Part shown: positions 1 through 64,000 of the stretch, piece by piece
Numbering within the stretch: position 1 is the first letter of the stretch
Layout: each line of letters starts with the position of its first letter
Assembly: GCA_021521415.1 (NCBI GenBank)
Contig: JAIQDT010000169.1
Coordinates: forward strand, 1 to 64,000
Source of the DNA: Bidens hawaiensis
Lineage: Eukaryota; Streptophyta; Magnoliopsida; Asterales; Asteraceae
Length of the DNA: 64,000 nt
Direction: 5' to 3'
Made by a program: the position numbers and the translations under genes
The notes under the pieces: model-generated
Databases searched by the model: none
The model's input: only the letters and a program-made list of their open reading frames with translations
What the model was told of the DNA's origin: nothing

Positions 1-1668
1 TGCCTTAAAAATCTGGAGACACTACCTGTACGGCACGAAGTGTGTCATCTATACCGACCACAAGAGCTTACAGCACATCCTCCATCAGAAAGAGTTGAAC
101 ATGAGGCAGCGACGCTGGGTCGAACTTCTCAGCGATTACGATTGTGAAATCCGCTACCACCCGGGAAAGGCTAATGTGGTGGCTGACGCATTGAGTCGTA
201 AAGAAAGGACCCAGCTGCACTCTATTCGAATTCAATCCAATCTTCCCTCCTTAATTCGCGAAGCTCAGAATCAGGCGCTTGTGAATGGAGATCTCAAGGG
301 CGTTTTGTCGTGTGGAGCCGAACAGAAATTCGAAACCAAGTTGGACGGCATCCTCTATTTTCTTGATCGAGCATGGATCCCAAACTCTGAGCCTCTTCGA
401 ACGCTTATTCTAAGTGAAGCCCACAAGTCCAGATACTCGATTCATCCCGGCAGCAGCAAAATGTATCAAGATCTTAAACCTCATTATTGGTGGCCCGGGA
501 TGAAGAAAGACATCGCTTTATACGTGATGAGATGTTTGACTTGTTCGCGAGTCAAGACAGAGCATCGAAGGCCGTCTGGGCTGCTTCAGCAACCTATTAT
601 TCCTCAGTGGAAGTGGGAAGAGTTAGCTATGGATTTCATCACCAAGCTACCGCGGACGCCTAGCGGTCATGACTCAATTTGGGTTATTGTGGACATTCTA
701 ACTAAATCCGCTCACTTTATCCCGGTTCGTGAGGACTACACTACGGAAAAGTTGGCGCGGATATACATTCGTGAGATCGTTTCCCGTCATGGTGTGCCTA
801 AGGGCATTACGTCTGATCGCGACAGCAGTTTTTCTTCCAGGTTCTGGAAATCTTTGCAAAAGGCCTTTGGGACAAGTGTGAAGCTTAGCTCTTCCTATCA
901 TCCAGAAACTGATGGGCAGAGCGAGAGGACCATACAAACCCTAGAGGACATGTTGAGAGCTTGTATCCTTGAATTCGGTAATAGTTGGGAAGCTCATCTG
1001 CCGCTGGCAGAATTTTCTTACAACAATAGTTACCACTCTTCTATTAAATGCGCGCCGTTTGAAGCTCTTTACGGTCGCAAGTGTCGCTCACCCTTGTGTT
1101 GGTCCGAGACCGGGGATTCACAGATCATCGGCCCGGAACTAATACAGGAAACAACCGATCAAATCGCTATCATTCAACAGCGACTCAAAGACGCCCGTTG
1201 TCGACATAAGTACTACGCAGACAAACGACGCAAGCCACTCGAGTTTCAAGTTGGTGACCGTGTTCTGCTGAAAGTTTCCCCCTGGAAGGGCGTAGTCCGT
1301 TTCGGGAAGAAGGAAAGTTCGCTCCTAGGTATGTTGGACCATTCAAAATCCTTGAAAGGATCGGACCAGTTGCCTATCGTCTTGAGCTGCCGCCGGAACT
1401 CGGTAGAGTTCACAATGTTTTTCATGTTTCGCAGTTAAAGAAGTGTCTTGTTGACGAGGCCCTTCTCATTCCCGTCGACGAGGTTCGAATTAACGACAAT
1501 CTGCTTTTTGTTGAAGAACCCGTCGAAATCTTGGATCGCGAGGTCAAGAAGACCAAGCGTAGCCGCATACCGCTTGTGAATGTTCGATGGAATAACAAAC
1601 GCGGACCCGAGTTTACATGGGAACGCGAAGATCAAATGAAGGAGAAATACCCTCATCTGTTCTCTTAG
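1..1668 (+). pseudogene. Gypsy pol 3' end: RNase H, integrase, chromodomain (frameshifted)
   Basis: The open frame runs in from the left edge (frame 2) with an RNase H end (YTDHKSLQH, then [18 protein letters not shown] and ADALSRKE). Integrase follows: a zinc-binding HHCC region (HKSR...[11 protein letters not shown], then CLTCSRVK) and a DDE core ([33 protein letters not shown]). The polyprotein ends with a chromodomain-like segment (about 1530-1668) whose conserved aromatic and acidic pattern EFTWERE is visible, and a stop at 1666-1668. One base appears to be missing near 1310, where frame 2 passes to frame 1, so an apparent stop at 1436-1438 is an artefact of that shift. Otherwise the reading is remarkably clean, suggesting a fairly recent copy. 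Confidence 0.85.
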
Positions 1669-2651
1669 TCTCTATTCTTGTAATCTATTGTCTAGAAGTC
1701 AATATAACATTTGCAGCATGTATCAAATAATTGTGTTATTCAATGAATATCGTGTTGCCTTATTATGCTTATAAGTATTCTTTTATTTGCATCCACAAAT
1801 TTGGCTACTCAGGGCTCATGCTGGGAGCACAAGTCATATCTACTCAATCATATGAATTTTGGGGAAATTTATACATTATTTAAGCCAAAAATTTGTCATT
1901 CATTCTTGCATTCATGGAGCATGGTTGTGTGTATGTGTGTGGTGTCGTGTCAAATTTTCTAGCCGCACACAATAGAGCTTATACATTGATACAAGGTGAG
2001 CTCGTAATTATAGTCCGGAATATAATTACATCAAGGTCACAGGTGTATACGTGTATAAGCAATATGCTATTGTGTAACTAGAAGTCGTGAACTCAAGGTT
2101 CGTGTAGAGAAATATTCGACAAAGGTTGAAGAAGTGGTGGGTTAGCCGCTGGTACACCCTATATATAAACCTCTTCGGCACGAGTTGAATATGTCTGAAG
2201 CGAAACCTGGAATTAGGGACTTATAGTTAGCGTGGCAGCTGTGAGACATTGAATTCAAGAATTACCGAGGGTAATATTCGCGGAAGATTGAAGGAGTGGT
2301 GGGTTAGCCGCTGGTACACCCTATATATAAACCCCTTCAATCCGAAATGAATATGTCTGATGTAAAGCTTGAGGATGATGCCTTGTAGTGGAAAATAGTG
2401 TGTCGTCCTGTGTGTCATTGATCTAATAGGAGTCGAAGGAAACACCCAAGTAAGGTTGAAGGAGTGGTGGGTTAGCCGCTGGTACACCCTATATATAAGC
2501 CCCTTCGGCTTGATTTGGGTGGTGCCTGAGACGAATATTAGAAGTGGTGGCGCATAGTGGTCATCATGGGATCATGTAATCTTAATCATCGATGCATCAA
2601 GTATACTAAAAAGCTAAATTTCGGGACGAAATTCCCCTAAGTTGGGGAGGA
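1669..2651 (+). repeat. Element A 3' non-coding region with three repeat units and polypurine tract
   Basis: No coding sequence is supported here. Three imperfect units spaced about 165 bp carry a strongly conserved core at about 2128-2179, 2286-2340 and 2455-2510. The core reads GGTGGGTTAGCCGCTGGT followed by ACACCCTATATATAA. It is flanked by self-complementary arms that differ between units. The region ends in a purine-rich stretch (2641-2651, GTTGGGGAGGA) directly before the LTR, the usual plus-strand primer site. Confidence 0.75.
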
Positions 2652-2850
2652 TGTAACGCCCTGGAATTTGACTGGTAGACAAAAATCAAGGAATCATCGG
2701 AAACTATACACTTTGGGGTTCTGGACGATAAGTTCGGAACCCATATCATTGGAGAAATCTGCTTTTATCATTTGAAATGTTTATTTTATAAAACGACATT
2801 TACGCCTGGAAAATATTAATTTTTATGCTTCTGAAAAATAAAATGTTCTT

Positions 2851-2854
<4 letters not shown>

Positions 2855-2883
<29 letters not shown>
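2855..2883 (+). repeat. Poly(A) tract in element A LTR
   Basis: A run of 29 A bases follows ATGTTCTTATTT. It may be a slipped homopolymer, or a relic of an inserted poly(A) tail. No target duplication is evident. Confidence 0.9.
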
Positions 2884-2885
<2 letters not shown>

Positions 2886-3439
2886 TTTTAAATAATTATT
2901 CGGAAAATGGTTTATAAAAGCTTTGCTGAAAAGTTTTAGTTTGTTTAAAAACTTATGAACTCGACTAGTCTTGACCCGTCGGTAGCCTAAACCCGAACCC
3001 GAGTCACCCGAGTATTTAAGCGGAAAATCAAGTATTCTTACACCATCTCTTTCATTTCCACCAACACTTCCCACCCCAAACACTCCCACTTCTAGAGAGA
3101 GAGTAGTGAGAGAAAGTCATCCAATCTAAGATTCGAGTCCACCAATCTGTTTATCGTTGTTGTCGGTAAGATCTTCTTGAAAATCATACGTTTTTACAAC
3201 CAAAACCCGCCCCGAATCGAGCAAAAACTCCGACTTTTGTGTCAAGTGTGTTCTTGGTCAAAAACCGTCATTTTTGGTGTCAAAATGCAAGCTTTTGTGT
3301 TTAAAAGTACTAGGAATCGATACCCCTTTCAATCCCGAGCATTTCCATGTCAAAAACTTCGATTTTGGGTCAAAAATCTGGAAAATCTGGAAAACCCGTG
3401 GGTATCTCCGTCGCCCAGCTTGAAGGAGTCGAATCAGAC

Positions 3440-3730
3440 TCATTCGATCGAACCAGTCGATCGAATCAGTCCAGTCGATCGAACCAGTCGATCGAATCAG
3501 TTCATTCGATCGAATGTGTCGATCGAACCAGTCCAGTCGACCGAATAGGAAAGCAACCGAATGGTCTCCAACTCATTCGACCGAATGAGCTTCGTATTCG
3601 ATCGAACGTCTGTCTATTCGATCGAATGAGTGTCTATTCGATCGAATGTGTTTCTATTCGATCGAATGTGTGTCTATTCGATCGAATGTGTTTCGATTCG
3701 ATCGAATGTGTTCCTATTCGATCGAATCAG
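3440..3730 (+). repeat. TCGATCGA palindrome array
   Basis: By eye there are 13 exact TCGATCGA words and two TCGACCGA variants. The last seven (about 3598 to 3718) are spaced exactly 20 bp apart in a tandem unit of the type GTCTATTCGATCGAATGTGT. The first group is more irregular, mixing CCAGTCGATCGAA and CATTCGATCGAA. Each word is an 8-bp palindrome, often extended to ATTCGATCGAAT. The array lies downstream of the probable TATA box, so it would be in the transcribed leader. Confidence 0.9.
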
Positions 3731-4283
3731 GTCAGAACCAAGCTGTTTCGTCTTTAAAACCTAGTTTTTGCTCGAGATCGTGTAAGGCTTACACTCTTAG
3801 ACTTAAACTGCGTTGTTAACTTATTATGTCCTTGTCTAGACTTAGAGGATCGACGTTTGACAGCACCCGACCGCCCTAGCAACCACACCTAGTCAACAAG
3901 GTGAGTTCATAGCCCCCATTTTTCTTTTAAAGCCTTTCAAATCATTGGGGGTGAAAACATGGTAAATGTACACGTTTTGACAAAACACATTTATTCAAAC
4001 ATTACTTATCATAAACACTTGACAAATCTTTTGCAAACAATGAACATTGGGAAAACAAGTAATCATGGCAGGTTACGCGTACCTTAACTTTCTCGGAAGT
4101 TGTGTATGCATAATCAAATATTCAGGAGTAAATATGGGAATCACTCAGCGTTTAGGGAACATTGGACGTTTGGAAATCAAAGTCATGTACCCGTTATACT
4201 TTATCATGAAAACACATTATTCATTGGTCAGTCTTGTGATCGTGTGAACAGTGGCAATATAGGTCACAATAGTGCATAGGTTT

Positions 4284-4523
4284 GATCTCCAAGTGGTCGA
4301 TTGGTAGACAGGCCGTCACTAGATGTGGAATTCTAAAGTGATCGATTTAGAATACACGTGACCTATGGGGTTCTTAAGTGTTCGATTAAGAATCCGAAGG
4401 ATCTCTTAAGTGTTCGATTAAGGATCCGAAGGATCTCCTAAGTGATCGATTAGGAATCCAAGAGATACTAAAGTACGCTTTAGAATTCTCTCATGGTACC
4501 CAAAGTGATCGATTTGGGTTACC
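4284..4523 (+). repeat. Tandem hairpin array with constant loop GTGNTCGA
   Basis: Seven consecutive inverted repeats occupy 240 bp. Loops read GTGGTCGA (4293-4300), GTGATCGA (4338-4345), GTGTTCGA (4378-4385), GTGTTCGA (4410-4417), GTGATCGA (4442-4449), a variant GTACGC (4473-4478) and GTGATCGA (4505-4512). Arms differ from one copy to the next yet remain complementary: CCAA/TTGG, ATTCTAAA/TTTAGAAT, GGTTCTTAA/TTAAGAATCC, GGATCTCTTAA/TTAAGGATCC, GGATCTCCTAA/TTAGGAATCC and GGTACCCAAA/TTTGGGTTACC. The last four carry a single-base bulge. The constant loop with compensating arms is directly visible; its role is unknown. Confidence 0.9.
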
Positions 4524-4747
4524 ATCAAGGAAATCAAGTAGCATAGTGTGGTCTTGTGTGGGGTCGATGTCAGGTCTTGTGTGATCATTATGCATCATTA
4601 TCATTTTTCATCATGGCATGGTTACATATGATTCTTGGGTATCTTATACATATATCCTTGATACCGTTCCTCCTGCATGCATGGAAACAATAATTGGAAT
4701 CTTTATACGAAACTCTTGCAGATTCAGTTGAGATGATAAGCATACCA

Positions 4748-4832
4748 AGCATAGTAGGATAAGTTGTAGGAGTGGTGGGTTAGCCGATGGTACACCCTAT
4801 ATATAAACCCCTACAACTTAGCCTAGTATGCT
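4748..4832 (+). repeat. Long hairpin with conserved TATA-like loop (fourth copy)
   Basis: Left arm 4748-4773 and right arm 4807-4832 are complementary over 26 positions with three mismatches. The 33-nt loop repeats the core found three times at 2128-2510 (GGTGGGTTAGCCGATGG and ACACCCTATATATA). The arm sequence (AAGTTGTAGG) differs from the internal copies (GATTGAAGG, GGTTGAAGA), but pairing is kept. Confidence 0.85.
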
Positions 4833-5192
4833 TGTGTAGGGCTTATCACTACAGTATTAGTTAACCTATGAATTCACTCATCTACTTTTTGTAGTTGACG
4901 TTTTATTACATGTTTTCAGGAAATGAAGCAGGAAGTAGCTAATAGCTGATAGAGGCCTTAGAGAGATGAAGGCTAGGCTAGGAGTTGTTTGGAAACTTGA
5001 TATTTTGTATTAAAACAATTTGTTTCATGTTACCTGGATGATGTAATATTTGACAGTTTGGTTATGTTTATGCATTTAGACTTTTATACTATTGTGCTCA
5101 ATCAATCACGACCTAGTCGCCACGCCTCGGTTTTCCGCCATTACGACCGGGGTGTGACACAAAATCCCAAAGCTGGTGCGTCGTCACCACAC

Positions 5193-6634
5193 TCAGTCTT
5201 CATCCTCTTCTTCTTCCTCCTCTGAACTCTGCTCATACGTCCGATACGGCTCTGCATTATCAAACTCTGGATCACCCGGTACGTAGATCGATGCCCTATT
5301 ACCATACCCTAAACCAACCGGGGCACTCGAACCACTTGGACCCGCAACATCCGGCTGTCGAAGATAATCAGGCAAAATGCTCAGCCTAGTCATCAAATGC
5401 CTCAACGTGTCATCCTGCCTCTGCTGATTTTCTTTCATAATCGGCCTCAAAAGCATCACATTGGTCAGTCATATATCCTCTCATCTAGTCAAACCCGGAC
5501 TCCATCCGGTCATACAACGACTCCATAGTAATCGTCTCGGGGCAAGGCTCTCTAATCGGAAACTGAATACCCTGTCTCTCAGACCTATGTAACGGCCTCT
5601 TGTGTCGTGTGGGCAAACCGGCTCTCATAGCCGCAGCAGCCTCAGTATCTGGCGGTGGATGAACTTGTGGACCCGCTTTAATATCCTCCCACGCTAACGG
5701 GTCACTAGTCTTCAAAATCCCCGCATTCCTCAAATCTTTTACTCCAACAAACTCTCTCGCAGGCCCCTTTCTCATATACTTTGTTTTAAACTTCAGTAAC
5801 ACACCTAAATTTCTAGAAATAACCGTGATATATGGGCCCATGTCAATCTTTGACCTTTGCTTTGTTCCGCCTTGTCTCACACGATGAAAAGACCATGCCA
5901 AAATACTAGCATAATTATCTGACACTTTTTCCACCATTGCCAACAAACAAATTATATCTTACCAATTCACCTTATTATCACCCGAACCCGACCAATAAGC
6001 GTGTTCACCAAAATCCGATGAATATTACGAAGCACCGGGTCTCGAGTATCTGAACTCACCATACTACCCGAAAACGAACAAATAGCAATTTTATTCCAAA
6101 ACCTAGCCAATTTCACCTTAGTAAACCTTACCGGTATTTCTTTTGAGAAAGCACCCGTATACTCGTCCTAAACACCGGCAATTGAACCTCCTCAACCGAG
6201 TAAAAACCACTCGCTACCCCCAAACTCCAATATAGTCATCTCATACGTCGTTCTACCAAGAGAAAACGAAATCGCATCTAGTTGATCACAATTACCGTCC
6301 TTGTATTGAAAAGTTTTGGACCCAGCAACTCTTCCACACACTCTCTTTGACCAATAGTATCCAACAAATTCCAATCGATAGTCTTGAAAGTGAGAAGATC
6401 CTAATTAACAAGATTATCCATCCGAATATATTCCGGTGAACCTTCCTCAAATTGAAGTAACGAACTATCGCGAAGATTTTGACTTTTTCTTCTCTTCTCG
6501 ATTGGCTCATCTTGATATTTAATATGATGATTTTTCAGCTTATCAAAAACCACCTCAGCCGGCACGCCTCGTGGCCGCGGAGCCGGACCTCTTTTTTGCT
6601 TTCCCCCTTCTTTCGACACGTCCATATCCGACAT
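5193..6634 (-). pseudogene. Athila-type 3' ORF (env-position ORF), broken
   Basis: The likely start is the ATG at 6634-6632 (MSDMDVSKEGGKQKRG), placed one base after an AG that fits a splice acceptor. Open segments are 6634-6401, 6374-6192, 5946-5485 and 5459-5193, joined only through frameshifts. Recognisable pieces include a basic proline-rich N-terminus, TIDWNLLD..., DNYASILAWSFHRVRQG, MGPYITVISRNLGVLL and a very acidic C-terminal tail (SSEEEEEEDED) ending at 5193. This resembles the Athila ORF found 3' of integrase, often called env-like although no envelope function is shown. I see no obvious signal peptide. Element A inserted just past the stop. Confidence 0.65.
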
Positions 6635-6635
6635 T

Positions 6636-7855
6636 CTATAAACAAAATAAGACAAACAAACCAACAATGGGAGTAAGTAAATAAACAAATAAAAATTAAA
6701 ATATTTTTGTTATTTTTCGGATTTTATTTTATTTTTTATTATTTTTTTTAATATTAAAAATTTAAAATAAATAAAGTTTGGAAATTCGGGTTACAAAATA
6801 TTTCAAACCGAACTCGTCCGAATGTAAATTGAGTACGAACGAAAGGTTTGTTTTCTAATAAACTTAACGAAAAACCAAACTGAAAACTAAATTAGTTTGC
6901 AAAACCCGAAACATTCAAACCAAACTCAATGTACATTATCTCCTCCCCGTCACTTTAACTGTCCCAATTAACCCCAAGTGCCAACAACCCGAATATTGAG
7001 TAAATAAACGAGCGGGAAACCAATATTTGGCAAAATATATAGTTAATAAAAGCGTTTTCCAACTCGTTTTTAACCACTATAAACATTATGTCCAACATCC
7101 TAAAACCAAACCCCATCACTAGATACACTCGGTTAAACCCAAACCGACCCAACCGCAACCGCGAAAACAATATTTCAAAAATTTCCAACCCAACCAACTG
7201 CATCCAACAAACTGAAACAATCTACCAAACCATAAAACTAGTTTCTAACCAAACCCGAAAACTAAGTAACCAAAACAAAGTAAAAACTAACACTACAATT
7301 ACAAAATAATTACAAGAATACAAGAAACCATACCTTTGAGTGACGTAAAACAAGGATTAAAGTTGCCAAAAAGATGAAATTCAAGTGTGTGCAAGTGACT
7401 TGATTGGTGAATATTGGGTTAAAATTAACGGTGGATTATGATAATGTGATGATATTATGATGATTTTAAGGTTTAATTTGGTGAAAATGGTGGATTTGGT
7501 GAAGAATGGGGTTAGGGTTCATGGGTTTTGGGTGAGGGAGAAAAGGGATTTTGAAAATTGGGTGTAAAATGATAATATGGTGTAAAATTTAAAAAAAATA
7601 TGATATTGATATTGATAACCGCGCCGCGCCGCGCGGCTTAGAGTCTCTCTAGAATCGCGGCGCGCGGCGCCCTACCTGCTGCTCACTTAATGCCCGCGTC
7701 GCGTGGAGATGGACCATGTACCCCGTCGCGCGGCGCGATGGGTGTTTTTAATAGAAAGTTTCGAAGTTTGAACCCATTTTGTCATAGAAAAATTTCCAAA
7801 AACTTATCAAGTTTTTTTGTGTCCATTTTATGTCATTTTTAACGTGCACACTTAC
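6636..7855 (-). other. Spacer between integrase and 3' ORF, possible intron
   Basis: On the minus strand CAG/GTAAGT stands at 7858-7850, and TTTGTTTATAG ends at 6636 directly before A-ATG of the 3' ORF. Donor and acceptor both match plant consensus and the acceptor has a T-rich run. Splicing this 1220-nt piece would bring the 3' ORF nearer the 5' part of a shorter mRNA. It contains no convincing coding sequence. A very GC-rich block at 7618-7745 stands out from the AT-rich surroundings. This is a consensus match only; no transcript evidence is available. Confidence 0.5.
7618..7745. repeat. CG-rich inverted-repeat block in element C spacer
   Basis: The block contains CCGCGCCGCGCCGCGCGG (7619-7636) and CGCGGCGCGCGGCGCC (7656-7671), which are partly complementary and could form a hairpin, followed by CCGTCGCGCGGCGCGATGGG near 7723. 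Flanks are AT-rich. Nothing coding is seen. Confidence 0.8.
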
Positions 7856-8031
7856 CTGGAAGCAATTGAATTCTCGTCAAATTCTCTCTTCATGATGGCT
7901 ATGATTCCTTGAAACGAATCGACGACGCAACAAAACTAAAAAAACTAGTGTTAGTGAGTCAAAAGAAATTAAATAAAGTAAAGTATACAAACTCTACACT
8001 TGAGTTTTCACTCAAGAACCCATTAGATGAT

Positions 8032-9498
8032 TTAATTCGATGGATCGAGGGGAGTTTCCTCCACCTTGATTGAATCCTCCGGTCCTCCAAGATAATGCTT
8101 TAAACGATGACCATTCACTTTCCACGAAGTTCCATTGTCCGGATTCTCAAGTTCCACCGCACCATATGGGAACACTTTTTTAAACAAATACAGTCCCGTC
8201 CACTTTGATCTCAATTTTCCTGCAAATAACTTCAAACCAGAGTTAAATAATAATATTTTATCACCTTTCTTGAAGTCTTTACCTCCCTTTAAACGTCGAT
8301 CGTGCAACACTTTCGTCTTTTCCTTGATATCCAACGATCGAGAATATGCTGCATCACTAAGTTCCTCCAATTCATGAATTTGAAAATATCTTTTCCTTGC
8401 GGCCTCGGTAAGACCGAGATTAACCGTCGATGCCCAAAACGCCCGGTGCTCAAACTCAATGGGGAGATGACATGCTTTATCGTAAACTAGCATAAACGGT
8501 GTAGTACCCAACGGTGTCTTGTACGCGAATCTGAATGCCCATAGTGCGTCATCTAATTTCTCCGACCAATCTTTCTGACTTATTCCCACTTTCTTCTCCA
8601 AAATCCTCTTCACCCCTCTATTAGCATTCTCTACTTGACCATTTGTTTGAGGATGGTAAGCGGTAGAGGTGCGATGAGTAACTCCATAACAAGCTAATGC
8701 CTTCTCCATGACGGTGTTGCAAAAATGAGTACCCCGATCACTAATAATCCCCCGTGGAGTACCGAAACGAGTAAGCAACTTCTTGAGGAACTTCACAACA
8801 ACTCTAGCATCATTCATGGCCAATGCTTGGGCTTCAACCCACTTGGAAACATAATCTATCGCCACTAGAATATACTTTTAACCACCAGAAACGGGAAACG
8901 GTCCCATAAAATCAATGCCCCAAACATCCAAAATTTCGGGAGTTTGTTTGGGGTTTTATTGAGGCATCTCATTCTTCAATGAAATATTACCGGTGCGTTG
9001 ACAAGCATCACACGTCTTAACAAAATCCATCGCATCTTTCACAACCGACGGCCAATAAACACCACTAACAAAAAACCTCTGGGCCGTCGCATACGATCCA
9101 TGATGACCTCTCGCTAAACCTTCATGAACATGTCTCAAAATATCCAACCCTTCTTCACATCTTCTAAGAATCCGATCACCACCAATCTTGAAAAGAAAAG
9201 GATCATCCCAAACATAGCGAGTCATATCCCGAAAAAACTTCTTCTTTTGTTGTGTAGTCATTCCCTTCAACACAAGGCCCATGGATAAATAATTAGCAAA
9301 ATCGGTGAACCATGGCTTACCTTGCTTTTTAGCCACAACAAAATCAATTGACTCATGTGGGAATCTATCTCCAATCTCTTCCTCACGAATTTCTTCTCTC
9401 TTCGGATATTCTAAACGGGAAAGATGATCCGCCGGAACATTCTGCGCCCCTTCTTGTCTTTGATTTATATGACAAACTCGGAAAGTAAAAGAATCCAC
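8032..9498 (-). pseudogene. Element C integrase (with RNase H end and linker)
   Basis: Minus-strand reading gives the connection after RNase H (NVPADHLSRLEYPKREE), then a zinc-binding region (HVHEGLARGHHGS and CDACQRTGN), then a DDE core with first Asp in VWGIDFMGPFP, second in ISDRGTHF and Glu in QTNGQVENANRGVKRIL. A GPY-like end follows (KVFPYGAVELENPDN), with the stop at 8032. Two nonsense codons interrupt it: TAA after KNEMPQ near 8956 (a CAA to TAA change would explain it) and TAA at 8880-8878 just before KYILVAIDYVSKW. Otherwise the frame is kept, so the defects are point changes. Confidence 0.85.
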
Positions 9499-9896
9499 TG
9501 TATAAGACGGGGCTTCGCGTCTTTCTTGTGAAAGAGAAAACGCAAAGCTGCATGATCGGTATAAACGGTGGTCTTTGTAAGCACAAGGTAGGACTGAAAC
9601 TTGTCAAATGCAAACACAACGGCTAAAAGTTCATTTTCGGTGGTGGTGTAGTTCTCTTGGGCATCATTCAACGTTTTGCTCTCATAATAAATTGGGTGAA
9701 AATGTTTCTCACGCCTTTTCCACAAATCCGCCCCTACAGCATAGTCACTCTCATCGCACATGAGCTCAAAAGGCAAGTTCCAATCAGGTGACACGAGAAT
9801 AGGGGCACTCACGAGTTGTTCTTTCAAGTACTTGAATGCCTTGAAACACGCTTCATTGAACACAAAACGGACATCTTTCTCTAATAATCCGGTCAT
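9465..9896 (-). pseudogene. Element C RNase H
   Basis: The segment reads [52 protein letters not shown] and [11 protein letters not shown], the usual Ty3/gypsy reverse-transcriptase-linked RNase H. It is out of frame with the RT at its start (overlap near 9893) and with the next piece near 9470, so at least two frameshifts are present. Confidence 0.85.
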
Positions 9897-10757
9897 CGGG
9901 CGGACGGGCGTGTAACTTTTGAAAAGTCTTTAATGAACTGCCGGTTAAAACCCGCATGACCAAGAAAACTCCGTATAGCCTTAACACTTGTCGGTGGAGG
10001 AAGTCTACTACTCGTATCAATCTTCGCCCGATCCACCTCTATACCATCTCTTGAAATCTTATGACCCAACACTATCCCTTCCATCACCATAAAGTGACAC
10101 TTTTCCCAATTCAACATCAACTTCGTCTCAATGCACCGTTTCAACATCCTCGCAAGATTACCCAAACACTGATCAAAAGAATTACCGTACACCAAAAAAT
10201 CATCCATAAATACCTCAATGGACGTCTCTAACATATTCTTAAAAATTGCCACCATACAACGCTGAAAGGTAGCCGGAACATTACACAACCCAAACGGCAT
10301 GCGACGATACACATATATGCCATACGGACACGTAAAAGTCGTCTTCTCTTTGTCTTCAGGTGCTATTGGAATATGAAAATAACCTGAAAAACCATCAAGA
10401 AAACAATAAAATTGCTGACCTGCGAGACACTCCAAAAATGGATCAATAAATGGCAGCTGGAAATGGTTCTTCTGAGTGGCATCATTCAACCTCCGATAAT
10501 CAATACACACACACCAACCGGTAACCGTACGCGAAGGGATAAGCTCATTTTTCTCGTTTATAGAAACTGTCAACCCCCTTTCTTTGGAACAACTTGGGTC
10601 GGACTTACCCATGGAGAATCTGAAATCAGGCAAATCATCCTGGCATCCATCCACCTTAGAACCTCTTTCTTGACAACCTCTTGCATGTTTGGGTTAAGAC
10701 GCTTTTGGGGTTGAACTACCGGTTTGTAATCATCTTCCATCAAAATCCGGTGGGTAC
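9893..10757 (-). pseudogene. Element C reverse transcriptase, interrupted by element B
   Basis: The reading begins at the junction with B (HRILMEDDYKPVVQPQKRLN) and continues SDSPWVSPTQVVPKKGG, a frameshift near 10570, then CIDYRRLNDATQKNHFQLPF, RRMPFGLCNVPATFQRCM and the catalytic box EVFMDDFLVYG. The thumb and connection read [14 protein letters not shown]. The first codons of RT lie across B at 21031-21100 on the same strand. This RT type (FMDD, PFIDPFLE) is typical of the Athila/Tat group. Confidence 0.88.
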
Positions 10758-10762
10758 AATAG
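10758..10762. repeat. Target-site duplication of element B (left copy, AATAG)
   Basis: AATAG directly before the LTR start at 10763 is repeated exactly at 21026-21030 directly after the LTR end. Confidence 0.9.
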
Positions 10763-11026
10763 TGTAACACTATGAAACTTTAGAGTTCAAATTAATAGCT
10801 TTCCAAAGTCTAAGGACCAAAAATGCCAAAGTTCAAAACCTTAGGGTTTAAAATAAAAATTCTGTTTTCTTGTCCTATCACGATACGCGACGGGACAAAA
10901 GGACAAGCCATCGCGTATCGCGAAGAGCTTGGTCAAAAGCTTCTGGAAAAAGTCAATAGCGATACGCTATCGCCGTCGAACCAACATCATCGCGTATCAT
11001 GATGATGTGGCCTGACAATTTTGTGA

Positions 11027-11129
11027 CACGTGTGCCACGTGGCAACCGGTGGCATTGTGTGTTGCCACGTGGCAGTTGGACCGTCACGTGTCACCACGTG
11101 GCACAACGCCTGCCACGTGTCGCCACGTG
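11027..11129. promoter_or_regulatory. Cluster of seven G-boxes (CACGTG) in LTR U3
   Basis: Exact CACGTG at 11027, 11036, 11066, 11085, 11095, 11114 and 11124, several extended to GCCACGTGGC. The cluster ends about 97 bp upstream of the TATA box. CACGTG is the core G-box bound by plant bHLH and bZIP factors. The 3' LTR has eight copies at 19250-19362. Confidence 0.85.
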
Positions 11130-11225
11130 GCAGGTCTACGTGGTGACTCAGAAAGCCTACGTCGCGATACGCGACGGGCTTAGCCATGAGGCCATCGCGT
11201 ACCGCGATGGGCTCTAAAATTTGCC

Positions 11226-11233
11226 TATAAATA
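11226..11233 (+). promoter_or_regulatory. LTR TATA box
   Basis: TATAAATA followed by GAAGG, conserved in the 3' LTR at 19459-19466, about 100 bp downstream of the G-box cluster. This is the likely core promoter of element B. Confidence 0.75.
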
Positions 11234-12834
11234 GAAGGACACGGATTCAAGCTCAACACACACCCAAAACAGCTCTCTCACATCTCTCTAGAATATAAAC
11301 CATACCTTCGATCCACCTCAAAGTTCGTGCCATAATTCCATGAAAAGCGTGCCTGATTCCTTGTTTTCAGTGTCAACGTTTCCTCGAAGTTCGTGCCACC
11401 CTCCACCCACATATCGACCAAGAAGGCTTTTGTTATTTTCTACACCATGGCGATGAGTCTCGAACGACGAGTGTTGAATTTTGGTGTTGAACATTTGGCG
11501 TGCCAATGGAAGGAAAACAAGAAGAAAGGTTGAACGACAAGGAAAGAAAGGTGAAGCGGCGTTGGAGTGTTGCTCAAGTTATTAGGGTTTCTAAACGCCA
11601 ATAAGGTAGGCGTAACGCCAATGAATATAATAATAAAATATTATAAACGGCTTAAACCTTAAGTCGAGGTTATGCTCGATACCTCGATAAGAGAAAAGAA
11701 AACATAACAAAGAAAGAAACAAAAGATAAGAATATGAATATTGATAAATATATTTGTGTGTAAGTATATATTCTTTGTTATGAAAGTATTATTTAAGTAA
11801 CAAATAACTATTCTTAAATAATAAAGAAAAAGAATACGTTTCTTTGAAAAGAAGAAACGTCGGGTTTTATAAATAAACTAATGGTTTATAAATTACTTTT
11901 TAACTAAAGGTTTTAAAGTAAAAGAGATTTTGAACTAAAGGTTCATCGAGGTAAAGTTTATAAAATAAGACAAAAGGTCTTAAGCCGGATTGTATATTCG
12001 ACTAACAAATGGTTATACTTGTACTATAGGTGCGGGATAGCAAGGGAAAGACCCTCGAACGGAGTTTGAAGCTGATCGCAAAGTGAAAAGGTGAATACGC
12101 CCTCAAACTTTTACAAACTTATTTTCAAACGGGTCAAACATGTTATATGAAAATTATTTACAAGGGACTACGTGTTCCTAAAACCGTTATAAATAAGAGT
12201 ATAAGCCTAGCCCTCAGGCTGTAGTATACGCTTTTCTAGATCCTTATATATGTGGTAGTACGCTGTGGGCACATCTTCCACACCTGGTCGTAGGACGCTT
12301 TCCTGCGTGGAGCACGACCATGTGTATACATACAGGTACTTAACTAAGTTGAACACTGCGGTGTTTTCTGAGGTGACCTAGTATAGAGACTCGAGTTTAT
12401 AAATGTGTTATTTTAACTTTGTTATTCCTAAGCCACGATGGGCCGAGGCAGGCGTAGTTTCGAGGGGTAATAAAGTAAAAGAAAATATTTTAGCGTCAGC
12501 GTATTCACCAGCATTCTTTGCTGACGTATTTTATTTACATTTTGCAGGTGAACAAGGAAAGCGCTTGGAGTGACGAAGTGCTATTGATATCCGATGGCTC
12601 GGATTTTTTGTTTTATACTTAAATATAATATTAAAGATGGTTTTGTAAATCTTAAACAAGTAATACTAAGCGGGGAACTTTTATATCCCGTTTCTTTTGA
12701 ATGTAAATATTTACAACTTTAATCCACATGTTTATAAGTCTTCAGCCAATTAAACGTACTTCTGATTTATTTACAAATATGGTACCAACATACTTGTCAT
12801 ACACCTAGGCCGTGGTTTGGGGTGTGACAAGTGT

Positions 12835-12847
12835 TGGTATCAGAGCC
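12835..12847 (+). other. Primer binding site of element B
   Basis: TGGTATCAGAGCC begins five bases after the 5' LTR and is complementary to the 3' end of plant initiator tRNA-Met. Confidence 0.9.
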
Positions 12848-12992
12848 ATCGATCTTAGCGAATTAGGTATTACAAGATAATACCTAAGCTTCGATCCAAG
12901 TATAGGAATTATTTGTATTACTTGTTTTAGGGATAAGATAGGCTGGTAACCTTTTCTTTCCCTCTTCACTCTAAACCACCCAAAATTGTTAG

Positions 12993-14180
12993 ATGTCTTT
13001 CAAGAATATGATGGCAAACTTTGTGCGCAAGGCTAAAGAAGCTGGAATCGCCGAACCATTCCCCGAGGACAATATGAGTGAAGGATACTATGAAGCATAC
13101 TTTGACCAAGATGTAGAACATGACCAAACTAACCCGGTATATTACCCCGGAAGCAAGCACTATCCCATAGATGTTCCCGATAGTCCACCGAAACAATGAT
13201 ATGAACCACCACGACACTCAAGCTACCATCCACCAACAATACCCATGTACCATCCCTCTGAAGTTACGATGTATCACCCATCGGAAATCCCCACATATCA
13301 ACCATCGGAGATACCACCCTACTACCCATCAAGCAATCTAACATATTTACCACCAAATCCTCACCCATCCTATGCCTTCCTTTCCAATCTACCCATTAAA
13401 AAGGAACCAAGATCCCCATCATCTGACTGGATGCAATGCCACTCCGACCAACGAAGATGGCATACCGGAAACTCCGCTTTCAATGAAGTTAACTCCCAAC
13501 CAAACAACGGTGAAGGATCATCCCACAAACCCAAAATGAGGGTGATGATGCCCTATGAAAGTTTCCGAATGCCACTAATTGTGAAAGAGACAGTTCAACT
13601 CATGGAAGAAAAGGAAGAGGAACCAGAAGAGGAGGAGGACCCCGAAGAAGAGGAGGACCCAGAAGAAGAATCTGAGGAAGAACCGGAAGAAGAGTATCCC
13701 GATAATCCCTACGAGATATCAACCCCGATGGAGGAATCACTCACTTCCCAAAACCCAAGCTACGGTTCTGTTGATCCATATGTCCAATATCTCGAGAAAC
13801 TCAAGAACCAAACTACATCAAGTTTTCCACCTTTTCAAGGCGTGATCGCAACGGAAGAGGAGCAAGCAAACGAAATCCGAGAACAGAATGAAGCTACTGA
13901 AGCTTTCATCCACTACCCATCCGACGTGACAGCATCTCCATATTCCGAACCAAGGAATCATTATGAAATGGTGACAATGGGTTTACGCGACCCACCTCCG
14001 AGATACCCCAACGAAGTTCCGCAGTCATACGAGGAACACTTGGACCGCGCTTTACATGAGTCGGACGATTGGAGGAAAAAGATGGTCGTTGAAGGAAAGA
14101 AAAAGAAAAAGATAGGAGAGACGCTTCTTCGCAAGTGCAGCAAGTTGACGAAGGTTGTGAGAAAGTTTGTGAAGGATTGA
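12993..14180 (+). pseudogene. Pre-gag ORF of element B (one nonsense codon)
   Basis: A 395-codon frame between primer site and gag is interrupted only by TGA at 13197-13199 (codon 69). The N-terminus reads MSFKNMMANFVRKAKEAGI. A tyrosine/proline-rich section with repeats of the type YHPSEVTMYHPSEIPTY lies at 13240-13330, followed by a long Glu/Pro acidic run (13600-13700, EEEPEEEEDPEEE type). The C-terminus is basic (KKKKKIGETLLRKCSKL). I recognise no domain. Its place matches the unrelated-looking pre-gag ORF of element G (62186-62812), which also ends acidic. The single nonsense codon in almost 400 codons suggests a once-functional protein. Confidence 0.65.
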
Positions 14181-14443
14181 AGAAGTGTTGATAAAGGATG
14201 TGAAGTAGAAGTGTGTGTATAAAGTAATCCTATGTGTTATGTGAAATATTGTGTAATAAAGAAAGTGGAAATGTTCTTAAATAAAGATAGGATAATCAAT
14301 ATATATATATCTATCAAATGATATATATATGTGTACGTAAAATAAATAAATAAATATATATATATATATATATATCCTTTAATAAGATATATGTTTAATA
14401 TAAGAAAATTGTTAAATTTCAGATATAAATTTAAAAGATAAAA
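14181..14443 (+). repeat. AT-rich spacer with TA microsatellite
   Basis: Between the pre-gag ORF and gag lies AT-rich DNA with TA runs at about 14300-14330 and 14357-14376. No gene is seen. Confidence 0.8.
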
Positions 14444-15620
14444 ATGTCTGAACAAAGTAATAACAATAAGAATGCACGAAAAGAAGAAGAGTTAAGAAAA
14501 GGAAAGGGGAAAGACCCCGTAATTCCCGAAAAATACATGAGTCAGATACAAAAGATGATTAAAGATGCGGTTAGGGAAGAATCTATGGCTAGGTCCCAAT
14601 CGAAAAACTCAAAACATTCTCATTCCATTAATCCTTCCCGAAAATCTGTAAAATCTCGACCGAAACCCTCCCATGTCGAAGAGAGTGTTCACGAATTGAA
14701 TGTTGATGGTGGGGTTAGGCAAGAATTCAAGAAATTGAAAATAAGTGGTTGTTCGTTTAAAGATTTCATGTACTATGGACCAAAGGAGTTTCATGGTGAT
14801 AAAGGAGCCATCACAACCGTGAGGTGGCTTAAAGATATGGAGACGATTTTTATAATGAGTAAGTGTTCCGATGAGGAGAAAATTCAATATTCTGCAATTA
14901 TGTTAAACGGGGAAGCGCTCGAGTGGTGGAATACGATGATTATGAGCAAAGGAAGAGAAGTGATGTATAACCTAACTTGGGATGAGTTCAAGGCGATTTT
15001 AATGGCAAAGTTTTGTCCCATGCATGAAACCGACCAAATACAAACTAAATTCCTCAATCTTAAGGTCGTGGGGACGAATCTTCGAGAATACAACACCAAG
15101 TTTCATGAGTATTGTCGTTTAGTTCCTCGGCTTGTTGATCCTGAATCCAGCAAGGTTACAAGATACATTTGGGGACTGCCGCGGGAAATCCACTACATGG
15201 TGAGGTCACATTTACCACAAACCGCCGATTCCGCGATGGAATTGGCTAGTTATTTGATGGGAGGCATGGTCCGCAATAAAGAGGAGGATAAAAAGATTGT
15301 GTCAACTAACGACCAGAGAAGGACTGGAGGAAACAATCGGTTCAAAGGCAAAGGCGTAAACCAATACCAAAATCGATTCAATTCAAATGCTACATCGTGC
15401 AAAACATGTAAAAGGTATCAAAAGGGTCTATATAACTTCGCTCCACCTCCAGAAGTTTGTGAGTCATGCAATCGACCTGGCCATGCAACGGCCGACTGTT
15501 TGAAGAAGAAGATTACCTACTACAACTGCAAGGAGATGGGGCATCTAAGCTTTGAGTGTCCAAGAACAAACTCGCGACTGGTGGTGCGGGTGGAAGTGGC
15601 CAGAACAAGAAAGGAAATGC
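14444..15620 (+). pseudogene. Element B gag
   Basis: It starts ATG (MSEQSNNNKNARKEEE) with a charged N-terminus. The retrotransposon gag domain follows (about 14760-15270: FHGDKGAITTVRWLKDME, ALEWWNTMI, TWDEFKAILMAKFCP, YCRLVPRLVDPE). Two zinc knuckles lie near 15460-15560. The first, CESCNRPGHATADC, is intact. The second has its first Cys replaced by Tyr (YYNCKEMGHLSFEC). Gag runs into a frameshift near 15600 before protease. Confidence 0.85.
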
Positions 15621-16140
15621 ACGAATCTTTGTACTCGAGACACAAAACAAGCCGCCGACATGCTGGAAACCATTACCGGTACGTTCTTAGTCAACGACAC
15701 CTATGCTAGAGTTTTGTTTGATTCGGGCGCCAATTTGAGTTTTATATATTATAGTTTTTGTAGTCTATTAAACGAACCTTTAACAAAGTTAAATAAAACT
15801 CTAAGCGTCGAGACTTCTAGCGGTGAAATCGCTAAGATCTCCGAAGCCCTTGAAAACGGAAAAATTCATTTAGTAGCTGGTTATATTCTGCCTATCCAAC
15901 TCTTTCCAATGGCACTTGCTGGTTTTGATATTGTAGTTGGTATGTATTGGTTATCCAAAAACCATGCTCGTATCATCTGCAATAGCAAAACCATTGAACT
16001 TCAAGCCCCCAATAAACGAACCATTCGAATTGAAGGGGACAAAGATGCTGGCCAAGTTAGCATAATTTCCATGATTAGGGCTAACAAATGTTTGAATCAA
16101 GGATGCTTAGCATTCTGGCCTACGTCACTGAAAAATCAAA
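15600..16140 (+). pseudogene. Element B aspartic protease
   Basis: The catalytic motif VLFDSGANLSF has its Asp codon at 15720-15722. The flap-side region reads GFDIVVGMYWLSKNHA, where the usual form is DVILGMDWL, so Asp to Tyr is a possible change. It continues to CNSKTIELQAPNKRTI. The frame shifts near 16085 to the RT linker. Confidence 0.75.
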
Positions 16141-17060
16141 GCCAAAGGAGATAAAGGACGTACCTAAAGTCTCCGATTTTTCTGATGTCTTTCCTGATGA
16201 ACTTACCGGAATCCCTCCCGATCATGAAGTAGAGTTTAGGATCGATCTTATTCCCGGTACTGCTCTGATTGCGAAAGCACCATACCGTCTTGCTCCAATT
16301 GAAATGAAAGAATTAAAGAAACAACTAGATGAGCTGCTTGAGAAAGGTTTCATTTGACCGACTTCGTCACCATGGGGAGCGCCAATCTTATTCGTCAAGA
16401 AGAAGGATGGATCTATGCATATGTGTATCGATTATCGTGCATTAAACAAATTCACAATCAAAAATCGTTATCCACTCCCTCGAATCGATGATCTTTTTGA
16501 CCAACTTCAAGGTGCTAGTTTCTTTTCTAAAATTGGTCTTCGTTCCGGCTATCACCAACTTAAAGTCCAATCCGAGGATATCCCGAAAACCGCTTTTCGA
16601 ACAAGGTATGACCATTATGAGTTCACCGTTATGCCATTCGGACTTACTAATGCGCCAGTCGCGTTCATGGACATGATGAATCGTATTTGCAAGCGTTACT
16701 TGGATAAATTTGTTATCATATTCATTGACGACATACTTATTTATTCTAAGTCTAAGACTGATCATGAAGTCCAACTCCGAACTTTGCTTGAAATTCTTCG
16801 AACCGAGAAGTTGTATGCTAAATTCTCAAAATGTGAGTTCTGGTTACACGTGGTACAATTTCTTGGTCACATCATCAACGTCAACGGTATTCAAGTCGAT
16901 CCCGCTAAGATTGAAGCTATCTCTAAGTGGGAGATCCCAAAATCACCAACCGAGATGAGAAGTTTCTTAGGTTTGGCCGGCTATTACCGTAGGTTCATTG
17001 AAAACTTTTCCCAAATTGCTGTTCCCCTAACTTCTTTGACTCGCAAAATATCAAGTATGA
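16088..17060 (+). pseudogene. Element B reverse transcriptase
   Basis: It begins with the linker FSDVFPDELTGIPPDHEVEF and reads through YRLAPIEMKELKKQLDELLEKGFI to a TGA at 16355-16357 (an Arg CGA codon is expected). It then reads [40 protein letters not shown] and the catalytic [13 protein letters not shown], with thumb [18 protein letters not shown] frameshift lies near 17050. Confidence 0.87.
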
Positions 17061-17643
17061 ATGGGGAGCGAAACAACAAGAGGCGTTCGATATACTCAAA
17101 CAAAAGCTCACCCGAGCACCTATACTGGCCTTGCCAGAAGGTACTGAGGACTTTATTGTATTTAGTGATGCATCTCACTCCGGCTTGGGATGTGTACTAA
17201 TGCAACGCAAGAAAGTAATCGCTTACGCCTCTCGTCAACTCAAAGTACACGAAAAGAACTATACGACTGACGATCTAGAGTTAGGCGCCATAATCTTTGC
17301 ACTTAAGATATCGAGGCACTATCTCTATGGAGTAAGATTTACCGTGTACACTGATCATAAAAGCTTGAAACATATCTTTGATCAAAAGGAACTTAATATG
17401 CGTCAACGACGCTGGATGGAGACTCTCAATGACTACGACTGTGAGATTGTTTATCATGAAGGCAAAGCCAACGTTGTGGCTGATGGCTTAAGTCGTAATG
17501 AGCATGAAAAGCCAAAAAGAGTCCGAGCGTTAAGGCTAGAACTTCAAGTCGACCTCTTCAAACAAATCAAATCTTCCCAAACTCAAGAAATTAATGAGAA
17601 CCAAATCTCCAACGAAAACGTAACGGAACCATTGACTTGCTAG
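17060..17643 (+). pseudogene. Element B RNase H
   Basis: Motifs are [51 protein letters not shown] and [11 protein letters not shown]. The frame ends at TAG 17641-17643 in the linker before integrase. Confidence 0.87.
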
Positions 17644-19024
17644 TCAAGGGTGACGATGGTATCCTTAGACTCGGCAATAGAATTTGGGTACCAATCATTG
17701 GGGACTTGCGTGAGAAAATTTTGAACGAGGCTCACAAATCCAAATATATGACGCATCCCGGGAGCGACAAAATGTATCATAATCTCAAATCAAACTATTG
17801 GTGGAATGGAATATAAAGGGATGTCGCTTCGCATGTTGCGAAATGTCTAACATGTTTGAAAGTCAAGGCTGAACATCAAAATCCTTTGGGATTGCTCCAG
17901 CAACCCGAACTTCCCGTATAGAAGTGGGAGTTAATAACCATGGATTTTATAACCAAGCTCCCAAAGACAACTCATCAACATAATTCTATATGGGTAATTT
18001 TGGACCGTTTAACAAAGTCCGCACACTTTATACCTATCAATGAGTCATATTCAATGGATAGATTAGCGCGTATTTATGTGAACAACTTGTTGCTTTGCAT
18101 GGAGTACCGCTGTCTATAATCTCTGATCGAGACAGTCTTTTCACATCTCATTTTTGGAAAAGCTTCCAACAAGCGTTAGGCACCAAGCTCAACCTTAGCA
18201 CCGCCTATCATCCACAAACTTATGGGCAAAGCGAAAGGACAATCCAAACATTGGAAGACATGCTTAGGGCTTGTGTGATCGACTTAGGTGTAAGTTGGGA
18301 TGACCACTTACCCCTAATGGAATTCTCATACAACAATAGCTATCACACAAGTATTCAAGCCGCACCATTCGAGGCATTATATGGTGGAAAATGTAGAACG
18401 CTCGTATGCTGGTCTGAAACCGGAGACAATCAATTATCTGGACCCGAGATAGTCCAAGAAACCACCGACAAAATTCTTCAAATCCGAGAACAACTTAAGA
18501 TGGCACGTGATCGCCAAAAGAATTACGTCGATGTCCGTCGTAAGCCGTTGGAGTTTAAAGTTGGTGACGAAGTGTTACTGAAAGTCTCGCCCTGGAGAGG
18601 CGTTGTTCGCTTCGGTAAGAAAGGAAAATTAAGCCCTCGATTCGTTGGACCTTTCGAGATACTCGAATGAATTGGTACTGTTGCATACCGATTGCGACTA
18701 TCCAAGGAAATGCAAGGGATACACGATGTATTCCATGTTTCGAATCTGCGTAAATGTTTAACCGATGAATCTTTAGTTATGCCATTAAAAGAAGTCGAAG
18801 TAAATAAAAACTTAAAATTCATAGAACGTCCAATTCAAATAGAAGATTCGAAAATAAAGAAACTAAAAAGAAGAACATTGAAAATTGAGAAAGTTAAATG
18901 GGACTCACGTAGAGGACCCGAATATACATGGGAACTCGAATCGGAAATGAGAAAGAAATACCCCCCACTTGTTCTTGTAAAGCAATCTCGAGGACGAGAT
19001 TTATTTCAAGACGGGAGGATGTAA
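17644..19024 (+). pseudogene. Element B integrase and chromodomain-like C-terminus
   Basis: The HHCC region is visible near 17730-17870 (EAHKSKYMTHPGSDKMYH and [10 protein letters not shown]) with stops at WNGI/RDVA and after LPV. The core shows [11 protein letters not shown], then a shift near 18080, then [15 protein letters not shown] and [17 protein letters not shown]. The GPF region ([15 protein letters not shown]) ends in TGA 18668-18670. The C-terminal piece 18692-19024 has VFHVSNLRKCL and a chromodomain-like YTWELESEMRKKYP, and its stop lies four bases inside the LTR. Confidence 0.85.
19008..19019 (+). other. Polypurine tract of element B
   Basis: Purine-rich AGACGGGAGGA-type stretch directly before the 3' LTR, the expected plus-strand primer. 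Confidence 0.75.
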
Positions 19025-21025
19025 CATTATGAAAATTTCGAGTTCAAATTAATAACTTTCCAAAGTCTAAGGACCAAAAATGCCAAAGTTCCAAACCTTA
19101 GGGTTTAAAATAAATATTATGTTTTCTTGTCCTATCGCGTATCGCGAAGTGCTTGGTCAAAAGCTTCTGGAAAAAGTCAATAGCGATACGCTAACGCCGT
19201 TGAACCAACGTCATCGCGTATCTCGATGACGTGGCCTGATAGTTTGTGACACGTGTGCCACGTGGCAACCGGTGGCACTGTGTGTTGCCACGTGTCACCA
19301 CGTGGCAGTTGGACCGCCACGTGTCTCCACGTGGCACAACGCCTGCCACGTGTCGCCACGTGGCAGGTCTACGTGGTGACTCAGAAAGCCTACGTCGCGA
19401 TATGCGACGCGCTTGGCTAGGAGGCCATCGTGTACCGCGATGGGCTCCAAAATATGCTTATAAATAGAAGGCCATGGGTTCAAGCTCAACACACACCCAA
19501 CACAGCCCTCTCACATCTCTTTAACATCTCTCTAGAATATATAAACCATACCCTCGATCAACCTCGAAGTTCGTGCCATAATTCCTCGAAAAGCGTGCCC
19601 GATTCCTCATTTTCCATGTCAACGTTTCCTCAAAGTTCGTGCCACCCTCCATCCACATATCGACCAAGAAGGCGTTTGTTATTTTCTACACCATGGCGAT
19701 AAGTTTCGAAAGGCGTGCCGACCAGTGTTGAAGTTTGGTGTTGATCTTTTGGCGTGCCAAAGGAAGGAAAACAAGAAGAAAGGTTTAACGACAAGGAAAG
19801 AAAGGTGAAGCGGCGTTGGAGTGCTGCTCAAGTTATTAGGGTTTCTAAACGCCAACAAGGTAGGCGTAAAGCCAATGAATATAATAATAAAATATTATAA
19901 AAGGCTTAAACCTTAAGTCGAGGTTATACTCGATACCTTGATAAGAGAAAAGAAAACATAACAAAGAAAGAAACAAAAGATAAGAATATGAAAATCGATA
20001 AATATATATGTGTGTAAGTATATATTCTTTGTTATAAAAGTATTATTTAAGTAATAAATAACTATTCTTAAATAATAAAGAAAAAGAATACGTTTCTTAA
20101 AAAAGAAGAAACGTCAGGTTTTATAAATAAACTAAAGGTTTATAAATTACTTTTTAACAAAAGGTTTTAAAGTAAAAGAGATTTTGAACTAAAGGTTCAT
20201 CGAGGTAAAGTTTATAAAATAAGACTAAAGGTCTTAAGCCGGATTGTATATCCGACTAACAATTGGTTATAGCGAGATAGCAAGGGAAAGACCCTAGGAC
20301 GATGTTTGAAGCCGATCCCAAAGTGAAAAGGTGAATACGCCCCCAAACTTTTACAAACTTATTTTCAAACGAGTCAAACATGTTATATGAAAATTATTTA
20401 TAAGGAACTAAGTGTTCTTAAAACCGTTATAAATAAGAGTATAAGCCTAGCCCTCAGGCTGTAGTATATGTTTGTCTGGATCCATACATATGTGGTAGTA
20501 CGCGGTGGGCACATCGCTCCACACCTGGTAGAGGACGCTTTCCTGCGGGGAGCACGGCCATGTGTATACATACTGATACTTAACTAAGTCGAACGCTGCG
20601 GTTTTTGCTGAGGTAACCTAGTGTAGAGACTCGAGTTTATAAATGTGTTATTTTAACTTTGTTATTTCTAAGCCACGATGGGCCGAGGTAGGCGTAGTCT
20701 CGAGGGGTAATAAAGTAAAAGAAAATATTTTAGCGTTAGCGTATTCACCAACATTCATTGCTGACGTATTTTATTTACATTTTGCAGGTGAACAAGGATA
20801 GCGCTTGTTTTAAACTTAAATATAATATTAAAGATGGTTTTGTAAATCTTAAACAAGTAATACTAAGCGGGGAACTTTTATATCCCGTTTCTTTTGAATG
20901 TAAATATCTACAACTTTAATCCACATGTTTATAAGTCTTCCGCTAATTAAACGTAACTCTGATTTATTTACAAATATGGTACCAACATAGTTGTCATACA
21001 CCTAGGCCATGGTTTGGGTGTGACA
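19020..21025 (+). repeat. Element B 3' LTR (2006 bp)
   Basis: Starts TGTAACATTATG and ends GGTGTGACA, matching the 5' LTR over its full length with substitutions and at least two larger indels. Eight CACGTG at 19250-19362 and TATAAATA at 19459-19466 are kept. Confidence 0.93.
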
Positions 21026-21030
21026 AATAG

Positions 21031-21967
21031 GCGGGATTAATACCTTGAATATTCGAAAGTATCCATGCAATCGCCCCTTTATGCAACTTCAACACTTCAA
21101 TCAACTTTGACTTTTTTCCTCCGTCAACTTGGAAGAAACAATAACGGGTAAATTTGAACCCTCTTCGAGATAAGCATATTCCAAATGTGACGGAAGAACT
21201 TTTAATTCCAACGGAGCAGGTTTATCTACATCTTTCTCACAAATAACCTCACTAACCTCCATAATCTTCGCTAAGCAAGAAATGTCATCCACATCATCTT
21301 CCACCAACTCTTCATCCACATCCATCCCAACTAGATCGGCCCCACAAATATAATCAAGACACGTATAAAAACCCGGAATAAAAGAGTTAAGAAAATAGAC
21401 CGAATGGCATGGACCAATAAAATCATCATTATCACACGAGTGCTTCATCGACTTAGCAACATCATAAGTAATATTCTCATCACCAACCCGAAGTATGATT
21501 CTCCCATCATGCACATCAATAAGGGCCTTAGCCGTTCTCGAAAACAGGCGACCAAGAATAATGGGAACCCTTTTGTCGGCCTCCATATCAAGTACCACAA
21601 AATCCACCGGGAACACAAACTTATCCACTTTCACTAGTAAATTTTCAACAATTCCCTGCAGGTATTTGACCGAACGATCCGACAATGACAACGACATGTG
21701 ATTCGGTGTAAGCTCTCCCAACTCCAACTTTTCATAAAACGAATATGGCATAAGATTAATACTAGCTCCCAAATCCGCCAATGCTTGACTCATCACATCA
21801 CTTCCGAACATACACGAGATCGTAAACACACCCGGATCCGACAACTTTTCCAGGACCCAATTCAACACTACCGCCGAACAATCCCCTCTAAGTGGAATAG
21901 ACGAAACCTCCCTCAACCGATCTTTTCTCTTGAGTAAATCTTTTGAAAATTTCGCATATTTTGGCAT
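21031..21967 (-). pseudogene. Element C protease and start of RT
   Basis: The frame 21967-21101 reads MPKYAKFSKDLLKRKDRL, then the protease active site ALADLGASINLMPYSFYEKL, VDFVVLDMEADKRVPIILGR and a long spacer. DLGASINLMP is diagnostic of the Athila-type protease. The small piece 21100-21031 continues in another frame to the RT start (WILSNIQGINPAY) and stops at B. Confidence 0.87.
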
Positions 21968-22924
21968 GTGTTGGAGAGCTTCAATAAATGGAAGATTGAT
22001 TTTCTACTGTCGGAACATATCTAGAAAATGCCCGTATTCCCTCGTGTGGTGGCCGAAAATCAACCAGACATGGGCAAGATCAATAACGGGTGGTGGCCGG
22101 AAATCAACCGGATTTTTCTCAACTTGTGGCTCAATAACTGGTGTTTTACCTTGTGTCTTACCCGGAGCCTCCATCTCAATCTCTTCATCTACCAATTCCT
22201 CTTCTTCAACTCCTACTTTCTTTAATGACCTCGGGACCCAAAACCATTCTGCTACGAGTAGTAATGGCTTTCAATTGAGCGGCCAGATTCGGTTGAGTAG
22301 ACCTTTTGTTGAGACGCCGAGAAATGTTGCCCACAGACCTTTGATGGTCAAGTAACGCGATTGTTGATTCTTGAAGAGTAGGTCGCGCTCGGCAAATGTT
22401 TTCTGTGTACCTTGATCTCTCTCCAGGATTTGCTTCATTATATCCTCTAATCGTCCCAATCCACCATTCGAATCCTGCACATTATTTTGAACATTATAAC
22501 CATGGGTATTATTATTGAAATACTAACCTTGTCATTGATTATAAGAATTTTGAAAGCCAGGTGGTGCGCCCGCCAGACGTCAATTTGAGTTGTTCTGATT
22601 TGGGTTTTTGTAGGTGTTCCAATTAAGATTGTTGTTGTAATTATTGGGAAACCTATTCTGACCAGCAACAAAATCGACCTCTTGATTCATTAACGGGCAC
22701 TCCAAAGTACCATCTCCACCCCTACACAACTCACACTTATCCACCTTCGTCTTAAGTTCCTTCACCTCTCTAGTTAGTGATTCCAAAGCAGCAATTACAC
22801 TAGTATCCAAATTAACCTGGTGTACACCCCGCAGCCGTGTGGAAATGAACTTGGGTTTCGTAGTTCAGCCCATTGTAAAATTTCTACACAAGGGCCCATG
22901 GTGTGAGACCATTCTATAAGCAAC
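21968..22924 (-). pseudogene. Element C gag C-terminal part
   Basis: Near 22900-22830 the FYNGLNYETQVHFHTAAG segment marks the end of the gag core. It is followed by DTSVIAALESLTREVKELK, a zinc-knuckle-like CELCRGGDGTLECP in which the usual His is not seen, an Asn-rich stretch (NNYNNNLNWNTY) and a linker with GLGRLEDIMKQILERDQGTQ. Several frameshifts are present. Confidence 0.75.
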
Positions 22925-23406
22925 TGTTAGTGCACGGTTTTGCGTCTCGAGTCTTTGTATTTATCATTAATGTATTTTTCGTTTTGATTAATGTAATAAA
23001 ATATTAAGGTATTAAGTTAGTTCGTTAAATGTAATGTCTAGTTCGCTAAGGATGTTTAGCGAACTAAGACTTAAGTTAGTTCCCTCCTTTTTCGTTAAGG
23101 ATGTTTAACGAATCAGGAGATGATTCGTTAAGTTATTTATCTAATTATGGAATGTTAGCGAACTAGACCTATCTTCTATATAGTGAACTCTGTTCACAAG
23201 TTAACTTAAGCATTTTGAGTTATATTATCGAAACTCTGTCCAATTCCTCTCTCAAGCTTCAAATCTGGTATTAATATTATACACATACAATTAACACATA
23301 TACATATAACGTATAACATACAATCAAGAGTAATTATGAACTAGATCCGTGTTAGGTTAATTATATCTCAGATCTGGTATCTGTGTTAGATTAACGAGTT
23401 CAAACA
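22925..23406 (+). repeat. Element D 5' LTR (482 bp)
   Basis: Starts TGTTAGTGCACGG and ends TTCAAACA, followed after two bases by the primer site. It contains two clear hairpins (23039-23066, 23091-23112) and a TATA-like CTATATAGTG at 23178. The sequence is clearly homologous to the LTRs of element E. The 3' LTR of D would lie beyond the right edge. Confidence 0.88.
23039..23112 (+). repeat. Two LTR hairpins with loop GGATGT
   Basis: Hairpin one has arms TAGTTCGCTAA (23039-23049) and TTAGCGAACTA (23056-23066) around GGATGT. Hairpin two has arms TTCGTTAA (23091-23098) and TTAACGAA (23105-23112) around the same GGATGT. The arms differ (CGCT versus CGTT) but both pair perfectly. Confidence 0.92.
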
Positions 23407-23408
23407 AG

Positions 23409-23420
23409 TGGTATCAGAGC
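23409..23420 (+). other. Primer binding site of element D
   Basis: TGGTATCAGAGC, complementary to the 3' end of initiator tRNA-Met, two bases after the LTR. Confidence 0.9.
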
Positions 23421-24469
23421 TTTCGGTGCTCTTTTGCTCTTGAATTTGATAGTTAATTCGTTATTATAGACGTTTTATTGTTATTGTGGTATAAATTGTG
23501 TTTCTGGTTTGATTTGGATCAAATGAGTGAAATTGGACTGGTTATGGATTGAATTGGATTCGATTTGGATTAGGTAAGGTTATTGTGAGCTGTGGGTGAT
23601 TGGAATTGAGTGTTGGATTGTTTGGTTTGGACCCGAGTTTGGCCGAGAAACTGAGGATCGTTTTTGGTTAAATTGTTTTGTGATAAGTGTAATTGTGTTA
23701 TGGGTTTGATACGAGTGGATTTGTGATCGGTGTGCGAGTATTTTGGTAGCTTATTTGTGTGATTTGGTTGGGTATTGAGTTTGTATTACAAATTCATGTT
23801 TCTGGGTTTGTGTTCTTCAGTTTTCAGATTTATGGAAATGTTCATTTGAAGATTTGAAGATATGCAGATACAAGTTTGATTCGTTATCATCTTCACGTTG
23901 ATTCGTTAATTCAACTTGATTCGTTAACATATTTTACCAATTCGCTATGAGTTATAGCTAATTCGTTTAACCAATTTCGCTAATCTATCTGATTCGTGTG
24001 ACACGTGTCCTACCTTGGAAATTGTGTTATAACAACCTTTACCACGTGTCATTAGGTGTTAGAGTTTGTTACAAACGGTTGTAACAACCTGATTCGCTTT
24101 AAGTTGATTCGTTAATCAACTATAGCTTGTTCGTTATCTAATTCGCTAAGGATTTCTTAGTGATTCGTTACAGGAAACTTTCTAATTCTCTAAGCTTGCA
24201 CTTCGTGATTTACTTAGTCAATTCGTTAGTTTGACTGATTCGTTGACAATCCATTACATTAGGTTGACTTAATTGTTGACCATCTGATCCGCTTTTTAAT
24301 TCGTTAACTTCAATTTTGATTCATTAGCTAATCAACCTCAACTTTGTTAAGGTTTGATTCGTTGATTACTGTTCACAGTTCGCTATAACTGTTCACAGCT
24401 CGTTACACTGTTTTCAGATTCGTTAACTAATTTTAATTTTAATCCTTAAAGTTTCAAATTCCTACAAAA
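23421..24469 (+). repeat. Element D leader with TTCGYTA word array
   Basis: Non-coding leader before gag. From about 23878 to 24426 the word TTCGTTA or TTCGCTA occurs about 13 times in the sense direction, often as GATTCGTTAA, with further one-base variants (TTCGTTG, TTCGTTT, TTCATTA). The matching leader of element E (43800-44500) has the same words in the same sense relative to transcription. Confidence 0.85.
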
Positions 24470-26794
24470 ATGGCTGGTATGTACGCACTAGCTTCTCAAA
24501 CATGTTGATGCAACAAATGTTGCAACTTGATACCGAGATAGGTTCACATTCGAAATGTCCAAGGTAGATGAAATTTAGCGGTTTTGCTAAATGGGAACCC
24601 CGTTTTCGTGCTCATTTGGGTTCCGTTCACCCTGATTGCTCGTATTGCCTAGATGAGGTATATGTTGCACCAATGATTAGTGATTACACTATTGGATATA
24701 CTCCTAAAGCTGTTTCTCAATATTCACAAGAAGAGAAGAAAGCTTTAGAGATCGAGATAAAAGCTTATTCTACTCTTACTATGGCATTACCCGAAAATAT
24801 CTTTCACCAAGTGGGTAGCATAAAGAGATGTGCTTCTTTATTTCAACATCTGCGTATGAGAAGTATGGGAAATACAGCTGAGAGTAAGAAAGTGATGCTT
24901 AAGTTTCAATTTCGGAACTTTAATTTATTGAAGGGAGAAACAGTTGAAGAAATGACTACAAGGTTCAATCACTTAATTGCTGAGATGGACAAAATGAAAC
25001 TAGAAATGTCTGAGACTGATAAAATTGACACTATTAAGAGTGTGCTACCAAGTTCTTACTCAACATTTCTAATGGTTCTGAAAGAGAATGATTATTTCTT
25101 GAATGAAGACTTGACTGCTATGGAATTCTTACAAAAGATTGAGGCAAGAGAATACGATCTTAAATGTCAAAAATCTTCCAAGGAAAGTCAAGATCCTGCT
25201 TTCTATGGACGAAGTATGCCTCTAAGTTCAACTATCTCTCCGATAACTGCTTTCCTTACCCAAACTGCAAGTGAAAAAGAATCAACTATCTTTAATGATC
25301 CAAAATCATGTTTTTACACTGATGGTAATTCTGGATCATCTGGTGGTTCTGGACGTTCAACTACTCCTAATCCATTTGCTTCACCACCTAGTGTCAATAT
25401 GAAGGAAGCTGAACAGAATTTTTGCTTTTCTAACAGCCTTTATGTCTTCATATGAAAACTTGGTTAGTAGTAAGATTGCCACAAGTGATCTAACTGATGA
25501 GGATTATGATCAGATTGATCCAGATGATTTGGAAATCATGGATTTAAAGTGGAACATGGCTATGATCGTCCGTAAAGTTAAAAGATTCATGCAAAGGATT
25601 GGAAAAGATCTTCCGGCCTTAAACAAGAAATTGGGATTTGACAAGTTGAAAGTGAAATGCTATTATTGTCAAGAGTTTGGGCATTTTGCAAAGGAATGTG
25701 ACAAACCGAAGAAAGAGTATACCAGTCCTCGTGGTCAACATCAAAATTCTTTTACACCAAGAGGTATTGATGCTGAAAAGAAACCATCTACATCACAAGC
25801 ATTGTTGGCAAATGGAAATGATTGGTCACAACGGTTACTGTGTAATGACACTCAAGCAAATTTGGCTATGTTTGGGTTAACTAAAGACTGTCAAGATGCA
25901 AGTGAAAGTGAGCTGTCTTCTGATAATGATTCTGAATCTGATTTCTGACAATTCATGTGACAAGTCTCCAACTGTATTTGCTTGCATTGCTAAGATCAAT
26001 GAGGTTAGTCATTCTATCTCTGCTACTTCATCTGTTAAAGTATCATGTGTTGACTGTGAATCTAACAAACCTAAGTTAGAAGCTTTGAAAAATCATAATG
26101 ATAATCTAGTAAGAGAAATTGCTTCTCTGAAGGATACTTATCGACAATCTCTTGAATCTCAAATGCGATCTCGAGAAAAGATTGAAGCATTGTCGACAAG
26201 TAACCACGATCTCAAGGCTGAGTTATCTGTAAAAATGATAATTAATGACCAAAAGTTTCAAGAAATTTTGAAACATAGATCAAAGATAACCGAGCTTGAG
26301 AATGAGGTTCTTGAATTGAAGAACAAATTGGGTAAATTTAGAAACTCTTCTTTTCTATTGAATGAAATTATTGAAGTGTCTGGAAAACAAAAAGATTCAA
26401 AGAAAGGTATATGTTTTGTTGAAATTCCACCACCTTTTCACAATGGTTATAAAATTAATCCTTTTGCTAGAAAAGAAGAGGATTTGATTGAAAAAGAATA
26501 TGTGATTTCTGAAAAATCTAAACCGGTTAAAACATAAATTGTTAAAACCCAAGTTGCTCCTCAAAAACCTCATGTTGAAAGCAACAAAGTCTTTGTTGAG
26601 AATGTTGACAAAGTGATTATCGAAAACGTATTTGAACCTGAGGTAATACACAAGAATAAGAACATCCCAAGTTCTAATCATATTCTTTGCGAGCCTCAAG
26701 AATTTGAGGAAGTTGTGTATGGTTCATTCAAGTCTCAAGTGAAAAATGAAGAAACCGTGAAAACCAAACCAGTGAAGGCAAAGAAGTCAGATAA
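24470..26794 (+). pseudogene. Element D gag (first part)
   Basis: The start ATG at 24470 (MAGMYALASQ) is followed by a frameshift and a TAG just before 24568. The main frame 24568-25455 is a copia gag core (MKFSGFAKWEPRFRAHLG, RNFNLLKGETVEEMTTRFNH, SVLPSSYSTFLMVLKEN). An extra T near 25421 shifts the frame. 25442-25948 carries DEDYDQIDPDDLEIMDLKWN and zinc knuckle CYYCQEFGHFAKEC (about 25659-25700). The later part (25896-26537) is a coiled-coil-like region (RSREKIEALSTSNHDLKAEL, ITELENEVLELKNKLG). It is interrupted at 26794 by element E. Confidence 0.85.
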
Positions 26795-27295
26795 TATTGG
26801 ATCCCGGATTAACAATCGATAACGATAACAGATCTCAGATCTGTGAATATCCGATTAGAACACCTAAGGATCTAGTTCATAATTAACCTTGATTTAATGT
26901 TATGTATGTGTATATATTATCAATATATTAGATGAATAATGTTAAGGTGAATCTTGAGAGAGAGCAATTACTCAAAAACTCTTTTTCTCAACTCTTATTA
27001 AAGTGAACAGTAGTTCACTATATATAGAAGGTGACCTGGTTCGCTAACATCCCCTAGCGAACCAGCTTCTCCTTCGTTACATAAATTATCATAACGAACC
27101 ACCCCCTGATTCGTTAACATCCCCTAACGAATCAGGAGGGAATACATTATAATGTCTTAGTTCGCTAACATCCCTAGCGAACTAGACTTAACCTTAACGA
27201 ACTAGTTAATAATAAACATTAAATATTACATTAGTTAATAAATAAAACATTAACGATAAATACAGAGACTCTAGACGCAAAACCGTGCACTAACA
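26795..27295 (-). repeat. Element E 3' LTR (501 bp)
   Basis: On the plus strand it begins TATTGGATCCCGG (TG mutated to TA) and ends GCACTAACA. Four hairpins lie at 27036-27065, 27073-27098, 27105-27136 and 27158-27184. A TATA-like run (CACTATATATAG on the plus strand, near 27017-27028) lies just downstream in the minus sense. By eye it differs from the 5' LTR at only a small number of positions. Confidence 0.92.
27036..27184 (-). repeat. Four tandem LTR hairpins, three with loop GGGATGT type
   Basis: Plus-strand arms are CTGGTTCGCTA/TAGCGAACCAG around ACATCCCC, TTCGTTA/TAACGAA around a 12-nt AT-rich loop, CCTGATTCGTTA/TAACGAATCAGG around ACATCCCC, and TAGTTCGCTA/TAGCGAACTA around ACATCCC. 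In the minus (transcript) sense the three related loops read GGGGATGT or GGGATGT. All stems pair without mismatch while their sequences differ. Confidence 0.93.
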
Positions 27296-27308
27296 AACAC
27301 CCCCTCGT
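27296..27308 (-). other. Polypurine tract of element E
   Basis: Minus-strand GACGAGGGGGTGTTT-like purine-rich run next to the 3' LTR. Confidence 0.75.
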
Positions 27309-27329
27309 CTTGAGCTCTTTGTCTTTAAC

Positions 27330-28760
27330 TTATTTGAAGCGCTTAGACTGCCAGTCTCTGCAACTATGAATTCCATGTTCATGACACACACGAACGACTC
27401 GTTGGAATTGCATAGCCAGGTCGTAATCTTCTTGGCGCTCGATCAAAATCTGCTTCCTATGTAGCACATCATTGTCTGTCTCTGATAAATTAACCAACCA
27501 CATCGGGTCGATTATCTTGATGAGCTCGGTCTGCAGTCCTCGACCACGAACAATAACGGCCTCGCCAGTACGATTGTCATAATACCAATGGTTGAAAGAC
27601 AGATAAATATCTTGAGGCATTATCTTCACAGGAACCTTTTTCATCGTCTTTGGCGGCTTCACTTTCAAGAAAAGTTTCTTCCAGCTGGTCCTTGGATCAA
27701 TCTCGTCAATGTGCTTACGTCTTGGGACCTGGGGCTTGAAGAATTTGAAACCATGATTGACCTTGAACAGTAAGTGTTGATGAAACCACTCAGCCGTTCG
27801 GTAACCCCCACGATTGATAAATGGACGTCTCGCGAGGGTACGTACATCCCAACGCGGTAGAGTTAAAACATCCATTATCCTCTCGTAATACTGGACACCC
27901 TTTTCCCACTTGACTATACATACTTTAAGGTCAGAATCATAAGCCCATGAAACAATATCACCGTGTACCTTTGAAACAGTCTTGAAGGTAGTCACCTGAT
28001 TAGCCTCAACCCAAGCAGCAGCAGTATCTTTTCTTTCTTGATCTACATAACGATAAGCACTGATAATTTTACCCACTTTATGACGTTTGAACCATCTTTC
28101 TACGTCCTCATCAGTCACTTCTTTGAGTGAGGGTACTGTTCGCTGCACAACCTTTTCCAATTCATCCTCAGTCTCTTTAATTACTTCTTCATGAAATACC
28201 GGAACACCTTGATCAACGTTTGCGTATTGAAACAAGTCCGGGTACTCTTCAGCAGTCACATCCTCCATCTCAATCTCCTCGTTCTCATAAATAAAATCCA
28301 TATTCATAAACAACGGATCAACTTCCAAATCTTCCTCAGTTATCACTTTGACATCGGGCTCAGTCTCTAAAGTAGTCAACTGATCGTCATTCAGGTGTCA
28401 AGGATCTAATCACAAACTCACCAACCTCTATCTCATCTCTGTTTACCACACTACGAACCACCCCTGATCCATCAACAAATATCACTGTGTTAGCTGCAAT
28501 CATTTCAATTGGCTTGGCAGCTGTTGGATCTTGATAAATAATTATCTGCTTGCTCGAATCATCGCCACCACTAACACCTGCACCAGAGGATGAACCATGC
28601 GATTGTTTAGGCTCACCTCCTGCATCAGACTCGTCAGGATCACCATCGTCGTTTTTGAGTTTCTTGAGGGCATCTTCTTTACTAGTTAATTGTAATGAAC
28701 TCTTTTTGTTCCTTTAATTTCACCCCCTGAGACTCAACAATCGTACGTATCGACTTAGTC
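27330..28760 (-). pseudogene. Extra 3' ORF of element E: linker and C-terminal domain only
   Basis: The intact frame 28379-27330 (349 codons) starts after a short deletion and carries MDFIYENEEIEMEDVTAEEY, a tryptophan-rich region (VSWAYDSDLKVCIVKWEKGV) and a conserved end (KVPVKIMPQDIYLSFNHWYY, IIDPMWLVNLSE, FQRVVRVCHEHGI). The upstream piece 28740-28400 reads PTAAKPIEMI and VGEFVIRSLTPE. Compared with D (57316-59445) the whole N-terminal domain is missing: sequence like D's upstream region joins sequence like D 58840 at about 28790. The function is unknown. The same C-terminal pattern is in F (41800-42341). Confidence 0.75.
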
Positions 28761-30842
28761 TCCTTCTGACAGAAAGAAATATACCCTTGAAATATCCAAA
28801 CAAGAAAGTTGAGATTTCAGAGAAAATTTGAACAGGGTTTCTTAAAGATGAAGGAAGAAGGTGAACAGTGGAAGACTGTTCGTTTTCTTGTCTTATATAA
28901 CATTGCACGAAACCCGAGGTATAGCTTGTACGAATCAGACGATTCGTTTAAATTAAAGTTAACGAATTAGCCCATTCGCTAACTCAATTCGTTACCTTAT
29001 GTTGGCAAATCGCTACTTGATTCGTTAAATTAAAGGTAGCGAATCAATACATGATTCGTGTCATGATTCGTTAAATATGCATAACGAAGGGATGATTCGT
29101 TACAGAGTGCGGAAGCGAATTAGGTTAGCGAACCAGAAGCTAGTTCGCTAAAGAACCACCTAGTTCGTTATCCATAAATAACGAATTAAAAACTTTTATT
29201 TAATTTTAAATTACATAATTAAATGAATTAAATAATTAAATAAAATAAATAAAATTAGGTTATCGAGAAACCTTTTATCCCGACAACCAAACACCTTAAA
29301 AACGTTTCAGTTTTCCAAAACATAACTTAAAATTATTTAAGTATTTTGTACAAAGAAGACGAAAATATTTTTGGTATTTGTAAAAATTTAAAGAATGTAT
29401 TTACAAAAAAAATATCCGGTCCGTTAAAAAATAGACAATCTTTTTGTGTTTTTCAATGATTTTATCAAAAGCAGTACATATTTTTGTATTTTTGTTGAGT
29501 TTGAGCAGAGAATCATATTGACCAAATTGCCCTTCCATCACAGTTTTATATTTCAGCGATATTATGATTGGCGATAAGTCAGTCATTTATATTGTTGTCC
29601 ACATAAATCTAATAACACACATTCAAGTATTTTTGTGATATGATTAAATAGTTCAATTAAAACACAGAATATCAGAAACTATCAGCCTCTAATCTCGGTT
29701 CAAGCTTAATTTGATTTTTGCTAAATCACCCCAACTTGACTTAAACCATTATATTGTTGATCAAAATTTTGAAACCAATTTCGAAATTTTGAGCAATGCA
29801 TCAAGTTTCCTTTACTGTGACTGAGTATACACGAGTCCATCTGTCGGCTTACATACATTGTATCCCCTGGGGTCCGTTTCTTAATGGTATTAAGATGCAC
29901 GCAAGGGAAGAACAATTGTATGACTAACAACGGATTTTGATCAAGTCAGTAATTTAAATTGTACGAAGTACAGCGGTGATCAAGTGTAATGACTTTGGGT
30001 TTGCTCTAGAAAGCGAGTGAAATATTCATGCTTATGAATACCCAGACGGTTAAACCACATAAAGACTCACAATGTCCAGAATCTTAACGCTTGTTATTTG
30101 CTTTATTTTATTTTTGGGTGATCAACAAATATAAGGCTTGAGTATGACGGGTTATTACATTTCTGCCATCCTCACCAAGACTTTTGCTAGAGACTAACAC
30201 CCATTTCAATTTGGCGTTTCTTTATGTTTATATCACATACTTTACTCTACTGGGTTGTTATAATACCTACCAATGCACCAATGCAATTAAGCACACAGTC
30301 TTTTAAGCTTACTTTTTGCTGAATTTGGGGTCAAGATAATCAATGTACTATCATGTTCTCTTTTTGTTTCAAAAACTCAAAATTTTGAGGAGCATAAAAT
30401 AAAGAAAAGATAAATTTAATCGCCCTAGTTAATTTAAATTTATAAATAAATGGCAAACCATCAATTCACAAGTGAATAATAGGACCAAGACATGAAGCAT
30501 GCTTCACAAACTTAAATAACCGACATAATTTTCAGCGAGAAAATAATCTAAAAATCTTTTTGGATTTTCTCGATACAAACTTTAAAATCACACTATTTTT
30601 GTCTTTTTCAATTTTCTTATAAACAAAATAACTTTCACAATCTTTTTGGATTTTCGGATTTTTCTGTACAAAACACAAATCACATTCTTTTTGGTTTTCA
30701 AAATTTTAAAATGTTTTTGGATTTTATCTATACAAACGAAAAACACACTCTTTTTATATTACTCTTTTTGTATTTTCTAGATTTTCACCCCCTAAAACCA
30801 AAATAAATATTAAAAGAAAAATATGACAGAAAATAGAGATAG
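28761..30842 (-). other. Non-coding 3' region of element E
   Basis: No coding sequence. From RNase H it holds purine-rich repeats of the type AATCCAAAAAGATTGTG (30540-30800), a block very similar to D (29840-29900 versus 55330-55410), a long AT-rich stretch, TTCGYTA/TAACGAA words (28925-29180), and a TATA-like TATATAAG (28899-28892, minus) upstream of the extra ORF remnant. Confidence 0.75.
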
Positions 30843-31142
30843 TCATCCTTGTTTAAGGATATCAGCGAGGGTCTTTAATCCGTTTAAATCAAGCAAAAAA
30901 TTAAAACGCGTTTTGTCAAAAGCTTTAGTAAACAGATCGGCTTTCTGAAAATCAGTATGTACTTTCTCAAGATCGATTAATTTCTTTTCATAGCAATCCC
31001 GTATAAAATGATATCGAATGTCGATGTGTTTCGTTTTAGAATGTTGTATAGGATTCTTGGTGATACTAATAGCAGCAGAATTATCAATCAAAATAGGAGT
31101 AGTAAGAAACTTCAAACCGTAGTTGCGAAGATGTTGTTGTAT
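30843..31142 (-). pseudogene. Element E RNase H C-terminal part
   Basis: Reads FLTTPILIDNSAAISITKNP, HSKTKHIDIRYHFIRDCYEK and LFTKAFDKTRFNFLL, the copia RNase H end, with stop at 30843. It is separated from the RT frame only by the TGA at 31145-31143, where D has TGG, so Trp to stop. Confidence 0.9.
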
Positions 31143-32387
31143 TCACAAAATCTGGGAACAGCAACTCGAGGCTGCAACATACTCAGCTTCGCCGGCTGAA
31201 GTGGAGACCGTTGTCTGCTTCTTACACTGCCAGGAAACAAGCCGGTTTCCTAAAAATTGACATCCTGCTGTCGTTGATTTGAATTTGATCTTGCATCCTC
31301 CATAATCTGAGTCTGAGTAGGCACTAAGATCGAAAGTATCATCCTTGGGGTACCACAACCCAGTGTCTGGATTTCCCCTCAAATGCTGAAAAATTCTCTT
31401 GACTGCAGCTAGGTGAGTCACTCGTGAACTTGCTTGATACCTAGCACAAAGACAAACAGCAAACATAATATCAGGGCGAGAAGCCGTTAAATACATTAAA
31501 GAACCAATCATGGCACGATAAAGGGTAGGATCAACGGAATCCTCCAATTCATCCGGTGATAAATTGTGTCCTACTGGAAGAGGAGTAGAAGGGATTTTTC
31601 CGGCAGAAATCTTGAATCGGCTCAAGACGTCATTCACATACTTAGTCTGGTGAATAAATATTCTGTGAGCAGACTGGTGAACCTGCAACCCTAAAAAGAA
31701 ATTTATCTCTCCCATCGAGCTCATCTCGAACTTTGTTTTCATGGACTTCTCGAACTCCTTACACAATGTGTCGTTTGTAGACCCAAAAATAATATCGTCG
31801 ACATAAATCTGGACCAGAAGAAGATCGTCAGCAACAGTTTTATGAAATAAAGTGCAGTCAACAGTTCCTCGTTTGAAGCCATTATCTGTCAGATGGTCGG
31901 CGAGCGTGCCATACCAATCTCTCGGGGCTTGATGTAGACCATACAGGGCCTTGTTTAATCGGTAAACACGGTCCGGATAATCAGGATCTTCAAAACCAGG
32001 TGGTTGTTGGACAACCACTTCCTCGTGTAATTCACCATTGAGAAAAGCACTTTTAACATCCATTTGATAGACCTTGATATTCTTATAAGCTGCATAAGCC
32101 AGGAAGATTCGAATCGACTCTAATCTTGCAACTGGAGCATATACCTCTGTGTAATCAATACCCTCTTGCTGATGTAAACCTTGCACCACTAGACGTGCTT
32201 TGTTTCTGACAATCACCCCTCGATCGTCCTTCTTACACTTAAATACCCACTTAGTCGGAATGGCTTTCTTGACTCTAGCAGGTTTGTCTATTAAATCCCA
32301 AACACCTAAACGTGCAAATTGCTGTAATTCTTCTTGCATAGCTTCTACCCAAGAAGGATCTTCAAGTGCCTTACAAGCTGTCGTTGG
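31143..32387 (-). pseudogene. Element E reverse transcriptase and RNase H start
   Basis: A long uninterrupted copia RT reads [54 protein letters not shown], the catalytic [14 protein letters not shown] (about 31790-31820), [14 protein letters not shown], then RNase H with [10 protein letters not shown] and [14 protein letters not shown]. Upstream it is cut from integrase by TAG at 32390-32388, where D has GAG. Only these two nonsense codons separate integrase, RT and RNase H. Confidence 0.92.
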
Positions 32388-34250
32388 CTAAACTTGAGAT
32401 AGAAAGCAAGAGAATTTAGCAACATTCACAATTCCCGAAGAATGTAAGTTAGTGTAAGCACACAATATGTTATTATCACTTGACGAAGCAACTTGATGAC
32501 GTGTACGAACACCCATATCAAGTTCTCCAATGATATTTTCCTGTGAATGATATCCATGAATCTGAAAAATGGGATTCTCAGGAACAACAACATTATCAAA
32601 TAAGTTAGTGTAATGTTCAGCCAACTCGAGAGATGAAACATTATCACTATCAAGATCAATAACTTGAACTTCAGCTTGATTATCATCAGAAGAAGTAGAA
32701 ACATTATCAATAGCAACTGGAAAAACAACTTGAGGTTCTTCAGTTGGAGCATCTGGTTGAGCTTCAACTTCATTAGAACTTGAAGATCTTGGAATGGTCA
32801 AATGATCTTCAAAGTATGCTCGAACCAGATCTTCATCAATATGTTCAGTCGAAGGAGTAAATGAATTAAATAAATTATCGTAGTCAAACATCCAGTCTGG
32901 ACCGTTCCCTTGAGGAGGAGTTGTGTACTTTTGACAGTCCACATGATACCATTCTTCGACACAACCAGATGTGAAATTAAAAACCCTTTTCTTTGGAGAT
33001 GCATATCCCAAGAAATACCCTTCGATAGCTTTTTCTTCAAATTTGCCTGAATTCTTCTTCAACATTGTACACGGACACCCAAATGGTTCAAGGTACTTTA
33101 AATTAGGTTTTCTATTATTTAAGATCTCGTAGCTTGTCTTCTTGAGGCGTTTCACAGTTAGAACTCGATTAAGCGTATAACCAACTGTATTCACTGCCTC
33201 ATTCTTGAATTGGACAGGAAGCTTAGAATCAGCGAGCATTGTGCGTGCAGCTTCAATCAGAGTTCTATTTTTCCTTTCAGCAACACCGTTTTGTTGAGGT
33301 ACATAAGGTGCACTATATTCTCGGTGAATTCCCTTTTGAATACAAAAGAAATCCAATATAGTGTTTTTGAATTCAGTACCATTATCACTTCGGATTCTCC
33401 TCACCTTTTGTTTATACAGTGATTCGATCTTAGAAATAAGGTTTTGTACCAAAACCGGTGTTTGATCCTTCGAACTCATAAATAACACCCAAGAGTATCT
33501 TGAATAATCATCAGTCACTACAAGACAATACCAGTCTCCAGAAATACTCGCACGATTCACTGGACCAAATAAATCCTTATGAAGTCGTTCAAGAGGATTA
33601 TCAATGGAATTCAATAACTTAGAGGGATGTGTCTTCTTCTTCTGCTTGCCCTTTTTGCATGCAACGCAGTGATCGGATAACATAAAATTCTTTAACGAGA
33701 CACCCTCAACTAAGTCATTTGTCATTAAATAATTCATCTTTCTGACATGTATGTGACCCATTCTACGATGCCATAGAATCGAGTATTTCTCGGTTGCTTT
33801 CGAGACAAAACATGTTTCGATCGATGTGGATACTTTAGAACTCATATTTAAGACATAAATATCATTTGATCGTGGTGATCGCATGACAACCATGTCCTCG
33901 GGAATAACATAACCCGGTTTCAAGATAAGACATTCTTTTTCAGTAAATATCGTAGTGTACTTTTTATCACAAATCTGCGATACACTCAATAAGTTATGAT
34001 CAACTTTGTCGCAATAATTCACTTTCTCAAGCGTAATGTGACCATTTGAAACTTCACCCTCTTGTGTGATCATGCCCCCAGAATTCCCTGCAAATGCTAC
34101 ATAACCCCCTTGAATATTTCTCACATTTGATAAGAGGTTGAGATTTCCAGTGATATGACGAGAACATCCGCTATCCATGATCCAGTTTTCACCAGAAATG
34201 GTCTTGGATGAACCCTACACACAAACAAAAGTGATTAGTTCAAAAAGGCA
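32388..34250 (-). CDS. Element E protease and integrase
   Basis: The frame opens at 34178 with MDSGCSRHITGN, the aspartic protease active site of SIRE-type elements (the residues before it, GENWI, are upstream in the same frame). A protease body follows (EKVNYCDKVDHNLLSVSQIC). Integrase then reads HRRMGHIHVRKMN with CVACKKGKQ (HHCC zinc site), the DDE core with VVTDDYSRYSWVLF, RIRSDNGTEFKN and PQQNGVAERKNRTLIEAART, and EGYFLGYASPKKRVFN. A spacer of about 190 residues leads to RT. No interruption is seen over 596 codons; the frame ends at the TAG before RT. Confidence 0.92.
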
Positions 34251-34690
34251 GCTCATGCCTCAGTCTTGGGCACCTTTTGGTTTTCTCTTTAATCATTAAC
34301 TTTAATAGATTTCAATTGTTGTTCAGCCACTTGTGAATAAGTTACCGGCTTCCTAGACTTTCGTCTTAAGTAAGCTGCCTGAACAATGTTTGAATTCTTG
34401 TTTTGACATATGGGTTCAGTTGGAATGAATTTTGGTTTCACTTGACCGTGTGTCTCATTGACATGAAGAACCTTCCGAGGATTCACATTAGAGAACAAAA
34501 TATGAGTATTATCAGCATACGACATAGGTCGTTTCAAAATTTCCTTGACCAATGGAATTGGCTTAGATTTGTCCTTGATAAAAGGATGAAGATTCTGATA
34601 GTTCTGCTGACTACAATTCCTCACAACATGACCTTGTTGACCACAAAGAAAACAACTTCGCATGTCTACATGATAATGTTGAGAAGTAAT
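34251..34690 (-). pseudogene. Element E gag C-terminal zinc knuckle segment
   Basis: The frame 34663-34289 begins MRSCFLCGQQGHVVRNC, a second CCHC knuckle, and continues to FSNVNPRKVLHVNETHGQVK and RRKSRKPVTYSQVAEQQLKS. A frameshift near 34715 separates it from the main gag frame. Confidence 0.85.
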
Positions 34691-34711
34691 TGGAATAAAT
34701 GATGCAGACGG

Positions 34712-36497
34712 TTAAAGATGACTCACATTTTTAGTCATGCTCTTAGCAAACTCATCAGATAATTCAGATTTCTTCTTTAAATAAAAATCTAAATTAGAAT
34801 AGTTCGAAAAACTTTTTAGTGTATCTGTCCCAGTTGACTTCACAAAGTTAATTTTCTTAGCTTGTTTTAAAAGTTGTTTTGCCTTTGTCAATGGGTCAGA
34901 TTGAACTGATGTTTTTGTTTGAGCATACACACGTTCAAGTTCTTGAATTTTTGAAGTTTCATTGACAAAAACACTCTCAATAAGTTCAGGCTTGATAATA
35001 CTTATTGGAATATCTTTTTCAGTGAACATCGTATCCATTCCCTTTAACTTAAAAACTCTAGCCGATGAAGACTTAGAACTCGGAGGATTAATGAAACGCA
35101 TTAAGTCCTCGTCAGAAATCTTTGGTTTAACTGACTTCTTTACCCTCACTGGTTTGGTTTTCACAGTTTCTTCCTTGTTCATTTGAGAATTGAATGAACC
35201 ATACACAGCTTCCTCAAACTCTTGAGGTTCGCAAAGAATATGATTAGAACTAGGAATGTTCTTATTCTTGTTTATAATCTCAGGTTCAAACACATCCTCA
35301 ATAATCACTTTGTCAACATTTTCAACAAAGACCTTTTTACTTTCCACATGAGGTTTTTGAGGAGCAACTTGGGGTTTGACAATTTCAGGTTTAATCAATT
35401 TAGGTTTTTCAGAAATCAAAGAATCTTTTTGAATCAAATCCTCTTCTTTTCTTGCAAAAGGATTAATTTTATAATCATTATGAAAAGGTGGTGGAATTTC
35501 AACAAAACCAATACCTTTCTTGGAATCTTTTTGTTTTCCAGATACTTCAATAATTTCATTCAACAGAAAAGATGAATTCCTAAATTTCCCCAATTTGTTC
35601 TTCAACTCAAGAACCTCATTCTCAAGCTCAGTTATCTTAGAACGATGTTTCAAAATTTCCTGAAACTTTTGGTCATTAATGGTCATTTTCACAGATAACT
35701 CGGCTTTGAGATCGTGGTTACTTGTCGACAATGCTTCAATCTTTTCTCGAGATCTCCTTTGAGATTCAAGAGATTGTCGATAAGTATCCTTAAGAGAAGC
35801 AATTTCTCTTATACGATTATCATTTTGATTTTTCAATGCTTCTAACTTAGATTTTTTAGATTCACAGTCAACACATGATGCTTTAACAAATGAAGTAGCA
35901 GAAATAGAGTTACTAACCTCATTGATCTTGGCCATGCAAGCAAACATTGATTCAGAAGACTTGTCGCAGGAGTCGTCAGAATCAGATCCATAATCATTAT
36001 CGGAAGACATCTCACTACCAGTAGCATCTTGACAATCTTTATGTAACCCAAACATAGCCAAATTTGCTTGAACATCATTGCATAGTAACCGTTGTGACCA
36101 ATCATTTCCATCTGCTAACATTGCTTGTGTTGTAGAAGAAGATAGTTTCTTTTCAGCATCACTTCCTCGTGGTGTAGAAGCACTTTGACTTTGACCACGA
36201 GGTCCAGTGTATTCTTTTCTTGGTTTGTCACATTCCTTCGCGAAATGCCCAAATTCTTGACAATTATAACACTTTACTTTTAATTTGTCAACACCCAACT
36301 TCTTGTTTAAAGCTGGAAGATCTCTGCATGAATCTTTTAACTTTACGAATGATCATAGCCATGTTCCATTTTAAATCCATGATTTCTAGATCATCTGGAT
36401 CTATCTGATCATAGTCCTCATCTGTTAAATCACTTTTGGCAATCTTACTATTCACTAAGTTTTCATATGAAGACATAAAAGCCGTCAGAAAAACAAA
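34712..36497 (-). pseudogene. Element E gag, part downstream of element F
   Basis: From the F junction the minus strand reads FLTAFMSSYENLVNSKIAKS, DLEIMDLKWNMAMIIRKVKR, then a small deletion shifts the frame near 36320. The frame 36298-34712 (528 codons) starts MGVDKLKVKCYNCQEFGHFA with a complete CCHC knuckle, then a long coiled-coil-like part and a Lys-rich C-terminal part. With 43777-42836 this makes one gag split by F. Confidence 0.88.
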
Positions 36498-36907
36498 TGT
36501 TGGTGCATAATGCCAGTAGTTCAGTATCTCGTGTTTTGTACATGTCTGTAATCGTGTTAGATTGTTTGTTTTGGTTTTGAATATTGTTTTACACAAGTTC
36601 GCCTGGGATGTAGGCGAACTTGGAGATAAGCGAAGTTATGACAACTTCGCCTAGTATGTTAGGCGAAGTTGTCGAGGTTATATAAACCTCACTTCGGCTT
36701 ATTTTGAATAAGTTTTTACGAACGTGTTGGTGATTATTGATATCACGTGTTGAAGTGTTGCAATACAATCGTGTTTGTTAGTATTGTAACGTGTCTTTGT
36801 TTATCGGTTCAACGTATTATCTATCTTACGCTCGTATCGTATTATGTGGGGATTCCGCACCCTCGTGTTACGAGATACTCTTGTGTAGATCCGGCTGGGA
36901 CCCTACA
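36498..36907 (+). repeat. Element F 5' LTR (410 bp)
   Basis: TG...CA ends. It contains hairpins at 36594-36622, 36640-36673 and 36674-36690; the last has the TATA box in its loop. It differs from the 3' LTR at about ten positions by eye. Confidence 0.93.
36594..36690 (+). repeat. Three consecutive hairpins ending at the TATA box
   Basis: First: arms CAAGTTCGCCT (36594-36604) and AGGCGAACTTG (36612-36622), loop GGGATGT. Second: arms GACAACTTCGCCT (36640-36652) and AGGCGAAGTTGTC (36661-36673), loop AGTATGTT. Third: GAGGTT/AACCTC with ATATA between them, so TATATAAA is partly in the loop. All three stems are perfect. The first loop is the same as in D and E although the stems differ. Confidence 0.93.
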
Positions 36908-36909
36908 AT

Positions 36910-36921
36910 TGGTATCAGAGC
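36910..36921 (+). other. Primer binding site of element F
   Basis: TGGTATCAGAGC two bases after the LTR, complementary to initiator tRNA-Met. Confidence 0.9.
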
Positions 36922-39389
36922 TTTTGCTCGTGATTGTGTGGTTCAGGATTATCACACGGGTGCTAAGATCGTTCCGTTCGACTATTCGCGGAACGAGTTT
37001 ACGTTGAAATACCTAGTTTTTGTGTCTTGCCCATCTCCCACCATCAAATATAACCCAATACACCTTCGCATACCTCGCAATACGTCCAATTAAAACCTGC
37101 AAAACCTTGTGTTCATTAGGCGAAGTTGCCGTCATATTACGTAGGGTTTAAGCGAACTTATAAGGTTTAAGCGAAGTTATAGTGAAGGCGAAGTTAATAG
37201 CAAGTGAAGTTGAGTACAACGAAGTTAGGAAGCAGCGAAGTTAAGCAAGCACAAGCGAAGTTAACAATAACTTCGCCCAAGCGAAGTTAAGCACAAGCGA
37301 AGTTATAATAACTTCGCTATCTGATCACTGTTTATTAAAAAAAAAACAAAACAAAAACCTTCACTATCGCTTAGAATTATGTCGGTTGCTTCAGGTTGAA
37401 GGACACATCTTCGGATATGTTTGGTCCTTATTTCTACTAGTAGATTATGAGTATAGCCATTAACCAGATGACTGAAAGTGACCGGGACGGTTTATGATGG
37501 GTTTTTATTCCTTTGCTGAAAAACAGTCGTTCAGACTTAGTTAGAAGGACACATACTCGTATGTGGTCGGTCCAGATGATCCATTGGATCATCAGGATAG
37601 CCGTTTACCAGAAGACTTTGACTTGAACGGGGCGATAGAATTTAACTTTTTTTAGGGAGATAATATAATTTTTCAAGTCTATAACTTCGTAAGAAGTGTC
37701 AATATAATGTTTAAAAGAAAATTGATCCAACCATGGAAAGTGATAGAAAAACTAATTTTTGTGTGCTTAACTGGTGAAGTTATTAGGCCTAAAAGACTCT
37801 AGAACAGCCATTGTAAGTTATGGTAGCTTTCTATGGTGCGTAAAAGTAGAAGTGATACAAACTAAATCTCCTCGATTGAATGTAGAGAATCATTCTGAGT
37901 TGTGCATGTCTCCATATACATCTTTCCGAATGATAGGCAGAAAAGTGATTACCCAGTCATACACGAGCCCGTGAGTGTTCTGATTCCTGAGAAGATAGTG
38001 TCAAGTACCTGCAGTGATCCATATTCGGGACTTGCAGTTGTCTATAATTTGAAGCTGTATTAATATCTTTATTAAAAAAAAACATATATGTTGTTAAGCA
38101 TACTGAAGCTTATGTTGTTTCAAATATCAATAAAGAGGCAAGAAAGAGAACGTGAAGAAGACTCTAAAGATCGATGTGTTCTTACTGTTTAATCAGACAC
38201 TACGGGTCGAAGTCAACTCGGGGTGACTTGGGGAAAGCCAAATACGCTTTGAGAATAGATAGAAGGCATCACAATCTCTCATGTGATGTCCATCTAAAGT
38301 TTGAACTTAATTGAACCTAATCCGTATCACAGAAGCGATGAAAACCATACTAAGTTTTATACCTGCTTACAACCTGTTTCTTTATGTCATAATACCGCTG
38401 AACATGGATCTATGTGACAGCCACTTAATTAGTATGATTCCTGTTCGGATCTTTTCTAAAACATGCAGGTTCTTGTCAAGACTGAAATTTGATCCCGTTT
38501 ATTTAATTACTAAAATTTTCATTGCATTTTTTGTTTTATGGTTTAAAACTTGGTTACTTGGTTCTTAAAAGTCAGTTGCATTTTGATCAAATTTATAAGG
38601 TTTTTTTGTAAATTAAAATAGGCGAACTTACTGATAAGGAAAGAGGCGAAGTTGACCATCTGGTTGACCATAAGCGAAGTTAATGTTTAGGGGCAAAGTT
38701 AATGGTAAGCGAAGTTAACCATAACTTCGCCCATGTATTTTCAAAACTATATAAAGGGTTACAGTGGTCAACTTGGTCAAACACTTTCCAAACCTTCAAC
38801 TCTCGGCGAACTTATACCCACAACCTTCTATCCCTCGGCGAACTTAAACATTGAATCGAACCTCATTATTATCTGTTTCTTGTCCGTGATCAAGGTGTGT
38901 AGGATCGGTTTAACCTGTAATTCATATTAATGGTGTTAATCAGAAGCCATTGTGGTCCGATTTGTGTCATAGTTTGTGCAACTCTTTAAACACTCGTTAA
39001 ACTTTCTGTTTCTTCTGTGTTTGTAACCCATTTAGTCTTCTAGATCTCAATAGAACTATCCTTTCATGTTTTGATTCTCAAATACCAACAGATAAAACCT
39101 TGATCGGATCATAATAATACGCTGTTTCAGATTCAGGCGATGTTAGGGTTTAGGCGAAGTTGTTATAACTTCGCCCTAGGCATAACTTTGCCTGCTCATA
39201 TTTTTAATTAATTAATTAGTCAAGTTTGTTCACAGGAGAAGTTAGGGTTTAGGGCGAAGTTGTACTCAACTTCGCCATATGACTAACTTTGCCTGCACAT
39301 TAGATGTTATCATAACTTCGCTCATGGTAACAGGCGAAGTTATGATCTGCTACGTCAATGTTCTAACTTAGACCGTTTGTTGTGCAGAT
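36922..39389 (+). repeat. Element F leader with GCGAAGTT word arrays and inner TATA
   Basis: No coding sequence. Dense GCGAAGTT words occur at 37120-37320 (about seven exact plus variants, all in sense), 38620-38730 and 39130-39350, some paired with AACTTCGC into hairpins. Two imperfect copies of a block of about 150 bp start at 37398 and 37546 (GAAGGACACAT...). TATATAAAG at 38748-38756 is a possible inner promoter. TTTGTTGTGCAG ending at 39387 looks like a splice acceptor two bases before the ORF start. Confidence 0.75.
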
Positions 39390-42341
39390 ATGGCTGCTGT
39401 GGCAGGGGCTGGTGGTGCTGGTGGTGACGAAGGTGGTGACAACAACCGACAGTTCTTTCCGGGTCACAACATGTATATCACTTTTGATCCGCATGCTAGT
39501 GGTATCGACGACAATCGCGAGATCATATCCTTCCTCGTTCGCTCACGTATTTTTCACGCCATCACGACTACTCTCCCCATTTCTCAACCAAATATCGAGG
39601 ACTTTTGGCGCACAGTAGAATATGACTGTAGAGTTGATCCTCCGGTTATGCGCGCTACAGTGAACAATCAGGTGGTACAGTTCACGGCAGATCAAATCAA
39701 AGTCGCTTTGCAGTTCGGGGCTGAAACTACAGATGATCCAACAGATTTTCCGGCTCCATTCAGAGATGGTGCGTTTCTACGGATGAGTTATTCGGGTCCA
39801 TTGGGTGACACACAAAGGAGAAAGGGATTTTTATTGGACCAGTGGCGTTTTCTGATGCACGTGATGATAGTGTGCATGTCTGGTCGTAAAGCTGGTACAG
39901 ACGGTATGGGAGAAACGATGCAATCTGCAATGACAGCCCTGACTTACAACAAGCCATACAGCTTTAGTCAGATGGTGTTTTATGAAATTGATCGTCAGAG
40001 ACGCGCGGTCGCCAGGGAAAGATTTTTAATGTATCCGAGATTTTTTCAGATGATTTTGAATCATGTAGCCCCTACGCTGCCTCAACGACGTCCTATCCGT
40101 TATGTTGAGAGTGTAAGTAAGAGAATCTTTGCGCAACGCAGGTCGTCAAGTGCTCGTAGCAAACCAGAGCTTCGTCCGCGGCACACTGCATTGTTTGGTT
40201 ATTTGGTGAACCCTGCTTATATTTCTCTTCAAGGAGATGAATTTCGTGACCCGGCACCGCAACAGGCTGATGTTCCTCAACCACCTGTACAGCAAGCACT
40301 GCCTGCTGATCCTGTTGCAACTCCGGAAGAACAGGTCGATCTTGAAGCAGCCTTTGGTGGCCAAGGGTTCTTTGACATGGAACAAATTGATCCAGCTGCT
40401 GAGGTTCGAGCCCCAGTAGCTGAGGCATCTTGTGTGAATGTTTCAATCGTAGCTACGTCTGTAGCAGATTCTGAGAGAACTGACTCTGACTCCTCCACTG
40501 ATGATATCGCTGAAGCTCAATAGATTCTTGTCAGACAATAAAGAATACATGGCAAGAGAAAGAGAGACTCGGATGACAATGAATCTGACTATGAGGAGGA
40601 GTTAGACAAGTTGATACGAAGATCGAAGAAGGTCAGAGCTGGTGAAAGTTCAGGTGTTGGTGAAAGTTCAAGGGTGGTTCGTTTCTCTCCACCCTCGTTA
40701 TCTGGTATGACTATGGTTCCTGCTTCGATGACTGTGACAGTACCGATCACCTCAAGTGTTCCTGTGGTGACAACATCATCATCATTTGGTATTCCTCCAA
40801 CCACGTTTCAGTTTACTGCTCCGGAGATAGTCTGCTTGCCACCTCCTACTGTCACTCCATCGGAGGTTGTTGCAAGATTTGTTGAGTCAACGTTGGTTGC
40901 TACTGTGGGGTTGCCGGTTTCAATACCACCCGCAGTTACTTTTCAGACTACTTCTGATATTCCAGCTAGTTTGGGAATACCTCCGCCTTATGCTCAAGAC
41001 GTTTCTCACATGGGTTTTGATTTTGATACTACCTTGTCTGATTCAGAAATGATAGCTGCTCTTGAACGGGTAGTTGCTGAACAGTCAAGAATCAATCTAA
41101 TCCAGACTCAAGCTATCCAGCGACTTGTAGCAGAAAATCATATCCAATCGTCCCTCCTTGTTGAGCACGGTAAACTCTTTGATGCTCTAAAACAGTTCTT
41201 AGCATCTCAGGGGGAGACGAGCTGCAAGGGCGATGAGTTGAGAACCAAGAAAACACAAGATAGAGACGATGATCCCAATGCAACGAAAGGTGCAGGTGGT
41301 GAGTTGCCAAGAACTGAACAAACTCTTGGGACTTCCACATCTTAGGGGGAGTCAACTGGTACGGCAGGTGGATCAGGTGGTGAAAATGTCGTGGTTGTGG
41401 ATGATGAGGAAATGTTGGGTGATGATGATGTGTTAACTATTGAGGAGATTGAAAAGATAGGAGAACAGATTGTGATTGATAGTGAGATAGAAGAAGGAGA
41501 AATTGTGGATAATAGTGTAGAACATGATATTCCAGACGTTGACAAGGTGAATGTGAGTCAGGATATGGATGTGTCAGATGAGTCTGAGTGGGAAGAACAA
41601 CCAAGATGGAAAGAAGGCTATGCTCAGTGGTTTGTTAAGACAAAGAAGCCAGCGGTCCCAACGATGTTCAAAAAGAGTTACAATATCAAGGGGTATGCTG
41701 AGTCAAAGAAAGGTATTAATTGTTGGGTGTATGACGAGCAGTTAAAGTTATTTGTGATTAAACGCTTTGATGGGATTCAGTATTTTAAGAGGACGTTGAG
41801 ATCTCTCAATACCTTGCCTGAGTGTGAGGTGAAGGATTTGGCTAGATTGGGTTTGATTAATAGGAGTGATGACAATATGGCTAGAATAATTGGGAAGATT
41901 GTGTGGAAAGAAAGTGTTGGGAAGATTGTGTGGAAAGAAAGTGTGAAAGAGAAGAAGTTTGAGTTGTTGAAGCCTCAGAAAGGGAAGCTAGTTGAAGATA
42001 AGGAAAGAGGAATGCAAGCTCATGGCAAACCTTGGATGGTGATGAAATATAAGCCGATTCGGTGCTTGAAAGAAGTGCCGATGAAGATAATGCCCAAGGA
42101 TGTTTTAAAGAGTCTCAAGTGGTGGTACGTTGATAGCCAAACAGCTGAAGCGGTTATGGAAGATGAAGACGAATAGGAAATTCTGAGAGTGTATGATCCC
42201 ATGCACTTGGTAAATTTGTCTCAAGCTGACTTGCAGGTGCTAAATGATAAGAAGATATTCTATATTCCTGCATGGAAAGATGAAGCCAAGAAGTACCAGA
42301 GGGTGGTATCTGTCTGTGTAAAACAGCGCGTTCATGCTTGA
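39390..42341 (+). pseudogene. Extra ORF of element F, full length in one frame with four nonsense codons
   Basis: From ATG 39390 one reading frame runs to TGA 42339-42341 (983 codons) with TAG 40521, TAA 40539, TAG 41343 and TAG 42174 in frame (codons 378, 384, 652, 929) and no frameshift. N-terminal domain (about 20-250): GHNMYITFDPHASG, ISFLVRSRIFHAITTTLPIS, FLMHVMIVCMSGRKAG, FSQMVFYEIDRQRR, RFLMYPRFFQMILNHVAP. Then come a Pro/Gln-rich acidic linker, a basic GKRKRDSDD after the second stop, a Ser/Thr/Pro-rich part, an acidic part (EEIEKIGEQIVIDSEIEEGE) and a C-terminal domain (LKEVPMKIMPKDVLKSLKWW, YDPMHLVNLSQ, KYQRVVSVC). The family resembles proteins often labelled hypothetical or longin-like in Asteraceae; I cannot confirm a function. 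Confidence 0.8.
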
Positions 42342-42410
42342 AGACGGGTGACACGAGATTTTTGGGATTTCTAGACACGAGAATGAAGATAGAGATATGA
42401 AGCTACTGCC

Positions 42411-42421
42411 AAGGGGGAGTC
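42411..42421 (+). other. Polypurine tract of element F
   Basis: AAGGGGGAGTC directly before the 3' LTR. Confidence 0.8.
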
Positions 42422-42830
42422 TGTTGGTGCATAATGCCAGTAGTTCAGTATCTCGTGTTTTGTACGTGTCTGTAATCGTGTTAGATTGTTTGTTTTGGTT
42501 TTGAATATTGTTTTACACAAGTTCGCCTGGGATGTAGGCGAACTTGGAGATAAGCGAAGTTATGACAACTTCGCCTAGTATGTTAGGCGAAGTTGTCGAG
42601 GTTATATAAACCTCACTTCGGCTTATTTTGAATAAGTTTTTACGAATGTGTTGGTGATTATTGATATCACGTGTTGAAGTGTTGCAATACAATCGTGTTT
42701 GTTAGTATTGTAACGTATCTTTGTTTATCAGTTCAACGTATTATCTATCTTACGCTCATATCGTATTACGTGGGGATCCGCACCCTCGTGTTACGAGATA
42801 CTCCTATGTAGATCCGGCTGGGAACCTACA
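42422..42830 (+). repeat. Element F 3' LTR (409 bp)
   Basis: Nearly identical copy of 36498-36907 with the same three hairpins (from about 42518) and TATATAAA. The few differences are mostly transitions. Confidence 0.93.
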
Positions 42831-43777
42831 GCAAAGTTTTGCTCAGCTTCCTTCATATTAACACTAGGTGGTGTAGCAAATGGATTGGTATTAGTTGAAC
42901 TTCCAGAACCACCCGAATTACCAGCAGAGTAGAAACAAACTTTTGGATCATTAAACATAGTTGATTCTTTTTCACTTGCAGCATGAGTAAGAAAAGCAGT
43001 GATTGGAGAGATCGTTGAACTAAGAGGCATACTTCCACCATAGAAAGCTGGATCTTGATTTTCTTTGGAGGATTTTTGACACTTAAGATCATATTCTCTA
43101 GCTTCGATCTTTTGTAGAAATTCAAGTGCCGTCAAGTCTTCATTCACAAAATAGTCATTTTCTTTCAAAACCATTAGAAATGTTGAGTGGGAACTTGGAA
43201 GCACACTTTTAATAGTGTCAATTTTATCCCTTTCAGAAATTTCCATTTTCATCTTGTCCATTTCAGCAATTAAATGACTAAATCTTGTAGTCATCTCTTC
43301 AACTGTTTCTCCCTTCAATAGGTTAAAGTTTCGAAACTGAAACTTGAACATCACTTTCTTACTCTTAGCTGTGTTTCCCATGCTTTTCATACGCAGATGT
43401 TGAATTAAAGACGCACATCTCTTGATACTACCAACTTGATGAAAGATATTTTCTGGTAATGCCATAGTCAAAGTAGAATAGGCCTTTATCTCGATTTCTA
43501 AAGCTTTCTTCTCTACTTGTGAGTATTGAGAAACGGCTTTAGGAGTATACCCAATAGTATCATCACCAATCATTGGTGCCACATAAACTTCATCAAGACA
43601 ATATGAGCAGTCAGGATGAACAGAACCCAAATGTGCACGAAACCGAGGTTCCCACTTGGCAAAGTCACTGAACTTCATCAAACGTGGACATTTAGAATGT
43701 GAACCTGTCTCGGTATCAAGTTGCAACATCTGTTGCATCAACATGTTTTGAGACGCTAATGCATACATACCATCCAT
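42831..43777 (-). pseudogene. Element E gag, N-terminal part
   Basis: It starts MDGMYALASQNMLMQQML at 43777 and reads through the copia gag core (FSDFAKWEPRFRAHLGSVHP, STLTMALPENIFHQVGSIKR, FNLLKGETVEEMTTRFSHLI, LKENDYFVNEDLTALEFLQK) to KEAEQNF, where element F interrupts it. The frame is open for the whole length; the last residues before the apparent stop at 42791 are encoded by F's LTR. Confidence 0.88.
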
Positions 43778-44940
43778 TTTTGAAAAATTTAAGTCTTTAA
43801 CGAATCAAATAGTGAAATAGCTTAACGAATCAGTGAACAGTTATAGCGAACTGTTAACAGTTATAGCGAACTGTGAACAATGTTTAACGAATCAACCCTT
43901 AACGAAGTTAAGACTGATCAGCAACGAAGTACCTTAACGAATGAGGTGAGTGTTTTAGCGAATCAAAAGTCAACTTAACGAGTCAACTTAACGAATCACA
44001 AATAAAGTTAATGAATCAACCAAATGGCGAAACAGATAACGAATGAGATGAAGGTTTAGCGAATCACAAGTCAACTTAGCGAATCACAAGTCAACTTAAC
44101 GAATCACAAGTCAACTTAACAAATTGACCAAACGAATCACAAAGGATTAGTTTAGCGAATCAGATGATAATCAGTAACGAATCACTAAGAAATGCTTAGC
44201 GAATTAATATAACGAATCAGCTACAGTTGATTAGCGAATCACATTATAGTGAATCAGGTTGTTACAACCATTTGTAACAAACTCTGACACCTTATGCCAC
44301 GTGGCAAAGGTTGTTATAACACAAATCCCAAGAAGAACACGTGTCACACGAATCGGTTAATCTAGTTAACAAACTAGATAACACGAACCAATAGCTCACA
44401 CGAATTGATTAACGAACTAGGGAGTGAAGTAACACAGTTGATAATGAATCACCATGAAACATATAGCGAATCACAAGAAAGAAGATAACGAATTACATTC
44501 ATCTTCAAATCTTCAAATCTTCAAACAATTTTTCCAGAAATTTTGAAGATTAAACCCAGAAACCCAACAATAACAAATTCGTAATACAACCTCGTTACTC
44601 AACCAAAATGCACAAATAACCTACCAAAATCCTCGTAAACCAAATCCGAATCCAATACACAAATCTCGTATCCGATTAACACCTTAAACCAAATCAATTT
44701 GACCAAAAACACACCCCTGTTTCGGACTTAAACCGAATCCAAATCCAAAACACAGAAATCCAATCCACACCTCAATTCCTTTAATCCACACCTATCCAAT
44801 ACCTTAACCAACACAAACTCAATCCAAATTATCCAAAATTCAATCAATTCAAATCAAAATTGATTCAAAACCAAACAAAACCGAAAAACTTAATAACAAT
44901 AACAATTAAAACACCAAATCAAGTGTAATGAGCACCAACA
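43778..44940 (-). repeat. Element E leader with TTCGYTA word array
   Basis: Minus-strand leader between primer site and gag, no coding sequence. Words TAACGAATC and TAGCGAATC (sense GATTCGTTA, GATTCGCTA) are dense from 43798 to 44490. The rest (44490-44930) is AC-rich, with many AATCCA words. Confidence 0.85.
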
Positions 44941-44952
44941 GATCTGATACCA
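44941..44952 (-). other. Primer binding site of element E
   Basis: Minus-strand TGGTATCAGATC, one mismatch to the usual TGGTATCAGAGC, two bases from the LTR. Confidence 0.85.
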
Positions 44953-44954
44953 CT

Positions 44955-45452
44955 TGTTGGATCCCGGATTAACAATTGATAATGATAACAGATCTCAGAT
45001 CTGTGAATATCCGATTAGAACACCTAATTATCTAGCTCATAATTAACCTTGATTTAATGTTATGTATGTGTATATATTATCAATATATTAGATGAATTAT
45101 GTTAAGGTGAAGCTTGAGAGAGAGCAATTACTCAAAAACTCTTTTTCTCAACTCTTATTAAAGTGAACAGTAGTTCATTATATATAGGTGACCTGGTTCG
45201 CTAACATCCCCTAGCGAACCAGCTTCCCCTTCGTTACATAAATTATCATAACGAACCACCCCCTGATTCGTTAACATCCCCTAACGAATCAGGATGGAAT
45301 ACATTATAATGTCTTAGTTCGCTAACATCCCTAGCGAACTAGACTTAACCTTAACGAACTAGTTAATAATAAACATTAAATATTACATTAATTAATAAAT
45401 AAAACATTAACGATAAATACAAAGACTCTAGACGCAAAACCGTGCACTAACA
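44955..45452 (-). repeat. Element E 5' LTR (498 bp)
   Basis: Plus-strand start TGTTGGATCCC, end CACTAACA, followed by GATAA. It has the same hairpin series as the 3' LTR (first one CTGGTTCGCTA at 45193-45203 with TAGCGAACCAG at 45212-45222). Confidence 0.93.
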
Positions 45453-45457
45453 GATAA

Positions 45458-46345
45458 AGCAAAGATTTCTGATGAGGACTTGATGCGTTTCATTAATCCT
45501 CGTAGTTCTAAGCCATCATCTGCTAGAGTTTTCATGTTAAAAGGAATTGACACGATGTTTACTGAGAAAGACATTCCAATTAGTATCATTAAACCAGAAC
45601 TGATTGAAAGTGTGTTTCACAATGAAACTTCTAAGATTCATGAACTTGAATGTCAGTATGCTCAAGCTAAAACATCGATGACATAAGGTTCGTTGACTAA
45701 AGCAAAACAAGTTTTAAAACAAGCTAAGAAAGTTCCATTTGTTAAATCAACTAGAACGGATACTTTGCAAAGTTTTTCTAATAATTCTAATTTGGATTTT
45801 TATTTAAAGAAGAAATCAATGTCATCTGATGAGTTAGCTAAAAGTTTTACCAAAAATGTGAGTTATCAACCATCTTTGTCATATGCTACTCCTAAACCTC
45901 AAAGTGATCGTGTGGATATGCGAAGTTGCTTTTTTGCAGTCAACAGGGTCATGTTGTGAGGAATTGTGGACAACAGAAATTTCAAACTCTTCATCCTTTT
46001 GTGAAGGAACATTCAAAACCAGTTCCTTTGATAAAAGAGATTCTGAAATGTCCAGTATCGTATGATGATGATACTCATATAATGTTCTCTAACGTGAATC
46101 CTCGGAAGGTTATTCATGTTAATGAGACACATGGTCAAGTGAAACCAAAATTTGTTCCAACTGAGCCCATATGTCAGAAAACGAATTCAAACATTGTTCA
46201 AGCTGCTTATTTACGACGAAAGTCTAGGAAGCCGGCAACATATTCTCAAGTTGCTGAACAACAGTTGAAGTCTGTTCAAATTAATGATCAAAGAGAAACT
46301 CAAAAGGTGCCCAAGACTGACGCCTGGGATGCCTTTTTGAACTAA
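45458..46345 (+). pseudogene. Element D gag C-terminal part
   Basis: Reads ISDEDLMRFINPRSSKPSSA, the conserved DTMFTEKDIPISIIKPELIE, a TAA at 45684-45686, then LTKAKQVLKQAKKVPFVKST. After a frameshift near 45925, zinc knuckle CSQQGHVVRNCGQQK (its first Cys pair is disturbed relative to E's CFLCGQQGH) and RRKSRKPATYSQVAEQQLKS, with stop at 46345. Confidence 0.83.
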
Positions 46346-46382
46346 TCATCTTTACTTTGTGTGTAGGGTTCATCCAAGACTA

Positions 46383-48162
46383 TGTCTGGTGAAAACCGGA
46401 TAATGGATAGTGGATGTTCTCGTCATATCACTGGGAATCTCGACCACGTGAAAAATATTCAAGGGGGGTTATGTAGCGTTTTCTGGGAATTCTGGGGGCA
46501 TGATCACACAAGAAGGTGAAGTTTCAAATGGTCACATTACTTTTGAAAAGGTCAATTACCGTGACAAGGTGGATCATAACTTATTGAGTGTGTCACAGAT
46601 TTGCGATAAAAAGTACACTACGATATTTACTGACAAAGAGTGTCTTATCTTGAAACTGGGTTATGTGATTCCCGAGGACATGGTTGTCATGCGATCACCA
46701 CGATCAAATGATATTTATGTCTTAAATATGAGTTCTAAGGTATCAACATCTATCGAAACATGTTTTGTCTCCAAAGCAACCGAAAAGGATTATATTCTAT
46801 GGCATCGTAGAATGGGTCACATTCATGTTCGAAAGATGAATTATTTAATGGCTAATGACTTAGTTGAGGGTGTCTCATTGAAAAACTTTAAGTTATCTGA
46901 TCACTGCGTTGCATGCAAGAAGGGCAAGCAGAAGAAGTCACATCCTTCTAAGTTATTAAATTCCATTGATACTCCTCTTGAACGACTTCATATGGATTTG
47001 TTTGGCCCTGTGAATCATGCGAGTATTTCTGGGATTGGTATTGTCTTGTTGTCACTGATGATTATTCAAGATACTCATGGGTGTTATTTATGAGTTCGAA
47101 AGATCAAACACCTGTTTCGGTACAAAACCTTATCACTAAGATAGAATCACTATACAAACAAAAAGTAAGGAGAATTCGAAGTGATAATGTTACTGAATTC
47201 AAAAACACTGTATTGGATTACTTTTGTGTTCAAAAAGGAATTCACCGAGAATATAGTGCACCTTATGTACCTCAACAAAACGGTGTTGCTGAACGAAAGA
47301 ATAGAACTTTGATTGAAGCTACAAGAACTATGCTTGCTGATTCTAAGCTTCCCGTCCAATTTTGGAATGAGGCAGTGAATACAGCTTGTTATACGCTTAA
47401 TCGGGTTTTAACTGTTAAACGACTCAAGAAGACAAGTTACGAGCTTTTGAACAATCGAAAGCCTAACTTAAAGTACCTGGAACCTTTTGGGTGTCCTTGT
47501 ACAATGTTGAAGAAGGATGCGGGTAAATTTGAAGAAAAAGCTATCGAAGAGTATTTCTTGGGATATGCATCTCCAAAGAAACGGGTATTTAACTTCACGT
47601 TTGGTTGTGTTGAGGAATGGTACCATGTGGACTGTCAAAAGTACACAACCCCTCCTCAAGGGAAAGGTCCCGACTGGATGTTTGACTATGATAGTTTATT
47701 TAATTCATTTACTCCATCGAATGGACACATAGACGAAGATCTGGTTCGAGCATACTTTGAAGATCTTTTGGCCATTCCAAGATTTTCAAGTTCTAATGAT
47801 GTTGAAGCTCCACCTATAGTTCCAACTGAAGAACCTCATGTTGCTTCTCCAGCTACCTTTGATAATGTATGTACTTCTTCTGATGATGATCAAGTTACTG
47901 AACTTGAAAGTGATGTTTCATCTCCCGAGCTTGGTGAACATTACACTAACTTATTTGATAATGTTGTTGTTACTGATAATCCTATTCTTCATACATGGTT
48001 ATCATCCACATGAAAACATCATTGGAGAACTTGATGTGGGCGTTTGTACACGTCATCAAGTTGTTTACTCAAGTGAAAATAACGTATTGTCTGCATATGC
48101 TGATTTACATTAATCGGGAATTGTAAATCTTGAAAAATTCACTTGCTTTCTATCTCAAGTTG
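46383..48162 (+). pseudogene. Element D protease and integrase
   Basis: Protease site RIMDSGCSRHITGN lies near 46400. A one-base insertion in a G run near 46465 shifts the frame to 46500. HRRMGHIHVRKMN and CVACKKGKQKK form the zinc site. A frameshift near 47030 loses the second catalytic region from the frame. RRIRSDNVTEFKN has Val for the usual Gly after DN. PQQNGVAERKNRTLIEATRT follows. The frame ends at 48013 through another shift in the spacer. Confidence 0.85.
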
Positions 48163-49706
48163 AGCCAACGACGGCTCGTAAGGCACTTGAAGATCCTTCT
48201 TGGGTAGAAGCTATGCAAGAAGAATTACAACAATTTGCACGTTTGGGTGTTTGGGATTTAATCGACAAGCCTGCTAGAGTCAAGAAAGCGATTCCGACTA
48301 AGTGGGTATTTAAATTTAAGAAAGAAGATCGAGGGGTGATTGTCAGAAACAAAGCACGTTTGGTGGTGCAAGGTTTTCATCGGCAAGAGGGTATTGATTA
48401 GACAGAAGTATATGCTCCAGTTGCAAGATTAGAGTCGATTCGAATCTTTCTGGCATATGCTGCTTATAAGAATATCAAGGTCTATCAAATGGATGTTAAA
48501 AGTGCTTTTCTTAATGGTAAACTACACGAGGAAGTGTTTGTTTTACAGCCTCCTGGTTTTGATGATCCTGATTATCCGGACCGAGTTTACCGATTAAACA
48601 AGGCCCTGTATGGTCTACATCAAGCCCCGAGAGCTTGGTGTGTCACACTCGCCGACCATCTGACTAATAACGGCTTCAAAAGAGGGACTGTCGGCTGCAC
48701 TTTATTTCATAAAACTGTTGGTGACGATATTCTCCTAGTTTAGATTTATGTCGATGACATTATTTTTGGGTCTACAAACGATACGTTGTGTAAGGAGTTC
48801 GAGAAGTCCATGCAAACGAAGTTCAAGATGAGCTCGATGGGATAGATGAATTTCTTTCTAGGGTTGCAAGTTCACCAGTCTGCAAACGGAATCTTTATTC
48901 ATCAGACCAAATATGTGAACGATGTCTTGAGCCGATTCAAGATATCTGCCGGAAAAATCCCTTCTACTCCTCTTCCCGTGGGTCACAATTTATCACCGGA
49001 TGAATTGGAGGATACCGTTGATCCTACCCTCTATCATGCCATGATCTGTTATTTAATGTATCTAACGGCTTCTCGCCCCGACTTTATGATTGCTGTTTGT
49101 CTTTGTGCTAGGTTTCAAGCAAGTCCACGAGTGACTCACCTAGCTGCGGTTAAGAGAATACTTCAGTATTTGAGGGGAAATCCAGACATCGGGTTGTGGT
49201 CCAAGGATGATACTTTTGATCTTACTGCTTATTCAGACTCGGACTATGGAGGTTGCAATATCAACTTCAAATCAACAACTGCATGATGTCAATTTTTAGG
49301 AAACCGGCTTGTTTCCTGGCAGTGTAAGAAGCAGACAACGGTCGCCACTTCAACCGCCGAAGCTGAATATGTTGCAGCCTCGAGCTGCTGTTCCCATGTT
49401 TTGTGGATACAACAACATCTTCGCGACTACGGTTTGAAGTTTCTTACTACTCCTATTTTGATTGATAATTCTGCTGCAATTTCTATCACAAAGAATCCCG
49501 TACAACATTCGAAAACAAAACATATCGAAATTCGATATCACTTCATACGGGATTGCTTTGAGAAGAAGTTGATTGACATTGAGAAAATACATACTGACTT
49601 TCAGAAAGCCGAGATGTTTACCAAAGCTTTTGACAAAACGCGCTTTCAATTTTTGCTTGGTTTAAATGGATTGAAGACCCTCGCTGATATCCTTAAACAA
49701 GGATGA
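48163..49706 (+). pseudogene. Element D reverse transcriptase and RNase H
   Basis: RT starts [16 protein letters not shown]. Stops are TAG at about 48400 (in GID/TEVYAP), TAG at about 48741 just before [11 protein letters not shown] (CAG in E) and TAG near 48845 (GAG in E), and TGA near 49284 (Gly codon in E). [30 protein letters not shown] and [15 protein letters not shown] motifs are all recognisable, and RNase H ends at 49706. The many transitions suggest decay at methylated sites. Confidence 0.87.
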
Positions 49707-50191
49707 CTATCTTTATTTTATGTCATTTTTCTTTTAAAATTTATTTTGGTTTTAGGGGGTGAAAATCTAGAAAATAAAAAAAATATTGTGTTTATTCGTT
49801 TGTATAAATAAAACTCAAAAACATTAAAAACTCTTAAAATCCAAAAATATTTGAAAATTTAGAAAAATAAAAAATATTGTGATTTCTTTTCTTTAATGTT
49901 TTTCTTTAAAATATTTCGGAAAACCAAAAATATTTTAAAATTTTGAAAATCCAAAAAGATTGTGATTTAAGTTTGTACAGAAAATTTGGAAAATCCTAAA
50001 AGATTGTGATTTATGTTTGTACAGAAAAATCCGAAAATCCAAAAAGATTGTGAAGTTTATTTTGTTTATAAGAAAAGAGAAAAAGACAAAAATATTTTGT
50101 TTTTAATGTATGTATAGAGAAAAACCAAAAAGATTTTTGCATACGTTCGCTGAAAAATATGTCAATTATCTACATTTGAAGGACATGTACA
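49707..50191 (+). other. Element D 3' non-coding region before insertion I
   Basis: Begins like E's 3' region (GGTTTTAGGGGGTGAAAATC near 49750) and then has repeats of the type AAAATCCAAAAAGATTGTGA up to about 50130. No gene seen. Confidence 0.75.
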
Positions 50192-51328
50192 TGTGACATC
50201 CGTGGCAAAACCGAGTACACCTTAGTACTTACAAACTCGAATAAGCGTTTAACCGCTTATTGCGTAACGAACAAACGAATAACCAAACGGGTCTGGTTAT
50301 GGTCCGGATATCCCAGGGTGCTATCTATAAGCGATATATGTGACATTCGTTACAAAACGAGGTATACTATATTCATTACGTAACAAGTAAACGATAAATC
50401 GGTTAATTCATAGTGCTTAAACGAGTAACCGACCGATACTAATTATGACCAGTATATATACCGAGGGGTCATATAAGAGTTATATATATATTATAGAGGC
50501 TAACATATTGATATTTAGGCCCCAGTACGTTTAAAACTCTTTAAACGAAAAAGGTTTCGTTTATCGATACGCTATAAGCTTAAACACAATCGTTCATATC
50601 AAAACGAGCATTGTAGCATCCGTTAAGCCGAAAAAGATTTATAAAACACTTATATGACATGTTCTAAGCAATCCGTGAAAATATTTTGGAATTTTACAAC
50701 GAGTCAGTACGTTTTTCTTATTTTACAAAAAGAAGCTGAAAAACACTCGTTTTTGCGTTGGTTTTCGCTTTCGAACTAGTTTTCTTGCGTAAAACCGAAC
50801 CCGAATTAAATTTTGGACCGAAGTTTACGTGTGGCACGAAAACCGAGGCACCATTGGGCCAAAAAGAGGCCTAATGGGCCCCTTATACTTGCGGCCGCAA
50901 GGGGTAAAATACCCCACTTTATTCTAGTACATAGTATATAGTATAATACATAAGATATTTTGGCAAAAAAAATCCAGAAAACTCATTTTCAGCTGTTCTT
51001 CTTCTTCCTCCAGCCCAAACCCTAAGGTAAATATTGATTTTTACATTGATTTTAACCATGATTAACATAGTTTAACCATGAAAAATTAATCCTTGATTAG
51101 TTTTAAACATGTTTAACCATTCAAAAATCATAAAAATCAAGTAAAATCATGTTTTGGTGTTAAACATGTTTACAAACCAGGAACATATACTTTTTTGGTC
51201 AAAAACGCGGATTAGAACATGAATACAACGTTTTTACGGTTTGAAAGTTCGGTTTGCACCCAAAACCGAAACCCTAATTATCAAGGCTGTCACATGGATG
51301 ATTTATGCTTGGTTTGATGTTATATGAT

Positions 51329-51934
51329 TGTAGGTCCCCCCGGGGGCGTCGCCGATCGATACGAGATCCGCACGAGGTCTAAGAGTGCGGAATCCTCCTA
51401 GACTCGTTAATGGTGTACAAGATGAAGAACACAAACACGTACACGAACAAATACAAGAACGGGATAAACAAATCTGCAGATTCTTTATAATAATAATTAA
51501 ACAAACACGTTACATACCGTAACATAAACAGAAACACGTCCGACCCGAGGTGAGCTCTACCTCGGGTCGTCCCTAACGACACTCTCTCTCTGTTTGTTCT
51601 CTCTCGACACTCAAACTGTAACACACAACTCTCTGAATTACTGGATTCTTAACCTAAACAAGACACACGTATATATATATATATAAACTTCAGTAGGCGT
51701 CAGTAGGCGAAGTTGTTCATAACTTCGCCTATGGCGAAGTTGTGATAACTTCGCCTAAGGTGAAGTTGTCCTAACTTCGCCTAAGGCGAAGTTGTTCTAA
51801 CTTCACCTATGGCGTCTCCGCTGGTCTAAATTGCATAGCGACGGTCACAAAATGCACCAACAGTCTCCCCTTTGACCGTTGCTCTCAATTCTAACAAACA
51901 CAAAAGATCATCTGTTACAAAACATGCACCAACA
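51329..51934 (-). repeat. Element H 3' LTR (606 bp)
   Basis: Contains AACTTCGCC/GGCGAAGTT palindromes at 51700-51830 next to a TA-rich run (51668-51686). Confidence 0.9.
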
Positions 51935-52742
51935 GACTCCCTCTTAACTGATGATCTTCTGTTTGCTCATCAACCAGCCGTGTCTGAAACTGTCCTGTAG
52001 CTTCACAAATCTACCAATCACCCAGCGTCTTCCATATCAGATCTCCCCTTCAGTGTAAGCTTCTCCGACTATAATGATTGAGGTCTTTGAAATGCATGCA
52101 TCCTCGTGCCAATAGATCATCTCAACCAATCACGTGAGTCCATCTTACTTCACCAACACGTGAAGTTGGGCGTCCTCCACAACTTCACCAACTCGTCGGC
52201 ATACGATAAGGTTTAATCTTCAACTACTCAACATCAAGTGATCAATTTCATCACAAAACCACCTTGACAGAATCTAACACATGACCATTAATTAATCTGA
52301 AGCATCTTCAATCACCAGGGATAACGATCAAGAACATAAACACTTTAATTCCCGATTAAATCCAACTTGTTCCAGAATTTTCACTCTAATAAATGAGCAT
52401 CACGTTTCAGGATCCAATTCTCGAACGCCTTGAAAATAACATAAATAATATGCTCTGACCGCAATCCAGTAATGACGAAAACCTTCAGTTCAATTTGACT
52501 TTCTTCAGTTGGTCAACCTCGAACAACAACAATTTCATTGCCCACAAACACCCAAATATGTGTCAATATCCAGTTTCAATCAATATCCCATTCTCAAACT
52601 CAACTCCATATCCAGAGTTGACACGTATTTGTTCACACGTAAGACCCAGAGATAACAAGTTTCACTCGTTGACGGAACAACATCTCCGGTCTCACAAAAA
52701 TCGTGTACACCTGGCCATACATACGAAAACACCAAAATACTC

Positions 52743-52765
52743 TTTTTTTTTTTTTTTTTTTTTTT
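52743..52765 (-). repeat. Poly(T) run in element H
   Basis: 23 T bases (poly(A) in the sense direction) next to a block of AACTTCGCCT words (52766-52900). Confidence 0.9.
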
Positions 52766-53006
52766 AACTTCGCCTAAAGTCAACTTCGCGTGTTCATAAC
52801 TTCGCCTGGCTATAACTTCGCCTGTCCATAAATTTGCCAGACCTTATATCTTCGCTGAAACCCTACGAACAGTGACGACAATTTCGCCTGATGAAAAATA
52901 ACTTCACCTGCGGCGCTGTTCGGCCAGAAACGCACAGAAACGTGCCAGAAACACCAAAACGCAGATCTCGAACCATAGCATAAGAGCCTAAGGCTCTGAT
53001 ACCACA

Positions 53007-53650
53007 TGAAGGTCCCCCCGAAGGCGTCGACGATCAATACGAGATCCGCACGAGGTCTAGGAGTGCGGAATCCTCCTAGACTCGTTAATGGTGTACAAGA
53101 TGAAGAACACAAACACGTACATGAACAAATACACGAACAAATACAAGAACGGGATAAACAAATCTGCAGATTCTTTATAATAATAATTAAACAAACACGT
53201 TACATACCGTAACATAAACAGAAACACGTCCGACCCGAGGTGAGCTCTACCTCGGGTCGTCCCTAACGACACTCTCTCTCTGTTTGTTCTCTCTCGACAC
53301 TCAAACTGTAACACACAACTCTCTGAATTACTGGATTCTTAACCTATACAAGACACACGTATATATATATATATAAACTTCAGTAGGCGTCAGTAGGCGA
53401 AGTTGTTCATAACTTCGCCTATGGCGAAGTTGTGATAACTTCGCCTAAGGTGAAGTTGTCCTAACTTCGCCATTGGCGAAGTTGTTCTAACTTCGCCTAA
53501 GGCGAAGTTGTTCTATCTTCACCTATGGCGTCTCCGCTGGTCTGAATTGCATAGCGACGGTCACAAAATGCACCAACAGTCTCCCCTTTGACCGTTGCTC
53601 TCAATTCTAACAAACACAAAAGATCATCTGTTACAAAACATGCACCAACA
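53007..53650 (-). repeat. Element H 5' LTR (644 bp)
   Basis: 38 bp longer than the other LTR: one extra 12-bp unit near 53120 and one extra palindromic unit of 26 bp near 53470. Confidence 0.9.
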
Positions 53651-54790
53651 ATGATATTTAGATACACTGAGTTTGCAACCCGAGACCCGGAAAGTCGTTT
53701 AAGCTAGCAAAACTCATCGAAACCGTAACACTCGTTTAAGGGTTGTTTAGTATTAGGTTGTAACGTGCTTGTTTTTAGCTTATGAAAATTTGCAGGGACA
53801 TTAGGGATCATTTAAATGAGTCCCTGTTCAAATTTGGTAATTTTTCAATAAACAGAGAATATTTGGTGAATTTATTTTCGTTTATGAGCGTTTATTTGGG
53901 AAAAATAGTTAAACATATTGAAAAATTATGAAACTTGGTTTTGGAGATTAATTTGATATGGTAAGACCACTGGTAAAGTTTGGGGATCCTTGGTAATGCC
54001 TAAGTATGGTTTGTGCAATTATGATTTAACCGATTTTTAACAGTCGAAAGAAGCACAAAAAGGCATTTTGTCAAAAGAGTTAGGTTCTGGAGACTTTGTA
54101 GGGGCTATGTAATAACATTGAAGCCATTTGTAAAAATTATCGGATTTTTCGGAGGTCGTTTGATACAAACGAGCCATTTATTATACGGTTATAACCTATT
54201 AAATGAATTTTTATAAATAAATAATTAATCATAAAATTTCTGAAAATATTTTAATAAAATTTTACATATTTTAATGTATTTTTACTAAAATTTACATAAC
54301 TCATATATAAGCACATATTTAGTTATGATTAATCGAAGATTTAAATTATAATTGTTTTAACGAAACCGGCAGTTTTGTGTTTAACGGACTGATTGGTATG
54401 TCAAAATGTCAAAAGTGGTCAAATTTCATATTTTTGAATGTAAATGATAAAAACGAACTTTTTACGAGAATTCCGAACAATTCGGGTGGATTGTACGCGT
54501 TTTGTATAATCAAACCCGTGTGAAAACGGAAACGAACCCTGCGATCAATCCAGATATCGAAACCTCAAGATGCTTTCATAAATCAAATCATTTTAACAAT
54601 CAACATGTTTAATTAAGTTTGTGTGATCTTACCTATTCCCTAAACGCGTAAACGATCAACTTGGCTAGGCTCGGGAAATGGTGAAACTGAGCCAAGTCTG
54701 ATTTTAATCATTTCATAGTATACAAAGTCACAATCTAAGACTACGGTCATGTTCTGGGCCTAACAGCTATAACCAAACTAGTTATACAGC

Positions 54791-57315
54791 CCGATTTAGT
54801 TTAAACATTGTACTAGTATTAAATTTATCTTTATTTTATTTTATGCTCCTCAAAATTTTGAGTTTTTGAAGCAAAAAGAGAAAATGATAGTACATTGATT
54901 ATCTTAACTCCAAATCCAGCACGAAGTAAGCTTAAAAGACTGTGTGCTTAATTGCATTGGTGCATTGGTAGGTCTTAAAACAAACAAGTAGAGTAAAGTA
55001 TGTGATATAAACATATCGAAACGCCAAATTGAAAGTGGTGTTAGTCTCTAGAAAAAGTCTCAGTGAGGATGACAGAAATGTAATAACCTGTCATACTCAA
55101 GCCTTATATTTGTTTGATCACCCAAAAATCAAATAAAGAAAATAACAAGCGTTGAGGTTCTGGACACTGTGAGTCTTTATGCGGCTTAATCATCTGGGTA
55201 TTCATATGCATGAATATTTCATTCGCTTTTAGAGCAAACCCAAAGTCATTAAACTTGATCACTGCTGTACTTCGTACAAATTTCCAAATTACTGACTTGA
55301 TCAAAATCCGCTGTTAGTCATACGTTGTTCCTCCCTTGCGCGCGTCTTAATACCATTAAGAAACGGACCCCAGGGGATACAATGTATGTAAGCCGACAGA
55401 TGGAATCGTGCATATTTACTCATAGTAACAGAAAATCAATGCATTTCTCATAAACTTCTATAAAAAACAAATTCTGATCAACAATATAATGGTTTAAGTC
55501 AAGTTGGGGTGATATGGCAAAACTCAAATTAAGCTTGAACCGAGATTAGAGGCTGATAGTTTCTGATATTCTGTGCTCTAATTGAACCAATTAATCATAT
55601 CACAAAAACACTTGAAAGTTTGTTATTAGATTTAAGTGGACAAAAATACCAATGACCGACTTAACGCCAGTCATAATATTGCTAAAATATAAAACTGTGA
55701 TGGAAGGGAAATTTGGTCATATGATTCTCTGCTCAAACTCAACAAAAATACTAAAAATATGTACTGTTTTTAAAAAACATATAAAACACAAAAAGATTTT
55801 ATATATCTTGTTTCGGATTCTTTTCTTGTAAATATTTTTTATTACAAAATACCAAAAATAATTTTCATTTCATTTTACATAATATTTAAATGATTTATTT
55901 ATCGGTTTCAATAAGTGAAACGGATTTTAAGGTATTCGATTATCGAGAGAAAAGTTCTCGTTGATTCTTTTAAAATTAATTTAAATTTATTAATTCTTTA
56001 ATTTATTTTAAAAATTATTGATTTAATTTATTTAAAGTTAAAATTAAATAAGGCTTAAATCGTTAATTATGGATAACGAATTATAGTGTTTTTAAACGAA
56101 CTACATTCTAGTTCGTTCACCTAATTCGCTTCCCCACTCTGTAACGAAACGCATCCAATTCGTTATGCATTTTTAACGAATCAAGACACTATTTGAATCT
56201 AATTCGTTATGTCACGTATTAAAGTAATGTTAACGAATCGGCTGATTCGTTATCTAACATCTCTCACGAATCTGTTTGATTCGTACTTGGGAAACGTGTA
56301 CAAACGGTGTATATAGGACGGCGTGCATACAAACCGTCCTATACACCTTTTTCTTCTTCCATACACATAGTGTTACTCTGCCAAAATTTTTCATAACTTT
56401 TCGACCATCGAAATTTGAACTTCTGAATATACCATTGTGTTAGTAAGCTATATTCTTTGTGATTTTCATCAAAAATAACACAGTTTTGATAGTGTAATTA
56501 TGTGATTTCGATATAAGGGTTTTTATGGTTTTTGAAACCCTGTATAATCGATTAATACTTTGTTAATACACTTTAACTTGATATCATTTTGATCGGAATA
56601 GTGTTCCAACACCCTTGGTGAATTTTAATCGGACTTTGATTATTGATTGCTGGGTTTATTGATTGATTATTGTTACGGGTGGTTTACATTGTACACACTT
56701 TGAATACCCTAACTTATTTGTTGGTTTAGAACCTCGTAACCGGTATTATTGGCTTTGCAATGAGTTTTCGAGACTCATCGAGTCATTTGTTCGGCTATTC
56801 ATCGTCAATTATGGAGGAATTGATTTTCAATTGGCTTCTTTGACCTTCTGACTTTGAGAGTCAAAGATTAAGTCTAATCAGTGACCATTCGTTCCCCTTA
56901 GCGAATTGGAACTCCTCCGTGTCCAATTCGTTAAGGATTTACACGAACTACGTTTGCGAATGACTTATTTAACGAATCAGAATTTAATTCGTTCATTTTA
57001 ACGAACTAGAGGGTAGTTCCCTCCTTTTTAATAGTAATTCACTAAGTCTATTTCGTTAACATATTTACTTGATAGCGAATCAGTTGATTCGTTATACTTG
57101 TGTAATGAATCAGACTATGATTAACGAATGACATTTCAAAAATTTAATTAATTTACATAATGTAATTAAATAAAATATTCCAAGGGTCTAACCGCGTTGA
57201 TACATTAATCATACACACGGAATTAAACCATATTTATAGTTTACTTCTAAATAATTAAATTATATAACACTTGGGTGATCTCTAAACTAACATTCAATAT
57301 TACTTATTCAGAATT
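54791..57315 (+). other. Element D non-coding region upstream of the extra ORF
   Basis: Homologous to E 30430-28900 in opposite orientation. It includes a block strongly conserved with E (about 55330-55410). TTCGYTA/TAACGAA words lie at 56080-56290 and again at 56880-57130. TATATAGG at 56310-56317 is followed by a pyrimidine-rich stretch, and TTACTTATTCAG ending at 57311 resembles a splice acceptor four bases before the ORF start. The small open frames here are not supported. Confidence 0.75.
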
Positions 57316-59445
57316 ATGGCTGATAACATGGAACAAGATCCGCCTGCTGCTCCACAAGAACAGCAAGAACAACAAGAACAACAAGTACAAGAGGAAGTGC
57401 TCTTGCTTCCATATGACAAGAAACACAACATCTGTGCTTATATTGATCCAAATGTTGCTGATGAAGTTCTTTTTGGTCCTATGTTAGCCTTCTTACGACG
57501 ATCAGTGATCCACTATGCCATAACTGCTCGACCCACTGTTTCTCTGAGCATTATTAGGCAGTTCTGGAATACTGCGGAGTTTGTTGAAGCAGAAAACCAC
57601 ATTCGAGCCACAATCAATCAAACTCCTATCACAGTGGATGTTGAAGTGATTAGACGTGTACTACGTTTTGGTGACAATGTCGATAACCCATGCGAGTTTG
57701 ACAGGAAATTAATAAAGGGTTTGTTTCGACGTGTACGTTATGGTGGTGTTCTCGAATACTCTCAGTATAACAAGAATGGACTGTGCCCACCCTACAAGTA
57801 TTTATTACATGTACTGATACATTGTTTGGGAGGTCGTAAATGGGGTTTCGATGAATGCCGAATCATGCTGCAATCGGCTTTTGTGGCACTCATCCTAAAC
57901 AAACTGTTTAACTTTTCAGAAATGGTGTTTTATCATTTCAAGGAGCTAGTTTAACAAACGGTTCGGAAGAAGAAGTTCTTAATGTATCCACGATTTCTTC
58001 AGCTGATTATCAACGATTTGATACCCAACCTGGTTATCGATCGAACTTTGGTGAATGATGTGCTTTCCTTAGAACACATGAAGGCTGATACTGTGCGTAG
58101 AATGACGATTTATCGTAAAGAAAGGCCGCAGGATAAACATATGATTGGTCATATTATTAATCCTGATTATGTATGTCCTCCAGAGGATCGCTGGATCCAT
58201 GATGGCTCGGACTCTGAGCGTGAGGGAGGAGAAGGTGGGAACGACGGAGATGATGATGGTAATGATGGTGACGAGGGTGGTAATGGTGATGCAGCTCTTA
58301 GAGAGCAACAGGCTGCAGTTGAAGCTGCGTTGGCTGCTACTATTGCAGCTCAACGTGAACGTAAACGTAAGGGTAAAGCACCGGCTTCTGAAGGCTCAGC
58401 AAAAAGACGTGTATCAGCTGGAGATGGAGTCTCTTTTGGTGTTCAACCGTCTCGTCCTGCAACTCCTCAACGCCCGGCAATGCCAATTACTACTAGCACT
58501 CCGGAGATGACTTTGACGATGACGATGGAACCAAATGAGCAGTTGGGTATGATTCCACAATCGGCCTTAACTGAAATACCATTGCCTTCTGCTACACTTT
58601 CTACTGTTCCTCCAACACCGTCTATGAGGCCTCCTCCACCTAGTGATATCTCATTTATGAGAAATACAAGGCCTCAAGGACCAATCCAGCCTGTTCATCC
58701 ATCTTTGTATGCTATGCCACCGAATCGTCAGACAGATATGCTTTTGAATCTATTACATTTGTATGAAAATCAAAGGTCTGCTGACCGTATGAATCAAGAA
58801 CGCTTGATGGAGAACCAGAAGAAGCTAATCAGTTATGTTTCTTTCTGTCAAAAAGAAACAAAAGCCCTACGTGAGATTGTTGAGTCTTAGGGGGTGAAGC
58901 TTAAAGAACAAGAGGACCTGATCTTGTAATTAACTTGCAAAGATGATGCTTTAAAGAAGATCAAGAATGATGAGGAAGATCCTGATGAGTCTGGTGCTGG
59001 CGGTGAGCCTAAACAAACTCAAGACCCAGCTTCTGGTGTGGGTACGAGTTCTGTTGGTGATTCGAACAAGCAGGTTAATGTTTATCATGATTATACGGCT
59101 GCCAAACCAATTGAAATGATCGAGGCCAATACTATTATTTTTATTGTTGGTGAGGGGATGGTTAGAAGCATGGTGAATGCCGATGAGATAGATGTGGGGC
59201 ATTTTGTTGATAAGTCGCTGACACGAGAGCAGATTGCGATCTTGCTTGGTCTGAATGAAGACGAAATGACCATGTTAGAGACTGAGCCTAATGCTGAGGT
59301 AATTAACGATGACGAGATCTTAAATGATCCTACTGTGGAGATGAGGACGGATTTTATTTATAAGAACGAGGAGGTTGAAGTGGAAGATGTGACTGCTGAG
59401 GATTACCCTGATCTGTTTCAATACACCAATGTTGATCAGGGTGCT
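57316..59445 (+). pseudogene. Extra ORF of element D, truncated by element G
   Basis: One frame runs from ATG 57316 to the junction with G (710 codons) with TAA 57952, TAG 58888 and TAA 58927 (codons 213, 525, 538) and no frameshift. It has a Gln-rich start, an N-terminal domain (MLAFLRRSVIHYAITARPTV, IIRQFWNTAEFV, YKYLLHVLIHCLGGRKWG, LNKLFNFSEMVFYHF, FLMYPRFLQLIINDLIPN), an acidic Gly/Asp-rich stretch, the basic KRKGKAPASEGSAKRRV, a Pro-rich part, and the start of the C-terminal section (NKQVNVYHDYTAAKPIEMIE, MRTDFIYKNEEVEVEDVTAE). The final C-terminal domain is lost. It matches F and E in order of motifs. The apparent stop at 59521 is in G's LTR. Confidence 0.8.
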
Positions 59446-61971
59446 TGTGACACTCATCAATTTCAGGTTAACTCCGATAATTCAAACTCCGTCAATTCAA
59501 ACTTAAGATCACTTGATCTATAACGCACATATCATTACATTTAAACTAGGGTTTAAATGACGCTTGACAATCACTACATATGTAGTCTTTCGGGATTGAA
59601 CCGAAACGCAAACGAGTTGACGCAAACCATTGGTGAACAAACGAAAAACATCCAAACAATAATTATTTGATAATTATGTGGTAGGCTTATGTGCTATTTG
59701 ATAATATTGTATAGAACATTAACTCAAGATGCAAACAAGTTACTTTATGCTAGAAAAGTAATAATTAAAAGTTGAGGGGCCTTTGTGTAACATATTATTA
59801 TTTAATAATAACAAAACCCTAACCTCTTCCTCCCTCTCCCAAACCCGATCGGCCCCTTCCCCTTTGCTCCCTTTGGCTGCCGTCACATTACACACACATA
59901 CACACAAGGATTTTCAAGTTTTGTTGAAGAATTAAGGTGCTAGGAAGGTATAAACAACTATTCTATGCATTCTATATGTTTAATTTTGATTTTGAATGGG
60001 TTAATCCAAAACCCTAAGTCACGAAATTGATGAGTAAGATGAACTAGGGTTTGATTATATGCTTGATGATGATTTGCTAATGAAATTGATAACTAGTTGT
60101 GTTATTGTTGTTGTTAATCATTGTTCGTTGATTTTAAAATTTCAAGAAAAACCCTAACTATGTATGTAATGTGAGATTGATATGCCTGGTTGGTAAATAT
60201 TGTGTCTAGAGTGTTATATGCATGAATTATGGTTCATAGATTGTTGTTATGTTGAGTTTTGATGTAAACTGGTACTGGACAGATTGTTAAGTTTATGTTT
60301 AGACGACTGTAACTGAATGTTAATTTGGTAATTGATCAAAATTATTAACACTACAGTGTACTAGGTTGAGTCTAGTTTCTATAAAGTCCAAGTTTGTAAT
60401 TTTTGGACGGGTAAAGGTTAACTTTTATTATTTTACAAAACTGAAGTGCAAGTCCAAATTGTGAGACCTGCTGTTAGGTTGTTTTGTAATTATCATATCT
60501 CATGAACTACAAGACTAAATGGGTTGGTTCCACTTCTGGAAGTTAACATGTTGAGTTAAGAACCTAAAACAATTGGTCTTGGATTAATTGGATATTTCAT
60601 TTAACGGGAATAACAAATAACATTCTGTTGCGCATGATTTTGACTGCTGTGAGTTTACTGTAATGTTTTGATCATTGTGAGAAATCTATGTGGAATAAAA
60701 ATACAATAAAAATAGTTCTGGAAACCTATCTCATGTGTGCTTTTGTGACGATTTTTGGTGAATTAGTTGATATGTTATGATCTGTTGAATAGAGTAATCT
60801 TTCAAGTAGAATTCTGTCTTGATGAAACTAGCTGCTGAACTATGAGAAAATACATGAAACGTGCTGGTTGTTAGATAATTGCTATGTTTTTGACCAAATT
60901 TCCCTTGTGGGGAATAATTGCTAGTAATGTACAATACTAATACTTGACACATAAATAGTTGTTCATACATGTAACGTATCACCAATGTGTTTGTTGAGTC
61001 ACACACAATTCACAAACGAAACACGAAACGTATCTTATGCATAGGTACTATGTGCCGAGTCTAGAGACTCAATAATAGTTCCAACACTTACAAAATCTCA
61101 TTCTTGTTTTAGAACGCTAGTGAGGATTTTCTGTGACGCGCATCTCTTGGTTGACTTGTTTTTGAGTTCTTCGCAAACAGTGAGTTTCACGTTCCCCTTT
61201 TACTCTTTCAAACGCTTTTACTTGGGGGAGAATACATACTCCAAAACGCTTTAGATTTTGTTATTAGTTATATATCACTTGTAAGGCTAAGTGATAAACG
61301 AACCAACTAAAGTCCTTCATAACATCGAACCGTTTAGTATTTGTATAATAGCGAGTCACTGTTGAGTAGTACTACTGGGTTTGACAAACCCCACCCAACT
61401 CTAAACTCGACTGGAGGTCGAGTGGGTGTAATCTTTGCTAACACATTACCATGGTCGTGGTTGACATGGTGGCAAGGCATATGATAAACAGTCAGCTTCG
61501 GTGTCGAACACTTAGTAATACTTGTTTTATAGGCTAGCTACCTATTGATATATAATTGACTTAACACTATCTGGTAACGCAAAACGCAAACGCAAACGCA
61601 AAACGTAAACTCAAACGCAAACACTTTATTTATATAAACCTGTGAACTCACCAACCCTGTGTTGACACTTTTAGTATGTTATTCTCAGGTAGCCGAGGCG
61701 GGCGCGCGGTATAGGAACATGCATTCGCTAAACACCATCGCTTTGAAAACTTCTTTTAATTTTTATCTTAATAACTTGGGTTTTTAAGTCATCCTGTGTG
61801 GCGCAAACGTTTTGGTTTACAATTTACGCTTCCGCATTTTTATTTAAGACTTAATGTCTTGTTGGGTTGAAAACTTTAAACATGGTGTTTGATTATAACT
61901 AATGATTCCGATCCTGTTAGTTCACACCCTCTGATGGTAAAACTCCGTTAGCGGATTTTGAGGGTGTGACA
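59446..61971 (+). repeat. Element G 5' LTR (2526 bp)
   Basis: Starts TGTGACACTCATC and ends GGGTGTGACA, followed by a primer site. A C/T-rich stretch CCTCTTCCTCCCTCTCCC lies near 59823, and a short ACGCAAA repeat at 61576-61622. Otherwise AT-rich with no gene. Confidence 0.88.
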
Positions 61972-61974
61972 GAT

Positions 61975-61987
61975 TCGTATCAGAGCC
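61975..61987 (+). other. Primer binding site of element G
   Basis: TCGTATCAGAGCC, one mismatch from the tRNA-Met-type TGGTATCAGAGCC. Confidence 0.8.
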
Positions 61988-62185
61988 ATTGGTTATAACG
62001 AACTAGAATTACATGCATACTAGACTATAACCGCAACGACCCATTAGTTATAATTTCTACGCACTGCATATATATTTTATATAGTATTTCGTTATCTATA
62101 TCTCTTTACCTCATTCACTCATACGCGCGCATACACGACTTATCCTGTAAGGATATCGACGCCACCATTATCATCATCCGACCAG

Positions 62186-62815
62186 ATGACTCATGCTCAT
62201 GGAAAGGAACCGCAGCTACCTACCTCATCGCCACCCCGAGTAGTCCCGGAACTAGAAGCCCCTGCATCGAAGAGACATCGCCCATCTGGAGACGTGTACG
62301 AGGACAACGGTAACTGGAGTTGGTACACGAGTCTAGTCGAGCGGATCGTTTACTGTGTGCAAGTTCCACCGCTACCTCTCCCAGGTTGTCCTACATCTTT
62401 CAAAACGCTACCACCCCTGACACTCCCGATGGAGCGCGCTTTCGCAGTCCTCGTTTCTTGTTTAGAGCGTGAGGTTGACATTATGCACTCGACTAGAGCA
62501 AACGTGAGAGAATTGAAAGAGAATGGAATCGATGTCCGAGAGAGAATTTCCTTCCTGACCGAAGCCATGAAGGAAGTTCAGGATGCTCATGTTCAGCAAA
62601 TGGAGATAATGAACAAAATGCAAGCAGAGATGATAGATTTGCGTGACCAAATTTTTAGTGCAAGAGCCCTTGCATCGACAGCTCTAGCCCGATGCGACAC
62701 ACTAGGGGAGCAGATTGCCCCGGATGCAGAAGAACCTGAGGAAGAACCCGAGGAAGATACTGAGGAGGATGCACACTCGGACGTGTTCTCAGGCATCGAC
62801 ATCTCAGGATGATAA
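62186..62815 (+). CDS. Pre-gag ORF of element G
   Basis: An intact 208-codon frame lies between the primer site and gag. The N-terminus is Pro-rich (LPTSSPPRVVPELEAP), a central NWSWYTSLVERIVYCVQVP follows, then a probable coiled coil (about residues 95-170: EREVDIMHSTRANVRELKEN, QQMEIMNKMQAEMIDLRDQI) and a strongly acidic tail (EEPEEEPEEDTEEDAHSD). I know no domain for it. It has the same position and the same acidic character as the 12993-14180 frame of element B, though I see no clear sequence similarity. It could be a gag accessory protein. The gag start at 62823 lies just downstream in the same frame as this frame's +0 register, after its stop. Confidence 0.6.
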
Positions 62816-62822
62816 CACCTAG

Positions 62823-63980
62823 ATGTCTGGAAGAAACGCTGGTCATGGTCGCGGTAACATTAACCTAACCGCAGCAGAACTGCAAACCCTACTGAATGAC
62901 CGTGCGGCGGCAGCTCTCGCGGCGCACGTTTAGAATAAAGCCAGAGGTCAAGCCAGAGTCTGTACTTTCAAGAACTACCTGGATTGCAAGCCCAATTCGT
63001 TTAAGGGCACTGAGGGAGCCATAGGTTTCCTGCGTTGGGCTGAGAAGGCGGTATCAGCTTTCGAGATGTGTAACTGTCCACCCGCCAGTAGGGTCAAATT
63101 TGCTGCTGGAACACTGGAAGATTCTGCTCTCACTTGGTGTAACTCCAATGTGAAAATTCTTGGGTTGGAATTGGCGAACGCTATGAACTGGGAAGAGTTC
63201 AAGAATATGATGCGGGAAGAGTATTGTCCTAGAGAAGAAATCGCGAAGTTGGAATCTGAGTTTTGGTCGTTGAAAATGGTGGGTTCCGAGATTGAAGCCT
63301 ACACCACCCGTTCCCACGAGCTAGCAGTGATGTGTCCACGGATGGTAGACCCGTCGAGTAAGAGAATCGAGATGTATATCGATGGGCTGGTACCACAAAT
63401 TCAGGGTATGGTGACGTCTTCCAAACCGGCTACAATTCAACACACGATCCGGTTAGCTCACAAACTGACGGATCAGGCAGTGACACAAGGTGTGTTACCA
63501 CCTAGAGGTTCAACCTCTAAAACCCGTGACAACTTAAGCACTGACAACAACAACAACCCGAGCAATGGAAAGAGGAAATTCGACAACACCAGGTCCTCAT
63601 CATCGAACCCCTCACAACAACAACACTCCGTAAGCCCGAACTCACTCGAAGCTTCAATAATCAGGGTTCCAACAATAACAACAACGGTGGCGGACAGGGT
63701 TCGAGTGGCTATGCTGGGAAATACCCGAAATGCAACAAGTGCAACTATCACCATGCTGAATCATGCGACCGTATCAAGTGTCTGAGATGCAGAAAAATGG
63801 GTCATCAGGCCAAGGAATGTAGGGGAGGCCTAGCGGCAAAGGGTGCTCCTAAACAGCCTACGGTGACTAAAGGGTGTTTCGAGTGTGTTTAAGAGGGTCA
63901 TTTCAGGAAGGATTGCCCCAAACTAAAGCAGAATGAGAACAATGGAGGCAGCAGCAGTGGCGGAAGCAGTGGTAAAGGTA
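62823..63980 (+). pseudogene. Element G gag
   Basis: ATG 62823 (MSGRNAGHGRGNINLTAAEL) runs to an in-frame TAG at 62931-62933 and then continues FKNYLDCKPNSFKGTEGAIG, LEDSALTWCNSNVK, NWEEFKNMMREEYCPREEIA, YIDGLVPQIQGMVTSSKPAT. A frameshift near 63600-63660 is followed in another frame by a Gly/Asn-rich stretch and zinc knuckles CLRCRKMGHQAKEC and a third one (CFECV..EGHFRKDC) interrupted by TAA at 63890-63892. Protease would follow outside the window. Confidence 0.85.
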
Positions 63981-64000
63981 GAGCTTTCGTCATTGGGTTG

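Follow-up and report, generated by a model that had tools for sequence, protein, structure and literature searches.

Plant long terminal repeats (LTRs) with many inverted-repeat copies upstream of the TATA box are known from Sireviruses, retrotransposons of the Ty1/copia superfamily. Their repeats, termed RM boxes, are constant palindromes that include the arms (for example, CACCGGACTGTCCGGTG), most of them with a CGG-CCG core (PMC2829016). A different kind of repetition is reported for gammaretroviruses, where two stem-loops of the genomic RNA, SL-C and SL-D, carry one 4-nt loop sequence (GACG) and participate in dimerization, with loop-loop contact reported (PMC5874298). Among LTR retrotransposons, two complementary hairpins of yeast Ty1 (Ty1/copia), SL1a and SL3a, have been proposed to start dimerization and packaging, with compensatory mutants described (PMC5454406). 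The plant LTR element BARE, also Ty1/copia, is described as having conserved dimerization and packaging signals (PMC3735527). Here we describe an array of hairpins in a Ty3 element, and so outside the superfamily of the RM boxes, that resembles each of these systems in part. As with the RM boxes, many inverted repeats are found in a plant LTR, and a conserved TATA-like sequence, a candidate TATA box, lies downstream of the array; here, however, it is the loop that stays constant, on arms of varying sequence. Compared with SL-C and SL-D, the loops are 8 nt long and there are six or seven predicted hairpins, in the LTR; compared with SL1a and SL3a, a single loop with a 4-nt self-complementary core is repeated. 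Packaging signals of the retroviral type consist of several stem-loops in the genomic RNA, whereas the hairpins described here are known from predicted folds. Among titles and abstract openings in the literature, mostly outside subscription journals, none described a plant LTR array in which the loop is constant and the stems change.

The array is located in a 64,000-nt stretch of Bidens hawaiensis DNA (the window; contig JAIQDT010000169.1, positions 1 to 64,000). Its host, element A, is represented in the window by the integrase, a chromodomain-like end, the 3' UTR, a polypurine tract and the LTR, in this order and on the + strand. The segment from integrase to the chromodomain-like end of pol (95–1668) was identified by profile matches: Integrase_H2C2, the zinc-binding part (1.3e-18), lies above the cut-off and rve (2e-6) below it; SH3_Tf2-1, the SH3-like domain of integrase, gives 8.3e-24; and Chromo at the end of pol (9e-4, 19.6 bits) lies below the Pfam cut-off of 25.1. 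A tract at 2639–2651, which we take to be the polypurine tract, precedes the 3' LTR of 2,508 bp (2652–5159; TGTAACGCCC...GGGGTGTGACA). Two other copies (L072 and L073) match the LTR over its full length with the same ends; their differences from the window fall mainly in a palindrome array at 3429–3727 and in a poly-A run, and the hairpin array differs by one base. A 401-bp query returned 951 first-look candidates in the host genome. The 40 that were scored were all 100% identical after rounding, and many of them are paired about 8.2 kb apart, representing the paired LTRs of other copies. Two other elements show 5-bp target duplications (CTGGA and ACTGT), and in one a primer site, TGGTATCAGAGCC, presumably of the tRNA-Met type, is present. 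The initial annotation had placed the array inside the LTR of a gypsy element, and this holds, with the LTR status established by the other copies rather than by the window alone. Judged by these matches, element A is a chromovirus-like Ty3/gypsy LTR retrotransposon of a young family, putatively of the Tekay lineage. The reading frame of pol changes near 1300 in the window copy, which is therefore probably not autonomous. The named entries among the best 120 of 7999 protein matches indicate that the host is probably a member of the Asteraceae. In the same set, one entry named as a Thermoplasmatota archaeon MAG protein (P0050) is 67% identical to the element integrase; this is probably plant DNA in an archaeal MAG.

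Seven consecutive inverted repeats, six of them with a common 8-nt loop, had been noted at 4284–4523. Both the predicted fold and the motif count confirm this array on the + strand, and the folded hairpins extend slightly further on each side, from 4279 to 4525. All seven hairpins are present in the RNA minimum-energy fold of 4270–4540 (+ strand, −90.6 kcal/mol), which is more stable than each of 200 dinucleotide shuffles (mean −65.4; z −5.3, 0/200 as good). The same span folded as DNA gives z −6.2. In 120-nt windows the array (4290–4529) reaches z −2.2 to −3.6, less extreme than the neighboring array at 3570–3689 (z −6.8). Hairpin 1 (4279–4314) presents the loop GTGGTCGA at 4293–4300. The loop GTGATCGA is found in hairpin 2 (4323–4359, loop 4338–4345), hairpin 5 (4431–4459, loop 4442–4449) and hairpin 7 (4493–4525, loop 4505–4512), and GTGTTCGA in hairpin 3 (4368–4395, loop 4378–4385) and hairpin 4 (4399–4427, loop 4410–4417). 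Hairpin 6 (4461–4491) is the exception, with a UACG loop at 4474–4477. The common loop can be written GTGNTCGA, where N is A in three hairpins, T in two and G in one, and in all six it is closed by two A-T pairs. The longer motif AAGTGNTCGATT has exactly six matches in the 64-kb window, every one inside the array, and at the four further occurrences of GTGNTCGA a stem is minimal or absent (scores 0, 0, 1 and 3). Counting clusters of constant-loop hairpins with distinct 5-nt arms, the array contains four arms, and the best cluster in 60 dinucleotide shuffles of the whole window contained one (34 shuffles) or two (26 shuffles).

The stems differ between hairpins and are complementary within them. 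Among the six GTGNTCGA units, pairwise identity is 0.94 in the 12-nt loop block and only 0.42 and 0.50 in the left and right outer arms. When the right arms were permuted among the seven hairpins, the native arrangement (−77.7; mean −41.1) was the best of 5040, and this was likewise the case with the outer arms only. A cruder, ungapped count of pairs is weaker, with 14 of 5040 permutations as good as the native one, probably because several stems carry a bulge. In an alignment of the six units, 90.5% of the cells are paired and the covariation score is 0.552 (0.270 in shuffles), both values reached by 0 of 500 shuffles. Counted from the loop, pairs three and four switch between T-A, A-T and C-G with zero broken cells. 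On two further measures the same alignment does not go beyond the shuffles: the number of pairs changed on both sides (44/500 as high) and the number of pair types (241/500 as high). The stems had been called unrelated, which is an overstatement, as units 3–5 are related to one another as 32-bp tandem units, the other two resembling unit 3 at 97% and 78%.

We compared the array across the family. After 48 loci passed the unit count, three of another repeat type (L074, L091 and L092) were left out; the remaining 45, one of which is the window itself (L067), represent 44 distinct places, L085 and L108 being one and the same. They fall into two subfamilies, A1 and A2, the latter consisting of L085, L102, L106, L107 and L108–L137. 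The A1 loci and the A2 loci L108–L137 were drawn from the 40 that were scored among 951 and 949 first-look candidates, respectively, which partly selects for intact copies; L102, L106 and L107 were found by a pattern that needs two intact 12-mers, and L085 by the large hairpin described below rather than by the array. Six GTGNTCGA hairpins are present in 11 of 11 A1 loci; in A2 there are five in 30 of 34 loci and four in 4 of 34. Array length therefore varies, with seven hairpins in A1 and six in A2, which has one unit of about 32 nt fewer at the position of hairpin 4. A2 copies also have an extra A before the loop of hairpin 3, and they carry GTGGACGC between the arms of hairpin 6, where the window has the UACG loop. 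In L090, the one copy analyzed of a third lineage, A3, no GTGNTCGA hairpins were found. The corresponding part of that LTR (L090, 960–1360) contains other short inverted repeats, followed by ATGTAAG.

Between the subfamilies the array is better conserved than its surroundings. The LTRs of the window and of L106 (A2) are 83.6% identical (1923/2301), and the arrays 96.7% (202 of 209 aligned positions, plus the missing unit of about 32 nt). The flanks of the array are 91.1% and 87.6% identical (together 500/557). In this comparison with one A2 copy, the array has fewer differences than the flanks (7/209 versus 57/557, Fisher p 0.0018), and when the LTR is ranked in 217 overlapping 240-nt windows, the three most conserved (0.967 each) lie over the array, beginning at 4280, 4290 and 4300. 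In 32 of 32 other A2 loci (L102, L107 and L108–L137) array identity also exceeds flank identity, with means of 0.970 and 0.894. Alternatively, the raised conservation of the array could reflect recombination between the subfamilies.

Six positions in the array differ between the window and all 32 of these A2 loci. Positions 4285, 4329 and 4435 are unpaired, as is 4341, the N of loop 2; at 4499 a C-G pair becomes U-G and is retained; and 4423 lies inside the unit absent from A2. The five informative differences thus leave every pair intact. Since 161 of the 240 positions in the array are paired, a single informative difference on a paired site is fewer than expected (about 0.04, simple binomial). 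Position 4329 varies inside A1 as well, where L077, L093 and L095 carry the G of A2. Of the seven differences between the window and L106, one (4428) is private to L106 and one (4423) is in the missing unit. Differences confined to one or two of the 32 A2 loci occur at seven more positions of the array. At 4415, a loop base other than N differs in two A2 loci. Arm permutation in four of the 34 A2 loci (the arrays of L109 and L132 are identical) gave the native pairing as the best of 120 in each. Whole-array folding rearranges one or more hairpins in L118 and L136, two of the four A2 arrays folded, and in a set of eight folded arrays, L102 and L093 lose or rearrange a hairpin. The array is thus not confined to the copy in the window, and its arms have not drifted out of pairing. 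The initial annotation had looked to a family-wide alignment for arm covariation; this is present between the hairpins of one array and not between the subfamilies, because A1 and A2 have almost the same arms. With the array present in two subfamilies and its arms still pairing, a repeated hairpin across the family is well supported.

Element A contains a second, larger hairpin module on the + strand. In the LTR it occupies 4746–4834, within the region 4742–4836, with 28-nt arms and a 35-nt core (4772–4806) that ends in TATATATAA; this TATA-like segment sits in a bulge of the hairpin. Three more copies are in the 3' UTR, at 2104–2198 (core 2134–2168), 2266–2360 (core 2296–2330) and 2434–2528 (core 2464–2498), inside repeat units about 165 bp long with a similarity of about 77%. 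The core, GTGGTGGGTTAGCCGNTGGTACACCCTATATATAA, is invariant in all four except at N. The stems contain 17 to 24 Watson-Crick pairs, and their arms differ in sequence yet pair; the native arm pairing is the best of 24. Among the four copies, 14 of 29 pairs are changed on both sides and 95.7% of the cells are paired, with 0 of 500 shuffles as high on all five measures, the strongest covariation found in this analysis. The LTR copy is 97.9% identical (93/95) between the window and L106. We extended the comparison to eleven copies, including A2 and A3, chosen from 21 (4 in the window and 17 in L085–L090, L106 and L107); the 3' UTRs of L086, L088 and L089 were assigned to A2 by their similar divergence only, and two copies of L087 were left out. 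In these eleven, 93.7% of the cells are paired, two-sided cells number 54 (21.7 in shuffles) and covariation is 0.487 (0.207 in shuffles), each with 0 of 500 shuffles as high; the pairs changed on both sides were equaled in 6 of 500 shuffles and the pair types in 58 of 500. The core varies a little in A2 and other copies (TATACATAA, TGTATATAA). A search pattern for the large hairpin that excluded the main family led to six places, including L085 (A2) and L090 (A3). A promoter TATA would have no evident function in the three copies outside the LTR, and we therefore consider action in RNA the likelier for the large hairpin; in the LTR copy, the TATA-like letters may nevertheless work as a promoter.

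Which strand forms the selected molecule can be asked from the mismatches, as G.T and A.C are mirror images of each other on the two strands and were scored equally. The eleven hairpins of the window contain 13 G.T and 2 A.C (4:0 in the array and 9:2 in the large hairpins), an excess with a one-sided p of 0.004 that is inflated by shared descent. In ten large hairpins of A1, A2 and A3 the ratio is 13 to 6, weaker than in the four of the window; the A.C mismatches are in A1utr2 (two) and in two A3 hairpins (four), and one of them, at column 25 of A3ltrB, results from the pattern used in the search. The − strand of the array region folds as significantly as the + strand (z −5.6). Taken as a sequence signature, the G.T bias only moderately favors + strand RNA.

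Other palindromic arrays in the window follow the opposite design. In the same LTR as the hairpin array, 3429–3727 (+ strand) is a tandem array of constant palindromes of the ATTCGATCGAAT type (TCGATCGA). G-box (CACGTG) palindromes at 19286–19365 precede a TATA-like TTATAAATAG; they belong to a direct repeat, probably another LTR, whose partner is about 8.2 kb away. At 51706–51807 and 53396–53497, tandem palindromes of the form GGCGAAGTT-n-AACTTCGCC have nearly constant stems and variable loops. Arm identity in the G-box and GGCGAAGTT arrays is 0.93–1.00. These comparators are of a constant-stem, Sirevirus-like design, and the hairpin array is the reverse: in place of the constant unit of the Sirevirus repeats (PMC2829016), its outer arms are far less alike than its loop block. 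Elsewhere in the host genome, dispersed AAAGTAATCGA-type arrays with units of about 17–20 nt (L074–L076, L091, L092, L094, L096–L101 and L103–L105) are apparently unrelated to the hairpin array. Matches to patterns for divergent arrays that proved to be this repeat, 3 of 4 in one case and 12 of 17 in another, were set aside.

In Rfam, 1300–5300 gave three matches up to E 1, at 21–26 bits compared with gathering scores of 55–95, and none qualifies. A DNA pattern matched 65 stretches in viral contigs, only one of which (L029) has more than one AAGTGNTCGATT; a further pattern matched none. The L029 virus contig carries AATTAAGTGGTCGATTAAATT in a 225-bp repeat, and its match to the loop is probably due to chance. 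A DNA pattern search among genome contigs gave no match, and the element integrase gave one pattern match and no relative among viral contigs. Used as protein queries, open frames through the large hairpins gave 14 candidates, none at E 10, and those through the array gave no candidates. A reading of GNTCGANN as a tRNA T-loop or Pol III B-box was dropped on the reasoning that the stems form no T-arm.

We suggest that the array is a selected structured-RNA element of the Ty3/gypsy genomic RNA, with its loop read by Gag or a host protein, a proposal that we regard as evenly poised between right and wrong. We infer its action as RNA, its binding partner and its role in packaging or dimerization. 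LTR sequence passes through RNA in every replication cycle, and the array would therefore be carried by the genomic RNA unless it is spliced out, as six or seven short stem-loops in a row; it would lie at the 3' end if it belongs to U3 and in the 5' leader if it belongs to U5. The letters of the stems would be largely free as long as pairing holds, and the loop, 5'-GUGNUCGA-3', would be the part that is read. A loop-reading RNA-binding protein appears the likeliest partner given the constant loop, the paired changes in the stems, the tandem copies, the high conservation and the passage through RNA. The reader could be Gag, or the zinc knuckle within it, or else an RNA-binding protein of the host, Gag being the simplest candidate. 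The GACG loops of gammaretroviruses and the Ty1 hairpins offer precedents. Repeated hairpins would provide many binding sites on each RNA and so could mark it for packaging, and the self-complementary UCGA of each loop might additionally permit loop-loop contact between two RNAs.

Protein binding or packaging of the transcript was the role envisaged in the initial annotation; a role in the promoter region is a live alternative, which we keep open because the array lies upstream of a conserved TATA-like segment. The main rival to the RNA element is accordingly a cis-regulatory array acting at the DNA level, with AAGTGNTCGATT as a transcription-factor site repeated in U3, comparable to the repeated boxes of the Tnt1 LTR; we consider this possible and on the unlikely side. 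The array is about 270–520 bp upstream of the TATATATAA at 4798–4806, and the surrounding 4740–4919 is 97–98% identical between A1 and A2, whereas the other TATA-like site, near 3010, is in a 60-nt stretch with 53% identity. Palindromic repeats upstream of a TATA are likewise present in Sirevirus LTRs (PMC2829016) and in the G-box array elsewhere in the window. However, a double-stranded site has no need of arms that differ and still pair, and both the Sirevirus repeats (PMC2829016) and the comparators in the window keep their arms constant.

Selection on the structure need not be assumed if the array is a neutral by-product, in which strand switching during reverse transcription or repair generated quasi-palindromes and 32-bp tandem duplication multiplied them. 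Strand switching is known in general, units 3–5 are tandem relatives, and A1 and A2 differ by one unit. We nevertheless find this account improbable: a constant loop and raised conservation would not be expected from it, and the loop block is nearly uniform between units, the only clear difference in the GTGNTCGA loop common to 32 of 32 A2 loci is at N, and the windows over the array are the best conserved of the LTR. G.T pairs and bulges also persist rather than being corrected. We give similarly little credence to a host-side origin, in which the hairpins are small-RNA substrates that mark the element for silencing, as proposed for the palindromes of maize Sireviruses. Stems so short are poor substrates for Dicer-like enzymes, no Rfam family is found at gathering score, and silencing by itself would favor loss of the hairpins rather than preservation of their loops and stems. 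In its favor, palindrome-rich LTR regions of maize are small-RNA hotspots (PMC5311732, PMC10760457). A small-RNA or silencing role can coexist with the structured-RNA explanation, as a cost of it.

Returning to the structured-RNA element, the two modules might work together. The small GUGNUCGA hairpins and the large 35-nt-core hairpins with their UAUAUAUAA bulge, whose stems change mainly as pairs, would then form a multivalent genome-recognition code for packaging or dimerization of plant Ty3 RNA; this wider proposal is speculative, and we think it doubtful. To our knowledge, the signals by which plant Ty3 elements single out their RNA for packaging have hardly been mapped. The array offers a small, concrete and testable candidate: within a 2.5-kb LTR it overlaps the 240-nt windows of highest conservation, and a single genome holds hundreds of first-look candidate places for the family. 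The comparison also suggests two designs of palindrome array in LTRs, one with constant stems and one with constant loops; sequence suffices to distinguish them, and they may mark uses at the DNA level and at the RNA level, respectively.
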